DNA of 57,412 nt from Deltaproteobacteria bacterium RIFCSPHIGHO2_02_FULL_44_16 (GTDB taxonomy: Bacteria > UBA10199 > 2-02-FULL-44-16), in NCBI GenBank assembly GCA_001798185.1, contig MGRM01000023.1:1-57412 (forward strand), in the 5' to 3' direction. Under the pieces are notes generated by a model. That model saw nothing but the letters and a program-made list of their open reading frames with translations, made no database searches and was not told where the DNA came from. The translations under genes and the position numbers were made by a program. Positions 1 through 57,412 of this stretch are shown piece by piece; position 1 is the stretch's first letter; each line of letters begins with the position of its first letter.

Positions 1-34
1 CGGAATGAACACGAGGACGGGAAGTTTTAATTTG

Positions 35-83
35 GCCACCCTTGGGGTGGCTCACAGCCGCCAAGCCTCCCCCTTTGGGGGAG
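35..83. terminator. Two adjacent perfect hairpins
   Basis: Bases 35-41 (GCCACCC) pair exactly with 45-51 (GGGTGGC). Bases 67-73 (CTCCCCC) pair exactly with 77-83 (GGGGGAG) around a TTT loop. The second hairpin starts three bases after the stop codon of the small minus-strand ORF at 86-181, so it could end that transcript. There is no T-run on either side, so intrinsic termination is uncertain and a dispersed repeat is an alternative. Confidence 0.4.
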
Positions 84-85
84 CG

Positions 86-181
86 TTATGACTTTTTTGC
101 AAGTTCTTCCAAATGTTTTCTTCTGTCTGTTACTGAATCCAGTTTCATAATACGTTTTAGTTTGCTGTGAATAGCACACAT
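86..181 (-). CDS. Possible 31-residue protein or gene remnant
   Basis: This 32-codon frame begins ATG-TGT-GCT and ends TAA just before a strong hairpin. An AAGGGG ribosome-binding sequence lies eight bases upstream of the ATG, which is good spacing. The peptide is charged and looks helical (IHSKLKRIMKLDSV, then DRRKHLEELAKKS). The frame stays open upstream only into the dispersed repeat at 215-326 and then meets a stop, so it may be the tail of a longer gene cut by that repeat. No family is recognised. Confidence 0.3.
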   Translation of the reverse strand: MCAIHSKLKRIMKLDSVTDRRKHLEELAKKS

Positions 182-214
182 AATTTTTTCCCCTTTTTTA
201 GAGTCTTTAAAAGT

Positions 215-326
215 GTCATCGCGAGCCCACTAACGCTCTAGTGACGGGCGTGGCGATCTCCTGAATGCACTGTTTGCAGGAGATTGCTTCGTCCCCTTCG
301 ACTTCGCTCAGGGTCCTCGCAATGAC
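215..326. repeat. Dispersed palindromic repeat, family A, copy 1
   Basis: The ends are GTCATCGCGAGCC and CCTCGCAATGAC, with inner blocks GGCGTGGCGATCTCC and GGAGATTGCTTCGTC. The two halves form an imperfect inverted repeat. The same blocks recur at 4241-4319, 22775-22861, 37085-37187 and 56806-56894. This copy also carries an internal hairpin (CACTA...TAGTG) and a CTTCGACTTCGCTCAGGGT segment at 297-315 that resembles a second dispersed motif. It lies between the ORF at 86-181 and tRNA-Arg. Confidence 0.85.
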
Positions 327-362
327 CTTGAGGTGATTCTTATGAAGCAACTACACCATCGA

Positions 363-388
363 CCATTTTGCCAACACCGGCAAAATGG
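363..388 (-). terminator. Hairpin downstream of tRNA-Arg
   Basis: CCATTTTGCC at 363-372 pairs perfectly with GGCAAAATGG at 379-388 around a six-base loop. It lies about 20 bases past the 3' end of tRNA-Arg on the minus strand and could end the pcm-nlpD-apt-tRNA transcript. A T-run is absent, so intrinsic termination is not certain. Confidence 0.4.
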
Positions 389-408
389 TAATCTATCGCC
401 AAGTTCTG

Positions 409-481
409 TGACCCCGGCAGGAGTTGAACCTGCGACCCTCTGCTTAGGAGGCAGATGCTCTATCCACTGAGCTACGGGGCC
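409..481 (-). tRNA. tRNA-Arg (anticodon CCT)
   Basis: On the minus strand the sequence folds as a complete 73-nt cloverleaf. The acceptor is GGCCCCG paired with CGGGGTC, the anticodon stem is TCTGC/GCAGA around loop CTCCTAA, and the T-loop is TTCAACT. The anticodon CCT reads AGG arginine codons. The 3' CCA is not encoded. The gene starts 16 bases after the apt stop codon on the same strand, so it may be processed from the apt transcript. Confidence 0.93.
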
Positions 482-497
482 AGACAAGCTGTTGATT

Positions 498-1019
498 TCA
501 TTCATACTTCACTAATGAGTGCACTGGGACATCTTTCATTTTTTTGCGACCATTCAAAAATAAAAGTTCGATGACAAAGGCGCATTCGATGACTTTCCCT
601 CCTAATCGCTCCATCAAATGACACGCAGCACCAGCAGTGCCACCAGTTGCGAGAAGATCGTCGATGATTAAGACGCGATCCCCCTTTTCCACCGCATCAT
701 TATGAACTTCGATCGTCGCCGTTCCGTATTCAAGATCATACGACTTCTCAACCGTGTCATACGGAAGCTTTCCCTTTTTTCGAATCGGGATAAATGATGC
801 TTTCAATTCTCGCGCAAGTGGAGCACCAAAAATAAATCCGCGCGATTCAATTGCTGCAATCACATCGATATGTTGATCACGATATCGTTTTACAAAAGCA
901 GAAATAATCGTATCAAAAATTTCAAATTGTTGAAGGAGCGGTGTGATATCTTTAAAAAGAATTCCTGGTTTCGGAAAGTCCGGCACATCGCGCACAGAAC
1001 ATCGAATGAGTTCTTCCAT
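498..1019 (-). CDS. apt: Adenine phosphoribosyltransferase
   Basis: This enzyme salvages adenine, joining it to PRPP to make AMP in the cytoplasm. The 173-residue protein has the family length and opening (VRDVPDFPKPGI, residues 9-20), an ESRGFIFG segment near 58-65, and the PRPP-binding loop VLIIDDLLATGGT at about 116-128. The frame is open further upstream, but the ATG at 1019 is preceded by AAAGGAG at good spacing and gives the usual N-terminus, so it was chosen. It follows the NlpD-like gene by 29 bases, after pcm, and is followed by tRNA-Arg, so the block is probably one transcription unit. Confidence 0.95.
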   Translation of the reverse strand: MEELIRCSVRDVPDFPKPGILFKDITPLLQQFEIFDTIISAFVKRYRDQHIDVIAAIESRGFIFGAPLARELKASFIPIRKKGKLPYDTVEKSYDLEYGTATIEVHNDAVEKGDRVLIIDDLLATGGTAGAACHLMERLGGKVIECAFVIELLFLNGRKKMKDVPVHSLVKYE

Positions 1020-1048
1020 CGTTTGCTCCTTTGATCTCTTTTGTTCTT

Positions 1049-1783
1049 TCATCTTTTTTTCTTCGGTAAAAAGAAAAGAGGATTGCGCGCTTGCTGACCT
1101 TGGCGCACTTCAAAGTGAAGATTTGGAGCTGTCGCTCTTCCGGTGCGACCAACAGTTGCAATGATCTCTCCTGTTTTTACCAACTCCCCTTTTTTCACAC
1201 TGTTTTTTGTATTGTGAGCGTACGCCGTAATAAAAGCATCATCGTGACGAATTAAGACTAAATTCCCGTATCCGCGCATCTTTCCTGCAAAAGCAACACG
1301 TCCAGCATCGGCAGCTTTGATCGGAGTACCCGATGACGCCGCAATATCGATCCCTTCGTGTTTACGACCATTGCGCATTCCAAACCCTGAAGTGACTGTT
1401 CCACCGACAGGCCATATAAAACGACCGTGATAAACTTCGATCGGTCCATCCCCTTTTTTCTTTTCGCGTGTTTTTCGCTCCGTTCGTCGATCACGCGTTG
1501 CACGCGGAGGATTATCATCATCTAAAACAACGCGCTTATATCCCGGCTTTTCGGGGCGTCCCGGAATATAAAGTTTCATGCCGACCTGAAAATCGGTGAC
1601 ATCCGTAATATTATTGTACTCAGCCAATGTTTGAGCATCGATACGATAGGCTCGCGCAATAATCCAAATCGTTTCTCCGCGACCAACGGTGTGATGACGA
1701 CCTCGCTTATCAAAGGAGGTCGCACAACTCATGTTGAGCATGAACAGAGCAAAAAGAACAAAAGAGATTCTCTTCATTTCCAT
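1049..1783 (-). CDS. nlpD: LysM and M23/LytM-domain lipoprotein, NlpD-like
   Basis: This is a predicted outer-membrane lipoprotein acting on, or regulating enzymes that act on, peptidoglycan. The signal peptide ends in the lipobox LNMSC (Cys20). A LysM domain follows at about residues 29-75, then a charged linker (about 80-112) and a LytM/M23 domain to the C-terminus. The domain keeps GRKHEGIDI, but the second metal motif reads NLHFEVR instead of HLHFE, so one zinc ligand is lost. That suggests a non-catalytic activator such as NlpD or EnvC. Its start overlaps the end of pcm by 10 bases, the pcm-nlpD order known from enterobacteria. GGAG precedes the chosen ATG. Confidence 0.85.
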   Translation of the reverse strand: MEMKRISFVLFALFMLNMSCATSFDKRGRHHTVGRGETIWIIARAYRIDAQTLAEYNNITDVTDFQVGMKLYIPGRPEKPGYKRVVLDDDNPPRATRDRRTERKTREKKKGDGPIEVYHGRFIWPVGGTVTSGFGMRNGRKHEGIDIAASSGTPIKAADAGRVAFAGKMRGYGNLVLIRHDDAFITAYAHNTKNSVKKGELVKTGEIIATVGRTGRATAPNLHFEVRQGQQARNPLFFLPKKKR

Positions 1784-2460
1784 CCCTGTTCTCCAATCAG
1801 TTTGACAAAGCGACAGGCTGTAATTCTTTTTTCTTCAAAACCTTGTGGAGTACGCATAATCAGAAAAAGTTCTTGTTCTTCAGCGCGACCAACAGGAATA
1901 ATAAGCCTTCCTCCGACAGCAAGCTGTTGCTTGAGCGCTGCAGGAATAACAGGCGCTCCTGCAGTCACGAGGATTCCATTGAATGGAGCTTCTTGGGGCC
2001 ATCCGAGCGTACCGTCGCCGATACGATACGTCACATTATTATAGCGAAGCTTGTAGAGAATTTTTCGTGCACGAATGGAAAGACTTGAAATGCGTTCCAC
2101 CGTAAAAACATGAGAGACAAGTTCTGCAAGCACTGCCGTCTGATATCCAGAACCTGTGCCAATTTCAAGCACGCGAGCTGTCGGTTGAGGGTCGAGAATT
2201 TCGGTCATCGTCGCCACCATCAGCGGTTGAGAAATCGTCTGACCTTCGCCAATCGGAAACGCTTGATCGAGATATGCCTGTTTTTCAAAACCAGTGGCGA
2301 CAAATTCATGACGAGGAACCCGCTTCATCGCTTCCAACACTCGTTTGTTTCTCACTCCTCGCCGTTCAAGCTGTTCAGCGACCATGCGTCGACGCGCGAC
2401 TTCATACGGATCACGTCGTTCAGCACGTATTTTTTGGCCCATGAGCATTAAGATTGGCAT
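1774..2460 (-). CDS. pcm: Protein-L-isoaspartate O-methyltransferase
   Basis: Pcm methylates isoaspartyl residues formed in aged proteins, using S-adenosylmethionine, and so starts their repair. The 228-residue protein carries the family signature GEGQTISQP (about 71-79) and the SAM-binding loop LEIGTGSGY (about 98-106), followed by VFTVER and the post-loop VTAGAP. The annotated ATG at 2460 gives about 20 extra N-terminal residues; in-frame ATGs at codons 5 and 7 are alternatives. It is the first gene of the minus-strand pcm-nlpD-apt block and diverges from purM. Confidence 0.95.
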   Translation of the reverse strand: MPILMLMGQKIRAERRDPYEVARRRMVAEQLERRGVRNKRVLEAMKRVPRHEFVATGFEKQAYLDQAFPIGEGQTISQPLMVATMTEILDPQPTARVLEIGTGSGYQTAVLAELVSHVFTVERISSLSIRARKILYKLRYNNVTYRIGDGTLGWPQEAPFNGILVTAGAPVIPAALKQQLAVGGRLIIPVGRAEEQELFLIMRTPQGFEEKRITACRFVKLIGEQGWK

Positions 2461-2595
2461 GAAAGCTTCAGATATCTCCCTCTATTTCATGATTAGTTTC
2501 AGACATTTACGTGCTTTTAGGATTACTGTCAAGAAGCGACGTCGTGTACTCTTCTTTTGCTTTTTCTCATTTGCCATGATAGCCCGCATTTCTTC

Positions 2596-3630
2596 ATGAG
2601 TGACTCCTACAAAAAAGCGGGTGTGAATATCGACGAAGGAAATCGTTTCGTCGAACTCATTCGTCCTTATGTGCAGATGACCAAACGACCCGGTATGCTT
2701 TCCGATATCGGAAGTTTTGGAGGATTTTTTCAACTCCATCTCGATGACATCAAAGAACCTGTTCTTGTTTCAGGAACCGACGGCGTGGGAACGAAACTTC
2801 TGCTCGCTCAACAACTCACACGTTTTGATACGATCGGTATTGATTTGGTCGCAATGTGTGTGAACGACATCGCTTGTAGCGGCGCAAAACCCCTTTTCTT
2901 TCTCGATTATCTTGCCACTGGAAAACTTGAAGCCGAGTTTCATGCCCAGATCATTCACGGTATTGCAAAAGCTTGCAAAGAGGTTTCATGCGGGCTCATT
3001 GGCGGTGAAACTGCGGAGATGCCGGGCGTTTATCATGGTAATGATTTCGATCTGGCCGGCTTTGCGGTCGGTATTGTCGATAAATCAAAAATTATCGATG
3101 GCAGCACGATTCATGTTGGCGATGCTCTCATCGGAGTTGCTTCAAATGGTTTTCACAGTAATGGATATTCACTCGTTCGAAAAATAATTGAACAGCAACA
3201 TTTAGATCTCACCTCTTCTTTTGAAAAATCTGGAAAAACATTAGGTGAAGTTCTTCTCACTCCAACAAAACTTTACAGCAATCTCATTCAAAAATTAACT
3301 TCCGAGTTTTCCGTGCACGGCATTGCCCATATTACAGGCGGAGGTTTTTGGGATAATATTCCGCGTATTCTTCCGCAAACCGTGCAAGCATGTATTGATA
3401 GCGGTTCATGGGATGTTCCGCTCGTGATGCAGCGTTTTCAACAATATGCACAGATGAGTGAACACGAATTTTTGCGAGTGTTCAATAGCGGCATCGGTCT
3501 TGTTCTTGTTGTTGGTCAAGAAGAGAGTACTGAAATTTTGGAACGAGTTCATGGCATGAATGAAGTAGCCTGGAAGATTGGAACTATCAGTCGTCGCACG
3601 GAAGATCAGCCGTCGATAATCTTGAAATGA
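2596..3630 (+). CDS. purM: Phosphoribosylformylglycinamidine cyclo-ligase (AIR synthetase)
   Basis: PurM closes the imidazole ring of aminoimidazole ribotide with ATP in de novo purine synthesis. The 344-residue protein starts SYKKAGVNIDEGN and has the ATP-binding segment GTDGVGTKL (about 60-68), GGETAEMPG, and SNGFHSNGYSL, all typical of the family. The frame extends upstream to a TTG at 2557, but ATG 2596 gives the standard N-terminus. Its stop overlaps the purN start (ATGA), so the two are translationally coupled and catalyse linked steps of one pathway. Confidence 0.96.
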   Translation: MSDSYKKAGVNIDEGNRFVELIRPYVQMTKRPGMLSDIGSFGGFFQLHLDDIKEPVLVSGTDGVGTKLLLAQQLTRFDTIGIDLVAMCVNDIACSGAKPLFFLDYLATGKLEAEFHAQIIHGIAKACKEVSCGLIGGETAEMPGVYHGNDFDLAGFAVGIVDKSKIIDGSTIHVGDALIGVASNGFHSNGYSLVRKIIEQQHLDLTSSFEKSGKTLGEVLLTPTKLYSNLIQKLTSEFSVHGIAHITGGGFWDNIPRILPQTVQACIDSGSWDVPLVMQRFQQYAQMSEHEFLRVFNSGIGLVLVVGQEESTEILERVHGMNEVAWKIGTISRRTEDQPSIILK

Positions 3631-4229
3631 CAAAAAAAGATTCCCAATTACAACTCGGCGTTCTTGTCTCGGGGCAAGGTAGTAATTTGCAAGCCATCAT
3701 CAACGCTTGCGAAAAAAAAGAGATTCCAGCTGAAGTCGTCGTGGTCATCTCAGATCAACCAGATGCTCAAGCCTTAACTCGAGCACAAGATCATCATATT
3801 CCTGCACTCACCGTTGAACGAGAAAATTTTCCAAACAGAGAAGCGTTTGAAAAAGAGATATTACGTCATCTTCAACACTATCGCATCGATCTCGTTTGTC
3901 TTGCTGGCTATATGCGACTTGTGGGTAAAACCCTACTTGATCCGTATCCTGATCGTATCATGAATATACACCCTTCTCTTCTTCCCGCTTTTCCGGGACT
4001 GGACGCTCAGCGACAAGCGCTTGAAGCAAAAGCGAAGGTCACTGGTTGTACCGTCCATTTTGTGGATGAGCAGTGTGATCATGGCCCCATCATTCTTCAA
4101 ACAAAGGTGGAAGTTCTGAAGAACGACACGGTTGAAACGTTATCAGCTCGGATTTTGAAAGAAGAACATCTGCTCTATCCAAAAGCCATTGGACTGATCG
4201 CAAAAAATATGCTTGATAAGAAAAGATGA
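3627..4229 (+). CDS. purN: Phosphoribosylglycinamide formyltransferase
   Basis: PurN transfers a formyl group from 10-formyltetrahydrofolate to glycinamide ribotide. The 200-residue protein shows GVLVSGQGSNLQAI for phosphate binding (about 11-24), the catalytic segment NIHPSLLPAFPG (about 113-124, with Asn and His), and CDHGPIILQ containing the catalytic Asp (about 151). Length and order of motifs fit the family. It overlaps purM by four bases and is followed 11 bases later by a family A repeat that may act as, or mask, the transcript end. Confidence 0.96.
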   Translation: MTKKDSQLQLGVLVSGQGSNLQAIINACEKKEIPAEVVVVISDQPDAQALTRAQDHHIPALTVERENFPNREAFEKEILRHLQHYRIDLVCLAGYMRLVGKTLLDPYPDRIMNIHPSLLPAFPGLDAQRQALEAKAKVTGCTVHFVDEQCDHGPIILQTKVEVLKNDTVETLSARILKEEHLLYPKAIGLIAKNMLDKKR

Positions 4230-4240
4230 AATCTACTTAT

Positions 4241-4319
4241 TGTCATCGCGAGCCCATAGGGCGTGGCGATCTCTTGAAATCACTGGATTGCTTCGTCGTT
4301 GACACTCCTCGCAATGACA
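4241..4319. repeat. Dispersed palindromic repeat, family A, copy 2
   Basis: It runs from TGTCATCGCGAGCC to CCTCGCAATGACA with internal GGCGTGGCGATCTC and GGATTGCTTCGTCG. It is a short version of the element also seen at 215-326, 22775-22861, 37085-37187 and 56806-56894, in the same orientation as copy 1. It lies directly behind purN and ahead of the membrane-protein gene at 4354. Confidence 0.88.
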
Positions 4320-4353
4320 AACGCGGCTTTTGAAACAATGCATAGGGGGAACC

Positions 4354-5046
4354 ATGAGCATAAAAAATTATTTCAAAACAGATGAGATACGGGTGTCGCC
4401 GACGTTGGATCCCAGGGGTGCCCCGCGCCAGCGGGGAGGTGGAACGACGGAGGAGACAGGACCCGCATCAAATAAGAAACGTTTTGAAATAATTTTTACC
4501 CTTTTTCTTTTCTCTTTTCTTTTCTCTTCACGCGCCGAAGCAGTCGGAAATTTCTCGGTCGGTTTAGGGCCTGTCGGAAATATTTATGCAGTTGATGCAA
4601 GACCACAGCTTGATCCAGGAGTTGGAGGACAACTCTATTTTGATTATCGTTGGTCACCACAGTTTTCAACGCAGTTTGGCGTCATGGTCACAACGCAAGA
4701 TGGAACCGGAGCTGATAACGGTGACAATGGCATTGAATTTTTAGGTATCCCGACGTTTGACGTCAAAATCTACTTTCTCTCCAATGAATCTCGCTTTGAT
4801 CCTTATGGTCTTCTTGGCATCGGTGTCTATGCGGTCTCTGAAGGGAGTCGTAGTAATGGAACGGTTGCGGTCGGTGTTGGAGCAAATGCCGGCATTGGTG
4901 TCGATTATTATGTGACGGAACATATTTCTCTTGGACTCTCAATGGTCTTCCGCTCTATCGCACTCATCGACTCTACCGGCAGCCGCGACAACGGCGCATC
5001 ACTCTTCCCCGTGTCTCTGAGCGGCCTCGCCGCCTGGCATTGGTAA
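4354..5046 (+). CDS. Outer-membrane beta-barrel-like protein with a palindrome in its 5' end
   Basis: After an odd leader, the protein has a signal peptide (KKRFEIIFTLFLFSFLF, then SRAEA) and a mature part of alternating Gly- and aromatic-rich strands ending in AWHW. This resembles small outer-membrane barrels of the OmpW or porin-like type; no exact family is assigned. The start at 4354 gives MSIKNYF followed by about 35 polar residues encoded by a GC-rich palindrome (4363-4497). No in-frame start codon lies between that palindrome and the signal peptide, so translation must cross it or use a non-standard start. GGGGGAA lies six bases upstream of the ATG. It converges on higA with a three-base gap. 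Confidence 0.65.
   Translation: MSIKNYFKTDEIRVSPTLDPRGAPRQRGGGTTEETGPASNKKRFEIIFTLFLFSFLFSSRAEAVGNFSVGLGPVGNIYAVDARPQLDPGVGGQLYFDYRWSPQFSTQFGVMVTTQDGTGADNGDNGIEFLGIPTFDVKIYFLSNESRFDPYGLLGIGVYAVSEGSRSNGTVAVGVGANAGIGVDYYVTEHISLGLSMVFRSIALIDSTGSRDNGASLFPVSLSGLAAWHW
4363..4497. repeat. 135-bp imperfect palindrome inside the 5' end of a gene
   Basis: The outer arms AAAAATTATTTCAAAAC (4363-4379) and its exact reverse complement (4481-4497) form a 17-bp perfect inverted repeat. Inside, GATACGGGT (4386-4394) pairs with ACCCGCATC (4461-4469) with one mismatch, and GTC/GAC and further blocks extend the stem. The centre is GC-rich (GTGCCCCGCGCCAGCGGGG) in AT-rich surroundings. The element lies wholly inside the reading frame at 4354-5046. 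It may be an inserted mobile palindrome or a functional RNA hairpin. Confidence 0.85.
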
Positions 5047-5049
5047 TTA

Positions 5050-5358
5050 CTACGCTGCTTTCTGCTCTTTAAAGATTTTGACTTTCTTTTCAAGGGTATT
5101 TGCCAAATGATCCTCTTCAAGTGCCAGATCATATTCCATTTGAAGCCCAAGCCAAAACTGAGGTGACATTTTAAAATAGTGAGCTAAACGAAGAGCTGTA
5201 TCAGCTGTGAGATTTCTTTTTCCGAGAACAATCTCATTAATTCTGCGTGGAGAGACATCAAGATCCCGTCCAAGCTTATTCTGACTTAAATTCAACGGCA
5301 CCATGAATTCATCAAAAAGTATTTCTCCAGGATGAATCGGTTTTATTTTCTTTTTCAT
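5050..5358 (-). CDS. higA: HigA-family helix-turn-helix antitoxin-like regulator
   Basis: The 102-residue protein opens KKKIKPIHPGEILFDEFM and contains NLSQNKLGRDLDVSPRRI, an XRE helix-turn-helix in the arrangement of HigA and VapI antitoxins, followed by TADTALRLAHYF and FWLGLQMEYDL. HigA proteins bind a toxin of RelE type and repress the operon. No HigB-like gene lies next to it: upstream is a retropepsin-like protease gene ending eight bases before. The frame is open further upstream, but ATG 5358 gives the usual N-terminus. It is therefore an orphan or a repurposed regulator. Confidence 0.85.
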   Translation of the reverse strand: MKKKIKPIHPGEILFDEFMVPLNLSQNKLGRDLDVSPRRINEIVLGKRNLTADTALRLAHYFKMSPQFWLGLQMEYDLALEEDHLANTLEKKVKIFKEQKAA

Positions 5359-5365
5359 AATGTCT

Positions 5366-5764
5366 TCATTCGTTATATCGATCAGTAATGAGAATCTCTT
5401 CGGCATAATCAATTGTCACACGAAATCGACGAAAGAAGTCGAGTCCAATAAGAGCATCGATATTCCACTTCTCATCAAATCGGGAAACATAGACAACCCA
5501 ATCTGCAAGTTGTTCACCCAATACGGTGACAAGAGGAAGGCGAATTTTTCCATATTTTTGTGTTTCTTGCAGGTCTTTGGTTTGAACCTTCGATTTGGCA
5601 GTATGGAATCCGGCTCTCGCTAAAGATCTATCTGAAATTTCCGTAAAAGGCGCGCCAGTATCAAGAATCGCACTAAAAGAAATTTCTTTTCCGGAACTGC
5701 TTTTAACACGCATCCATGTATGAATGTGCTGTTTCTTGGCATCAAACCGCGTAATCTTCGACAT
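5366..5764 (-). CDS. Retropepsin-like aspartyl protease (clan AA)
   Basis: The 132-residue protein has FSAILDTGAPFTEIS near residues 29-43, the D-T/S-G active-site motif of single-domain clan AA proteases, and near the end ALIGLDFFRRFRVTIDY, the matching hydrophobic-Gly motif. Such proteins act as homodimers, each chain giving one catalytic Asp. No signal peptide or membrane segment is seen, so a cytoplasmic location is inferred. ATG 5764 was chosen because it gives a compact protein; the frame is open to 5827. It overlaps the small upstream gene by 23 bases and is followed by higA, suggesting one operon. Its substrate is unknown. Confidence 0.8.
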   Translation of the reverse strand: MSKITRFDAKKQHIHTWMRVKSSSGKEISFSAILDTGAPFTEISDRSLARAGFHTAKSKVQTKDLQETQKYGKIRLPLVTVLGEQLADWVVYVSRFDEKWNIDALIGLDFFRRFRVTIDYAEEILITDRYNE

Positions 5765-5981
5765 GTGAACGAAGGCCTCGGAAAGGGCTCTCTCCTGTGT
5801 ACCAAATGCCAACCTTGTCGGCTTCAATGGGATATGAATAAATTTCTTCTTTGTTCGTAGAATGAGTCACGACAATACCGTCTTTGACTTCTCCAAATTC
5901 AGTGAAATCGTAATCAACAACAAGAACCCATTCATCAGGATATTTTTTTTCAATTTCTTTCCATGTCATCTTTTTCTCCAT
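5742..5981 (-). CDS. Small conserved-looking partner of the retropepsin gene
   Basis: The 79-residue acidic protein begins KKMTWKEIEKKYPDEWVLVV. Short proteins with a YPDEWV-type opening occur next to retropepsin-like genes in other bacteria as I recall; this is a family memory, not a search result. ATG 5981 is preceded by AAGGAGG at ideal spacing and is much better than the upstream start at 6008. It overlaps the protease gene by 23 bases, so translation is likely coupled. Function is unknown; an inhibitor, substrate or targeting partner of the protease is conceivable. Confidence 0.75.
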   Translation of the reverse strand: MEKKMTWKEIEKKYPDEWVLVVDYDFTEFGEVKDGIVVTHSTNKEEIYSYPIEADKVGIWYTGESPFRGLRSHVEDYAV

Positions 5982-6082
5982 GACACCTCCTTCGTTTAAT
6001 AACAGCACTATAGTGCATTTCTTTTATTTGTGCAGCAGCAATTTTGTTTTCTTTATTTCTACAAGATAAGTCTCTCGCCACG

Positions 6083-6092
6083 TGGCATTGGT
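6083..6092 (+). repeat. 10-bp direct repeat flanking the retropepsin-HigA module
   Basis: TGGCATTGGT at 6083-6092 is identical to 5035-5044, the last codons of the upstream membrane-protein gene, and a nine-base match (TGGCATTGG) recurs at 6179-6187. The first two copies bracket exactly the three minus-strand genes at 5050-5981. This could be an insertion footprint; chance is possible for a repeat this short. Confidence 0.4.
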
Positions 6093-6133
6093 GGTCAAAT
6101 CTAAAGTCATTTTCAATGCCTTATAATCGACTT

Positions 6134-6191
6134 ATTCCCAATTAAGTGCACGGCACTTAATCCTTTAGGATTGCTGCTTGGCATTGGGAAT
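6134..6191. repeat. Three-stem inverted repeat cluster
   Basis: An outer 9-bp perfect stem joins ATTCCCAAT (6134-6142) and ATTGGGAAT (6183-6191). Inside are a perfect TTAAGTGC/GCACTTAA hairpin (6142-6149 and 6153-6160) and AATCC-TTTA-GGATT (6159-6172). The layout could fold as a three-way junction. It starts seven bases after the stop of the minus-strand gene at 6198-6923 and may serve as its 3' structure; there is no T-run. Confidence 0.55.
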
Positions 6192-6197
6192 GTACAT

Positions 6198-6923
6198 TTA
6201 TTTTCGAGCTTTCAGAGCTTCTAATTCTTTTCGAATGTGATCGAGATATTTCATATCCTCGATTGTTACTCCAATGCTCTCTGCAGGATCGATTTTAAAG
6301 GGACAAAGATCGTCGGTATCTATATTGTTCCTCACGAGTTCATCTATTTCTTCGCGAGTACTTTCTTCGCATTTTTCACCATGTGGATATCCCGAATCCG
6401 AAAGAAAAACTAAATCAGGAGCCCAAATTTCTGTAAAAACTTCTCTCCCCCGTGAATCAACAAAATAGTATCCAGAAAGATCGCGACTTTTCCCCTGAAC
6501 CAATCCTCCATTCTTGAGGGCATCGACAAAATCGAGATAAAGTATTTCAGCCCTAGCTTTTCCTGCGAGAAAAGTTTTTTGGGCATCAATTGCCTGGGTG
6601 TTTGGTTGCGGAACAAATTCAACATCACTCTGCTCTGCAGGACAGGAAGATGCTAAAGGAACATTCCAAGAAGCAGCCCCAGAATACATTGGATGAAAAT
6701 TCCAACTGGTAACAAAAAAATGTTCACCTGTATTTCTGCAATCGGGAGAGGTATTTCTATAATAATCAATAACTCCATCGTCATTTTCATCTGCAACCTG
6801 AATAGCGCCGCCTGTTCCTCTACGTCTCTGTCTGTCCTCGAGATAGGTGTCATCAATTTTTTTCTCAAGAACGTAAACGCTTCCATCGCTGTTAAGAATC
6901 ACACTCATTCCGGATTGAGCCAT
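6198..6923 (-). CDS. Hypothetical protein with one DxNxDG-type calcium-loop-like motif
   Basis: No family is recognised. The 241-residue acidic protein has SVILNSDGSVYVLEKKI near the start, DENDDGVIDYY at about 45-55 resembling an EF-hand or thrombospondin-type-3 calcium loop, several Cys in the middle, and a charged helix EDMKYLDHIRKELEALKARK at the end. No signal peptide is apparent. ATG 6923 is preceded by AAGGAG at good spacing, better than the upstream start at 6965. Thirteen bases upstream lies TGTCGATAATAAAATCA, a motif shared with the gene at 27714-28295, hinting at shared control. Confidence 0.75.
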   Translation of the reverse strand: MAQSGMSVILNSDGSVYVLEKKIDDTYLEDRQRRRGTGGAIQVADENDDGVIDYYRNTSPDCRNTGEHFFVTSWNFHPMYSGAASWNVPLASSCPAEQSDVEFVPQPNTQAIDAQKTFLAGKARAEILYLDFVDALKNGGLVQGKSRDLSGYYFVDSRGREVFTEIWAPDLVFLSDSGYPHGEKCEESTREEIDELVRNNIDTDDLCPFKIDPAESIGVTIEDMKYLDHIRKELEALKARK

Positions 6924-6935
6924 AAATTCTCCTTG

Positions 6936-6952
6936 TGATTTTATTATCGACA
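6936..6952 (-). promoter_or_regulatory. Shared upstream motif, possible sigma-28-like -10 region
   Basis: The minus strand reads TGTCGATAATAAAATCA, 13 bases before the ATG at 6923. The same 17 bases with one change occur at 28324-28340 ahead of another hypothetical gene, each preceded by CAACTT at 11-12 bases. GTCGATAA is one base from the sigma-28 -10 consensus GCCGATAA, but the -35 match is weak. Confidence 0.35.
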
Positions 6953-7015
6953 AATGTTTCAGCAAAGTTGTGGGTAGGAGCTAAAAAGAGCATAAGTATT
7001 CAAAAAATATAATAA

Positions 7016-8767
7016 TTATACCCCTTTTATCTCATACGCCAGAGATTGGACACGGAGATTGGCTTTCTTGAAGGCCTCTTTGAGCTTGGTGTTCGGTTCA
7101 TCCAGAAATTTTGCGAACTTGATAGGTTTTCCATCTTTGAGTTCCACAAAATCGTTTAAAAGTTTATCAGCTCCTTTTCGATCGCCACTGAATTGGATAC
7201 GCGTCACACGACGTGCAAGTTTATCGATCGCAGAATCCATCTTTTCAAAACGAATTTCGTATTGATTCTGTTTTGGATGATAGACAACGGCCCCTTCTTG
7301 AAGAAGATTCCCAAGTTCAATGGCAGCAACTTGCGTATACGTATTATCAAGAGGACGTTGAAGCATCGTAATCGTCCAAAGAAGATACGCCACATAACGT
7401 CGCTTCAGCTCTTCGTCATTCACCAATCCTTGAGCATGCAAGTAAGGTAAAAACCAAACCCCGAGCGAGTCTGCTTTGACCTCTTCCATCAACGTATCAC
7501 GAATGCCGAGTGACTCACGAACCGTCGTCTTCTTCCCCTTCACCGTAATCGGCATGGTGTGATACGAACCGAGCCCATGCGCAAGTTCATGCAGTGTTGT
7601 ATTCATGATCGCTGAATGATCATCGACAAGTTTTGCTTGATGCGGAACAATCGCAATCTCAGCCTGCTTTTTACGCTGATCGTAACGCACCGTCATGTGA
7701 TTAATCAACATCACCTTCTTTGAAAGTCCGGCGTCAATTGCCGCACCCTGGTTTGGAAGATGATATGCCGCCGTTGAACCATAAGCATATCGATAATCTC
7801 CCGCCGCACGAATGACCTGCACCGCACGGATTTCAATTCCTTTATCAAGTTTTCGACGTTTATAAAGGTTCCCTCCAAGCTCTTTCGCAAGGAGATCTTC
7901 CATCGATTGCAGATGACGCTTGTACTGTTCCAACTCCTTTGTCACTTTCGGATCTTCTTGCGCAATCAACATTCCAAACATGGCTTTGACATTCAGAGGA
8001 TCGCGATAGGTTTCATAAGCGCCGATAGTGAGCTCCCACTTACTTTTTATTTTGATCCAATCAATGTCGCTTGCATCATAAGGATAAGGATCGCGATGTA
8101 AAAAAGCACGCGCACGCGATCGCAAAAACTTTTTCATCGACGGTGTGTCCGCATATTTAATGGCAGCAGTCATTTCCTGCGAAAGACTTTCCAGTTTTTC
8201 CCGGATGAGAGGCCACGATGCATAAGGAATCCCAATGTAGTTTCCTTTGGCATCAAAACGAACCACCGTAAAAGGACTCAACAATTCATCTTTATTTTTT
8301 GTTTCCGAAAAAAGTTTGAGGGTCGCTTCATTCATCCCTTCTGGCCAATGGTGCCACGCTTCACGTTTTGCAGGAAGAGAAGGGTGGGCGTTGCACAGAG
8401 GGTTCCGCACACTTTCGCACCAAGGGCCACGATTACGTTCAAAGAGCGCCTGATCATCACTCGTTCCAGAGAGTCGAATCTCTTCACGATACTCAAGAGT
8501 TTGGGGATCACGCTGCAAAAAACAGATTTCATCGACCACGTCGGCAACACGAAGCATTTTCGTCAAAAATTGACGCTCACGACGTGAAAGAGATTTTGCG
8601 TCAAATGTAAGGAGTGTCTGCTCAAAAGCAGCCAACTCATCTTTGACGAGCTGCCGGCGAATATGTTCTGTTTCGTTTGTAATCTCTTTCGACATAGCTC
8701 CTCCTGTGTGGAAAAAAAGAATCACGCCAATGGTGAACAAAAACACAAATGTTGTAAATTGCTTCAT
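7016..8767 (-). CDS. Secreted M49-family (dipeptidyl peptidase III-like) metallopeptidase
   Basis: The 583-residue protein has an N-terminal signal segment (FTTFVFLFTIGVILFF) and a zinc site TTLHELAHGLGSYH with His393, Glu394 and His397, followed about 35 residues later by MEEVKADSLGVW, whose Glu would be the third ligand. This HExxH...EExxAD pairing is that of M49 peptidases; eukaryotic DPP III has HEXXGH, while a five-residue form is known from bacteria such as Caldithrix. It should cleave dipeptides from peptide N-termini, here outside the cytoplasm. A family B repeat lies three bases upstream of the start. Substrate and export are inferred. Confidence 0.75.
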   Translation of the reverse strand: MKQFTTFVFLFTIGVILFFHTGGAMSKEITNETEHIRRQLVKDELAAFEQTLLTFDAKSLSRRERQFLTKMLRVADVVDEICFLQRDPQTLEYREEIRLSGTSDDQALFERNRGPWCESVRNPLCNAHPSLPAKREAWHHWPEGMNEATLKLFSETKNKDELLSPFTVVRFDAKGNYIGIPYASWPLIREKLESLSQEMTAAIKYADTPSMKKFLRSRARAFLHRDPYPYDASDIDWIKIKSKWELTIGAYETYRDPLNVKAMFGMLIAQEDPKVTKELEQYKRHLQSMEDLLAKELGGNLYKRRKLDKGIEIRAVQVIRAAGDYRYAYGSTAAYHLPNQGAAIDAGLSKKVMLINHMTVRYDQRKKQAEIAIVPHQAKLVDDHSAIMNTTLHELAHGLGSYHTMPITVKGKKTTVRESLGIRDTLMEEVKADSLGVWFLPYLHAQGLVNDEELKRRYVAYLLWTITMLQRPLDNTYTQVAAIELGNLLQEGAVVYHPKQNQYEIRFEKMDSAIDKLARRVTRIQFSGDRKGADKLLNDFVELKDGKPIKFAKFLDEPNTKLKEAFKKANLRVQSLAYEIKGV

Positions 8768-8769
8768 AT

Positions 8770-8839
8770 TGTCATCCCTGCGAAAGCAGGGATCCAGTCT
8801 TTTAACGTTTCCTGGATTCCCGCCTTCGCGGGAATGACA
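8770..8839. repeat. Dispersed palindromic repeat, family B, copy 1
   Basis: TGTCATCCCTGCGAAAGCAGG followed by GATCCAG, a short spacer, then CTGGATTCCCGCC and TTCGCGGGAATGACA form a 70-bp imperfect inverted repeat. A second copy is at 15425-15496. This sequence type, often mistranslated as VIPAKAGIQ, is a common dispersed repeat in bacterial genomes. It separates rluB from the metallopeptidase gene. Confidence 0.9.
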
Positions 8840-8848
8840 AATAACTTT

Positions 8849-9604
8849 TTATGTTGCTTTGATCAACGCAGATTTCAACTCTTTCACTTCAGCAGGCGTT
8901 AAAAAACGCCACTTTCCTCGCGTAAGATCACCAAGCGTAATCGGTCCGACAGCAACACGTTTCAGTCGCATGAGAGGATGCCCGACAGCTTCGCACATAC
9001 GGCGTAGCTGTCGATTTCGTCCCTCACGGAGCGATGCTTCTAGCCACGCATGTCGATCGCCGGCTTTCAACAGTTTCCATTTTGAAGGAAGCGTTGGGCC
9101 ATCCTCAAGTTTGATTCCCTCTTTGAGTTTGCGAAGTGTTTCAGGCGATGGAAGACCTTGCACTTTGAGTCGATACGTTTTCCAGAGTTCGTGACTCGGA
9201 TGCATGAGTGCATGCAACAAAGCTCCATCATCAGAGAGAATAAGAAGTCCTTCGGAGTCAAAATCGAGTCGACCTGCTGTGTTGAGTCGACCCTCCCAAC
9301 GCTCTAACAATTTCCAAATCGTGTCGCGGCCTTCGGGATCAGAACGCGTCACCAGCATGTTTGGTGGTTTGTAAAAAGCAACGTAGGAAAATGATCGCGG
9401 AAGCTGAAGTGATTTTCCATCAAGCTTGACGTGATCTTTTTCCGGAGAAACCAAAACACCAAGTGCGGTTACTTTTTTGCCGTTGAGTAAAACTCTTCCT
9501 TCGACAATCGCTTTTTCTGCGCTACGGCGTGAAAGCTCACTGCACAGGGCTATCAGGCGATGTAACCTTATCTGATTCGGTAGTAGATTTTTCGATGGCT
9601 TCAT
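8849..9604 (-). CDS. rluB: 23S rRNA pseudouridine synthase, RsuA/RluB type
   Basis: The 251-residue protein has an N-terminal S4 RNA-binding domain (IRLHRLIALCSELSRRSAE, about 10-28), YKPPNMLVTRSDPEGR, and the catalytic motif NTAGRLDFDSEGLLILSDDG with the active Asp. It isomerises a uridine in 23S rRNA; RluB is favoured over RsuA because it lies beside scpAB, a common arrangement. ATG 9604 with GAGGAG upstream was chosen; it starts inside the 3' end of scpB with a 68-base overlap. A C-terminal FLTPAEVKEL tail is typical of this subfamily. Confidence 0.9.
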   Translation of the reverse strand: MKPSKNLLPNQIRLHRLIALCSELSRRSAEKAIVEGRVLLNGKKVTALGVLVSPEKDHVKLDGKSLQLPRSFSYVAFYKPPNMLVTRSDPEGRDTIWKLLERWEGRLNTAGRLDFDSEGLLILSDDGALLHALMHPSHELWKTYRLKVQGLPSPETLRKLKEGIKLEDGPTLPSKWKLLKAGDRHAWLEASLREGRNRQLRRMCEAVGHPLMRLKRVAVGPITLGDLTRGKWRFLTPAEVKELKSALIKAT

Positions 9605-10382
9605 CGCTCTCCTCGAGAACGATTCCAACATGTTCAAAGACTTTCTTTTCAACACGGCGGAGATCTTTTAAGCTCGTTTCGAGCGTCTCAATAGCCTCAT
9701 CATCACTGATGAGTTCCGAAGGTGCAAGGACTTCTTCTTTCTCTTCATCATCTTCATCAATCCATTCTGTCGGTTCTTCTTCATCGTCAGATGAATCAGA
9801 AGGAGTAAGAGAAACCTCTGGTCCTTTTTCTGTTCGGACCTGATGCTCTCGCATCAACTCTTCGATATCTTTGAGTTGAGGAAGTTCTTTTAAATCCTTC
9901 AAATCAAAAAGTTCCAAAAACTCACCCGTCGTTCCGTAAATTAAGGGATGACCCGCTTCATCACGACGTCCCACGATCTTGATTAAGCGTCGCTCCAAAA
10001 GTTTTTTCAAAACACCACCAGAATCGACACCGCGAATCTGCTCAATTTCCGAACGAATAATCGGCTGACGATAGGCGATCATCGCAAGGGTTTCCAGGGC
10101 CGCACCAGAGAGTCGTGACGGCTTTTGGATATTCAAACGCATGAGCCACGAAGCGAGCGTCTCTTTTGTGCGAAATTGATAACCACCTGCCACTTGTTTG
10201 AGTTGAAGACCCGACTCAGGATCATCGTTCCATTTTTGTGTCAGCTCGTGAAGACACGTTGTGAGAATTTCTTTCGTCACACCGGTCCCTTCGAGGCAAA
10301 GCAACATCCCCTTCTCATCCATTGGCTCTTCGGCGACAAAAATCATCGCTTCGAGAATTGGTTTCAATTCAAAAAGTTCCAT
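9537..10382 (-). CDS. scpB: Segregation and condensation protein B
   Basis: ScpB is a winged-helix subunit of the SMC-ScpAB complex that compacts and segregates chromosomes. Residues 1-180 carry the family core, including LSGAALETLAMIAYRQP and IEQIRGVDSGGVLKKLLERRLI. After that comes a long acidic tail (SDSSDDEEEPTEWIDEDDEE and beyond), making 281 residues against about 190 in many homologues. ATG 10382 with AAGGAG upstream was chosen. It overlaps the scpA end by 14 bases and the rluB start by 68, so translation is coupled. Confidence 0.92.
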   Translation of the reverse strand: MELFELKPILEAMIFVAEEPMDEKGMLLCLEGTGVTKEILTTCLHELTQKWNDDPESGLQLKQVAGGYQFRTKETLASWLMRLNIQKPSRLSGAALETLAMIAYRQPIIRSEIEQIRGVDSGGVLKKLLERRLIKIVGRRDEAGHPLIYGTTGEFLELFDLKDLKELPQLKDIEELMREHQVRTEKGPEVSLTPSDSSDDEEEPTEWIDEDDEEKEEVLAPSELISDDEAIETLETSLKDLRRVEKKVFEHVGIVLEESDEAIEKSTTESDKVTSPDSPVQ

Positions 10383-11160
10383 GGCTCTCTCCTTCATCAT
10401 CCATCTGAACAAGGCGCAGCACCTCTTCTTCGGTAACCTCTTCCATTCTCCCTCGTACATAAAGAGGTCCATATCGTTCAGATTGATAAACTTTAATCAT
10501 CTTGAGTCGCGACATCTCAAGCACCGCCAAAAACGTCACGACCATATCGTACTTTGTCATCGGAATCACAAGCAGTTCTTCAAGCGTTATCGTCACATCT
10601 TTTTTGATCCGTTCCGTCAGTTGCAGAATACGTGCGTTCACACTGATTCGATCAACCGCAACCGCATGATATTGATCTGCCGGAATGCGTTTCAAAATTC
10701 TTCCAAACGCAGTCATCAGTTCAAAGACATCAGCTTCCAAAGGACCTTCCGCAGCTTCCACTCGTTCGGGCTGCAACGGCACAAAGACATCGCGACCGAG
10801 CTGGGTTCTCTTTTCAAGGGTTTCTGCGGCAAGGCGATATTGTTGATACTCCAAAAGCCTGCGAACAAGATCCGCTCGCGGATCAGCTTCATCTTCTTCG
10901 ATCGCTCCCTCGTCTTGAGGAAGAAGGAGTCTCGATTTGATATGCGCGAGTTCCGCAGCCATAAGAAGAAACTCGCCCGCAAGATCAATATCGAGTTCGC
11001 GAAGCGAATCGAGATACTCCATATATTTATCGAGCATCAGAGAAACGGGGATATCGTAAACGTCGAGATCATTTTTCTTAATGAGATAGAGTAAAAGATC
11101 GAGAGGACCTTCAAAGACCGAAAGATTAACGCGGTAATTTTCATTCATGTGAAGTTCCAT
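10369..11160 (-). CDS. scpA: Segregation and condensation protein A
   Basis: ScpA is the kleisin subunit bridging SMC heads. The 263-residue protein shows the N-terminal signature VFEGPLDLLLYLIKKNDLD (about 14-32), DLAGEFLLMAAELAHIKSRLLL, and a C-terminal winged helix (VVTFLAVLEMSRLKMIKVYQ). Two starts, 11160 and 11148, are possible and neither has a clear ribosome-binding site. The start overlaps the trpS end by about 20 bases, placing trpS-scpA-scpB-rluB in one coupled unit. Confidence 0.95.
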   Translation of the reverse strand: MELHMNENYRVNLSVFEGPLDLLLYLIKKNDLDVYDIPVSLMLDKYMEYLDSLRELDIDLAGEFLLMAAELAHIKSRLLLPQDEGAIEEDEADPRADLVRRLLEYQQYRLAAETLEKRTQLGRDVFVPLQPERVEAAEGPLEADVFELMTAFGRILKRIPADQYHAVAVDRISVNARILQLTERIKKDVTITLEELLVIPMTKYDMVVTFLAVLEMSRLKMIKVYQSERYGPLYVRGRMEEVTEEEVLRLVQMDDEGESHGTF

Positions 11161-12148
11161 AATCTAACCCCATTGCTTTACGGACCAACTGCATCGTCAC
11201 TGCAGCAACGTGTTGCGCTTTTTTCGAACTTTCGCGCAGCATATCAAGAAGCTTCTCTTTTTGCGACTCCCATTGTTCACGGCGTTGCCGGATGGGGCGC
11301 CAAAACTCAAGCGCATTTTGAATACAGATCTGCTTACACTCCACACAACCGAGCTGGCCGCTGCGACATTCTTTATCGATCCAGGCGACCTTCTCGGCAT
11401 CGGTATAAAGTTTGTGATAAGCATAAATATTGCAAATATCGGGATTACCGGGATCATAGCGTCGTTTACGGCCAGGATCGGTGATCGTCTGCATCATTTT
11501 TGTTTCAATAGTTTTATCGTCATCCGCCATATAAATTGCGTTGCCGTAACTCTTGGACATTTTTCGACCATCTGTCCCCGGAATACGAGGAGTCTTTGTC
11601 AAAAGGGGTTTGGGCTCCACAAAAACTTCAGACTTCGTTATGTGATGAAATCGACGCACAATTTCTCGAGAAAGTTCGATATGGGAAACTTGATCTTCTC
11701 CGACAGGGACAAATTTCGCTTGATAGAGAACAATATCGCCGGTCTGCAGCACGGGGTATCCAAAAAAACCATACGTATTCAGATCGGTCCCTTTCAGCTG
11801 TTCTTTCATCTCTTTATACGAAGGGACACGCTCTAACCACCCCAGCGGGGTAATCATGGAAAGAAGAAGATGGAGTTCAGCGTGTTCAGGAACCCACGAC
11901 TGAAGAAATAAGGTACATTTTTTGGGATCTATTCCAGCAGCCAACCAATCGAGAAGACATTCTTTGACCGAGGGAGCAATCTCTTCGGAATGCTCATAGC
12001 CAGTCGTCAGAGCGTGCCAGTCGGCAATAAAATAGAAGCAGTCATATTTTTCCTGAAGTTCAACCCATTGCTGAATCGCTCCAAAATAATTTCCCCAATG
12101 GAGCTTTCCCGTCGGTCGATTTCCACTTAAAATGCGCTCTTTTTTCAT
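11141..12148 (-). CDS. trpS: Tryptophanyl-tRNA synthetase
   Basis: TrpRS charges tRNA-Trp. The 335-residue class I enzyme shows the HIGH-equivalent region PTGKLHWGNYFG (about 12-23), a GEDQVSHIELSREI segment and the signature GRKMSKSYGN (KMSKS). The start at 12148 has AAGGGA at good spacing. The C-terminal segment is ordinary. It follows the M50 protease gene by nine bases and overlaps scpA, a frequent neighbourhood for scpAB. Confidence 0.96.
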   Translation of the reverse strand: MKKERILSGNRPTGKLHWGNYFGAIQQWVELQEKYDCFYFIADWHALTTGYEHSEEIAPSVKECLLDWLAAGIDPKKCTLFLQSWVPEHAELHLLLSMITPLGWLERVPSYKEMKEQLKGTDLNTYGFFGYPVLQTGDIVLYQAKFVPVGEDQVSHIELSREIVRRFHHITKSEVFVEPKPLLTKTPRIPGTDGRKMSKSYGNAIYMADDDKTIETKMMQTITDPGRKRRYDPGNPDICNIYAYHKLYTDAEKVAWIDKECRSGQLGCVECKQICIQNALEFWRPIRQRREQWESQKEKLLDMLRESSKKAQHVAAVTMQLVRKAMGLDYGTSHE

Positions 12149-12157
12149 ATATTTCCC

Positions 12158-12823
12158 TTAAAAAGGTAAAAGAAGATGTGCGAAATACATCACAGGTATC
12201 AACAAATACTTTAAGATTCCTGTCATGAAAAATAACAATAAAATCAAAAAACTATACTGAGAAAATTGATCAAAAACATGAAGCAATGAATCGGGTAAAA
12301 GTCCTCTTAAAATTGCTCCTCCATCAAGGGGAGGCATCGGTAAAAGATTAAAAAGCGCCAACATGAGATTCAGAAAAACACCTATCTGACAAATCGAAAA
12401 AAGGCCCTTCACCAGACTGCTTCCAACATCACCGGCGGTAAATTCGTTTAAAAAAAGATCGACGGTCGTCAGAAGTCCTCGCGCAAAAAATGCAAAAACA
12501 CAGGCGAGAAAAATATTGGAAAGAGGACCCATAAGCGCAATCCAGAGATGATCTCTTCTCGGGTTTTTCAAATAACGCGTATCAACTGGAACGGGCTTCC
12601 CCCATCCGATCACCGGAGACTGGGTCAAGATGCCAAAAATAGGGAGGAACGCAGTTCCAAGCATATCCATATGTGGAAGCGGATTGAGCGTGATGCGGCC
12701 AAGATAACGAGCTGTCGCATCCCCTAAGCGGTTCGACATCCACGCATGAGCTGCTTCATGAAGCGAAAGAGAGAAAAGAAACACCGGATAGAAGAGCAAA
12801 AGTTCGACAAAGCGCTGTTGCAT
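12158..12823 (-). CDS. M50 site-2-protease family membrane metallopeptidase
   Basis: The 221-residue protein has about five to six membrane segments with the zinc motif HEAAH (His22, Glu23, His26) in the first and NLLPMPPLDGG in a later one, whose Asp completes the site. This is the short family of M50B intramembrane proteases without PDZ domains, often found upstream of trpS and scpAB. It would cut a membrane-bound substrate; which one cannot be told. The start lacks a clear ribosome-binding site. Confidence 0.9.
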   Translation of the reverse strand: MQQRFVELLLFYPVFLFSLSLHEAAHAWMSNRLGDATARYLGRITLNPLPHMDMLGTAFLPIFGILTQSPVIGWGKPVPVDTRYLKNPRRDHLWIALMGPLSNIFLACVFAFFARGLLTTVDLFLNEFTAGDVGSSLVKGLFSICQIGVFLNLMLALFNLLPMPPLDGGAILRGLLPDSLLHVFDQFSQYSFLILLLFFMTGILKYLLIPVMYFAHLLLPF

Positions 12824-12868
12824 CAGGCATTGTTATTGGAAAAGACCTTAGATGTCAAATAGTTAGTA

Positions 12869-12997
12869 TTAATTTTCTTTAAGTTTTTTGCTGATGCTAA
12901 CTTCAATTGCTTTTAAAATTTTGTCATCTTCAAGCGTTTCCTGTTAGTAGAGAAGAAATTGACCGATAGAATCAGATTTTGAAAGGGATATGGTCAT
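12869..12997 (-). pseudogene. Small antitoxin-like ORF broken by one stop codon
   Basis: From ATG 12997, with AGGAAG well placed upstream, the frame reads TISLSKSDSIGQFLLY, then a TAA at 12944-12946, then QETLEDDKILKAIEVSISKK, then LKEN and a normal TAA. The two halves look like one 42-residue charged protein; a single C-to-T change in CAA would explain the stop. The size recalls small antitoxins, but no family is assigned. It is in a patch with other decayed accessory genes. Confidence 0.5.
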
Positions 12998-13067
12998 GTT
13001 CTGACTTCCTAAGTGATATTTTCGCTTGAGCAACATACACAGAAAAATCGAAAAATGATTGGCCCGT

Positions 13068-13700
13068 TTATCCCTTCCATTTTCCGTGCGCTACATACCC
13101 AAATACCCTCACGAGACACTGATTGTAGACGAGAAATGTTAGCGCATATATCGCTGGTGCTGCAAGAATCAGAAGCAACAGAAAAATGATGCCATCAAGT
13201 ATTCGCTTGTACTCTTTTCTGTAGATTTTTACTCTGAGATCCGGGTTTTCCTTTTGGACATGTGCCAAGACAGATTTGACTGTCTCCTCTCTCTGCCCGG
13301 GATGTACCCACATCAGCCTATCAATTTCTTCTTCAACGACAGCTTGAACTCGAGCATCGTCTTTGGCCGCCCTGATAATATTTTCGTTCACACCAAAGTA
13401 TTTGTAGATGACGTCCCTCGCATCCGATTTCAACCGTAGAATCTCATGAAATATCAACCAGTGCTGAGGAGGAAAGAATTCATGGTTAAGCTCTGAACCG
13501 CTATCTTCTACATGTTCATATTCCTCTTGAAATGAAAAAACGATATCCTCAGTTCTTAATGACTTGAATACGAAATCTAAACCACCATCATCGAGGTAAT
13601 TGAACCAAGGAATAACCATAAGCAAGGAGGCAACAGCCACAACTATTTTAAAAAAACGTTGTAACCGCTGCCTCCACATTTTTATTTTTACATCTGTCAT
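13068..13700 (-). CDS. Membrane protein of unknown function
   Basis: No family is recognised. The 210-residue protein has one N-terminal membrane segment (FFKIVVAVASLLMVIPWF, about 16-33), a charged cytoplasmic or periplasmic domain (about 35-165) with several acidic helices, and a second segment GIIFLLLLILAAPAIYALTF near 172-191. Its start overlaps the end of the broken gene at 13697-14320 by an ATGA, so the two were probably coupled. The upstream partner's HEPN-like motif makes a two-component arrangement conceivable, but this is inference. Confidence 0.65.
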   Translation of the reverse strand: MTDVKIKMWRQRLQRFFKIVVAVASLLMVIPWFNYLDDGGLDFVFKSLRTEDIVFSFQEEYEHVEDSGSELNHEFFPPQHWLIFHEILRLKSDARDVIYKYFGVNENIIRAAKDDARVQAVVEEEIDRLMWVHPGQREETVKSVLAHVQKENPDLRVKIYRKEYKRILDGIIFLLLLILAAPAIYALTFLVYNQCLVRVFGYVAHGKWKG

Positions 13701-14320
13701 CCGCCCTGTTCCATTAAACCAGAATATATAATTAAAAGTATCAATCCCGTGAAGTATCCTTCACAGCTAACGTCACCGTTATAACCATGCAAAGCGGTGT
13801 TTCTAAGCCAATGAAGCCTATCTCCCAAATGAGAAATATCTTTATCTCTTCCTGCAACTTTATAGGGCACAATCGATTCATCGATATCTTTTAAGATTTG
13901 GTTCATTGGCTTGTTAGTTTCTCGAACAATCTTATAGAGCCGATCTATCTCTATCCTGTCTCCAATATTTTTCCCTGCTCGCAGCCCGTTGGGTAAATCT
14001 TTCACTAACATCCCTTTTTCATCAACATATTCACTTAACCTTCACAGTGAGTACTCAATTTGTGTGACGAGATAAGGCGTTGCCACAGCACCTCCCGGCC
14101 GAAACGGTGGAGACGAAACAAACAAGTCGATGGCAAAAGCGATGTGTTCGCGGCGGCGGTTACCATAAATGCATTCATTTTCAGAAAGCAGAAATGAGGA
14201 AAAATTTTGAAGGAGTTCAACAACTCTTCCAGAAATGGAAGAAGAACCAGCATGTGGGCAGCATGTTTTTATAATACCTGCCGCCTCACTTTGGTTTTCT
14301 TTCCAATTCATTTTATTCAT
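13697..14320 (-). pseudogene. Gene split by an in-frame TGA, HEPN-like motif in second half
   Basis: One reading frame runs from ATG 14320 (GAGAG upstream) to the stop at 13697, interrupted only by TGA at 14042-14044 between TQIEYSL and RLSEYVDEKG. A TGG-to-TGA change would explain it. The second half, also startable at ATG 14011, contains GDRLHWLRNTALHGYNGD; RNTALH fits the R-x4-6-H motif of HEPN domains, but this is a short motif. If expressed as two pieces, the 104-residue second half is coupled to the membrane protein that follows. No full-length family is recognised. Confidence 0.55.
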
Positions 14321-14442
14321 ATAGCTCTCTCACTGTCTTCCACTATCCACAAAAACTACATTCCTTCCCGCCTCCGGCATCTCACCTTCAAGCACAGTCA
14401 AGCAGTTTCGCCCTGAAAACCAAAATCAATTTCAAAATTAGA

Positions 14443-15282
14443 TCATCCATGCCGCATCCCTTTCTTGGGCGGTAGATAATTTCCTGCGCTCACCACTTTT
14501 CGGCCAGTCTTTTCCTCAAGTTCCAAACGTGCTTTTTTGGCAATACGTCCACCCTTGATACCGGCAACTTTGTTTTCATCCATTCCCGTGGCACTGGCAC
14601 TTTCGGCAATTTGTCGTGAAGATAATTCTGCAAGCGCCGTGAAAATCAATTCTGCCTCGTTCATATGGTCGCGCAGATTCTGAGTTTTTAATCCCTTGAG
14701 GGCTTTGTGGTCCTTAACCGAAACGTCGGCCCACTCTTGATGAATGATGTTAGTGAGAATGGCAAATTCATCACCTTCTTTAATGCCGTGATCTTTCCAA
14801 TAATCGGTGAGTTTGTTGCGAGTCTCTTGACCCATCATGCGTTGTTGAACCCACTTTTCACTACGTCCATGTTTACGCCATGTCTCACGGGCACGATCGA
14901 GCGAACGGGCAGGATCGGACATTTCTTGCATGCGTTCATAACCAACCTTGGCGAGCCAGAGCTTCACTGGTTCGGCCTTGGGGCTTGGGACGGATTGAAT
15001 CAGGCGTAGTAAGGTTTCGGGATTGGCCACATCGGTAAGATATTTTTTACCGTCGGCAGCTTCCAATTTCAGTCGGTTACATTTTGTAACCGACTCACTC
15101 CCCTCTTTCATCAATCGATTTTTAAGCACTTTCCAATAATTTCGAGCAGCCTGAAAGTTGGGCTGTTGGATGAGCACCTGAATAATGTCGACGACAGAGA
15201 AGTACCAAACCTCCTTTTCTTTATCGTATAAACGACGAATTTTAAAGTTTTCAAAAATAGCTAAATTAGTTTTGCCTGTCAT
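14443..15282 (-). CDS. BRO-N domain protein (prophage antirepressor-like)
   Basis: The 279-residue protein starts KTNLAIFENFKIRRLYD and has the BRO-N core VWYFSVVDIIQVLIQQPNFQ, followed by YWKVLKNRLMKEGSE, LRLIQSVPSPKAEPVKLWL and a C-terminal GGRIAKKARLELEEKTGRK. It matches, from memory, a widespread chromosomal family with a BRO N-terminus annotated as phage antirepressor or DNA-damage-inducible. It probably binds DNA. ATG 15282 with AAAGG upstream was chosen over 15309. No other phage genes are nearby. Confidence 0.85.
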   Translation of the reverse strand: MTGKTNLAIFENFKIRRLYDKEKEVWYFSVVDIIQVLIQQPNFQAARNYWKVLKNRLMKEGSESVTKCNRLKLEAADGKKYLTDVANPETLLRLIQSVPSPKAEPVKLWLAKVGYERMQEMSDPARSLDRARETWRKHGRSEKWVQQRMMGQETRNKLTDYWKDHGIKEGDEFAILTNIIHQEWADVSVKDHKALKGLKTQNLRDHMNEAELIFTALAELSSRQIAESASATGMDENKVAGIKGGRIAKKARLELEEKTGRKVVSAGNYLPPKKGMRHG

Positions 15283-15424
15283 AACGCAAACCTTTCTGCA
15301 ATTGTGCAACTGTACATTGCATATTCTTACAAGTCAGCCGTGTTGTAGACACGTAAATGCGGTCATAATCGACTCCATCATGTCGAAGTGTATGGTATAG
15401 CAAATTAACCTTTCATGAGTATGA

Positions 15425-15496
15425 TGTCATTCCTGCGAAAGCAGGAATCCAGATGTTTATCAGCCTTTCTGGATCCCCGCCTGCGCGAGGATGACA
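15425..15496. repeat. Dispersed palindromic repeat, family B, copy 2
   Basis: TGTCATTCCTGCGAAAGCAGG and AATCCAG, then a spacer, then CTGGATCCCCGCC and TGCGCGAGGATGACA make a 72-bp imperfect inverted repeat matching 8770-8839. It occupies the gap between the BRO-N gene and the membrane-protein gene at 15549. The rest of the gap (15283-15424) shows nothing recognisable. Confidence 0.9.
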
Positions 15497-15548
15497 ATTA
15501 TAGAAGCCCCATAGTTTGTTGACGATATCGGACATATGCTGTTTTTCA

Positions 15549-16196
15549 CTAATCACTCAAAAAACTTTCATTGGATATACTTGCTGGTGTATTCAAAATC
15601 ACGTTCGGAACCATGTCTTCAACATATTCTAGTAATTTTGAAATTGCGTTTAGTGAATCTTTGCCTCGTTCATTTATCCAACTTTGGATATAGTTGTAGT
15701 CTGGATTTCCATTTTTATAAACAGCGTCTAATGGGGCTATTGCATCGTAGTAATATTGAGCTCCAGAAACCCGCAATTCCCTCAACCATGACGGCATATT
15801 GCTATAAGAATATTTATGAAGTGCTAAATCTTTTGGACTTTTTATTTTTGTGTCGCTTCCTTTTTTAAGCATTTGGCTATCTTCTCGATTTATACTTTGT
15901 TGCAATGCATTAATTCTCTTCTGTAAATCTTTCTCCCAAGATTCCAAGTCCACCCGTACTTGAATCACCCAGGAAAGTTTCGGCAGAACTTCTAACTGCC
16001 TTTGTATTTTTGCATCATCGATACTTTTCTTGGTTAGAATGGCTGATTTTTTTGTAAAGTGCGTTTGACAAATAACAACAATCAAAGCGATTGTGTTAAT
16101 AAGCAATGCTACTAATGTCATAACTCCTGTATATGAATTCATTTGATTTAACATACGGAGTATTTCCTCTATCATATTCAAGCCGCCAGTCTGCAA
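15549..16196 (-). CDS. Single-pass membrane protein of unknown function
   Basis: The 215-residue protein has one membrane helix (MTLVALLINTIALIVVI, about 26-42) followed by a charged, helical soluble part containing KSAILTKKSIDDAKIQRQLE and a Tyr-rich stretch (GAQYYYDAIAPLDAVY). This resembles generic bacterial proteins with an N-terminal anchor and coiled segment found in accessory regions. An internal ATG at 16175 is an alternative start. Neighbours (BRO-N gene, xerD) give no functional clue. Confidence 0.65.
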   Translation of the reverse strand: MQTGGLNMIEEILRMLNQMNSYTGVMTLVALLINTIALIVVICQTHFTKKSAILTKKSIDDAKIQRQLEVLPKLSWVIQVRVDLESWEKDLQKRINALQQSINREDSQMLKKGSDTKIKSPKDLALHKYSYSNMPSWLRELRVSGAQYYYDAIAPLDAVYKNGNPDYNYIQSWINERGKDSLNAISKLLEYVEDMVPNVILNTPASISNESFLSD

Positions 16197-16263
16197 TTAA
16201 TCTCTTTCGCTAGGAAGAATTGTAACCATTACGCGAGAAAATTCAATGAGAGATTCGTGGATA

Positions 16264-17160
16264 TTAACCCCTCGGATGATATTTCTCGTGAAGTTTTTTT
16301 AAATGCTGGCGCGTGAGATGCGTATAGATTTGTGTGGTCGCAATGTTGGAGTGACCGAGCATCATCTGCACACTTCGCAAATCCGCACCTCGCTCTAAAA
16401 GATGTGTTGCAAATGAATGCCGAAGCATGTGCGGCGTGATCCTTTTTTGAATTCCAGCTTTTCGCGCGCACGCTTTCACAACTCCCCACAAGCGTTGACG
16501 CGTCAGCCCTTCTCCCTGCTGTGAAAGAAAAAATTTCTCAGAGCGATGCTTCTCATAGAAACGCGGCCGCACTTCATCGACGTACGTTTGCAATGCCTGC
16601 AACGCAATCTTCCCCACAGGAACCAAACGTTCCTTACTCCACTTTCCCATCACACGCACGACACCGGTTTGAAAATCGACACGATCAACGGTCAAACCGG
16701 TCATCTCACTGATGCGAAGTCCTGAAGCATAAAAAAGTTGCAAGATGGCAAAATCGCGCTTTCCTAAAATCTCTTTCTGATCAGGCGCTGTCAGGAGCGC
16801 ATCGACTTCATCGAGTCGAAGAGCGCGTGGAAGTTTTTGGAACTTCGCAGGCGATTCGATAAACTCCATGGGATCACGCTCAATCGCTTTTTCGTGAAGG
16901 AGAAAAGAAAAAAAACCGCGAAGCGAAGCAACAATGCGAGCGATACTCCGTGAAGAGAGTTTTTTTTGCGCAAGCTCTGCAAGAAATGGCAAGATATCGG
17001 CTTCACGTATGGATGAAAGAGAATTTTCCTCTGCATAAAAATGTTGAAACTTCAGAATATCGGAGGCGTAAGCTTCGAGAGTGTGGGGAGAGAGTCGACG
17101 TTCAACTCGCAGCGACGTCAGATAAAGATCAATCAGATCTTGCAAGCCACGCGTTTTCAT
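16264..17160 (-). CDS. xerD: Tyrosine recombinase, XerD-like
   Basis: This family resolves chromosome dimers at dif with a partner recombinase. The 298-residue protein has the SAM-like N-terminal domain (1-100) and all catalytic residues: Arg149, Lys173, His244, Arg247, His270 and Tyr279 (GHSNIATTQIYTH). Length is that of XerC/XerD and not of phage integrases, and no phage genes adjoin, so a housekeeping Xer is favoured; XerC is possible. ATG 17160 gives the normal N-terminus. The divergent neighbour's longest frame would begin in the same CATG. Confidence 0.9.
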   Translation of the reverse strand: MKTRGLQDLIDLYLTSLRVERRLSPHTLEAYASDILKFQHFYAEENSLSSIREADILPFLAELAQKKLSSRSIARIVASLRGFFSFLLHEKAIERDPMEFIESPAKFQKLPRALRLDEVDALLTAPDQKEILGKRDFAILQLFYASGLRISEMTGLTVDRVDFQTGVVRVMGKWSKERLVPVGKIALQALQTYVDEVRPRFYEKHRSEKFFLSQQGEGLTRQRLWGVVKACARKAGIQKRITPHMLRHSFATHLLERGADLRSVQMMLGHSNIATTQIYTHLTRQHLKKLHEKYHPRG

Positions 17161-17182
17161 GAAACGTACTTTATCAGAACAA

Positions 17183-17971
17183 ATGAACATTTTCAAAAAA
17201 TATAAACTCGGTTTCGAACATATCTTCATCGGAGCACGCTTTCTTTTCAATCAACGCTCTTTGTGGCCCTATGCAATTCTTCCGATGTTGATCAATCTTG
17301 TCCTGCTTGGCAGCATGATCGGAACGTTCTCTTTTTTCTATGATGAATCGTATACCTGGCTCGCAGCACAGCTCGGCTCTCTCCATATCGAAAGCCCCAA
17401 CACGTGGATACTCCATCTTGCCAATGCACTCCTCTGGGTGCTCGACAAACTTTTTCAACTCCTTATCATTCTTTTAAACCTCATTCTCATGCTCCTTCTC
17501 TTTTATGCGCTCGGGTTTCTCATTGCCGCCCCCTTTAATGATCTCCTTTCAGAAAAGGTGGAACAACTTGTCACCGGGAATATCTCTTCGCTTCCGTTTT
17601 GGAAAAATATCGTGCGAACATTCAAAGCGGAACTTCTGAAGATTCTCTTTTTTCTGGGAATTCCACTTTTTCTCCTGTTGGTGACTACCTTTCCTTTTCT
17701 TGGCCCCTCTCTTTATCCGTTCATCACTATTGTTTTTGGCATGTTTGACCTCGGATTTAATTATCTTGATTATCCGATGGCGCGCAGACTTCTCCCTTTT
17801 CGGGAACGTCTTCGCTTTGCACGATCGAACACACTTACGGTCGTCGGTTTTGGGCTTCCGTTTGCCATTCCTTTTACGAATTTCTTGTTGATGCCGATAC
17901 TCGTTGTTGGCGGCACACTTCTTTATTTAAAACTTTCTACCGAACCACGTCATGATCGCCATTCCGTATAA
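17183..17971 (+). CDS. EI24/CysZ-like multi-pass membrane protein
   Basis: The 262-residue protein begins NIFKKYKLGFEHIFIGARFL and has several hydrophobic segments (LWPYAILPMLINLVLLGSMI, LLIILLNLILMLLLFYALGF and others) in the pattern of the EI24 family, which includes the sulfate permease CysZ. The role here is not evident, since no sulfate genes are near. The frame is open to 17159, but that ATG overlaps the xerD start; ATG 17183 is favoured. It overlaps trmB by 20 bases. Confidence 0.75.
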   Translation: MNIFKKYKLGFEHIFIGARFLFNQRSLWPYAILPMLINLVLLGSMIGTFSFFYDESYTWLAAQLGSLHIESPNTWILHLANALLWVLDKLFQLLIILLNLILMLLLFYALGFLIAAPFNDLLSEKVEQLVTGNISSLPFWKNIVRTFKAELLKILFFLGIPLFLLLVTTFPFLGPSLYPFITIVFGMFDLGFNYLDYPMARRLLPFRERLRFARSNTLTVVGFGLPFAIPFTNFLLMPILVVGGTLLYLKLSTEPRHDRHSV

Positions 17972-18554
17972 ATCTCCTGATCGCCGAACTCGTGCACAAT
18001 TTCTTTTCCCCGCAAGTGCATCGTGGCAACAAGCTCAAAAGTTGATTGTCGAGATTGGTCCTGGTCGAGGTGATTTTCTTTTTCATCTTGCAAGCACAAA
18101 CCCCGACGCAATCATCTTAGCAGTTGAAATCAAATCACTTCGAGTGGACAAACTGGTTCGTCGCATTCAGAAACGTGGAATGAAGAATATTATTCTGATT
18201 CAGGCTGACGGACGTGATTTTTTGAAGACGTTTTCAGAAAAAATCCATGCCCTCTATATCAACTTCCCTGATCCTTGGCCAAAACAAAGACATAGAGAGA
18301 ATCGGCTTATGAATCCCCGTTTTCTCTCAAGCATAAATGCTTTACTGACTCCCGGAGGATTTTTTTCATTTACCACAGACGATCAAACCTATGCGACTTA
18401 TACCTCGCGTCTGCTTCAAAATATTGCAGAGTTCCAATCACTGGAAGAAAAGAGGATGAGCACTTCTGCACCTGATGCGTTTCCCACCTATTTTTCAGAA
18501 AAATGGAAAGCAATGGGACGTACCATCTACTATCAACGCTACAAAAAACTTTAA
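17952..18554 (+). CDS. trmB: tRNA (guanine-N7-)-methyltransferase
   Basis: TrmB methylates G46 in the variable loop of tRNA with S-adenosylmethionine. The 200-residue protein has the SAM loop VEIGPGRGDFL (about 33-43), AVEIKSLRVDKL, and the family signature NFPDPWPKQRHRENRLM near 109-125. It starts inside the 3' end of the EI24-like gene and ends with a four-base tail-to-tail overlap with dsbD. Length fits the family. Confidence 0.94.
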   Translation: MIAIPYKSPDRRTRAQFLFPASASWQQAQKLIVEIGPGRGDFLFHLASTNPDAIILAVEIKSLRVDKLVRRIQKRGMKNIILIQADGRDFLKTFSEKIHALYINFPDPWPKQRHRENRLMNPRFLSSINALLTPGGFFSFTTDDQTYATYTSRLLQNIAEFQSLEEKRMSTSAPDAFPTYFSEKWKAMGRTIYYQRYKKL

Positions 18555-20164
18555 CGCATTTCGACAATTTCAAGCATTTTCGCTCGTATCCGATCGGGAT
18601 CATACGCGGTAATGATCGCATCTGGATAGAGGGTCCCGTCAGATCCAAGGAAAAGAATGGTCGGCCAACCGATCACACTATACTTATCGACAATCGCTTC
18701 CACCTCTTCTGTCTCAACCGTAGCATCAATGCGAAGCATGACAAACGCGCGACTCAGTTCAAGAATCTCTTGTCGCGAAAAGAAACGGTGATCGAGTTTC
18801 TTACACGGCGGACACCAATCAGCATAGAAATCGATCATGATCGGTTTCTGCAGTTGCTCTGCGAGCGCTAAAGCTTCTGGCTCAGAGGTAAGCCAATCGA
18901 TCTGCTCAGCGCCTCCTTTTTTCATAAAAAAACCGAGAGGGTCAAATCCTGCAAGCGTGGTGAGATAAAAAATTGCAGGGACGAGAAGCATTACGCCGAG
19001 CGTACGTTTGATCCATACCATCCATTTTCCACTCTTGATATGATCGGTGATGGTCGCAAAACCAGATCCGATAATGATAAAGAGTGATCCCATTCCGAGA
19101 CCGAAAACAACGAGCGCAAGAAAACCAAACGCATAATTTTTTTGAAGCACAACATACGTTAGAAGCGCTGCCAGTACTGGTCCCACACAAGGGGAGGCGA
19201 TAAAACCGACACCGATTCCGGCAAGGAAGGCGCCAAAATATCCTCGACCTCCGAGCCGATGAAAAAACTGATGTACCGATTGCGGAAGCTGCAGATGAAA
19301 AACATCAAAAAGAGAAAGCGCAAACAGAATGAAAACAAGACTGATGATGCCAAGGAAAATGGGCTGCTGAAAGAGAAAACCTAAATTTTTCCCAAGCGCG
19401 GCTGCGCCGATTCCCAGTGCGGCATAAATAAGCACCATACCAATGACAAGCGAAAGCGAGAGCCCAACATTTCGATACCATTTATGTTCAGGATGTGTTC
19501 CCACCACCGCAAGCACCAGCGGAATCACCGGCCAAACACAAGGAGTAAATGACGTTAAAAAGCCGGCAAGAAAGACAATGAGCAAGGTAAGCCCCATCCC
19601 CTGTTCAAGAAGAATCGCAAAGTCATTCGTTCGAATAAGCTCCCAAACGCTGCGCGTTTCTTCTGGGTGGTCACTCGTGGTCGAAACATCCACAGCTTGA
19701 GGTGGGACACTCCCCGTCACATTCAAGGTGATTTGAATCTCGTGTGTTTCGGGGCGCAGACAGAGCTTCGGAGTACACCCTTGGAGCATTACGGTCGCAA
19801 TTAAATCTCGCTCTCCTCCTTCAAAATTCTCTGGAACATGACCATGAATCGTGATGGCCACATCGTGGGTATAGATCGCCACTTCCTTCCCTAAAAATTC
19901 ATCGAACTTCTTGGTCGGCTTTGGATATTCAATGCGCTCGATCCGAATTCCCTCAAGGCTTTCAAAAAGAACATCAAGCTTTTCAGCGTAGAGATAATGC
20001 TCTTCGGGAACCGTGACTCGAAGAGGAACTTCAAAATCTTCACCCGGTTTGACAGCAACACTTAACTCCTTTTCGACCTGAAAAGGAGAAGCAGGCTGCT
20101 GAATGGCATGACTGAACGACGACCACAGAAAGAATGAAGCGAAAAAAAGAAAAAGTTTTTTCAT
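18551..20164 (-). CDS. dsbD: Thiol:disulfide interchange protein DsbD
   Basis: DsbD carries electrons from cytoplasmic thioredoxin across the inner membrane to periplasmic thiol proteins. After the signal peptide comes the alpha domain with GCTPKLCL, then the eight-helix core with the paired cysteines SFTPCVWPVIP and IASPCVGPVLA, then a C-terminal thioredoxin domain with ADWCPPCKKL. All six cysteines are present. About 537 residues fits the full-length family. A start six codons upstream (20182) is possible. It diverges from the diadenylate-cyclase gene and meets trmB tail to tail. Confidence 0.93.
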   Translation of the reverse strand: MKKLFLFFASFFLWSSFSHAIQQPASPFQVEKELSVAVKPGEDFEVPLRVTVPEEHYLYAEKLDVLFESLEGIRIERIEYPKPTKKFDEFLGKEVAIYTHDVAITIHGHVPENFEGGERDLIATVMLQGCTPKLCLRPETHEIQITLNVTGSVPPQAVDVSTTSDHPEETRSVWELIRTNDFAILLEQGMGLTLLIVFLAGFLTSFTPCVWPVIPLVLAVVGTHPEHKWYRNVGLSLSLVIGMVLIYAALGIGAAALGKNLGFLFQQPIFLGIISLVFILFALSLFDVFHLQLPQSVHQFFHRLGGRGYFGAFLAGIGVGFIASPCVGPVLAALLTYVVLQKNYAFGFLALVVFGLGMGSLFIIIGSGFATITDHIKSGKWMVWIKRTLGVMLLVPAIFYLTTLAGFDPLGFFMKKGGAEQIDWLTSEPEALALAEQLQKPIMIDFYADWCPPCKKLDHRFFSRQEILELSRAFVMLRIDATVETEEVEAIVDKYSVIGWPTILFLGSDGTLYPDAIITAYDPDRIRAKMLEIVEMR

Positions 20165-20222
20165 AGGGAGTGAAAGATACATGAGATGCTATTGATGAGT
20201 CAATTCTCGATTGATTTCAGAA

Positions 20223-20399
20223 ATGTCATTCTTTCGTAGACGGCATGTCGCCGGTTTAAGTGCTGGGGGCCCATCGTGATGAGCGGGTTGTGGAAACCTC
20301 GGCCCGAAAGTCTTGTGGCGGGAACGAGGAGGGTCCACAGACCGCGAACTCACGAAAGGGTCAGCACGGTCAGGCGACGTCGTCGAGAAAGAATGTCAT
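20223..20399. repeat. 177-bp structured palindrome before the diadenylate cyclase gene
   Basis: The outer arm ATGTCATTCTTTC (20223 on) recurs inverted as GAAAGAATGTCAT ending at 20399 with one mismatch; next to it GACG...GTCGCC pairs with GGCGAC...CGTC. Inside, GTGCTG pairs with CAGCAC, and GCGGGTTGTGGA with TCCACAGACCGC apart from a two-base internal loop. The whole could fold as one long hairpin with internal loops. It is GC-rich compared with its flanks and lies 54 bases ahead of the ATG at 20454. It does not fit any riboswitch I know, including ydaO. Either a structured RNA or an inserted palindrome. Confidence 0.75.
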
Positions 20400-20453
20400 G
20401 TGATGAATTTGTTCTTGCTGGCGCAGTTCATATTCGATATTTTAGGGGTCTCT

Positions 20454-21350
20454 ATGAATCCTGAAAATAGCTTTATGCTGAAAATGGCGTTTACCGTCGC
20501 AGAGAAATTAAAAGCCGATGCTGTCGTGCTTTATGCAGATCCTTTGGAAGATTTAAACTTTCCGTTGAAACTTCCGCGCCGAAAAATTCCGCTTATTCTG
20601 CTGAGTCGAAAGAAAAAATTTGAAGCGGAACAAGTCAATGCTGAGAATACAGGACTTCATATTACCTCTGTTATCTCTCTCCCCCGCATTCAAATGACGC
20701 GTGTTTCGATCATTAAAGTCGCGACGACACTCGCACTTTCAGGCGATTTTATAAAACCGGGGAATATCGTCGTTTTCGTCGTCGGTCCTCATGATGGAGG
20801 ATTTCTTGATCTCATCCATATTGTGGACACTTCCAAGGAATCAGAAATCATTACGGGGCGTGGGCTTTCAAAAATCTCCGAGACCGTGAAACCTGAGATA
20901 TTCCAAGCTGTTCTCAATCTTGCGGTTGAACTCGCGGATAAGGGTCGCGAGGGAAAACCGATCGGCACCATTTTTGTGCTCGGCGATCACGAAAAAGTTT
21001 TACAGCTCTCCAAACAAATGATCATTAACCCTTTCAAAGGATATGAAGAGGATGAACGCCACATTCTTCATTCAGGACTAAAGGAAACGATACGAGAATT
21101 TTCTGCGCTCGACGGCGCTTTTGTACTTACTGATGAGGGAACAATCTTAACTGCTGGTCGTTATCTCGGAGCAGCGATCGAAGAATCAAATCTTCCTCGC
21201 GGTCTCGGAAGTCGTCATCTTGCAGCTGCTGGGATCACGAGCTTGACGAAAGCTATAGCGATCGCTATATCCGAATCCTCCGGTGATGTGCGAATCTTTA
21301 AAAACGGTAAGGTCGTCATGCACATTGAAAAAGGGCCTACCAAAAAATAA
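20454..21350 (+). CDS. Diadenylate cyclase (DisA_N/DAC domain) with pyruvate-kinase-C-like N-terminus
   Basis: The C-terminal third carries the DAC motifs: LDGAFVLTDEGTILTAGRYL with Asp-Gly-Ala at 220-222, and GLGSRHLAAAGITSLTKAIA with the GSRH box at 252-255, then SGDVRIFKNGKVV. These bind ATP and form c-di-AMP. The usual RHR is RHL here. Residues 1-160 look like the pyruvate-kinase C-terminal-type domain found in DacZ-like cyclases (ADAVVLYADP, GNIVVFVVGPHDG, VDTSKESE). It has no membrane helix, unlike CdaA. ATG 20454 with AGGGG upstream is chosen; the frame's extension into the palindrome is not credible. A small ORF follows by 15 bases. Confidence 0.82.
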   Translation: MNPENSFMLKMAFTVAEKLKADAVVLYADPLEDLNFPLKLPRRKIPLILLSRKKKFEAEQVNAENTGLHITSVISLPRIQMTRVSIIKVATTLALSGDFIKPGNIVVFVVGPHDGGFLDLIHIVDTSKESEIITGRGLSKISETVKPEIFQAVLNLAVELADKGREGKPIGTIFVLGDHEKVLQLSKQMIINPFKGYEEDERHILHSGLKETIREFSALDGAFVLTDEGTILTAGRYLGAAIEESNLPRGLGSRHLAAAGITSLTKAIAIAISESSGDVRIFKNGKVVMHIEKGPTKK

Positions 21351-21365
21351 TCGAGGCATCATAAA

Positions 21366-21566
21366 ATGAGTAAAAAAAATGACGAAACCCTTTTTGATCA
21401 ACGCACCCTTCTCCATCTTCGTCGTCAAGGTGTGATTGATGACAAAAGCTATGAAGCCCATCTCAAAGCTCTTCCCGATTGCGAATCCAATGTTGAATAT
21501 GTGGAAATGAAAGAAGAACCAAAAAATAAGACTGAAGAAGATGAAGGCTTGGCTTTTTCTATTTAA
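21366..21566 (+). CDS. Small acidic protein of unknown function
   Basis: The 66-residue protein (SKKNDETLFDQRTLLHLRRQ and on to EEPKNKTEEDEGLAFSI) begins 15 bases after the diadenylate cyclase gene and probably shares its transcript. It has a short basic helix and an acidic tail and no recognisable domain. It overlaps the lipB end, on the other strand, by eight bases. Coding status rests on position and composition only. Confidence 0.55.
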   Translation: MSKKNDETLFDQRTLLHLRRQGVIDDKSYEAHLKALPDCESNVEYVEMKEEPKNKTEEDEGLAFSI

Positions 21567-22191
21567 GAAGAGAAAATAATTCCACTGCCTTTTTTTGTAC
21601 TACAGTTTTTACTTCCTGCATCTCAGGCACTTTCCCAAGCAGAGCTTCCATTGAGGTCACACCGCAATCGTGAATGCCGCAGGGAACAATGTGACGATAG
21701 TGCATCAGATTCGGTGCAACGTTGAGCGCAAAACCGTGAAGAGAAACATCGCGGGAAAAGTGAAGACCCACTGCTGCAATTTTTGCATTGCCAACCCAAA
21801 TTCCGGGATGATCAGGATCGCGAGTTGCCTGAATACCGTACGCTTCAACCGTTCGCTTGCAGATTTCCTCAACAGCAACTACAAATTCCGCCACACTTTT
21901 GTGCACCGAACGAAGTGAACAGATAAAATAACCGACAAGCTGACCTGGGCCATGGTACGTTACTCGTCCACCACGATTCGATTTCATCACCTCAATTCCA
22001 TCGTGCGCAATCATCTCAGAGGTTGAGAGAAAATCTTCTCCGGTATCGCGCTTTCCCATCGTGAAAACAGGAGGATGCTCAAGCAGAAGAACGGTGTCTT
22101 CGATGAGATTTTGAATTCGCTTCTCACGCAGTCCTTCCTGCAACTTCCATGCTTTCATGTAAGGAATAAGACCTAAATCTTGAAACTTCAT
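21559..22191 (-). CDS. lipB: Octanoyltransferase LipB
   Basis: LipB moves octanoate from acyl carrier protein to lipoyl domains, the first step in endogenous lipoylation. The 210-residue protein has RGGRVTYHGPGQLVGY (about 73-88), Lys137 in VGNAKIAAVG and the acyl-accepting Cys171 in HIVPCGIHDCGVTS. All catalytic residues are present and length is normal. Its start overlaps the stop of the phosphatidyltransferase gene (ATGA). lipA is not in the window. Confidence 0.95.
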   Translation of the reverse strand: MKFQDLGLIPYMKAWKLQEGLREKRIQNLIEDTVLLLEHPPVFTMGKRDTGEDFLSTSEMIAHDGIEVMKSNRGGRVTYHGPGQLVGYFICSLRSVHKSVAEFVVAVEEICKRTVEAYGIQATRDPDHPGIWVGNAKIAAVGLHFSRDVSLHGFALNVAPNLMHYRHIVPCGIHDCGVTSMEALLGKVPEMQEVKTVVQKKAVELFSLLK

Positions 22192-22745
22192 GTTGCTTTA
22201 GCTCGACTGCGCACAACTCCATAACCGATCGTGATGTATTGAATGGCACTGATGATGATCAGAAGTGTCGAAATGACGAGAAAAAAGTACATCCAGGTAT
22301 ACAGTCCACTGTCTGGATGCGCCGAGGAACGATAGATGATAAGACCCAACACAGTTGTTATAAGTTGAAAGAGGGTTGCAAACTTACTCGCATACACCGC
22401 TTGATAACGAACATTCGCTTTCACGCGATATAAATAATAAATACCGCTCAAAATCATGACATCGCGCGACAGCGCCAGAAGAAGGAACCAGAGAGGAAGA
22501 ATCTGAACAAATGTTAAACAGATAAATGCACTTTCCAGTAACAATTTATCCGCAATCGGATCGAGAAAAGCGCCAAAACGAGTTGGCTGCTTCAGAAAGC
22601 GAGCAATGCTGCCATCGATTAAGTCGGTGAATCCAGCAACCAAAAAGGAAGCAAGAGCAAGATGAGGACGATCAAAAAGAAATGCCGAAATAAAAACGGG
22701 GACCAGCAAGAGCCGCATCAATGTTAAATAATCTGCTACAGTCAT
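22188..22745 (-). CDS. CDP-alcohol phosphatidyltransferase (PgsA-like)
   Basis: The 185-residue membrane protein carries the full family motif: Asp41, Asp44-Gly, Ala48-Arg49, Gly58, Asp62 and Asp66 (DLIDGSIARF through AFLDPIADK). These coordinate metal and CDP-diacylglycerol. It probably makes phosphatidylglycerol phosphate or a related phospholipid; the alcohol substrate cannot be told from sequence. TTGGAG lies seven bases before the ATG. It is coupled to lipB. Confidence 0.88.
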   Translation of the reverse strand: MTVADYLTLMRLLLVPVFISAFLFDRPHLALASFLVAGFTDLIDGSIARFLKQPTRFGAFLDPIADKLLLESAFICLTFVQILPLWFLLLALSRDVMILSGIYYLYRVKANVRYQAVYASKFATLFQLITTVLGLIIYRSSAHPDSGLYTWMYFFLVISTLLIIISAIQYITIGYGVVRSRAKAT

Positions 22746-22774
22746 AAAGACTCCAACATCAGCTCAAAGTTATG

Positions 22775-22861
22775 TGTCATTGCGAGGAGCGTGAGCGACG
22801 AAGCAATCTCCCGCAACATTAATTTCAGGAGATCGTCACGCCTTTCAGGCTCACGATGACA
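22775..22861. repeat. Dispersed palindromic repeat, family A, copy 3
   Basis: It begins TGTCATTGCGAGGAGCG and GACGAAGCAATCTCC and ends GGAGATCGTCACGCC and GGCTCACGATGACA, the opposite orientation to copies 1 and 2. It sits between hflX and the phosphatidyltransferase gene, upstream of the latter. Confidence 0.9.
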
Positions 22862-22903
22862 CACAAAACATACTGTAATGTTTCCCTCATATAACATTGT
22901 TTC

Positions 22904-24166
22904 CTACGTTTTCACCAGGAAACTTCGAAACTGTCCAAGAAATTTTGCATGCAATTGACAGTCGACCCACATCCCCTCTCCATCATGATTCACCTTCCAG
23001 ACATAAGCTAAACGATAGACTTGAGAAAGAACATCTCCACGATTATGCGGAAGAAAAAGAGTCACCCGATGAAAATCTTCCCGAAGCACTTCATCCAAAC
23101 GAAGCAGCAAGGTATCGAGCCCTTGCCTCTTCAATGCGGAAACAGAGACTGATTCCTCTTCTCCGCGATAGTGAAGTTCACCATCGGCTTTATTCAACAC
23201 TTGAATGCAAGGTTTGTGACTGAGTTGAAGCTCGGTTAAGACTTGTTCCACCACTTCAATTTGCTGTTCTGCTTCAGGATCCGAGGCATCAATCACGTGG
23301 AGCAAAAGATGCGCTTGTTCAATCTCCTCAAATGTCGCGCGAAAAGCTTCAATGAGTTGATGCGGAAGACGACGAATAAATCCGACTGTGTCCGCAATCA
23401 GCGCTTCACGCCCTGAAGGGAGTCGAAGTCGGCGAACTTTTGGATCAAGCGTGGCAAAAAGTTTATCCTCCACAAACGCATCAGATCCGGTGATGGCATT
23501 GAGTAAGGTTGATTTCCCAGCATTGGTATATCCAACAAGAGAAACAAAAGGAAAGGGAACACTCTCACGTCGAAGACGATGAATTTTGCGATGCGCCTGA
23601 ATTTCACGAATTTTTTTTCGCAGCACTGTCGCTCGATCTCGAATACGTCTTCGATCAAGCTCGAGCGCTGTTTCACCCGGACCACGCGTTCCAATGCGAC
23701 CGACTTGCTGAGAAAAGGTCTTTCCATGTCCTACCAGACGAGGAGCTAAATATTCGAGCTGTGCAAGTTCGACTTGCAGTTTTCCCTCACGACTTTGCGC
23801 ACGAAGAGCGAAGATATCGAGAATCACTGCGGTTCGATCGAGAACTGGAATTCCCCATTCACTTTCCAGATTTCGATTTTGTACTGGTGAAAGTTCATCA
23901 TCAAGAACGATCAGTTGCGCTTCGACTTTCTTCAGCAACTCTTTCACCTCTTCCATTTTTCCTTTGCCAATAAAGGTCGCGGGGTTTGCTTCACGCACCC
24001 GATAACAGATCCGCTCTACTACCCGGCCTTCTGCTGTTGTCACCAGGCGAGCGATTTCATCGAGAGAACGTTCGGCTTGAAGGCGGCTCATATGCGTGCG
24101 TTCAATACCGAGAAGAAAGGTCCGTTCATGATGTCCAGAAAATGATCGACGAAAAGGAGAGCTCAT
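22904..24166 (-). CDS. hflX: GTPase HflX
   Basis: HflX binds 50S and 70S ribosomes and can split stalled ribosomes under stress. The 420-residue protein has the HflX N-terminal domain with PATFIGKGKMEEVK and VQNRNLE, the GRIGTRGPGETALE segment, then a G domain: G1 VGYTNAGKST (211-220), G3 DTVGFIRRLP and G4 NKAD. It starts four bases after the dnaE stop on the same strand, so the two may be cotranscribed. Confidence 0.95.
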   Translation of the reverse strand: MSSPFRRSFSGHHERTFLLGIERTHMSRLQAERSLDEIARLVTTAEGRVVERICYRVREANPATFIGKGKMEEVKELLKKVEAQLIVLDDELSPVQNRNLESEWGIPVLDRTAVILDIFALRAQSREGKLQVELAQLEYLAPRLVGHGKTFSQQVGRIGTRGPGETALELDRRRIRDRATVLRKKIREIQAHRKIHRLRRESVPFPFVSLVGYTNAGKSTLLNAITGSDAFVEDKLFATLDPKVRRLRLPSGREALIADTVGFIRRLPHQLIEAFRATFEEIEQAHLLLHVIDASDPEAEQQIEVVEQVLTELQLSHKPCIQVLNKADGELHYRGEEESVSVSALKRQGLDTLLLRLDEVLREDFHRVTLFLPHNRGDVLSQVYRLAYVWKVNHDGEGMWVDCQLHAKFLGQFRSFLVKT

Positions 24167-24170
24167 ATAT

Positions 24171-27100
24171 TTAAGAAGATTGAAACTTGGTCACGTCATG
24201 TCCAAAAAGTTTTTCTACCGCGGCAATAAGCTGCGGAGATGGCGCAAGTTTTAAATCATCCGGAAGTTCAAGCACTGTTTCAGATTGTTGTGGTTGCACG
24301 AGATGAACATAAGCCGGACATGAACCTTGATGACTGCTCAAAATTGATTTTAATTGTTGCAGATGTTTTTGCGTCGCCTCTTGCGAGCGTAAAAAGAAAT
24401 GAACACTCGTGGTTAAATAGAGCGGAACTTCTTCGAGAGAATAAATTTTTTCAGCGATCACTTTGACGGTTTCATCCCCAGCATCTGCAACTCCCACCAC
24501 AAAAATCGGTTTTTCACTTTTCAAGGCGGTGATCGCATCACGATAGACATCGGCAAAAACCACAACCTCCACCACTCCGGTAAGATCTTCGAAACTGACA
24601 AACGCCATACGATCCCCGCGCTTTGTCGTAATTTCTCGAAGACGCGTCACGACACCTCCAAAACGGACATGTTGTTTATCTTTCGCTTCGTCGAGAGTAA
24701 CCGTATTCGATGTGGAATAGATGGCGAGGAGGTCTTCGAATTGTGTCAATGGATGTCCCGTAATATAAAAACCGAGCGAATCCTTTTCATATCCCAAAAG
24801 TTGATGTTCTGGCCACTCGTGAACGTGCTCATATCCTTTGCTCTCCTGCGCCATAGTCTGATGTTCAATTTCGGGAATTTCAAAAAGACGCGATTGCCCT
24901 GTTTGTCGATCGCGTTGATGACTACTTGCGTGGTTGATCGTTTGATCGATCATGGCCGTGAGTTGTGCGCGCGGAGCTTTCGTAAAATCAAAAGCGCCGC
25001 ATTTAATAAGACTTTCAATCACACGTTTATTCACTTTTCGTGAATCGACCCGCACACAAAAATCTACAAGAGAATGAAATACATTCCCCTGTTCTCTTGC
25101 TTCGACAATACTTTGAACCGCCGCTTCTCCCACATTTTTGACAGCGCCGAGTCCAAAGCGAATCACATTATTTCGCACAATGGAAAAATCGCTTTCACTC
25201 TCATTCACATCAGGAGGAAGAATCGTAATCTGATGTGCTCGACAATCTGCAATACTCGCCAGAATTTTATCTGCGTTGCCATGTTCACTCGTAAACAGAG
25301 CTGCCATATATTCTGTAGGATAATGACATTTCAAATAAGCCGTCTGATAAGACACAAGCGCGTATGCAGCAGAATGACTTTTGTTAAAACCATACTCAGC
25401 AAATTTTGCCATGAGATCAAAAATATGTTCCGCTTTTTTGGGTGTAATTCCCGATGCGATCGCTCCTTGCACAAAACGTTCACGTTGGGCATCCATCTCT
25501 TCCGCAATTTTCTTTCCCATCGCGCGACGAAGAAGATCGGCATCACCAAGACTAAATTTGGCAAGTTCACTGGCAATACGCATCACCTGTTCTTGATACA
25601 GAATGACGCCATACGTATCCTTCAAGATAGGTTCAAGTTCAGGTAATTCATACCTGATCGCAATCCGTCCGTGTTTCCTATTGATGAAGTCATCCACCAT
25701 GCCGCTTCCCAGAGGACCCGGTCGAAAAAGAGCGACAAGAGCGACAATATCGCCGAATACGTTCGGTTTCAGTTTGAGAATGAGATCGGTCATCCCCTGA
25801 CTTTCAAGCTGGAAAATACCGTGCGTATCCCCTTCTGAAAGGCGCCCATAGACCGCAGAATCATCAAGAGGAATTGTATCAATATCGATTTTTTCTCCTC
25901 GCACTTTTTCGATAAGACGTAACGTATCATCGATCACGGTAAGCGTTTTTAAACCCAAGAAGTCGAATTTGATCAGACCGATTTTTTCAACAGCCTTCAT
26001 GTCAAACTGTGTAATGACTTCATCATTTTGACCACGACACAAAGGAACATAATCCGAAAGAGCTTTATCTGAAATCACCACACCTGCTGCATGTGTCGAT
26101 GCATGACGAGGAAATCCTTCGAGTTTTCTCGCAATCTCGAGAAGTTGTTTCATTTTTGGATTCTCTTCTGCAAGTTCCAAAAGACGTGGCTCAATTTCAA
26201 GCGCACTTGCAAGTGTCATCCCAAGCGTTGCGGGGATGAGTTTCGCGATGCGATCGACATCTCCATAAGCCATGCCGAGCACACGCCCCACATCGCGCAC
26301 CACGGCGCGTGCTTTCATTTTTCCAAAGGTAATAATTTGACTGACGTTTCCATATTTCTTCGCCACATACTGAATCACTTCATCGCGACGGCGCATACAA
26401 AAATCGATATCGACGTCAGGCATGCTGATACGTTCGGGATTGAGAAAACGTTCGAAGAGAAGATCATGCGCCAGGGGATCAATATTCGTAATTCCAAGGC
26501 AGTAGGCCACGATCGATCCTGCAGCCGAACCTCGTCCAGGACCGACGGGCAAACGTTGGCGACGAGCAAATTCAATAAAGTCAGCAACGATTAAAAAGTA
26601 ACCTGCAAAACCCATGTTCGTGATCATTTCAAGTTCACGTTCGAGTCGCTTTTCATAGATCTCGCGAATATCTTCGAGAGCGAGTCGGCGTTGGAGGGCA
26701 ATCTTCGGAAATTTTTCCTGAAGCTTTTCACGAGAGAGTCGTTGTAAATAACTTTTGAGATCTTCGCCTGTGGAGGGTTCAAATTTTGGAAAATGATACG
26801 TTTCAAAATCAAATTCGAGATTTAAATGTTTTGAAAGTTCGACGGTATTTGCAATGGCTTCCGGATACATTTCAAAGCGCTTCGACATTTCGTCGGGCGA
26901 TTTAAAATAAAACTCATCACACGACATTTTCATCCGTTTTTTATCTGAAATATTTTTCCCGGTTTGAATGCAGAGAAGCGCGTCATGTGCTGGTGCGTCT
27001 TCGCGACGAAGATAATGAACGTCATTGGTCGCAACAAGCGGCCAACCTTTTTTCTTTCCGAGATCCACGAGCTTTTCATTTACTTTTTGTTGAAGAGAAA

Positions 27101-27647
27101 GGCCATGATCCATAATTTCAAGATAAAAACGATCTCCAGAGAAAATTTCCGCAAGTCGCTCCGCGAATTTCAGGGCATCTTCATCGCGATCATCAGCAAA
27201 CAATCCCGGAACCCCACCCTTAAGACAACCTGAGAGGGCTACGAGTCCCGCAGCGTGAGCTGCCAAAAGTTCCATATCAATTCGTGGCTTATAATAAAAA
27301 CCTTCGAGATAACTTGAGGTAATCAAGCGACAGAGGTTTTGGTAGCCCTCTCTGTTTTTCACGAGCAGTGTCAGGTGAGTCAATAAACTTTGCGAACGAG
27401 AGCTGCGCTCTCTTCTCTCTCCTTCTGGAAGAAGATAACACTCACACCCGATAAGCGGTTTAATTCCTGCCTTGGACATGGTCTGATAAAACTCGATCGC
27501 CGCAAACAGATTCCCATGATCTGTCAGCGCCAGCGCCGGCATATGGTATTCGCGCGCTTTCTCCGCCAAGCCGGAAATGGAACACGCTCCGTCAAGAAGA
27601 CTGTAATAGGTATGAACATGAAGATGGACGAAGTTGGAATGGTGCAT
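24171..27647 (-). CDS. dnaE: DNA polymerase III subunit alpha
   Basis: This is the replicative polymerase. The 1158-residue protein has the PHP domain (HVHTYYSLLDGACS near residues 10-23), the polymerase core with GPGRGSAAGSIVAYCLGI and the catalytic MPDVDIDFCMRRR at about 400, the thumb and fingers with GVILYQEQVMRIA, a helix-hairpin-helix region and an OB fold near 990-1070 (VRFGGVVTRLREITTKRGD). Length matches DnaE1-type enzymes. It starts with ATG 27647 and lacks a strong ribosome-binding site. Confidence 0.97.
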   Translation of the reverse strand: MHHSNFVHLHVHTYYSLLDGACSISGLAEKAREYHMPALALTDHGNLFAAIEFYQTMSKAGIKPLIGCECYLLPEGERRERSSRSQSLLTHLTLLVKNREGYQNLCRLITSSYLEGFYYKPRIDMELLAAHAAGLVALSGCLKGGVPGLFADDRDEDALKFAERLAEIFSGDRFYLEIMDHGLSLQQKVNEKLVDLGKKKGWPLVATNDVHYLRREDAPAHDALLCIQTGKNISDKKRMKMSCDEFYFKSPDEMSKRFEMYPEAIANTVELSKHLNLEFDFETYHFPKFEPSTGEDLKSYLQRLSREKLQEKFPKIALQRRLALEDIREIYEKRLERELEMITNMGFAGYFLIVADFIEFARRQRLPVGPGRGSAAGSIVAYCLGITNIDPLAHDLLFERFLNPERISMPDVDIDFCMRRRDEVIQYVAKKYGNVSQIITFGKMKARAVVRDVGRVLGMAYGDVDRIAKLIPATLGMTLASALEIEPRLLELAEENPKMKQLLEIARKLEGFPRHASTHAAGVVISDKALSDYVPLCRGQNDEVITQFDMKAVEKIGLIKFDFLGLKTLTVIDDTLRLIEKVRGEKIDIDTIPLDDSAVYGRLSEGDTHGIFQLESQGMTDLILKLKPNVFGDIVALVALFRPGPLGSGMVDDFINRKHGRIAIRYELPELEPILKDTYGVILYQEQVMRIASELAKFSLGDADLLRRAMGKKIAEEMDAQRERFVQGAIASGITPKKAEHIFDLMAKFAEYGFNKSHSAAYALVSYQTAYLKCHYPTEYMAALFTSEHGNADKILASIADCRAHQITILPPDVNESESDFSIVRNNVIRFGLGAVKNVGEAAVQSIVEAREQGNVFHSLVDFCVRVDSRKVNKRVIESLIKCGAFDFTKAPRAQLTAMIDQTINHASSHQRDRQTGQSRLFEIPEIEHQTMAQESKGYEHVHEWPEHQLLGYEKDSLGFYITGHPLTQFEDLLAIYSTSNTVTLDEAKDKQHVRFGGVVTRLREITTKRGDRMAFVSFEDLTGVVEVVVFADVYRDAITALKSEKPIFVVGVADAGDETVKVIAEKIYSLEEVPLYLTTSVHFFLRSQEATQKHLQQLKSILSSHQGSCPAYVHLVQPQQSETVLELPDDLKLAPSPQLIAAVEKLFGHDVTKFQSS

Positions 27648-27713
27648 TGAACATCAGGTCGTACCCTTGAGACTAACGAGAGTCAAGAATCTAAGAACAT
27701 GCTTTAGAAAAGA

Positions 27714-28295
27714 CTAAATAGGTGTCATCTCGAAAGTCCTAGCGAGGTCGTTTATTTCTATCAAAACCGCATATCCCTCACCTTGCTCAAGAGCGCGTTT
27801 GCGTGTAAATACTTGCATCTTATTTTCAACAAGCCTTATTGTGGCTTCAGGATAGACGGAGCGAATGGTTCTTTCGAGAAAGGAAAGAACGGCTTCATCT
27901 TGAACACTTTCACAAACAGCGCGTTTTAATTGCCTTGCAAAATTTTTGCGCTCGACTTCAGGAAGATTTCGGAGTGCACCGTTAACAACATCCATGATGC
28001 CCGACTTTAAAAGAGAATTACGAAGTTTTTGTACCTGGTGAAAACGACCGCTATAAGGATGCGTTGTTCCAGAAGCAAGAGCCATAAAGAGTTGAAAATC
28101 TTCAGGACTTTCAAACGCGTCTTTGTAAAGATTTTCTACATATTCTCCGCATGCGCCTGACATCGTCACCGGTCCAAAATCTTCATAGCCTTCATAGCGT
28201 CGAGGATCTATATAATTAATTGCTGCCATACAACCAGTGAAATAGTCCTCTAGGTGTCGTGTTCTCAACAATCTTGTAATTTCAGGTTCTGCCAT
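27714..28295 (-). CDS. Hypothetical protein
   Basis: No family is recognised. The 193-residue soluble protein starts AEPEITRLLRTRHLEDYF and is mixed charge with several helices; one segment reads SGACGEYVENLYKDAFESPE. There are no membrane segments or signal peptide. GGAGG four bases before ATG 28295 is a very strong ribosome-binding site. A 17-base motif shared with the gene at 6198-6923 lies about 30 bases upstream of the start. It precedes dnaE by 66 bases on the same strand. Confidence 0.72.
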   Translation of the reverse strand: MAEPEITRLLRTRHLEDYFTGCMAAINYIDPRRYEGYEDFGPVTMSGACGEYVENLYKDAFESPEDFQLFMALASGTTHPYSGRFHQVQKLRNSLLKSGIMDVVNGALRNLPEVERKNFARQLKRAVCESVQDEAVLSFLERTIRSVYPEATIRLVENKMQVFTRKRALEQGEGYAVLIEINDLARTFEMTPI

Positions 28296-28323
28296 AATTA
28301 CCTCCAGAAAGGTTATCTTTCTC

Positions 28324-28340
28324 TGATTTCATTATCGACA
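28324..28340 (-). promoter_or_regulatory. Shared upstream motif, second copy
   Basis: The minus strand reads TGTCGATAATGAAATCA, differing in one base from 6936-6952. CAACTT lies 11 bases upstream of it, as it does at 12 bases in the other copy. Both precede hypothetical genes with strong ribosome-binding sites. It could be a promoter for an alternative sigma factor (sigma-28-like -10 GTCGATAA) or a regulator site. Confidence 0.35.
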
Positions 28341-28362
28341 GTAAGTGGATTAAGTTGCTCTC

Positions 28363-28384
28363 TTATTTATTGTTTATTTATTGT
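28363..28384. repeat. 11-bp tandem duplication
   Basis: TTATTTATTGT occurs twice head to tail in the AT-rich gap between the nucleotidyltransferase gene and the hypothetical gene at 27714. Nothing else in this 170-base gap is recognisable apart from the shared motif at 28324-28340. Confidence 0.7.
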
Positions 28385-28465
28385 TTACCACTCAATCGTT
28401 TTCAGAACTGTATGAACATGAGATGAACAAAATTCGAGTGAGCATATCAAAAAGTGTGTATTCTA

Positions 28466-28963
28466 TTATTTTCTCTTTTTTTCTTCCTCAATGCGTTGCT
28501 TGAGGGCATTGACATCCATTTGATCTGATGGACGGATTGTATTTTTTGTTCGAATGAGAAGTTCTTTTGTAGCAGTTGGAATTTTAACATTATCTACTGT
28601 AATAAAATCAATATCTGATTTTGCCGCTTCGTAATCAATGCCACAAGCTTTTGCCATCAGATCGACCACAAATTCGTCTGCAATTCTGACGACTTGATAT
28701 TGTTGAATCTCATAATCTTGTATAAGAGCTATGGCATTATCTGGAAGTGAAGACATCGCCTTTTTGATACGTTGAATATTTCCTGGTGAGGGGTCTATGA
28801 GGAGATCGATGTCTTTTGTGCCTCGCGCATAAGCTTGAAGAGCAACAGCAAACCCGCCAATAAGAATATACCGTACTCCAGCATTGTTTAACTCTTTACA
28901 GAGTGTGACGAGATCTTCGATTGTCGGAGCGCGTGAGTACTCGCAATTGTTTTGATCATCCAT
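28466..28963 (-). CDS. Nucleotidyltransferase-fold protein (MNT/AbiEii-like)
   Basis: The 165-residue protein has ILIGGFAVALQAYARGTKDI followed by DLLIDPS: the G-G...R-x-T-x-D-x-D pattern of minimal nucleotidyltransferases, with the metal-binding Asp pair. A third acidic residue may come from DEFVVDLM. Such proteins act in toxin-antitoxin pairs, modifying a toxin or tRNA, but also in antibiotic resistance. ATG 28963 has GAGG eight bases upstream. It overlaps a short upstream ORF by 76 bases, so the two form a tightly coupled pair. Confidence 0.8.
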   Translation of the reverse strand: MDDQNNCEYSRAPTIEDLVTLCKELNNAGVRYILIGGFAVALQAYARGTKDIDLLIDPSPGNIQRIKKAMSSLPDNAIALIQDYEIQQYQVVRIADEFVVDLMAKACGIDYEAAKSDIDFITVDNVKIPTATKELLIRTKNTIRPSDQMDVNALKQRIEEEKKRK

Positions 28964-29127
28964 TGATCAGCCTCTTCAAATGATGTGAAATGATAGATAC
29001 CGCGGGGAACGAGTTGGTTCCCTTGTAGCGTCCAGAGTGTCCGTTGAAGTATTTTCATATCTTCAATAGAATTTTCTTTTCCATGGCGCTTCGTGATTAT
29101 GCGCATCGATTTTAATAACATATGCAA
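28888..29127 (-). CDS. Small partner ORF of the nucleotidyltransferase
   Basis: The 79-residue protein contains ILQRTLWTLQGNQLVPRGIY followed by HFTSFEEADQWM, a pattern I associate with short ORFs placed just upstream of nucleotidyltransferase genes in deltaproteobacteria; this is memory, not a search. The real start may be ATG 29127, 29106 or 29058, none with a strong ribosome-binding site. Its 3' end overlaps the nucleotidyltransferase gene by 76 bases. An antitoxin role is possible but unproven. Confidence 0.65.
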   Translation of the reverse strand: MHMLLKSMRIITKRHGKENSIEDMKILQRTLWTLQGNQLVPRGIYHFTSFEEADQWMIKTIASTHALRQSKISSHSVKS

Positions 29128-29184
29128 AGCCTATACTGAAAACACGCTTTCTGCAAAAGATGATTTTTGATTGTTGAGATATCC

Positions 29185-30723
29185 TTACTCCCACTCAATC
29201 GTGGCTGGAGGTTTGGAAGAGATATCATAGACAACACGATTGACCCCTTTCACTTCATTAATAATGCGATTTGAGATCTTGCCAAGAAGATCATAAGGAA
29301 GTGGGCTCCAATCAGCAGTCATCCCGTCTAAACTCGTCACCGAACGAATGGCAATCACGTTTTCATACGTTCGCTCATCTCCCATGACACCAACAGTCTT
29401 TACGGGTAAGAGCACACAAAATGTCTGCCACGTTTTTTCATACCAGCCGGCAAGCTTTAACTCTTGCATCATAATATCATCTGCTTCACGAAGAATCTCA
29501 AGGCGCTCCTCCGTCACCGCATCAAGAATGCGAATCCCAAGCCCTGGACCTGGGAATGGGTGCCGAGAAACTATCTCATCTGGAATACCGAGCTCTCTCC
29601 CCACTTCTCTCACTTCATCTTTAAAAAGTTCTCGAAAAGGTTCGAGGAGTTGAAGGTCCATTTTTTCTGGAAGTCCACCGACATTGTGATGTGTTTTGAT
29701 CGTGGCAGATGGCCCCTTAAAAGAGACCGACTCAATAACATCGGGATAAAGCGTCCCTTGAGCTAAAAATTGAACATTTTTAATTTTCTTTGCCTCTTCT
29801 TCAAAGACTTTCACAAATTCATTCCCAATACGTTTTCGTTTTTCCTCTGGGTCCGTCACTCCCGAAAGTACCGAGAGAAAACGTGCTGAAGCATTTACGA
29901 CATTCAGATTGATCTGAAATGTTTTTCGAAAAATAGCTTCTACTTTTTCTGCTTCATTTTTTCGGAGAAGCCCGTTGTCGATAAAAATACAGGTGAGCTG
30001 ATCACCGATCGCTTTATGAATCAACAGTGCCGCAACGGAAGAATCGACACCTCCGGAAAGTCCCAAAATAACATGTTGATGAGCAACTTTTTCGCGAATT
30101 GCAGGAACTTGAGATTCAATAAAAGAATGCGTAGTCCATGTCGGCTTACAGTTGCAAATGGCGAAGAGAAAATTCGCAAGAAGTGTGGTCCCTTCTGGCG
30201 TATGCGTCACCTCAGGATGAAATTGAAGACCGAAAATCTTATTCGCGCTATCAGCAATGACTGCATGTGGAGAATTATCGCTGGAAGCCAAAACACGAAA
30301 GCCTTTCGGAAGCTGTCGCACACGATCCCCATGACTCATCCAAACGGGAAGCGGCCATTCTTTGATTCCTAAAAAAAGAGGATGTGATTCATGAGCATGA
30401 AGGAATGCGCGTCCAAACTCACGATGAGGAGAAGCTTCGACTTCTCCTCCACCTTCATGCGCCATAGCTTGCATTCCATAACAGATGCCGAGAACAGGAA
30501 TCCCCAACGTCAAAAGAGCTGGCGCTAGCCTCGGAGCGCCAGGAGCAAAGACGGAGGCAGGACCACCTGAAAGAATAATCCCCTTTGGCGCAAACGCTTT
30601 TATAGTTTCCAGTGAAATTGTGCAGGGATGAATTTCACAATAGACATTTAATTCACGCACTCGTCGTGCAATGAGTTGTGTATATTGAGAACCAAAATCG
30701 AGAATGAGAATTTTTTGGTCCAT
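29185..30723 (-). CDS. guaA: GMP synthase (glutamine-hydrolysing)
   Basis: GuaA converts XMP to GMP with ATP and glutamine. The N-terminal amidotransferase domain has GICYGMQ with Cys81 and the His-Glu pair in [10 protein letters not shown]; the ATP-pyrophosphatase domain has [14 protein letters not shown] near 222-235; the C-terminal dimerisation domain ends [10 protein letters not shown]. The 512-residue length is typical. ATG 30723 was chosen over the TTG two codons upstream. It follows guaB by nine bases, so both steps from IMP to GMP are in one unit. Confidence 0.97.
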
Positions 30724-30732
30724 GGGCAATGA

Positions 30733-32202
30733 TTAGTGGTCAACCTGATAATTCGGTGCTTCTTTGGTAATAATCACATCATGAACATGCGATTCACGAA
30801 GCGCTGCAGATGTAATACGAATAAATTTTGTTTTCGTCTGAAGTTCGTGGATCGTCTTGCATCCCGCATATCCCATACCGGCGCGAAGCCCACCACTGAG
30901 TTGATACAGCATGTCACGAAGTCTCCCTCGATAGGGGACACGTCCTTCAATCCCCTCAGGAACGAGCTTTGACAGTTCCCTCACTTCACCTTGCGCATAA
31001 CGATCTTTACTCCCCTTTTGCATGGCGAGAATTGAACCCATGCCACGATAGACTTTATAACTTCTTCCCTGATACATAATGATTTCGCCAGGAGCCTCTT
31101 CTGTTCCGGCGAAAAGCGAACCGATCATTACCGCACTTGCTCCAGCTGCAATGGCTTTTGCGAGATCACCTGAATATTTAATTCCACCATCAGCAATAAG
31201 CGGAATATTTCGTTTTTTCGCCACTTCAGCACACGAGGAAATTGCCGTCAGCTGCGGAACTCCGCAACCGGCGACAATGCGAGTGGTGCAAATCGATCCA
31301 GGTCCAACGCCCACTTTCACCGCACTCACTCCAGCGTCGATAAGGGCCTGAGTTCCTTCTGCTGTTGCCACATTTCCGGCAATAAGAGCGATATGGGGAT
31401 GGGCTTTTCGCAGAGATTTCACCATCTCCAAAACACCTTGCGAATGACCATGAGCTGTATCGACCACGAGCAGATCGACTCCAGATGCAATCAGGGCTGC
31501 CGCCCTTTTCTGTTCGGCCGCGCCAATTCCTATAGCCGCCCCAACACGGAGTCGCTGAGAAGAGTCTTTCGTGGCACCGGGATGTTCGCGAACACGTTTG
31601 ATATCACGCGTGGTCATCAGACCCTTTAAGCGAAACTCAGCATCCACAATCGGAAGTTTTTCAATACGATGTTGATGCAGGAGTGCTTTCGCGGCTTCTA
31701 AGATAATATCAGGACCACCGACAATGAGTCGCTCGCGTGGTGTCATCACTTCACCCACACGACGCGAAGGATTTTCTTCGAATTGACGATCACGATTAGT
31801 GATGAGTCCAATGAGAATGCCCTGATCTACAACCGGGAACCCGGTCACACCCATTTCCCGGGCGAGAGCCCCGATCTCTTCTAACGTTTGATCTGGGGAA
31901 ACCGTAATGGGATCAGTGACAACTCCCCCTTCATGTTTTTTCACCTTCATCACTTCAAAGGCCTGCTCTTCAATGGACCAATTTTTATGAATGATTCCAA
32001 TCCCACCCTCTTCTGCAATGGCAATAGCAAGCCGACTTTCGGTCACCGTGTCCATGGCTGCGGAGAGAAAAGGGATGGTCAACGAAATATCATCCGTAAG
32101 ACGTGTTTTGAGTTCCACTTGTGCGGGCGTAACAGCGCTGTGTGCAGGAACGATGAGAACATCGTCAAATGTAAGGCCTTCTTGAATATTCTCGACCAAC
32201 AT
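30733..32202 (-). CDS. guaB: IMP dehydrogenase
   Basis: GuaB oxidises IMP to XMP with NAD+. The protein has the family start [14 protein letters not shown], an inserted pair of CBS domains (about 90-200), the catalytic loop [15 protein letters not shown] with its Cys, and the flap [16 protein letters not shown] with the Arg-Tyr pair. ATG 32202 gives the family N-terminus; the frame is open to an ATG at 32262 that would add 20 residues. It is divergent from the 538-residue orphan and upstream of guaA. Confidence 0.96.
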
Positions 32203-32279
32203 TCGGGGGTCATAATAAAGGAGCTGCGCTCTGTCAAGGGCCTTCACAACTTTTCCTGGCATATACCGATAAGGTTATC

Positions 32280-33896
32280 ATGGTTTATAAACTCTATCGA
32301 AGCGCTGTTGAAAATTTACTTTCGAGTCAAAAAAACGCCTTGGACCAGCAAATTTTCCATATTGCTTCTCAGGATGACGATGCGGGCGAAAACCTTTCTC
32401 AAGTTGAAATTGATAACGCTCATCACCTCTTTCCAAACAATACTTTCTTCTCTGATACCGGTGAAAAGATGCATCATAAATTAAATGCCTACATGGCCGA
32501 TCGATTCCGCTCGATTGTACGAATGGGAATTAACGATTGTCTTATACAATACAGCCTTCCTCGTGAACCGAGTGAAGCTGCTTTTGGAGAATGTCTTCGA
32601 GCAAACTTCCCCTTTCTCAACACCGGAAAAGGTCAAAGTCAAAAAGGCAACATTATTTTTAATTCTCTCGATATAGAGACATCAGAGTGGATTTTCTTAG
32701 GACTCAATCCACGAACAGCAATGTATGATTTTCAAAGCGAGGATATGGCCTCTTTTGATCTCCCTCCTCATACCCTTCTTGAGTACAGCGTAAACTATCA
32801 TGGTTATGAGTTTCAATGGAATGACACATCGGGACGAACGATAAAGCTTATCGGTAATCAAAACAGGTCAACACTTCTCATCGGAAAAGAGAAATTTGAA
32901 CTCACGGTCGATAGTTCCTTTTCAGATCTTCTTCACTTCTCTGAAACGTTTTGGGACATCATCATCTCAACACCACATGGTACCGAATTTTCCCATAAAA
33001 GCATGACACATTCTGTATCGACAGATGAACGATACGCAACACTCCATGGACAACTAAGACCAAAGAGCCAAGCTTATGTGTTTATGCTTGACGAACGCCA
33101 TCAGGGAAAAAGAGCGCTCGTTTCTTATCAGCATGGCATCTCTCTTCATAAACGATTATTGATTCAAGATGCTTATGAGTCTGATGAAACTTTCGAGATG
33201 GACACATTTTCCCTTTTGGATCTAAAGCATTCCTATAAACGACATCTCGGCTTTGACTCATCTCAAGGCATTTTCTTTTTCTTTACACCACCTCCAGAAC
33301 ATCCCGTGGTTGGAGAAATGGAATTTGGTTACGTTCATCAATTTCTCTGGGAGACAAGTAACGAATATGAACGCAATCTTCCATTTAGTACATATTCGAT
33401 GCATGGATTTGAAACAGAGGTCACAGGTGAATACACACTTGCTCAGATCGCGGATCATACCTACAAAAAAGCAGCGACAAATTCAGAAGTTTTTTACTAT
33501 CCAGAAGATTTTTATCACATTCCGATGTGGGCTATTTCCTATTTTGAAGAGCAAAAAGATAAAGAACATCTGGAAAAACTAAAACAGGTGGCACTTGAAC
33601 GCATTCGTCGCGTGCTCAATGACGGTGAATTTATGGAATATCATAAAACCATTCGATTTGGTCAGGTTCGTTTATCGCTCGACGGTTTTGTTGGTCATAC
33701 GACTGAATTTCTCGGAAAACTTGCAGCATCAGATCAAATAACGTGGACTCCGGAAGATGCAGAACTCATTAAACGCTGGATTCGTGAAATCACGATCACC
33801 ACACCACGAGCGCTCCCAACCTTTGCTTCTGAATACTCGCATCTCGTCTTGGGACTTCGGTTACTTCACCAATACCGTGAGCGTGTTGGAATTTGA
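32280..33896 (+). CDS. Hypothetical 538-residue protein
   Basis: No family is recognised. The protein has no signal peptide or membrane segment. It is rich in aromatic residues and His, with stretches such as SFDLPPHTLLEYSVNYHGYEF and SQGIFFFFTPPPEHPVVGEM; a helical C-terminal part (DKEHLEKLKQVALERIRRVL) precedes IRFGQVRLSLDGFVGHTTEF. The start at 32280 has AAGG five bases upstream. It diverges from guaB, whose possible start at 32262 is only 17 bases away, so guaB signals would have to lie inside this gene. It converges on the OmpA gene with a five-base gap. Confidence 0.8.
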   Translation: MVYKLYRSAVENLLSSQKNALDQQIFHIASQDDDAGENLSQVEIDNAHHLFPNNTFFSDTGEKMHHKLNAYMADRFRSIVRMGINDCLIQYSLPREPSEAAFGECLRANFPFLNTGKGQSQKGNIIFNSLDIETSEWIFLGLNPRTAMYDFQSEDMASFDLPPHTLLEYSVNYHGYEFQWNDTSGRTIKLIGNQNRSTLLIGKEKFELTVDSSFSDLLHFSETFWDIIISTPHGTEFSHKSMTHSVSTDERYATLHGQLRPKSQAYVFMLDERHQGKRALVSYQHGISLHKRLLIQDAYESDETFEMDTFSLLDLKHSYKRHLGFDSSQGIFFFFTPPPEHPVVGEMEFGYVHQFLWETSNEYERNLPFSTYSMHGFETEVTGEYTLAQIADHTYKKAATNSEVFYYPEDFYHIPMWAISYFEEQKDKEHLEKLKQVALERIRRVLNDGEFMEYHKTIRFGQVRLSLDGFVGHTTEFLGKLAASDQITWTPEDAELIKRWIREITITTPRALPTFASEYSHLVLGLRLLHQYRERVGI

Positions 33897-33901
33897 ATAA
33901 A

Positions 33902-35836
33902 TTATTTCGTCACGAGTGTGAAGACAACGCGTCGATTTTTGGCTCGATCTTCAGGTGAAGAATTTGGCGCCACCGGCTCATTAGCACCATAGGCAACAGC
34001 GGTAAATTTCACATCGCGTCGAGCAAGCCGGCGCTTGAGATAATCGATCACCACTTGTGCACGATAACGGGAGATATTTGAATTCACGACTTTTTCCCCG
34101 ATACTGTCCGCATGCCCTTCAACGCGAATATGTCGAACCCAAGGATTCTGATCAATAAAGTCAGCAACGTGGTCTAAGATATTGTAGGCCTGAGCACGAA
34201 GAATGGCCTTATCAAAATCAAAATAGACCGGCTCAAGCGTGACAAGCTCTGCACCAGTGACAACGACCTCTTTGTCTTGATTCTCATCGGGACAACCGTC
34301 GTCATCCGCAAATCCATCTTTATCTTCGGAGCTATTCGGACATTGATCTTGATAATCGCGAATCCCATCACCATCAGTGTCTTCGTGCGCGAGCTTCGCA
34401 AGAACTGCCCATTGATCGTCATCATATTTCTTTTGCAAATCAAAATAAGTCATACAAGTCGGATCGTGTTTTTGAGGATCATATTGCTCTAACGTATTCG
34501 GACATTTTTCACCCAACAATACTGTTTTTGAAAAATCATAGTATTTTGGACAACCGGCATCATGCACACGCGCATCAAATTCCGATGGATCTGAAGGACA
34601 ACGACGGTTCATTTCAGCTGTCGAGAGATTCACGATATTAAAAACGTCTTCATCAGAATAGTTTTCGGAAAGAGTAAATATTTTTTCGCAGGAAGCATCA
34701 TGAATCTTCGGATTAAATTGTTCTGGCGAAGGACATCGGAAATAAAGTTCCGCGACATCTTGAAATTCATAATATTTGGGGCAACCTTCATCATGTATTT
34801 TCGGATCAAAATCTTCCGGAGCTGCCGGACAACGTTGTTGCAAAAGAGTATACACTTCAGGCGTGAGCTTTCGCTCTTTCTTGGTCACAATCGTTGTAAA
34901 TGCAATTTCATCTCGTCGCTGAAATTCTTCTGTATTCAGGCGATACCCTACGGAAGCGAGTGCACGAACACGTGCTCCACTTGCACCGCACACTGTGCAT
35001 GTTCCAGCTCCTGCTCTCACCGTCACACCAGATTTCCCAAGATCTGCACTCATACCGCCAAGAATTTCCATGGGACTCTCTTCGCGATCTTTAAAAAGGT
35101 TCCCGAGATTTGTCCAACCACTACTCTCTACAAAAACATGCTTATTTTTTCCGACACGATATTTTCCACCCGCTGAAAAAAGAAAACGATGTTGATAGTC
35201 GATATTTCGAATGGAAACATGTTTGCCTCCTTGATAACCTGCATTCAAAAGAAGAGACAAACGGGGAAGAAGAGCAACATCAAATGCGAGCAATCCCCCT
35301 CCCGTATAACTTGCATCTCCAACATAAGCGCTACTTTTCCCTGTGGGAATGGTCATAAAAGGAATCACCGCCAAACCTACCGGAAATCTCATCGGATCCA
35401 AAATGCGAGCTTTTACTTCAAGACGCATATCTCCAAAGCTGCGAGTATTGTCGGTTCCTGTGCCAGGAACAATATTAGGAGATTGAAAATAATTCACATA
35501 TACATAAGGAATGTCAGCTCCAACTTGAAGAACATCGAAAAGTCCAAACGCCACCATCGCATGCTGAACAAGAAGGTGATCAATCACACCTTGAAGACGA
35601 CTTCCAGCTTGGCGAATTTGAAATGGCCGATAGCCATACGACCCCAACAAAGCACCTGAGAATTGAAAGTGATATAACATCGTTGAATCGTGAGCTTGAA
35701 AAAACGTGCGTTGACCTATGGCGGGAACAAAAAAATCGGCATTGAGTTCTGTGGTCGCTGCCTCTGATTTTACAGAAATAAAAAGAAAAGAAAGAATGAG
35801 AAAAAGAACGGAGGCGAGATTGAAGATTCGATTCAT
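33902..35836 (-). CDS. OmpA-family outer-membrane protein with Cys-paired repeats
   Basis: The 644-residue protein has a signal peptide (LASVLFLILSFLFISVKSEA), a beta-barrel-like region (about 25-315), then four Cys-pair repeats of the form CP-x5-6-(F/Y)-(D/N)-x-x-(K/V)HD-x2-C (about 340-490), a thrombospondin type 3-like calcium segment (DTDGDGIRDYQDQCPNSSED), and a C-terminal OmpA domain with VYFDFDKAILR and HIRVEGHADSIG...NISRYRAQVV. The OmpA domain binds peptidoglycan. Start 35836 is chosen; 35842 and 35863 are alternatives. It follows bamB by 10 bases. Confidence 0.9.
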   Translation of the reverse strand: MNRIFNLASVLFLILSFLFISVKSEAATTELNADFFVPAIGQRTFFQAHDSTMLYHFQFSGALLGSYGYRPFQIRQAGSRLQGVIDHLLVQHAMVAFGLFDVLQVGADIPYVYVNYFQSPNIVPGTGTDNTRSFGDMRLEVKARILDPMRFPVGLAVIPFMTIPTGKSSAYVGDASYTGGGLLAFDVALLPRLSLLLNAGYQGGKHVSIRNIDYQHRFLFSAGGKYRVGKNKHVFVESSGWTNLGNLFKDREESPMEILGGMSADLGKSGVTVRAGAGTCTVCGASGARVRALASVGYRLNTEEFQRRDEIAFTTIVTKKERKLTPEVYTLLQQRCPAAPEDFDPKIHDEGCPKYYEFQDVAELYFRCPSPEQFNPKIHDASCEKIFTLSENYSDEDVFNIVNLSTAEMNRRCPSDPSEFDARVHDAGCPKYYDFSKTVLLGEKCPNTLEQYDPQKHDPTCMTYFDLQKKYDDDQWAVLAKLAHEDTDGDGIRDYQDQCPNSSEDKDGFADDDGCPDENQDKEVVVTGAELVTLEPVYFDFDKAILRAQAYNILDHVADFIDQNPWVRHIRVEGHADSIGEKVVNSNISRYRAQVVIDYLKRRLARRDVKFTAVAYGANEPVAPNSSPEDRAKNRRVVFTLVTK

Positions 35837-35846
35837 GACCATGATT

Positions 35847-37085
35847 TCACTGTATTTGAACATGCCTTGGTTTTAACTCCTTCATTCGATAACCAAGAAG
35901 TCTTCCTTTATTTGAAACCACATATACTTCATTCGCTATGACGAGAGGATCACCGAGACTCCCTTTTCGAACATAGAGGCGTTGAAGAATATCCCCTGTG
36001 TCTTGATCCAAAAACCAAAATTTATCTGATGTCGAAACAACCGCAAGAAAGTTTTCTCCTCCAGCCGCAGAAGAGATCTCAGCTGTTTCGAAATCCTGTT
36101 GCCAATGAAAATCCCCCGTTACAGGATGAAGTGATGTTAAAACTCCCGATCCTGTAACATAAAGTTTTTCATTTGCAAGGAGCAAATCATTTACACCTCC
36201 AACATCACGTGACCAAATGATTCGTCCATCGAGCGCATCAACTTTTGAAAGTTTTCCATCTGCTGAAGAACACAAAAGAGTATTTGCAAAAGGAACAATC
36301 GTTGCATCAACATCGTAAACAAGCTCACGACGATCACCGAGTTGACGGACCCACGCAAGCGAACCATCTTCCGGATGATATGCCATGAGCATGCCGGTCG
36401 CTGTCCCCACAAAAATTTTTCCAAAAGCAGCAACGGGCTTTGTCGCTTTTCGTACAGAAAATCCCCAACTTTTTTCATACGCCTCAGTATGCCAAACTTC
36501 GTCCCCTGTTTCACGATCAAGAGCAAAAAGTCGTCCCGATTGCGTAACAACATAGAGCTTTCCTTCGGAGGCTAAAGGGGGAGAGAGAATTTCATCATCG
36601 AGCCTTCTCTGCCACACGAGTATTCCACTCATGGCATTCAACGCGTAGACGTTTCCTCGAACATCGCCAAAAAAAACAACATCCTGATCGAGGTCTGCAG
36701 AGGCATGAACGGCTCCTTCAGTTTCAAAAACCCATTTTTTTCGCATCGGTTTTGTTTCAAGAGCGTAAAATTTTCCAGCGTCGACCCCGACATAGAGAAG
36801 ATCGTGATGGTAAAGAGGTGTTGTAAATTGGAAAGGACGACGATTCCAAAAACTCGACTTTTCAAATCGAATGACGCGACGATAAGAAACATGCAATTGA
36901 CGTATACTTCGCGTTTCACCTTTGAGTCTTCGATAAACAATCGGGGCTTTCGCCGATTCCCAACTTAAAACATGACGTTTTAATTTTGAAGGAGAGGCTA
37001 ATGCAGAAGGAATTGATATGATGAAAAGAAAAAAAATAAAAAAAAGTTTTGTAAAAATCAGGGTTTGTTTGCAAAACCCTCGCAT
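35847..37085 (-). CDS. bamB: Outer-membrane assembly protein BamB-like (PQQ beta-propeller)
   Basis: The protein has a signal segment (LFFIFFLFIISIPSALAS) and repeated propeller blades such as VFFGDVRGNVYALNAMSG, VWQRRLDDEILSPP, and GRLFALDRETGDEVWHTE. This is the PQQ-like beta-propeller of BamB, which helps fold outer-membrane proteins. The order yfgM-bamB beside der supports the call. ATG 37085 lies at the very edge of a family A repeat and no ribosome-binding site is visible, so the repeat sits where the translation signal should be. The frame extends 47 codons further through the repeat; that extension is not credible. Confidence 0.8.
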   Translation of the reverse strand: MRGFCKQTLIFTKLFFIFFLFIISIPSALASPSKLKRHVLSWESAKAPIVYRRLKGETRSIRQLHVSYRRVIRFEKSSFWNRRPFQFTTPLYHHDLLYVGVDAGKFYALETKPMRKKWVFETEGAVHASADLDQDVVFFGDVRGNVYALNAMSGILVWQRRLDDEILSPPLASEGKLYVVTQSGRLFALDRETGDEVWHTEAYEKSWGFSVRKATKPVAAFGKIFVGTATGMLMAYHPEDGSLAWVRQLGDRRELVYDVDATIVPFANTLLCSSADGKLSKVDALDGRIIWSRDVGGVNDLLLANEKLYVTGSGVLTSLHPVTGDFHWQQDFETAEISSAAGGENFLAVVSTSDKFWFLDQDTGDILQRLYVRKGSLGDPLVIANEVYVVSNKGRLLGYRMKELKPRHVQIQ

Positions 37086-37187
37086 GTCATTGCGAGGAAT
37101 CCGCCACGCTTTATGGCGGGTGACGAAGCAATCTCCCGCAGATAGTATTCTCAGGAGATCGCCACGCCCTTCGGGCTCGCGATGACA
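37085..37187. repeat. Dispersed palindromic repeat, family A, copy 4
   Basis: It begins TGTCATTGCGAGGAATCCG and ends GGAGATCGCCACGCCC and GGGCTCGCGATGACA, with GACGAAGCAATCTCCC inside. It carries an extra hairpin (CCGCCACGCTTTATGGCGGG). It fills the gap between yfgM and bamB and touches the presumed bamB start codon. Confidence 0.9.
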
Positions 37188-37204
37188 TTCTTTGCAAATA
37201 GAGT

Positions 37205-37873
37205 TTATGGATGCGCTGAATACCATAACAGATGTTCCTCACTCTTTTCTTTTAGGACCGTCTCTTTATCCTGCTTTCGGATTTCTTCAAAAATCTTTTG
37301 CGCTTCTTCCTTCTTTCCCAAGCGTTGGAGAGATAATGCTTCTTGATATTGACTCTGAACTTTCAACATATTGTGAGGGAAACTCGCTGCTTCTTTATAA
37401 AAGCTCAAAGCTTCATCATGTTTTTCCTGCTTTGTCGCAAGAGCTCCGAGCCCGTGAAGCGCTGAGACATGTAACATCGGTTGTTGATCCGTGTGTTTGA
37501 CAAGTTGCTGGTAATATCCCTTTGTGTCCTCGTCTTTTTCCATTGCTTGAGCATGACGAGCAAGCTCGAAGAGAGCGAGCTTTCCAGAAGGAGTTCGAAC
37601 ATATTGAGTTGCGATCTGCTTGAGCGCTTCAATTTGTTGATGTTGATCTTCAAGTTTACGCGCCTGATAATATTCATCTGCCGCTTTTTCGACACGATAA
37701 TCCCAATAAAAAGCCGCAGACCAGATCACGAGAAGAAAGGCAATGATGCCGCTGGCAATTTTGACCATCAGTCGCCATCTCAGATAAAACCATTGCAACA
37801 TTGTTCGTGAGGGATCTCCTGTCCCCTTTGACTTGATCTCCCACGCGTTTGGATAGCGTTTATAAGTTCCCAT
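37205..37873 (-). CDS. yfgM: YfgM-like TPR membrane protein
   Basis: The 222-residue protein has a single membrane helix (IASGIIAFLLVIWSAAFYW, about 39-57) after a basic N-terminus and a periplasmic TPR region with repeats such as PSGKLALFELARHAQAM and HDEALSFYKEAA. YfgM-type proteins act with the SecYEG-PpiD translocon ancillary complex in the periplasm. The order yfgM-bamB next to der is the same as in enterobacteria, though der is on the other strand here. tRNA-Met lies 15 bases upstream. Confidence 0.82.
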   Translation of the reverse strand: MGTYKRYPNAWEIKSKGTGDPSRTMLQWFYLRWRLMVKIASGIIAFLLVIWSAAFYWDYRVEKAADEYYQARKLEDQHQQIEALKQIATQYVRTPSGKLALFELARHAQAMEKDEDTKGYYQQLVKHTDQQPMLHVSALHGLGALATKQEKHDEALSFYKEAASFPHNMLKVQSQYQEALSLQRLGKKEEAQKIFEEIRKQDKETVLKEKSEEHLLWYSAHP

Positions 37874-37888
37874 AATCTCCTCAGGTTG

Positions 37889-37962
37889 TAGCGGGGGGCG
37901 GGATCGAACCGCCGACCTACGGGTTATGAATCCGTCGCTCTCACCATCTGAGCTACCCCGCC
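37889..37962 (-). tRNA. tRNA-Met (anticodon CAT)
   Basis: The minus strand folds as a 74-nt cloverleaf: acceptor GGCGGGG/CCCCGCT with a terminal G-U pair, D arm GCTCAGATGGTGAGAGC, anticodon stem ACGGA/CCCGT with one A-C mismatch around TTCATAA, and T arm GGCGG-TTCGATC-CCGCC. CAT could be elongator Met or a modified Ile tRNA; the sequence fits elongator Met. CCA is not encoded. A good promoter lies just upstream. Confidence 0.93.
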
Positions 37963-37975
37963 AAAAAGAACCATA

Positions 37976-38003
37976 AAATTAATGGTTTTGGGTATCTTGT
38001 CAA
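37976..38003 (-). promoter_or_regulatory. Sigma-70-like promoter of tRNA-Met
   Basis: On the minus strand TTGACA (38003-37998) is followed after 16 bases by TAATTT (37981-37976), and the tRNA begins 13 bases later. The -35 box is a perfect consensus match and the -10 matches four of six positions. The position fits a short tRNA leader. Confidence 0.65.
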
Positions 38004-38055
38004 CTAAGTTCGCCGTAGACTTTTCGGGAAAAAGAAGTATGAGCGTTCTTACCTT

Positions 38056-39360
38056 ATGAAACCCTTCGTAGCTATCATCGGCCGTGCCAATGTCGGGAAA
38101 TCCCGTCTTTTTAACCGTCTTACCGGAAAAAGTCAGGCCATTGTCCACGATCAACCGGGAATCACTCGAGATCGACTCTATGCTCCCTGTTTTTGGGCGG
38201 GTCGCGAATTTATTCTCATTGATAGCGGCGGCGTCGATCTTGAGGCGAGTTCCACACTTGATCAAGCGGTCACGGAACAGAGTCTTATGGCACTTGAAGA
38301 AGCAGATCTGATTATTGCGCTTTTTGATGGAACAACAGAACCGACATCGACCGATTACGAACTGATGAAACGTCTCAGAAATACAAAAAAACCTGTTCTT
38401 TTTACCATGAACAAAATCGATACGGATCGAAACGAACCTCATGTTGCTTCATACTATCAATTTGGTCTCACCTCTCTCCTTCTCGTCTCAGCCGAACACG
38501 GTCGTGGCATCGGAGAGCTCCTTGATGAAGTGGTCGAAAAACTTCCTAAACTTCCAGAAGAAGAAGAGAAAAATAAAAACGAACCGCATGTGGCGATCAT
38601 CGGCCGTCCAAACGTGGGGAAATCAACCTTGATCAATCGTTTCGTCGGGGAGAAGCGTGTCCTTGTCCATGAAACTCCTGGAACAACGCGCGATGCGATC
38701 GATGTCGCAGTTACCTATGACGAAAAACCATATCTCTTTGTGGATACGGCTGGCGTCAGCAAACATAAACTCGACGTTGATTATCTTGAAGGCATCACCA
38801 CGATGAGAACACTGCGCACAGTTGATCGATGTCACATCGCTGTCTTGATGATCGATGCGAATATTGGATTAACCCATCGCGATCGAAATCTGGCTGATTA
38901 TGTTTTTGATCAGGGCAAAGGTTTGCTCCTTGCCGTTAATAAAAGTGATCTGCTTGAAAAAAACTGGGAAGAATATATTGAATCGCTGCGCGATCTTCTC
39001 GGTGAGCTTCGTGATATTCCCATTCTTCGACTTTCAGCCAAAACGGGACAGGGATGTCTTAAAATTTTTCCTGGAATCCAAGAACTCTATAAAGCACTGG
39101 GATCAAAACTCTCAACTTCAGAGCTCAATAAACTTCTTGAGCGTGCTCTCTCTGAGCATCATCTTCCTGCGTATCGTGGAAAAAGCATTCGCATTTATTA
39201 TGGAACACAAATGGGAACTTTTCCTCCGCGCTTTGTCTTTTTTTCAAACGCGCCACAAGGCATTGCAACCAGTTATCGTCGCTATTTGACAAAAGCTATA
39301 AAAACAACGCTTGGCATACGCGGGATTCCACTTCGATTGCAATTTCGAAAGAAAACGTAA
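38056..39360 (+). CDS. der: GTPase Der (EngA)
   Basis: Der is an essential GTPase for 50S ribosome maturation. It is unusual in having two G domains in tandem: G1 GRANVGKSRLFN near residue 9 with G3 DSGGV, and a second G1 GRPNVGKSTLIN near 184 with DTAGV and NKSD. A C-terminal KH-like domain ends PLRLQFRKKT. Length 434 fits. The start lacks a clear ribosome-binding site. A hairpin at its stop codon separates it from the converging DnaJ-PilZ gene. Confidence 0.96.
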   Translation: MKPFVAIIGRANVGKSRLFNRLTGKSQAIVHDQPGITRDRLYAPCFWAGREFILIDSGGVDLEASSTLDQAVTEQSLMALEEADLIIALFDGTTEPTSTDYELMKRLRNTKKPVLFTMNKIDTDRNEPHVASYYQFGLTSLLLVSAEHGRGIGELLDEVVEKLPKLPEEEEKNKNEPHVAIIGRPNVGKSTLINRFVGEKRVLVHETPGTTRDAIDVAVTYDEKPYLFVDTAGVSKHKLDVDYLEGITTMRTLRTVDRCHIAVLMIDANIGLTHRDRNLADYVFDQGKGLLLAVNKSDLLEKNWEEYIESLRDLLGELRDIPILRLSAKTGQGCLKIFPGIQELYKALGSKLSTSELNKLLERALSEHHLPAYRGKSIRIYYGTQMGTFPPRFVFFSNAPQGIATSYRRYLTKAIKTTLGIRGIPLRLQFRKKT

Positions 39361-39361
39361 G

Positions 39362-39384
39362 TAGGGGCGAACGGTGTTCGCCCT
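39362..39384. terminator. Hairpin between converging genes
   Basis: TAGGGGCGAAC pairs with GTTCGCCCTA around GGT, with one bulged G. It starts two bases after the der stop and overlaps the stop codon of the DnaJ-PilZ gene, so it may end transcription from both sides. T-runs are weak. The GTAGGGGCGAACGGTGTTCGCCC form also occurs as a dispersed motif in other bacterial genomes. Confidence 0.5.
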
Positions 39385-39934
39385 AAATCATAAAACGTCC
39401 ATCAATATCTTCAACTTCCTGATCAAAGGCAATACCCGCTTCATAGAGACGTTCAAACAAGGAAGGATTTGTCATTCGCGACCAACGCACCGTACCGCGA
39501 AGGGCTTGTGTTGTCGGATTTGCGCTGGTGATCGTAATCTCTTGTCCTTTACCCAAAGGTTCAGACGTTACCAACTTTAATCCTCCGTATGAAATATCTC
39601 TCACTCGAGCAGAATACCAACGACTGTCATGCACAAGACAATACGAAATAATGATATTCACCGAACGACGAAAGGCTTGACGTCGCTCTTCATTTTTCTT
39701 TCGTGTGATCTTCTTCTGTGTGGTGCGCAAAATGAGATCATACTCACGCCGCTTCTGAGGATCGCGCAAGATTGCATAGGCCACGTTGATTTCAGAAGCT
39801 TCGCGCTCATCACCACCGAGATCAGGATGTTTTTTGAGAGAGTACAAAAGCGCACGATATGCCGCGGTAATAATTTCTACCGGAGCATCAGCGCTGACAC
39901 GCAGAATTTCATAATAATTACGGAGAGATTTCAT
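39383..39934 (-). CDS. DnaJ-PilZ fusion protein
   Basis: Residues 1-70 form a J domain (NYYEILRVSADAPVEIITAA, the HPD motif in KKHPDLGG, NVAYAILRDPQKRREYD), which stimulates Hsp70 chaperones. Residues about 80-183 form a PilZ domain with the c-di-GMP-binding RxxxR in ERRQAFRRSVN and DISYGGLKL. The two are seldom joined. It overlaps the era start by one base and ends the long minus-strand block, so it is cotranscribed with era and rnc. Its role, perhaps c-di-GMP-controlled chaperone targeting, is inference. Confidence 0.88.
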   Translation of the reverse strand: MKSLRNYYEILRVSADAPVEIITAAYRALLYSLKKHPDLGGDEREASEINVAYAILRDPQKRREYDLILRTTQKKITRKKNEERRQAFRRSVNIIISYCLVHDSRWYSARVRDISYGGLKLVTSEPLGKGQEITITSANPTTQALRGTVRWSRMTNPSLFERLYEAGIAFDQEVEDIDGRFMI

Positions 39935-40815
39935 TAAAAAATAACTCCAAAGTCTTCAATCTTTTTAGAATTTTTGGTCCATCCTTCATCGACCTGAACA
40001 AAAAGATCTAAGAAAACTTTTGTTTCGACCAGTTCTTCGATCCGTTTTCTTGCGAGCGTCCCGATGTTTTTAATGCGTTCGCCGCCCTTTCCAATCACCA
40101 TTTTCTTTTGCGCCTCTTTTTCCACCACAATCGTTGCTTTAATCTTCGTGATATTTTGCTTCTCTGTCGGTTCCTGAAATTCTTCGAGATGCACAAGGGT
40201 TGCATACGGAATTTCTTGATGCATCTGTAAAAAAACTTGCTCTCGAATAATTTCGGAAACTAAAAATCGGACGGGATGCTGTGTATAGATATCCGTCGGA
40301 AACATCGGTTCCCCTTCAGTGAGAAAGCTCTCAAGCGTTTGAAGCAACTCTCCAATCCCAATGTTTTTCAGTGCTGAGATCACGAGAAGTTCTTTTACTT
40401 TCCATTCATCATGAATTTTTTTTGCGAAACGATCGAGATCCTTTTTTTGAAGAAGATCTCCTTTATTCAACGCAACGACATGGGGTTTATGCGCAATTTT
40501 GCGATAGAGTTGTTCGCTTCGAGCAGAATCGATATTCCAAGGATCTACCAGAAAACAGACGATATCAGCATCTTCAATCACTTGATGAAGGACACTCATC
40601 ATCGACTGCGAAAGCGCCTGAGATGAAACATGGAAACCAGGACTATCGAGAAAAACAATTTGAGATTCCGGACGATTCAGAATTCCCACAATACGATTAC
40701 GCGTTGTTTGTGGTTTTGGAGTGACAATCGCAAGGCTCTCACCAAGAATATGATTGAGAAGCGTCGATTTTCCAACGTTTGGTTCACCAAGAAGCGCAAC
40801 CGTTCCAAATTTCAT
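39934..40815 (-). CDS. era: GTPase Era
   Basis: Era binds 16S rRNA and assists 30S maturation. The 293-residue protein has G1 GEPNVGKSTLLN near residue 10, the switch segment PKPQTTRNRI, G3 DSPGFH, G4 NKGD, and a C-terminal KH domain with VIGKGGERIKNIG. It overlaps rnc upstream by four bases (the start region of Era against the stop of rnc) and DnaJ-PilZ downstream by one base. The rnc-era order is the usual one. Confidence 0.96.
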   Translation of the reverse strand: MKFGTVALLGEPNVGKSTLLNHILGESLAIVTPKPQTTRNRIVGILNRPESQIVFLDSPGFHVSSQALSQSMMSVLHQVIEDADIVCFLVDPWNIDSARSEQLYRKIAHKPHVVALNKGDLLQKKDLDRFAKKIHDEWKVKELLVISALKNIGIGELLQTLESFLTEGEPMFPTDIYTQHPVRFLVSEIIREQVFLQMHQEIPYATLVHLEEFQEPTEKQNITKIKATIVVEKEAQKKMVIGKGGERIKNIGTLARKRIEELVETKVFLDLFVQVDEGWTKNSKKIEDFGVIF

Positions 40816-41534
40816 GACTTGTTCTCTTTTCGTATTTTTTCAAGCGCTTGTTTCGCCGCATCTTGCTCGGCCGCCTTTTTGCTGCTTCCGCTTCCAACAC
40901 TTTTCTCTTCACCACAAATCGAGAGACTGATTTCAAATGTTTTTTGATGATCAGGTCCAGAAGTGCGAAGAAGAGTATACCGAGGAATAGATCGAAAACG
41001 ACTTTGTGATTCCTCTTGAAGTTGCGTTTTATAATCTTTGACGAATTCCACTCCACTTACTTCCTTGAGCAACGGTTCATAGTGATGGTGCACCACTTCA
41101 AACGCTTTGAGAAAACCACGATCAAAATAAACAGCGCCGAGAAGAGCTTCAAAAGCATCCGAGAGAATCGATGATTTTTCTCGACCTCCTGTTTGCTCTT
41201 CTCCTTTTCCTAAAAATAAAAACTCTCCAAGCTTCATGTTCCGCGCAAGCTCAGCCAATTGCTCTTCATTGACAATAGCAGCGCGAAGTTTTGAGAGATC
41301 CCCTTCTGCATGCTCGGGGAATCGTTCCATGAGAAGATGACTCACGGCAAGTTCCAACACCGCATCACCCAAAAATTCATATCGCTCATTATGTTCGAGC
41401 GCGGGTAAACGCTGTTCGTTTGCATAAGATTTATGCGTTAATGCGCACTTAAGATGCGTTCGCTCTCGAAAGCTGTAGTGAAAGAGCTTTTCAAACGCCT
41501 TAAGTTGTTTTTTTTCTTCTGAAGTGATTGGCAT
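40812..41534 (-). CDS. rnc: Ribonuclease III
   Basis: RNase III cleaves double-stranded RNA, including rRNA precursors. The 240-residue protein has the endonuclease domain with LTHKSYANE and the catalytic signature NERYEFLGDAVLELAVS, SDAFEALLGAVYFD, and a C-terminal dsRNA-binding domain (DYKTQLQEESQSR and GSGSSKKAAEQDAAKQAL). ATG 41534 gives the standard N-terminus. It lies inside the mtaB reading frame by 97 bases, an unusually long overlap. Confidence 0.95.
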   Translation of the reverse strand: MPITSEEKKQLKAFEKLFHYSFRERTHLKCALTHKSYANEQRLPALEHNERYEFLGDAVLELAVSHLLMERFPEHAEGDLSKLRAAIVNEEQLAELARNMKLGEFLFLGKGEEQTGGREKSSILSDAFEALLGAVYFDRGFLKAFEVVHHHYEPLLKEVSGVEFVKDYKTQLQEESQSRFRSIPRYTLLRTSGPDHQKTFEISLSICGEEKSVGSGSSKKAAEQDAAKQALEKIRKENKS

Positions 41535-42817
41535 CGTCCGTAAACTTTTCCGTCATGGACTCTCTCAATAAGAACTTCTTCAGATGCGCCATGACGTGCA
41601 CCTGTGTCAGGATATAAGATGGGCACATTATTATCGCTGATCCCATGAAGAAATCCTTCTTCATCTTTTTGTTTCGACGTCACAATAACGGGAAGCGTTT
41701 CTCCAATTTGGCTCTGATAAAATTTCTCTCTTTTCGCATGAGCAAGAGAAGTCAGAAGACGCGCACGTCGCTGAATCTCATTCTTTGCAACTTGTGCTGA
41801 CATTGTTTCTGCAACAGTTTCCGGACGAGCAGAAAAAGGAAAAACATGGAGCCATGCAAATGAAAGTTCCTCTAGGAATTGATGCGTGCGTTTAAAATCT
41901 TCTTCAGTTTCACCTGGAAATCCGACCATAATATCAGCCGCAATAAAAAAACCTTTCGAATTTTCAGTGAGCGCTTCAATGATTCTTTTTGCGTCAGCGC
42001 TTTTGGTTCGTCGTCGCATCAAGCGAAGAACGGAGTCAGAAGCGCTCTGCAAGGAGAGATGAAGATGACGGGCAAGTCTTTTTTCGGAAAGAAAAAGTTC
42101 TAAAAGATCCGGATCAAGACATTCAGGATCGAGAGATGAAAGACGAATACGACGAACAGACGTCTTTGCATATATTTCTTGCAGAAGATGAGAAAGTTTT
42201 GGTTGCCCTTGAAGGTCGCGACCATAACTTCCGATATGAATCCCAGTGATGATCACCTCTTCATAACCCGCATCGACCAAACGATGAACATCATCGACCA
42301 AAAGCGCGACAGGACGACTTCGGCTTTTGCCACGAGCTTTCCAAATCGCACAATAGGCACATCGAAAATTACAACCATCTTGGATCTTCAGATAAGCGCG
42401 TGCGCGATCTTGGGAAAGAGGAACAGATTCATCAAAAGTAGAAGGGGGCGCATCCGTCACAAGAAAACTTTGAGCAAGATATCGAATCACTTCTTCACGT
42501 TGCTGCGTTCCAAAAACAGCGTCAACGCCTTCAATACTTTCTAAACTTTGAGGAGAAATTTGTGCGGTGCAACCGGTCGCGATGACAAGCGCCAGAGGAT
42601 TTTGTCGATGCGCACGACGAAGCGCTTGACGACCTTGATGATCCGCATGCGCTGTCACCGTACACGTATTCACCACATAGGCATCTGCTTCCGATGAAAA
42701 AGGAACAATCTGAAAACCGAGACGTTCACATATAACTTGAAGCTGCTGCGTATCAAAAAAATTCGCTTTGCAGCCCAGCGTTTCAAAAGCCACTCGCGGC
42801 TTTTTCATTGAATCCAT
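41438..42817 (-). CDS. mtaB: tRNA (t6A37) methylthiotransferase MtaB
   Basis: MtaB is a radical-SAM enzyme adding a methylthio group to t6A37 in tRNA. The 459-residue protein has the N-terminal UPF0004 domain with cysteines (ETLGCKANFFD, NTCTVTAHAD, ATGCTAQ), the radical-SAM cluster motif DGCNFRCAYCAIWKARG, and a TRAM domain ending VYGRCQ. After that come about 29 residues (rich in Lys, Arg) with no family counterpart, read from within rnc because the stop is delayed 97 bases into it. Its start overlaps mnmA by 13 bases. Confidence 0.9.
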   Translation of the reverse strand: MDSMKKPRVAFETLGCKANFFDTQQLQVICERLGFQIVPFSSEADAYVVNTCTVTAHADHQGRQALRRAHRQNPLALVIATGCTAQISPQSLESIEGVDAVFGTQQREEVIRYLAQSFLVTDAPPSTFDESVPLSQDRARAYLKIQDGCNFRCAYCAIWKARGKSRSRPVALLVDDVHRLVDAGYEEVIITGIHIGSYGRDLQGQPKLSHLLQEIYAKTSVRRIRLSSLDPECLDPDLLELFLSEKRLARHLHLSLQSASDSVLRLMRRRTKSADAKRIIEALTENSKGFFIAADIMVGFPGETEEDFKRTHQFLEELSFAWLHVFPFSARPETVAETMSAQVAKNEIQRRARLLTSLAHAKREKFYQSQIGETLPVIVTSKQKDEEGFLHGISDNNVPILYPDTGARHGASEEVLIERVHDGKVYGRCQSLQKKKNNLRRLKSSFTTAFESERILSAH

Positions 42818-43899
42818 CCTCCACCTAAAACTTCATCCCCATCGTAAATAACGGCCGCTTGTCCCGGAGTAATCGCACATTGGGGATCTTCAAATCGGAC
42901 CGAAATCGAACGTTCTCCCGTAGGAGTGATGAAAGCTTTTGCCGGAGGATGTTGCGAGCGAATTCTGACGTGAACGGGACGTTCAAAATATTGTTCTTCA
43001 CCCATCTGTTTCTCTTTCTGCCAACAGACCCAATGAAGGCCTCGAACTTCCATCTCTCTTCGCATGACATTGCTTTTAGTTCCAAGCACCACTTCATTTT
43101 GTTGTGCGCGAATTTCGACCACAAACATTCGCTCTCCGCGACTGATCCCTAATCCTCTCCGTTGCCCAACGGTGTAAGCGTGAATACCCGCGTGTTTCCC
43201 CAGAATATTTCCTTGGAGATCGACAAAATTTCCTTCACCCTGAAGAAGATGCGCACCGTTTTGCTCAACGAAAGCCACATAATCGTCGTCGGGAACAAAA
43301 CAGATTTCCTGACTTTCCGGTTTATCCTGAGTGATAAATCCTTGCTCGCGCGCAATCCGACGAACATCCTGTTTCGTGAGATCTCCCAAAGGAAACGCGA
43401 GATGTTTGAGTTCATCTTGCGTCAGTTGAAACAAATAATAACTTTGATCTTTCGCATCATCCGAGCCACGAAAAAGACGATACGCTCCACTCCGATCAAG
43501 ACTCACACGAGCATAATGTCCCGTTGCAATCACCTTTGCATCTCGTGCACGCATATCTTCAAAAAATGCAGAGAATTTCAGTTCAGCATTGCAACTCGTA
43601 CAAGGGATTGGCGTTCTCCCTCGCGCATATGAAGCAATAAATGGTTGAATCACTTTTTGTTGAAACTCACGGCGATAATCGAGCGTGTAGTGCGGAATGC
43701 CAAGCGTGGTACAGACATCGCGCGCATCGGAACGATCAGATGCGGAACAACAACTTTTCCCTGTGGAACGATGACAGCTCACCAGATGCATTGAAACACC
43801 AATAACCTCATAGCCCTGTTCCTTCATGAGATAAGCAGCAACAGAACTATCAACACCTCCCGACATGGCGACGAGAGCTTTTTTCTCTTTCACACTCAT
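42805..43899 (-). CDS. mnmA: tRNA-specific 2-thiouridylase MnmA
   Basis: MnmA puts sulfur at position 2 of the wobble uridine in Glu, Gln and Lys tRNAs. The 364-residue protein has the PP-loop [12 protein letters not shown] (about 12-23), catalytic Cys in TPIPCTSCN and the second in SQEICFVPD, and the central and beta-barrel domains. Length is normal. It overlaps mtaB by 13 bases and lies three bases after the synthase gene; both neighbours deal with tRNA modification or sulfur chemistry. Confidence 0.95.
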   Translation of the reverse strand: MSVKEKKALVAMSGGVDSSVAAYLMKEQGYEVIGVSMHLVSCHRSTGKSCCSASDRSDARDVCTTLGIPHYTLDYRREFQQKVIQPFIASYARGRTPIPCTSCNAELKFSAFFEDMRARDAKVIATGHYARVSLDRSGAYRLFRGSDDAKDQSYYLFQLTQDELKHLAFPLGDLTKQDVRRIAREQGFITQDKPESQEICFVPDDDYVAFVEQNGAHLLQGEGNFVDLQGNILGKHAGIHAYTVGQRRGLGISRGERMFVVEIRAQQNEVVLGTKSNVMRREMEVRGLHWVCWQKEKQMGEEQYFERPVHVRIRSQHPPAKAFITPTGERSISVRFEDPQCAITPGQAAVIYDGDEVLGGGWIQ

Positions 43900-43902
43900 A
43901 CG

Positions 43903-45267
43903 TTATCCTGAAAAAAGGAGAACGAGATCATAGCGCGTAATGATTTCAAATCCTCCACCCTCTTTTTGAACCATGACCGCAGGACGTTCTCGTGAAAGTT
44001 TTTTTACAAGTTCATCGATTTTGAGAGATGGATTCACAAAAGGAAAAGGTTCGTCCATAACCGTGCGGACCGGATCTGATTGACACGTTGGTTTTTTCAG
44101 AACCGCACTCAAAATATTTGAATCAATAAGACTCCCGACAACTTCTCCACGTTCAATCACGGGAAGCTGAGAAATATTATGTTCATTCATGATCTCGATG
44201 GCTTTGGAGAGAAGTTCTTCAGGAGAAACTGAAATGAGCCGACGTGTTTTCTTCTTTTTGTTTAAAAGTTCTTGAAGAGTCGTATGCGTCTCTTCCACAA
44301 AACCGTGAGCTTTCATCCAGGTATCATTGAAAATTTTTCCCAAATAACGAGAACCGTGATCGGGAAGAAGCGCCACCACGATATCATCTTTCTTGAGCTT
44401 CTTCGCAATGCGGAGAGCACCCACTACCGCAGCTCCCGATGATCCGCCAACCAAGATCCCTTCCCGACGAGCAAGCTCGCGCGCCATCAAAAAAGCATCT
44501 TTGTCCGTCACTTTTTCTACCTGATCCACGAGTCCAAAATCGGAATTTTCAGGAAGAATATCTTCTCCAATACCTTCAATGAGATAAGGATAAATTTCCG
44601 CTTCATCAAATTTTCCTGTCTCTTTATATTTTTGAAAGACCGATCCATACGTATCGATACCGATCGCTTGAATTTTCGGATTTTTTTCTTTCAAGTAACG
44701 AGAGATACCTGTCATCGTCCCGCAGGTCCCCATTCCACATACAAAATGAGTTAATTTCCCATCGCTCTGTTCCCAAAGTTCTGGGCCAGTCGTTTCATAA
44801 TGAGCCCATTGATTTGAAGGATTATCGTATTGATTTGGATGATAGGAGTTTGGAATTTCACGACTAAGTCGCTTTGCAACTGAGTAGTAAGAGCGCGGAT
44901 CTTCTGGTGCTACATTGGTCGGGCAGACAATCACTTCAGCGCCAAAGGCTCGAAGCGCATCGACCTTTTCTGAACTCTGTTTATCAGAAATCGTAAAAAT
45001 ACAACGATATCCTTTAATAGCGCCGATAATCGCAAGTCCAATACCGGTGTTTCCGCTTGTGGCTTCAATAATGGTTCCACCAGGCTTGAGCTTCCCTTCT
45101 CTTTCAGCATCCTGAACCATCTTCAGCGCAATGCGATCTTTAACGGAGTTTCCGGGATTAAAATATTCAAGTTTCGCATAGACGCGCGCTTTCACTCCCA
45201 AAGCGACAGTGTGCAGTCGTACCAGAGGTGTGTTCCCAATCACTTCTGCGAGACTTTCATAAAACAT
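43903..45267 (-). CDS. Cystathionine beta-synthase / cysteine synthase with CBS domains
   Basis: This PLP-dependent enzyme has the internal-aldimine Lys43 in NPGNSVKDR, the substrate loop ATSGNTGIG (69-77), the PLP phosphate-binding GMGTCGTMTGIS, and a C-terminal pair of CBS domains (about 330-454, e.g. NEHNISQLPVIERGEVVGS). The CBS pair favours cystathionine beta-synthase over plain cysteine synthase. The 454-residue length agrees. GGAG lies seven bases before the ATG. It is just ahead of mnmA, which needs sulfur from cysteine; a functional tie is inferred. Confidence 0.92.
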   Translation of the reverse strand: MFYESLAEVIGNTPLVRLHTVALGVKARVYAKLEYFNPGNSVKDRIALKMVQDAEREGKLKPGGTIIEATSGNTGIGLAIIGAIKGYRCIFTISDKQSSEKVDALRAFGAEVIVCPTNVAPEDPRSYYSVAKRLSREIPNSYHPNQYDNPSNQWAHYETTGPELWEQSDGKLTHFVCGMGTCGTMTGISRYLKEKNPKIQAIGIDTYGSVFQKYKETGKFDEAEIYPYLIEGIGEDILPENSDFGLVDQVEKVTDKDAFLMARELARREGILVGGSSGAAVVGALRIAKKLKKDDIVVALLPDHGSRYLGKIFNDTWMKAHGFVEETHTTLQELLNKKKKTRRLISVSPEELLSKAIEIMNEHNISQLPVIERGEVVGSLIDSNILSAVLKKPTCQSDPVRTVMDEPFPFVNPSLKIDELVKKLSRERPAVMVQKEGGGFEIITRYDLVLLFSG

Positions 45268-45283
45268 TCTCCATCTCCTTTAA

Positions 45284-45332
45284 CCCCCACAATTCTTGGG
45301 GTGGGTCAACCCACCAACGCTTTAGTGGCGGG
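45284..45332. other. Cluster of small hairpins after tRNA-Pro
   Basis: CCCC/GGGG around ACAATTCTT (45285-45301), TGGGT-CA-ACCCA (45302-45313) and CCACC...GTGGCGGG (45312-45330) follow one another between tRNA-Pro and the synthase gene. They could process the tRNA 3' end or be repeat debris. There is no T-run. Confidence 0.4.
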
Positions 45333-45337
45333 TCTTT

Positions 45338-45414
<77 letters not shown>

Positions 45415-45427
45415 GTAAATGTTTAGT

Positions 45428-45967
45428 TTAGATATCCTCTCGCACAAGTTTTAGGAGAGTTTCAAGGTCTTTGCGAACTTTGGTCAGCAATTTTCGTCGA
45501 TCGCTGAGATCAGGCGCTGCTTCGGAAGATAAAGAAGCTGCCACTTTCACTCGTTCTGGTGATGAAACAACCGGCGAACGTGCTGGCGACGTCGAAACAG
45601 GTTTCACTGTTACCGGTGTCGCAACCGGAGCTGCATCAAGTGAAATACTGTTCTCTTCATACGCATCAATATGATCATGAGATACGGATTCAGAAGGTTT
45701 TCCATTCTTGATACGATCTTTTAATCTTTTACGAGCACCGTTAATGGTAAAACGCTCTTCATAGAGCAGCGTCTTAATGGCAAGAAGTGTTTCCACATCT
45801 CGACGTTTGTAAAGACGCTGACCTGATTTTGACTTCGAAGGTTTGATATCAGGAAATTCTGATTCCCAATAACGAAGCACGTAGGGCTTCACACCAACGA
45901 TATCGCTCACTTCTCCAATACGAAAATAGAGCTTATTCGGAATGGACTGGGAATGAAGCTCAGACAT
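45428..45967 (-). CDS. MerR-family regulator
   Basis: The N-terminus holds a MerR winged-helix DNA-binding domain ([20 protein letters not shown] followed by YWESEFP, about residues 13-40, and [16 protein letters not shown]). The middle is a Ser/Thr/Val/Pro-rich linker and the end a charged helix ([19 protein letters not shown]). It has no clear ligand-binding domain. It starts eight bases before the ihfA stop. This small MerR gene after ihfA is frequent in deltaproteobacteria; its target is not known. Confidence 0.9.
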
Positions 45968-46280
45968 GATTTATGGCACCATGAGTTTCGGAAGAATCAC
46001 TCTCATCACCATTGAGAGCTGCCTTCAGCACTTGACTTGGACGAAACGTCAAAACTCGTCGCGCTGAAATTTCGATCTCCTGGCCTGTTTGAGGATTGCG
46101 ACCGATTCGAGGTCTCTTTTGGCGAACCACAAAATTACCAAAACCCGAAATTTTAATTTTTTCCCCTCGTTCCAGAGTCTCTTTCATCGTATCAAAAACA
46201 AGTTCAACAATGTCTGAAGATTCTTTCTTGGAAAATCCAATCTTTTCGTAAATCTGTTCGATGATTTCTGCCTTCGTCAT
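45960..46280 (-). CDS. ihfA: Integration host factor alpha subunit
   Basis: IHF alpha, with beta, bends DNA sharply. The 106-residue protein starts [20 protein letters not shown] and has the family core [20 protein letters not shown], followed by [23 protein letters not shown] 46280 has AAGGGGGTG upstream. A strong promoter lies 31-59 bases upstream, so it can be expressed apart from pheT. It overlaps merR by eight bases. Confidence 0.94.
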
Positions 46281-46310
46281 AAGCACCCCCTTCAGAAGAT
46301 AGGTGAGGTA

Positions 46311-46339
46311 AGGATAGCACCGGCGTGTAGATTCGTCAA
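46311..46339 (-). promoter_or_regulatory. Sigma-70-like promoter of ihfA
   Basis: On the minus strand TTGACG (46339-46334), a 17-base spacer and TATCCT (46316-46311) match the consensus in five of six and four of six positions. It lies in the 124-base gap between pheT and ihfA, about 30 bases before the ihfA ATG. Confidence 0.72.
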
Positions 46340-46404
46340 TTATTCTCTGTGGTTACCGGGGAACCCTCTAAAAGGTCGAGAAGCGCCATGAAAACCCCTG
46401 TTTC

Positions 46405-48459
46405 TTATGTTCTTAATTCAGCTTTAAAGGAGGTTTGAAGCTTTTGAACAATCATCTGATGAGCTTTGGTGACCTCTTCATCGGTTAAGGTTCTGTCATG
46501 AGAAGCGTAGCGCAGAGAATAAGCAACACTTTTTTTTCCCGAGGGAATATTTTTCCCTCGATAGAAATCAAAGAGATGAATAGACTGAAAAATCGGAATT
46601 TTCATCTCGCGAATCAGATGTTCAATATCTTCATGCGTTACGTTTTCACCAATCACAATTGAAAAATCGCGATCAACAAAAGGAAATCGAGAAAGAGGAA
46701 GAAACTGGCGTGAAAAGTGTGAAGCTTTCAGAAGTAATTGCACGTTCAGTTCAAAGGCAAAGATCTCTTCTTCAAGTCCTGACGCTTGAATGACAGAGGG
46801 ATGAAGTCGCCCAACATAACCGATCGGAGTTCCTTGCACGGTGATCGATGCGGATATTCCGGGATGAAAAAAAGAAGGAATATCTTTGCGATCAAAGACG
46901 ATGTTCTGACAATGAAGTTTTTCGAAAAGTTGTTCGAGCACTCCTTTGAGATCAAAAAAATCGATGTTCACACGCGATGTCTCCCAAGCTCGCGGAGAAC
47001 GACGCCCCATCATAAGACCCGCCAGATGAAGGGGTTCATGAGATTCTTTTTTCCCTTCTTCACGATGATAGACACGTCCCATTGAAAAAAATCGACCATC
47101 TGTCTGTTGATGATTTTTATTGAGCCGCATCACACGCAAAAGACCTGGCAAAAGACTCGTTCTCATACAAGAATCTTCTGGCGAAAGAGGATTCGTCAAA
47201 AGAAGAGGAGTATAACCCTTGAGAGTAAATCGTTGATGTTCTTCAGGACTGATAAATGCCATGAGCACCGCTTCAGAAAAACCGAGGGTGGTGAGCATAG
47301 TTCGAATATGACGTGTAGGCTGCTCATGCTCTGGTCGAGAAACAGAAGAAAGAGCAACGCGCGGCAGTGTTTCAGGAATATGACCGTAGCCATAGATTCG
47401 CGCAATCTCTTCAATGAGATCGATAGGTCGTGAAAGGTCCTGACGAAAGGTCGGAATCTCAAACGTCACCTGCTTGGCAGTTTGATTCTCTTTCCGAAAC
47501 TGAAGGCGCTGTAATAATTTCACACATTCAGCCGACGTTATCGTCATCCCAAGAACGCGACGCACTTCTTCGAATGACAAAGAAATTTTAGCAGGAAGAA
47601 TTTTCTTTCGATAAAGATCGAGCCAGTCTTCAGTCGGTGTTCCACCTGCAAGTTCTGTGATCAGTTGCGTAAGACGATGAAGTGTTTCGAGCACGGCATT
47701 CGGATCAACGCCTCGCTCAAAGCGATAGGAAGATTCCGTTGAAAGTCCAAGTCTGCGCGATGAGCGACGAATACCGGCCGGTTCAAAATAAGCACTCTCG
47801 AGAAGAAGATCAAATGTCTCCGCATGGATTTCAGAATTTTTCCCTCCCATAATGCCAGCAAGAGCCACAGGTCCTTTGCCATCGCAGATCAAGAGATCTT
47901 CTCGCTCAAGCTTTCGCGAAACTCCGTCGAGCGTTTGAAATGTTAAAGAAGAGGAAGAAGTTTGAATGCGCAAGGTCTGCTCACGCAGATCGCGAAGATC
48001 AAATGCATGAAGCGGCTGACCCCGCTCGAGCATGACATAATTCGTCGCATCCACAACATTATTCACGGACCGAATCCCACATGCTTCAAGTCTCTGCACA
48101 AGCCAGGGAGGTGAAGGAGCAATACGCACTCCTTTAATGATGCGCGCGGTATAACGAGGACATCTCGTTTCATTTTCAACTTGCACCGCAATAAAATCTT
48201 TCATGCGTCCTTTTCCTGAAGGCACACGAGTTTTCGCTTTCTTGAGTTTTCCACCCACGGCCGCAACTTCACGTGCGACGCCGAGAACCGACAAACAGTC
48301 AGGACGATTCGGCGTAATCCCTAACGTAAAAATCGCACGGTCTCCCTTACCTTGAATCTCCTCGACTTCGATACCAGCCATCGTAAGTTTTGCGGCAAGC
48401 TCATCGATTGAAGCATCAAAAGAGACAAATTCACGAAGCCATGTGAGAGGTGTTTTCAT
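46405..48459 (-). CDS. pheT: Phenylalanyl-tRNA synthetase beta subunit, lacking the internal OB domain
   Basis: PheT forms the (alpha-beta)2 enzyme with PheS. The 684-residue protein opens TPLTWLREFVSFDASIDELA and TMAGIEVEEI, but then goes straight on to TLGITPNRPDCLSVLGVARE. In usual PheT proteins about 100-110 residues of a tRNA-binding EMAP/OB domain lie between these two parts; here only about 10 residues do. The B3/B4 editing region (NNVVDATNYVMLERGQPLHA), B5 and the C-terminal ferredoxin-like anticodon-binding domain (SRFPFVDRDFSIVI to SLRYASHDRTLTDEEV) are present. It follows pheS by two bases. Confidence 0.92.
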   Translation of the reverse strand: MKTPLTWLREFVSFDASIDELAAKLTMAGIEVEEIQGKGDRAIFTLGITPNRPDCLSVLGVAREVAAVGGKLKKAKTRVPSGKGRMKDFIAVQVENETRCPRYTARIIKGVRIAPSPPWLVQRLEACGIRSVNNVVDATNYVMLERGQPLHAFDLRDLREQTLRIQTSSSSLTFQTLDGVSRKLEREDLLICDGKGPVALAGIMGGKNSEIHAETFDLLLESAYFEPAGIRRSSRRLGLSTESSYRFERGVDPNAVLETLHRLTQLITELAGGTPTEDWLDLYRKKILPAKISLSFEEVRRVLGMTITSAECVKLLQRLQFRKENQTAKQVTFEIPTFRQDLSRPIDLIEEIARIYGYGHIPETLPRVALSSVSRPEHEQPTRHIRTMLTTLGFSEAVLMAFISPEEHQRFTLKGYTPLLLTNPLSPEDSCMRTSLLPGLLRVMRLNKNHQQTDGRFFSMGRVYHREEGKKESHEPLHLAGLMMGRRSPRAWETSRVNIDFFDLKGVLEQLFEKLHCQNIVFDRKDIPSFFHPGISASITVQGTPIGYVGRLHPSVIQASGLEEEIFAFELNVQLLLKASHFSRQFLPLSRFPFVDRDFSIVIGENVTHEDIEHLIREMKIPIFQSIHLFDFYRGKNIPSGKKSVAYSLRYASHDRTLTDEEVTKAHQMIVQKLQTSFKAELRT

Positions 48460-48461
48460 GA

Positions 48462-49487
48462 TTAAAATTGATGTAAAAATCGTAGATCGTTATCAAAAAA
48501 GAGACGAATATCATTGATGCAATATTTCAGCATCGTGATTCGCTCAATGCCCATTCCAAATGCAAAACCGGTAACTTTCTTTGGATCATACTTTACGGCT
48601 TTAAATACTTCTGGATCTACCATTCCACATCCCAGAATTTCGACCCAACCACTTTGCTTGCAAACGCGACATCCTTTTCCTTTACACATAACGCATCCAA
48701 TATCGAGTTCAGCAGAAGGTTCAGTAAAAGGGAAAAAACTGGGACGAAAACGAACAGGAAGATCATCACCAAAACAACGATGGCAAAACTGAGAAAGAAT
48801 TCCTTTCAAATCTCCAAAAGTCACATGTGCATCCACAAGCAAGCCCTCTACTTGATGAAACATCGGTGAATGAGAAACATCGCTATCACAGCGATAGACA
48901 GCACCGGGCGCAATAATCATCACCGGTGGTTGCATCTTTTCCATGACATGGATCTGAACCGGAGAGGTGTGTGTACGGAGGAGTCGACCATCATCGACAT
49001 AAAACGTGTCGTGCATGTCTCGCGCAGGGTGACCTTTCGGAAAATTGAGAGCTTCAAAGTTATAATAGTCAGTTTCAATTTCAGGACCTTCATGAATCGA
49101 AAAACCGAGATCAGTGAAAATATCAACGACCTCTTGCATCACTTGAGTGAGAGGATGTTGAGAGCCTTTTGGAAATTTTCTACCAGGGAGAGAAATATCG
49201 ACGTGCTCTGATGTCACTGCCCGCTTCTCTTCACCGCGGGAAAGTTCTTCGCTGAGCTTCGCAATTTTTTCTTCCACTTTAACGCGAAGTTCATTGAGAT
49301 GACGACCAACTTCAGGTCGATCTTCTTTTTGAACTTTTCCTAATTCCTGAAAAAGCGCTGTGATATTTCCTTTTCGACCAAGATATTTGACACGAAACGC
49401 TTCTGCGGCATTGGCTGTATCAACGTGCGCGATCTCCTGAAGCGCACGTTGCTCGAGAACCTGAATGCGTTCGATCAACTCCTTCAT
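48462..49487 (-). CDS. pheS: Phenylalanyl-tRNA synthetase alpha subunit
   Basis: PheS holds the class II catalytic core. The protein has an N-terminal coiled coil (ELIERIQVLEQRALQEI), motif 2 region VYRCDSDVSHSPMFHQVEGL, and motif 3 FAFGMGIERITML. Cys-containing CVMCKGKGCRVCKQSGW is a family insertion. ATG 49487 with GAGG upstream is chosen over 49562. It begins 16 bases after rplT and is two bases ahead of pheT. Confidence 0.96.
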   Translation of the reverse strand: MKELIERIQVLEQRALQEIAHVDTANAAEAFRVKYLGRKGNITALFQELGKVQKEDRPEVGRHLNELRVKVEEKIAKLSEELSRGEEKRAVTSEHVDISLPGRKFPKGSQHPLTQVMQEVVDIFTDLGFSIHEGPEIETDYYNFEALNFPKGHPARDMHDTFYVDDGRLLRTHTSPVQIHVMEKMQPPVMIIAPGAVYRCDSDVSHSPMFHQVEGLLVDAHVTFGDLKGILSQFCHRCFGDDLPVRFRPSFFPFTEPSAELDIGCVMCKGKGCRVCKQSGWVEILGCGMVDPEVFKAVKYDPKKVTGFAFGMGIERITMLKYCINDIRLFFDNDLRFLHQF

Positions 49488-49503
49488 AAAAGGAACCTCA
49501 AAT

Positions 49504-49854
49504 TTATTTAGGTCGGGCAAACTCAACAATCGCTTTAAAGTCATCTGGATAATGGATAGCAAGCTCGGAAAGCATTTTGCGATTCAACGCAATTTGTTTT
49601 TCCTTAAGACTCCCCATGAGTCTGCTGTAGTTCATACCAGAAGCAGTGGCTCCTGCAGAAATACGAGTCTGCCAAAGAGCGCGAAAATCACGCTTCTTTT
49701 CTTTGCGACCGCGATAAGAAGCTTTCCATGCATTCTCCACAGCCTCCATCACCGTTCGAATCATGCGACTGCGGCCGCCGTAAAATCCTTCAGCAGCATC
49801 CAAATAACGGTTGCGTCGACGACGCGCTTTAAATCCTCGTTTTACTCGTGGCAT
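49504..49854 (-). CDS. rplT: Ribosomal protein L20
   Basis: The 116-residue basic protein begins PRVKRGFKARRRRNRYLDAA and has KDFRALWQTRISAGA near the middle (as KKRDFRALW) and NYSRLMGSLK, standard for L20. It binds 23S rRNA early in 50S assembly. It lies 16 bases after rpmI in the classical infC-rpmI-rplT order, where L20 often represses the operon. Confidence 0.97.
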   Translation of the reverse strand: MPRVKRGFKARRRRNRYLDAAEGFYGGRSRMIRTVMEAVENAWKASYRGRKEKKRDFRALWQTRISAGATASGMNYSRLMGSLKEKQIALNRKMLSELAIHYPDDFKAIVEFARPK

Positions 49855-49870
49855 ACGCCCTCCTTAACTT

Positions 49871-50068
49871 TTATCCATATGGAAGTAATTTTTTCATCGC
49901 TGGAACATCAACATCTGCAATATAGCCACCGCGTCGAAGACGGCGCTTTTGCTTTGGTGTTCGGTTCGTCAAAATATGTCGAAGCTTACTCCGCTTTCTT
50001 TTAATTTTTCCGCTTGCGGTAACGCGAAATCTTTTCGCAGCAGCTTTTCGTGTTTTCAATTTGGGCAT
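49871..50068 (-). CDS. rpmI: Ribosomal protein L35
   Basis: The 65-residue protein PKLKTRKAAAKRFRVTASGK followed by KRSKLRHILTNRTPKQKRRL matches L35. It sits between infC (nine bases) and rplT in the conserved order. Confidence 0.97.
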   Translation of the reverse strand: MPKLKTRKAAAKRFRVTASGKIKRKRSKLRHILTNRTPKQKRRLRRGGYIADVDVPAMKKLLPYG

Positions 50069-50077
50069 ATCCTTCTC

Positions 50078-50656
50078 CTATTTTTTCGTTTTCTTTAAAG
50101 GAGCCAAAAGCATTTGCATTTGTTTTCCTTCAAGATGTGTTGCTTGTGCTACTTCTGCGACATCTTTCACATCTTCAATAATTCGCTTCATCCGTTGTTC
50201 TCCGAGCTCTTTGTGAGACATTTCACGTCCACGAAATCGAAGCGTAATTTTTACTTTATCTCCAATCTCGAAAAATTTTCGAACATGTTTGAGTTTCGTT
50301 TGATAATCATGTTCATCAGTTCCGACACGCAGTTTAATCTCTTTTGTTTTCACCACAATTTGATGCTTCTTGGCTTCGTGCTTTTTCTTGCTTTGTTCGT
50401 ATTTATACTTTCCATAATCCATAATTTTACAAACAGGAGGTTTTGCCGTTGGTGAAATTTCCACCAGATCTAATCCCTCTTCTTCAGCGCGACGAATTGC
50501 TTCGGGAGTGATAAAAATTCCAAGCTGTTCTCCTTGCGATCCGATTAATCGCACTTCCGGAACTCGAATCCGATGATTTCTTCGGAGCTCATCTTTACGA
50601 ATAGGAGCTCGTGTTGGCATTGGTACTGGCAATGGTAGCGGCTGCGACTTCGTAAT
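50078..50656 (-). CDS. infC: Translation initiation factor IF-3 (predicted ATT start)
   Basis: IF-3 binds the 30S subunit and guards initiation codon choice. From the ATT at 50656 the 192-residue protein carries the N domain (IRVPEVRLIGSQGEQLGIFI), the linker RRAEEEGLDLVEISPTAKPP followed by VCKIMDYGKYKYE, and the C domain (KFFEIGDKVKITLRFRGREM). The ATT lies six bases behind AAGGAGG; no ATG in the region has such a site. AUU starts are the known device by which IF-3 represses its own translation. The frame is open far upstream into thrS, which is not meaningful. Confidence 0.93.
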   Translation of the reverse strand: MTKSQPLPLPVPMPTRAPIRKDELRRNHRIRVPEVRLIGSQGEQLGIFITPEAIRRAEEEGLDLVEISPTAKPPVCKIMDYGKYKYEQSKKKHEAKKHQIVVKTKEIKLRVGTDEHDYQTKLKHVRKFFEIGDKVKITLRFRGREMSHKELGEQRMKRIIEDVKDVAEVAQATHLEGKQMQMLLAPLKKTKK

Positions 50657-50668
50657 AAAAACCTCCTT
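50656..50668 (-). promoter_or_regulatory. Shine-Dalgarno and AUU start region of infC
   Basis: AAGGAGG at 50668-50662, then TTTTT, then ATT at 50656-50654 (minus strand). The Shine-Dalgarno overlaps the thrS stop codon. The strength of the site and the rare codon together support autoregulated IF-3 translation coupled to thrS. Confidence 0.85.
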
Positions 50669-52430
50669 AGTGTTGATGAGTTTTCTTTTCGCTGACTTCA
50701 GCAAAAAGATGATCGGTAAATTCTTGCACCGATTTTTTCCCCATATCTCCATAGTTTCGTGATCGTATCGCAACCAACCCTGCTTCTTGTTCTTTTTTCC
50801 CAATCACCAACATATACGGAATCTTTTGCATTTCTGCTTCACGAATTTTTAATCCTAATTTTTCATTTCGATCATCCAACTCAATTCGAAATCCGCGATT
50901 CACCAGTGCCGTCTGAATCGAACTCGCAAACTCACGCTGTTCATCGCTAATCGTCACAATTCTTGCTTGAACCGGAGCAAGCCATACGGGAAATGCTCCT
51001 GCATAATGTTCAATCAAAACTCCGAAGAAACGTTCAAGCGATCCCATAAGCGCACGATGAATCATAATGGGTCGATGTTTTTCGCCATCGTTCCCCACGA
51101 ACTCAAGTTCATATCGTTCTGGCAAATTGAAATCGACTTGAATCGTGGAACATTGCCATGCCCTTCCTAATGAATCCTGAATTTTGATATCAATTTTTGG
51201 TCCATAAAACACTCCTTCGCCAGGATCAACTTCATAATGAAGATCTGAGGCATTGAGAGCATTTTCCAACGCCTTTGTGGCCATAGTCCATGCTTCATCA
51301 CTCCCCACATGCTTTTCCGGTTTTGTCGAAAGATAGACATCAAAAACTGTAAATCCAAACGAACGAAGGATATGCAAACAAAAGGCAAGCGTCGTGGTAA
51401 TTTCTTCTTCGAGTTGATCTGGACGACAAAAAAGATGAGCGTCATCTTGGGTAAAACCTCTGACTCTCATGAGCCCATGCAACACACCTGATCGTTCATG
51501 ACGATACACCGTTCCAAGCTCAGCCCATCGAAAGGGTAAATCGCGATAACTGCGAAGAGAAGTTTTATAGATCTGAATGTGAAACGGGCAATTCATCGGT
51601 TTGAGTTCGTACTCAACATCATCGACTAACATCGGCGTGTACATGTTATCGCGATAAAACTCCCAGTGTCCCGATGTTTTCCACAAATCAAGACGTGCAA
51701 TGTGAGGGGTAAAGAGAAGTTCATATCCCCCTTTGCGATGTTCTTCGCGCCAAAAATCTTCAATGGCTTGACGAACACGGCCACCTTTGGGGTGCCAGAG
51801 AATAAGCCCAGCACCGAGATCTCCCATCGTCGAAAAAAGATCGAGCTCTTTTCCAAGACGACGATGATCTCGCTTTTCCGCCTCTTCACGTTTGCGAAGA
51901 TAATCTTCAAGCTCTTCTTTGGTGGAAAAAGCAGTTCCATAAATTCTTTGAAGCTGCTTCTTTTTTTCATCTCCGCGCCAGTAGCTCCCGGCAACTTTCA
52001 GAAGCTTAAACGCTTTAATTTCACCTGTATGCTCCACATGCGGACCACGACAGAGATCTTCCCAGGAACCATGTGTATACAGTGTCAACGTCTCATCAGA
52101 ACCGATCGCATTGAGCAACTCGAGTTTGTACGGTTCATTCTTTTTTTCAAAGAGCTTCTGCGCCTCTTGACGTGAAATTTCACGTCGCTGCAGAGGTAAT
52201 TTTTGATCGATGATTTTTTTCATCATCGATTCAATATTTTCTAAATCGCTCGTGGAAAATCCTTTCGGATAATCAAAATCGTAATAAAATCCATCTTCGA
52301 CCGGAGGGCCTATCGTTACCTTGGCTTCAGGGAAGAGTCGCTGGACTGCGTCTGCCATCACATGCGCTGTGGTGTGACGAAGGCGATATAAATAGCTCTC
52401 TTCGTATTTTTCTGTTTCTCGTTTTGACAT
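50667..52430 (-). CDS. thrS: Threonyl-tRNA synthetase lacking the TGS domain
   Basis: ThrRS charges tRNA-Thr. From ATG 52430 the 587-residue protein begins directly with the editing domain (LYRLRHTTAHVMADAVQRLF, with HxxxH at 19-23, and the Cys of WEDLCRGPHVE), then the class II core (motif 2 RHERSGVLHGLMRVRGFTQD; zinc Cys in LKPMNCPFHI) and the C-terminal anticodon domain. The usual N-terminal TGS domain of about 60 residues is absent; upstream codons to 52475 do not encode one. The start lacks a close ribosome-binding site. It leads the operon thrS-infC-rpmI-rplT-pheST. Confidence 0.94.
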   Translation of the reverse strand: MSKRETEKYEESYLYRLRHTTAHVMADAVQRLFPEAKVTIGPPVEDGFYYDFDYPKGFSTSDLENIESMMKKIIDQKLPLQRREISRQEAQKLFEKKNEPYKLELLNAIGSDETLTLYTHGSWEDLCRGPHVEHTGEIKAFKLLKVAGSYWRGDEKKKQLQRIYGTAFSTKEELEDYLRKREEAEKRDHRRLGKELDLFSTMGDLGAGLILWHPKGGRVRQAIEDFWREEHRKGGYELLFTPHIARLDLWKTSGHWEFYRDNMYTPMLVDDVEYELKPMNCPFHIQIYKTSLRSYRDLPFRWAELGTVYRHERSGVLHGLMRVRGFTQDDAHLFCRPDQLEEEITTTLAFCLHILRSFGFTVFDVYLSTKPEKHVGSDEAWTMATKALENALNASDLHYEVDPGEGVFYGPKIDIKIQDSLGRAWQCSTIQVDFNLPERYELEFVGNDGEKHRPIMIHRALMGSLERFFGVLIEHYAGAFPVWLAPVQARIVTISDEQREFASSIQTALVNRGFRIELDDRNEKLGLKIREAEMQKIPYMLVIGKKEQEAGLVAIRSRNYGDMGKKSVQEFTDHLFAEVSEKKTHQH

Positions 52431-52511
52431 TTTAAATACAATGCCCTCAAAAATCTCATCTTCTTTTTTCAACACAACGTTGAAATCATAAAAAGAAATG
52501 GCGCAGCCATG

Positions 52512-52585
52512 TGGGCATAAGAGGACTCGAACCTCTGACCCCTACCATGTCAAGGTAGTGCTCTAACCAACTGAGCTATATGCCC
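52512..52585 (-). tRNA. tRNA-Val (anticodon GAC)
   Basis: The minus strand folds as a 74-nt cloverleaf: acceptor GGGCATA/TATGCCC, D arm GCTCAGTTGGTTAGAGC, anticodon stem CTACC/GGTAG around TTGACAT, T arm AGAGG-TTCGAGT-CCTCT. GAC reads GUC and GUU. CCA is not encoded. It lies about 80 bases ahead of thrS on the same strand. A 120-bp palindromic element starts seven bases upstream of its 5' end, so its promoter must be within or beyond that element. Confidence 0.93.
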
Positions 52586-52591
52586 GGATTA

Positions 52592-52711
52592 GGCTGCTGA
52601 AAAAGTTCGTCTGCTTCGTTGCCTTCGTCAGCACTCCTTGCAGCGTACATTTGCAGTACGCTTCAGTCGGCTTCCTCAGGCTGCCTCGCATACGATTCTT
52701 TTTCAGCAGCC
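52592..52711. repeat. 120-bp element with perfect 14-bp terminal inverted repeats
   Basis: The ends GGCTGCTGAAAAAG (52592-52605) and CTTTTTCAGCAGCC (52698-52711) are exact reverse complements. The interior holds repeated CTTCGT and CAGTACGCTTCAGTCGGCTT motifs. It codes for nothing. The size and perfect termini are those of a miniature inverted-repeat element or dispersed palindrome; no transposase is near. It sits next to tRNA-Val. Confidence 0.85.
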
Positions 52712-52772
52712 TTTGCACAAGAAGATCGAGGCGATTAGCAAATCCTTCAAAAAAGTCAATGATTTAGGCTTT

Positions 52773-52918
52773 GAAAACGGCCGTAGGAGGCGATTGTTGA
52801 GCGGCGTCTTCAGACGCTGGAAACGAAGCCTCAATGCACAGCAGGCTGAAGCGCAGGCAAAAATCCGGCGTGTGAGGATTTTTGCCGTAGTGAGACAACG
52901 CCTCCGAGAGACGTTTTC
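52773..52918. repeat. 146-bp palindromic element
   Basis: The arms GAAAACG-n6-GGAGGCG (52773 on) and CGCCTCC-n6-CGTTTTC (ending 52918) mirror each other with equal spacing. Inside, GGCAAAAATCC (52856-52866) and GGATTTTTGCC (52876-52886) form an exact 11-bp hairpin. It is GC-rich compared with its flanks. Together with the element at 52592-52711 it fills most of the 387-base gap between tRNA-Val and trxA; no gene is seen in the rest. Confidence 0.8.
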
Positions 52919-52972
52919 AGTTTTAAAGTAAAAGATGAGAGATTATTTTGGAAGAATTCGAATTTTAAAGTT

Positions 52973-53296
52973 TTATGCTTTTTTCAGAAGTTGATCAATT
53001 GTGCCTTTGGGGACATTGCCAATGACCTGATCGACTTTTTGGCCACCCTTAAAAAGCATGACAGCGGGGATACTACGAATACCATATTGAGCGGCCACTT
53101 TAGGGTTCTGATCGACATCCACCTTGCAAACTTTCACTTTATTTTCCTGTTCCTGTGCAACGGTTTCCAGTGTCGGAGTGAGCGCCTTGCAGGGGCCACA
53201 CCACTCAGCCCAAAAATCGACAAGCACCGGTTTATCTGCACTGAGCACTTCTGTTGCAAATGTTGCATCGGTCACATCAAAAATATTTTTTGCCAT
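52973..53296 (-). CDS. trxA: Thioredoxin
   Basis: The 107-residue protein has the thioredoxin fold with [14 protein letters not shown] (active Cys33 and Cys36), the conserved cis-Pro in [10 protein letters not shown], and the typical length. It reduces disulfides in the cytoplasm and is the electron donor for DsbD (encoded at 18551). ATG 53296 with AAGGAG upstream was chosen over 53374. It lies 130 bases after rodA on the same strand. Confidence 0.96.
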
Positions 53297-53389
53297 AACG
53301 TTCTCCTTGATTGATTCTGCTTTAATCACTGCTGATATTTCAGTCAACAGTTCTCTCATTGTTGAGCACACCAAAAGGAGCCTGACGAA

Positions 53390-53415
53390 TTTCTGGCATA
53401 ATGTTGTGCCAGAAA
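53390..53415 (-). terminator. Hairpin between rodA and trxA
   Basis: TTTCTGGCA and TGCCAGAAA are a perfect 9-bp inverted repeat with an eight-base loop, starting 11 bases past the rodA stop codon on the minus strand. It lacks a following T-run, so it may be a weak or factor-dependent terminator. Confidence 0.4.
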
Positions 53416-53426
53416 GCGTCTGGCTC

Positions 53427-54527
53427 TTAAAACATAAAGCGCCGAAGACTGATGCTCAGAAGAATTCCGATACTCATCAAAATCGTGACCATCGACGAAC
53501 CACCATAACTTAAAAGCGGAAGTGTGACACCGGTGAGAGGGATGAGACCGAGCACTCCTCCGAGATTAATAACGAGTTGCCAAAAAATCATGGCCACAAT
53601 TCCCAACGCTAAAAAAATACCGAAGCGATCACGCGCTTTTCGCGAAACTTCAACTCCCATCAAAAGAAAAGCAGCATAGAGTCCAAGAGCAAAAACAGAA
53701 CCGAGAAAACCCCATTCCTCTGCAAGCACCGGAAAAATAAAATCGGTATGACGCTCGGGCAAATACTGAAGCTTATTGATATTCCCCTTGAGATATCCCT
53801 TTCCTAAAATCTTTCCTGAACCGACCGCAATTTTTGATTGCATCAAATGATAACCACGACCACGAACATCTTCTTCCGGATGAAGAAATGAAAAAATACG
53901 ATCACGCTGATAAGGTTTCAGACCAAAAGTATAAAACGAACCGGCTGCTGCAATTGCTAAAAAAAGTCCGAGAAGAAGTGTTTTACGACGAATACCTGCA
54001 AAGAAAGCGAGCGACATAAAAATACAGATAAGAAAAAGGGAAGAACCAAGATCACCTTGATAAATAATAAGAGCAACCGGGATAAACATAAATAAGAATG
54101 GTTGCCATAAATCGAGAAGACCACAGCCGTCTGGGTTTGGATGGTCACTGAAATATTTCGCCGCAATTAAAATATAAGCGATTTTTGCAAGCTCTGCTGG
54201 CTGCAAATTGAAAGGCCCCAGTTGAATCCATCCATGCGTACCGCGCACAGTCGAACCAAAAAAAATCGAAATCATCAGAAGTAACAACACAAGAACATAA
54301 ATCGTGATCGCGAGTGATTTGAAAACACGATAATCAAAAAAAATAGCCGCGACCATCACGAGCAATCCGACTCCGACCCATGCCATTTGATTCCAAAAAA
54401 GCGAAACGGCGTTTGTCTCTTCCCAAAAAGAGACCGCACTATAGAGATTCACGAGTCCAATCGCCAGAAGCGTCAGCACAACACCAAACAATGGCCAATT
54501 AAATGTTTCTGTAAATCGTTGGGTCAT
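53427..54527 (-). CDS. rodA: Rod-shape SEDS glycosyltransferase RodA
   Basis: RodA polymerises peptidoglycan glycan strands for cell elongation. The 366-residue protein has about ten membrane helices and SEDS signatures: [46 protein letters not shown], and [14 protein letters not shown]. Length and order fit RodA rather than FtsW. The mrdA partner penicillin-binding protein is not in the window. A 37-codon ORF ends eight bases upstream. Confidence 0.93.
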
Positions 54528-54535
54528 ATTGTGTT

Positions 54536-54649
54536 TTAACTTCTTTTTTCAAACCTGCTTCGGGTGCGATGTCGAAAAGACGCAGTCGTTTTTTCTTTAC
54601 GGAGAAAAATCGCTGCTCTTCTCTTAGTCGGTTGTAGCATCAACGCCAT
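54536..54649 (-). CDS. Very basic 37-residue ORF before rodA
   Basis: ATG 54649 is preceded by AGGAGG with eight bases of spacing, an excellent site. The frame encodes ALMLQPTKRRAAIFLRKEKT, then TASFRHRTRSRFEKRS, with a strong positive charge, and ends eight bases before the rodA ATG. It could be a leader peptide coupled to rodA or a small protein. No family is recognised. The good site and position support translation; composition alone does not. Confidence 0.5.
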   Translation of the reverse strand: MALMLQPTKRRAAIFLRKEKTTASFRHRTRSRFEKRS

Positions 54650-54709
54650 AGTGACAACCTCCTGCGAGATGCTTTTCGCCACTCGCACCGCTCGCGCGGT
54701 TTGAAAAAG

Positions 54710-55129
54710 TCATCTCTCAACATATCGTTTCAACTGTTTCAACATACCTAAAGCATTTGATTTCATCAAGGGTTCTGCAACGAGCGTTGGCATCCAAACG
54801 GCAAGATCAACGTTCAGTTGATACGTCACATCGACTTCATTTTTTCCCATCTCTTCCAAGGTCCAACTCCCTTCATTACGTTTCATCATATCCCCTTCTA
54901 CCAATTTCCACTTGATATGATCTGGTGCAAGATGAAAATCGAGAATACAGTTTACTTGCCGAAGAATATTGAGCGAAAAAGAGACACGTGGTGTTTTTTT
55001 ATTCTTTTTTATAATTTTTGCTTTTTTGACTGCCGTAAAAATGTGAGGATATTTTTCGAAATCGATGATCGTCTGATAGACATTATCTAATGAAGCTTCG
55101 ATGAGAATAGATTGTGTAAGTGAGAGCAT
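54710..55129 (-). CDS. SRPBCC/START-fold (coenzyme-Q-binding Coq10-like) protein
   Basis: The 139-residue protein starts LSLTQSILIEASLDNVYQTI and IDFEKYPHIFTAVKKAKII, the opening of the polyketide-cyclase/Coq10-like SRPBCC family, with GSWTLEEMGKNEVDVTYQL in the middle. These form a hydrophobic cavity for lipids or quinones. Its ligand is not evident. It lies 11 bases after the receiver fragment and ahead of the rodA segment on the same strand. Confidence 0.82.
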   Translation of the reverse strand: MLSLTQSILIEASLDNVYQTIIDFEKYPHIFTAVKKAKIIKKNKKTPRVSFSLNILRQVNCILDFHLAPDHIKWKLVEGDMMKRNEGSWTLEEMGKNEVDVTYQLNVDLAVWMPTLVAEPLMKSNALGMLKQLKRYVER

Positions 55130-55140
55130 GGTTGAGATGA

Positions 55141-55416
55141 TCAGTCTAAAAATTGATGGAGATTTCTCGGCACTTTTTCTTTGGAGATCCCGTCAGCGAG
55201 CTGGCAGGAAGGATCACGACGAAGATCTTCTGCATATTCTCCCGAGGAAATGACAACCTTCTTTACTCCCTCTTCTACGAGAGAAATTGCAAGATGATAA
55301 CTGTGAATGATATAGAGTCTCTTCTTTGGGACAGGAAATTCACTCCCCTCGACGTTTTGAATCGAAAGTAATGCCACACATAACGCAACCAATACATGAG
55401 TATTTATTTTCTTCAT
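55141..55416 (-). CDS. Receiver-domain fragment behind a signal-peptide-like start
   Basis: The 91-residue protein begins with a signal-peptide-like stretch (NTHVLVALCVALLSIQNVEG) and then carries SLVEEGVKKVVISSGEYAED and SKEKVPRNLHQFLD. That second half closely matches the end of the histidine-kinase gene at 56439 (KEKGVKKVVIASGESSADLK, SEKIPRNLKEFL). It therefore looks like a duplicated or cut receiver tail joined to a new N-terminus. Its ATG overlaps the nitrilase stop (ATGA), so it is probably translated. Function is unknown. Confidence 0.65.
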   Translation of the reverse strand: MKKINTHVLVALCVALLSIQNVEGSEFPVPKKRLYIIHSYHLAISLVEEGVKKVVISSGEYAEDLRRDPSCQLADGISKEKVPRNLHQFLD

Positions 55417-56237
55417 GACAATTTTCTATCCGCAAGAGCCGGAAGTTTTTGCCTTACCCTTTCAATTTCCTTGAAGTCCAAATCAGCGTATATAAGTCCC
55501 TCACTTTCAGATAATTGACTGATAATTCCGCCCCACGGGTCAATAATCATCGTGTGACCAAAACTCTCTCGTGAAGCGTTGTGTTTTCCCCATTGCGCAG
55601 CTGCAATTACATAGCATTGATTTTCAATGGATCGCGCTCGCAAAAGCACTTCCCAGTGTGAAGGACCGGTTACAGACGTAAAAGCGCTCGGAATGAGTAA
55701 TATATGAGCCTTTTTTTGGGAAAGGACACGATAGAGTTCAGGAAAACGCAGATCATAGCAGATACTCAATCCATAATTCCAGGGACCGAGCGCATCGATG
55801 ACGGGCACCCTACCACCTTGCACACGGTCACTTTCGCAGATCTGTTGGGATTCTGATAATCGAAAATTAAAGAGATGAATTTTTCGGTAAAGGGCTCCTA
55901 AGCGACCATCAGGATGAATAATGGCACTTGTGTTATATACTTTCTCTGTATCCGGAATCCTTTCAGGAAAAGACCCAATATGCACAGCTATCTCAAGCTT
56001 TTTGGCGAGAGCAACAATCTCCCGAATCGGGTTGTCATCAGATCCAAATGAAACGTTTTTGGGATGATCAGGATCATAAAAAATGAGACTGTTTTCAGGA
56101 AAAGAGATGAACTGTGCACCAGCCTCTTTGGCCTGAATGATATATTTAAAGACCTTCTCAAGATTTGCCTGCAAGTCCCCAGTTGAATTCAATTGTGCGG
56201 CTGCCACGCGAAGAAAATCATTCTTCACTCCGTCCAT
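55413..56237 (-). CDS. Nitrilase-superfamily amidase (Nit1/Nit2-like)
   Basis: The 274-residue protein has the catalytic triad Glu48 (SFPENS), Lys119 (ALYRKIHLF) and Cys160 (SICYDLRFPELYR). The last motif is typical of the Nit branch, which includes deaminated-glutathione amidase and omega-amidase. Substrate is not certain. AAGGAG precedes ATG 56237 at good spacing. It is coupled to the receiver fragment downstream and preceded by the histidine-kinase terminator. Confidence 0.9.
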   Translation of the reverse strand: MDGVKNDFLRVAAAQLNSTGDLQANLEKVFKYIIQAKEAGAQFISFPENSLIFYDPDHPKNVSFGSDDNPIREIVALAKKLEIAVHIGSFPERIPDTEKVYNTSAIIHPDGRLGALYRKIHLFNFRLSESQQICESDRVQGGRVPVIDALGPWNYGLSICYDLRFPELYRVLSQKKAHILLIPSAFTSVTGPSHWEVLLRARSIENQCYVIAAAQWGKHNASRESFGHTMIIDPWGGIISQLSESEGLIYADLDFKEIERVRQKLPALADRKLS

Positions 56238-56411
56238 GACATCTCCTTAAGGTTTGTGAAGTCCAGAAGCGATCATTCCAGATTCGCAATTGCAAAGTGT
56301 TTCCTCGACTCAACATGACTACTATATAATGTAGGCGATTTCCATACCACATTCCGGATTGTTGTACTTCGTTGTTTTATCAGCAATGAGTAACTTTACC
56401 TGCTTATAAAA

Positions 56412-56439
56412 GTGTTCAGAAATCCGGATTTCGGAACAC
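56412..56439 (-). terminator. Intrinsic terminator of the histidine-kinase gene
   Basis: On the minus strand GTGTTCCGAAATCC pairs with GGATTTCTGAACAC, with one mismatch, followed by TTTT. The stem begins at the TAG stop codon of the kinase gene. A stem of 14 pairs with a short T-run fits a rho-independent terminator. Confidence 0.65.
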
Positions 56440-57412
56440 TATAAAAATTCTTTCAAATTTCTCGGAATTTTTTCGGAGAGAATATGGTCAGCGTGCTGGC
56501 AAGCAACATCTTTTTTTAAATCTGCAGAAGATTCACCAGAGGCAATGACAACCTTCTTCACTCCCTTCTCCTTGAGATACGAAATCGTTTTCGAAAGTTC
56601 CCATGTCGTTTCAGGAATATTTTTATCGATGAAGGCGATATCAACATCAGAATACATGACACCATTTGAGGTGCATTTCTCCATATTCGAATAAATCTGA
56701 AGTTGTCCGATCTTTAATGCACCTTTCTGCGATCGCCATGAAAGTCCGATCAACGGGTCATCATCGATGACGAGGACTGAAAGTCCTTTTCCGTTTGTGC
56801 TCTGTTTGTCATTGCGAGGAGCCTCAGCGACGAAGCAATCTCCTACAGACAGTGCTTTCGGGAGATCGCCACGCCCTTCAGGCTCGCGATGACAGTCTTC
56901 TTGCCGGTCACCCTGAGCCTGTCGAAGAGCAATCGGAATAAATCCTGCCATTGATTTTGGAATCAATTTCACTCCAAGCTTGAAACACTGCTCCAGGACT
57001 TCTCTCTCTTCGTAACGGCTCGTCACTAAAATGCTCTGATCCTGGATACCCAAATGTCTGACAACATCAAGCCCCGTTTCTTTTTGACCAAGCAATTCAT
57101 AATCACAAAGATACCGCGCCTGACGGCGTTCCTGGTGCTGATGCCACTGTTTGAGTTCATACGGCGTCGAAAAATGAATGACTTCAAGATTGAGTCCTTG
57201 AAACCGATTATCCCATACCTGATGAATCGAAAGATCGTCATCCAAAATAACAACCGCCGTTCCTTTCTCAATCTCAAGTTTTGGCACAAACCAATCTGGA
57301 GCTCTCTCTCGAGGCAAAATAAGTTTTAATGTTGTTCCCTTTCCCATTTCAGACACAATCTCAACTCTTCCTCCCCATGATTCCACCATCTCTTTCGCAT
57401 GCGCTAACCCCA
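56439..57412 (-). CDS. Hybrid histidine kinase, C-terminal part (truncated by window edge)
   Basis: The frame is open to the right edge, so the start is outside the window. It begins in the HATPase G2 box (GLAHAKEMVESWGGRVEIVS then GKGTTLKLILP), then a receiver domain (VVILDDDLSIHQVW, CDYELLGQKETGLDVV, VTSRYEE), then a repeat-derived linker and a second receiver (VLVIDDDPLIGLSW, AFIDKNIPE, KKVVIASGE). The linker QAQGDRQEDCHREPEGRGDL and beyond is the translation of a family A repeat and a second short repeat. Phosphoacceptor Asp residues appear present in both receivers. Output is unknown. Confidence 0.85.
   Translation of the reverse strand, partial: GLAHAKEMVESWGGRVEIVSEMGKGTTLKLILPRERAPDWFVPKLEIEKGTAVVILDDDLSIHQVWDNRFQGLNLEVIHFSTPYELKQWHQHQERRQARYLCDYELLGQKETGLDVVRHLGIQDQSILVTSRYEEREVLEQCFKLGVKLIPKSMAGFIPIALRQAQGDRQEDCHREPEGRGDLPKALSVGDCFVAEAPRNDKQSTNGKGLSVLVIDDDPLIGLSWRSQKGALKIGQLQIYSNMEKCTSNGVMYSDVDIAFIDKNIPETTWELSKTISYLKEKGVKKVVIASGESSADLKKDVACQHADHILSEKIPRNLKEFL
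56806..56894. repeat. Dispersed palindromic repeat, family A, copy 5, inside a gene
   Basis: It runs from TGTCATTGCGAGGAGCC and GACGAAGCAATCTCC to GGAGATCGCCACGCC and GGCTCGCGATGACA. It lies wholly within the histidine-kinase frame, between two receiver domains, and is read through in frame on the minus strand without a stop. Confidence 0.92.
56909..56927. repeat. Short dispersed repeat CACCCTGAGCCTGTCGAAG
   Basis: This 19-base motif, common as a dispersed repeat in many bacterial genomes and related to the CTTCGACTTCGCTCAGGGT at 297-315, follows copy 5 of family A by 14 bases inside the kinase gene. On the minus strand it encodes LRQAQGD. Confidence 0.65.

Follow-up and report, generated by a model that had tools for sequence, protein, structure and literature searches.

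A structured palindrome upstream of a diadenylate cyclase gene, probably one copy of a dispersed mobile element

In the window analysed here, a stretch of 57,412 nucleotides, a large palindrome (20223–20399) precedes a gene coding for a diadenylate cyclase. Does it control c-di-AMP synthesis as a cis-regulatory RNA, is it an independent RNA of the 6S type, or was it inserted at this locus? The original prediction, which listed these three options, described nested stems (CATTCTTTC/GAAAGAATG, GTCGCC/GGCGAC, GTGCTG/CAGCAC, and GCGG..TGTGGA/TCCACA..CCGC) that could form one 177-nt hairpin with internal loops. All of these stems were found in the sequence and in the computed fold, and they fold as a single rod with a minimum free energy of –91.3 kcal/mol, as compared to –59.4 ± 4.3 kcal/mol for dinucleotide shuffles (z –7.5; 0 of 200). 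The – strand of the same segment reached –74.2 kcal/mol. A further stem, GACGGC/GTCGTC, extends the list. The palindrome is intergenic and lacks a through reading frame. Its parts are as follows.

20223–20399, + strand: whole hairpin, outer arms and core (fold z –7.5; + strand more stable; G-U bias in the core)
20222–20229, no strand assigned: left copy of direct repeat AATGTCAT, possible though ambiguous target-site duplication (read from the sequence)
20223–20235, + strand: left outer arm ATGTCATTCTTTC (inverted repeat I1, 92% complementary)
20239–20244, + strand: stem GACGGC, pairing with 20379–20384
20247–20378, + strand: core conserved with other genomes (match of covariance models R1/R2)
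20247–20252/20373–20378, + strand: stem GTCGCC/GGCGAC (fold)
20260–20265, + strand: stem GTGCTG, pairing with CAGCAC at 20362–20367 (fold and covariation)
20295–20296, + strand: 5' side (AR) of the conserved internal loop
20330–20333, + strand: 3' side (ARGG) of the same loop
20379–20384, + strand: stem GTCGTC, pairing with 20239–20244
20387–20399, + strand: right outer arm GAAAGAATGTCAT (inverted repeat I1)
20392–20399, no strand assigned: right copy of direct repeat AATGTCAT (read from the sequence)

The sequence AATGTCAT, which the original prediction had not mentioned, is repeated exactly, in direct orientation, at either end of the hairpin. As a target-site duplication it is ambiguous, because it overlaps the arms and is nearly identical to its own reverse complement; an automated scan for direct repeats anchored on the arm ends did not single out this pair.

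A DNA search of the genome assembly to which the window belongs (1.98 Mb, 97.5% complete) detected a second copy, 73% identical, between nadC and valS on contig C27. Its outer stems differ in sequence, with pairing retained. When both copies were compared on the consensus fold, eight pairs were changed on both sides, and all one-sided changes led to G-U pairs on the + strand. A covariance model built from these two copies (R1) found 18 places in genome G012, two in G007 and one in G006. BLAST of G012 with one of its own copies gave 73 matches at roughly 40 places at least, some of the matches being the reverse-strand image of the same palindrome. Among 30 hits of a pattern scan of the genome collection, one was a clear member (L038, E 1.7e-7), located in a metagenome-assembled genome of Methylomirabilota; L040 (E 0.018) was set aside. 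A second model (R2), applied to 385 genomes, added five copies in G019, one in G009 and one in the distant genome G076 (E 2.5e-5); since the filters were strict and at most nine candidates per genome were scored, these counts are lower bounds and an absence is to be read likewise. Taken together, six genomes of the class contain relatives recognised by the covariance models, and the loci are unrelated; the Methylomirabilota genome and another distant genome contribute a single copy each. Most genomes are draft assemblies, so that contig ends and copy numbers may mislead. The matched copies have cores of 110–154 bp within elements of about 160–240 bp. Their neighbours have no common theme and include genes of an enoyl-CoA hydratase, a peptidase M24, a subtilase, a lumazine-binding protein, a HAD phosphatase, FeoB, TilS, porphobilinogen deaminase and an aldehyde dehydrogenase, among others. 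BLASTN with the hairpin over 60 relatives returned just three chance matches in coding-like DNA, and BLAST against plasmids and phages gave no match. A viral pattern hit (L061) did not belong to the family according to the covariance model, and a second viral pattern scan was negative.

The fold is under selection. In an alignment of 21 diverse copies from eight genomes, 91.5% of the cells pair and 33 of 41 pairs show changes on both sides; since the model served to fit the alignment and eight of the rows derive from G012, the absolute score is inflated, but none of the shuffled or slid controls came close (34–43% paired in the slid controls). The covarying stems that the original prediction had proposed as a check are real and support the fold; the covariation implies no link to the cyclase. 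In the core helices of the 21 copies, G-U pairs outnumbered A-C mismatches 23 to 4, or 17 to 4 if each pair contributed a single count per genome. The outer arms showed a modest G-U bias (23:11), and G-T versus A-C mismatches over whole elements (98:82) revealed little strand bias. The excess of G-U over A-C in the core indicates that selection probably acts on the + strand in its folded form, either as RNA or as single-stranded DNA. The internal loop AR/ARGG is kept in the lineages inspected, and a second loop, G/AA, in most of them, G019 and G009 being the exceptions. Both the pairing and specific asymmetric loops are maintained by selection.

In our view, the hairpin represents one of the copies of a palindromic element of about 160–240 bp that is dispersed, mobile and non-autonomous (probability roughly 0.84). 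Copies elsewhere had been named in advance as favouring a mobile repeat, and they were found both in the same genome and, at many unrelated genes, in others, which speaks for an inserted palindrome. Most copies are diverged, so that the copy in the window may not have moved recently. In G012, members of a subgroup with GTAATGCC..GGCATTAC ends are flanked by direct repeats of 7–9 bp, as read from the precise coordinates of the individual copies given here: TTTAGTAAG at L079 (9/9), CTAAGCGG at L014, whose left end is shortened (8/8), and repeats matching at 7/8 positions at both L010 and L016; similar repeats were seen by eye at L086 and L029. No flanking direct repeats were found at L077, at the copies in G019, or at the nadC copy. 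Three of the five copies in G019 (L119, L123, L128) lie in frame within genes, which code for a methionyl-tRNA synthetase (MetRS), a GltD-like protein, and a PD40 protein. The insert in MetRS is located between the anticodon domain and tRNA_bind, and that in the GltD-like protein between Fer4_20 (ending at residue 133) and Pyr_redox_2 (starting at 193); all three inserts are placed at domain boundaries or between them. Two of the in-frame inserts encode the near-identical peptide ASAATFRAxAANEPSRTxREFSL, and the third a related one.

A trans-acting enzyme with specificity for the folded single strand, be it a DNA hairpin or a transcript, would help such an element to spread. Its persistence would be explained by where it lands, namely in the gaps between genes or, in the case of one genome, within genes, in frame and between the domains of the protein. 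The analysis revealed no mobilising enzyme, and searches covering IS66 and, in part, other families of insertion sequences found no parent element. An IS66 origin, suggested by GTAA ends and 8-bp repeats, was dismissed since four carrier genomes contain no IS66 transposase; integron attC sites were set aside as improbable because of the distribution of the copies, which are single and scattered and do not form arrays. Genes of Y1 (RAYT) transposases are present in all four carriers tested, and in the genome of the window they are on contigs other than those of the two copies.

In many copies the outer arms, of up to 54 bp, match each other almost perfectly and yet are shared with no other copy. 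Arm-pairing scores in G019 were 12.5–20.5 with the arm's own partner versus 7 or less with arms of other copies; the corresponding values for L088, L091, L080 and L089 of G012 were 36–47 versus at most 11. Subgroups in G012 have partial arm similarity in common. It is conceivable, though doubtful, that the hairpin inserts by a snap-back reaction in which adjacent host DNA serves as the template for the opposite arm; the mobile hairpin would then generate an inverted target duplication by itself. The arms could equally well have been corrected against each other after insertion, and they could also be selected.

The hairpin itself serves as a landing site. Nine copies in G012 are interrupted at one identical position of the core, CATNAG|GGTC, by one insertion sequence. 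Nine contig ends share an identical 54–61 bp start of this insertion (contig ends with insertion: L096:1–243, L092:1–130, L093–L095 and L099–L103), its right end is visible on L092 only, and the assembly does not contain the complete insertion, the contigs breaking there. Subterminal inverted repeats (ATGGATGACCTC/GAGGTCATCCAT) and an open reading frame with the N-terminus MNEGIFFIAIDVDD.. suggest a probable IS110/IS1111-like element. Pfam and PDB searches with the 46 visible codons, a fragment too short for a profile match, gave no match. A weak IS110 hit in G012 was a different sequence. If the insertion is of the IS110/IS1111 type, the question arises whether its guide RNA matches CATNAGGGTC. 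At L024, L081, L082 and L089 of G012, other dispersed repeats, of the GGATCCCCGCCTTCGC.. and CTCGCAATGACA types, were observed next to the hairpin's terminal loop or within it; repeats appear to be nested in this genome.

Among the competing explanations, a family of stand-alone structured small RNAs, 6S-like or other, duplicated and spread horizontally so that the copies are RNA genes, fares best but is still rather improbable. Strong covariation, conserved loops, the G-U bias favouring the + strand, and the intergenic position of both copies in the genome of the window would fit such genes. However, cmscan against Rfam assigned no family at gathering score in the window and nothing convincing at E ≤10 in the segment 20000–20600; the 6S RNA model was without match at either setting, and no riboswitch was listed, in keeping with the earlier remark that the palindrome does not resemble ydaO. 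The patchy distribution, from no copy to roughly 40, also weakened the 6S-like option: most genomes of the class lack the element, yet G012 harbours it at some 40 places or more. In-frame copies within coding genes and outer arms that differ from copy to copy are likewise difficult to reconcile with RNA genes. The distinction between the two readings would become less sharp if a mobile element were transcribed as well.

The position at the cyclase locus, from which the idea of a regulatory RNA arose, involves the following features.

18551–20182, – strand: DsbD-like gene on the other side of the hairpin, outside the element (domain search)
20415–20443, + strand: TTGCTG-17-TATTTT, likely promoter of the cyclase gene, located downstream of the hairpin (counterpart of the motif in order-mates)
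20454–21350, + strand: diadenylate cyclase gene (DAC, DacZ_P), outside the element (domain search)

As a leader RNA of the cyclase mRNA, the hairpin would control c-di-AMP synthesis; its very stable fold and its 3' end 54 bases before the ATG at 20454 on the same strand, a distance given correctly in the original prediction, are what recommend this very unlikely interpretation. Of the 46 genomes of the class, 43 carry the cyclase gene, but when 30 cyclase neighbourhoods were searched with the covariance model, the element was found at the window's own locus and at none of the 29 others, and copies elsewhere adjoin unrelated genes. The proposal of a cis-regulatory RNA was weakened further by a promoter-like motif between hairpin and gene. 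Seven of eight order-mates have a promoter of the TTGAAG(A)-17-TA type (TTGAAG-17-TATnnT) before the cyclase gene; the motif was chosen after inspection of the sequences, and the window's TTGCTG-17-TATTTT taken alone was no better than shuffles (82 of 300). Since this motif, conserved in order-mates, separates the two, the hairpin is probably situated upstream of the likely promoter and outside the cyclase transcript, for which the evidence is good but not conclusive. In several order-mates (L139–L146), TTGAAG-17-TATnnT ends a few bases short of the cyclase start, which suggests that their cyclase mRNA has a very short leader or is leaderless. A few kb to the left of the hairpin, the window contains an open reading frame (14443–15309) that by eye resembles a BRO/antirepressor-type protein, and a recombinase gene of the phage integrase family (Pfam; 16264–17250); no link of either to the element was seen. 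As a mobile element, the copy in the window would have inserted into the gap separating the divergent dsbD and cyclase genes, a short distance upstream of what is likely the promoter of the cyclase gene, and it is probably a bystander there. A chance palindrome without homologues, for which the intergenic position and nothing more could be adduced, is practically negligible in view of the z value of –7.5 and the homologous covarying folds in many genomes.

A tempting lead, a new regulatory RNA for c-di-AMP synthesis, is thereby removed as probably wrong, and a mobile palindrome family takes its place, whose fold shows strong covariation and conserved loops in distant bacteria. Annotators could mistake its copies for riboswitches or small RNAs. 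The copy-specific, near-perfect arms pose the testable question of how such hairpins insert or stay perfect.

REP palindromes are known as landing sites of insertion sequences, including those of the IS110 type (PMC1525189, PMC11187229), and in G012 a dispersed palindrome likewise is the exact and repeated landing site of one insertion sequence. However, REPs measure 20–40 bp (PMC3733652), whereas the present element, which differs from REP/RAYT systems in this respect, comprises 160–240 bp (110–154 bp for the core alone) and several loops. ERIC/RU-1 and RU-2, known from enterobacteria, and other bacterial MITEs are 100–200 bp long; they bear terminal inverted repeats and target-site duplications, their transcripts are highly base-paired, and open frames in genes occur occasionally (PMC2229807, PMC2759123, PMC10969869). 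Direct repeats at the ends are clear in one subgroup of G012 only; in contrast to MITEs with a common terminal repeat, many copies have arms of their own, and a parent insertion sequence was not found in the searches, which excluded IS66 and covered other families in part. The RPE of Rickettsia, palindromes of 105–146 bp forming long stem-loops, occur between genes as well as in frame within protein genes, to which they always add a related peptide (PMC2229807, PMC10969869). The present family resembles them as a dispersed palindrome of 100–250 bp with several copies per genome (two in that of the window, five in G019, at least about 40 in G012) and in the related peptides of the in-frame copies in three G019 genes, the copy in the window being intergenic; copies in frame between protein domains thus recall the situation in Rickettsia, here in an uncultured class. 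The hosts differ, the likeness is one of description, and the core of the present family keeps its asymmetric loops across distant lineages while the outer arms are copy-specific. By this likeness, the element would be best filed beside the RPE, ERIC and MITE elements.
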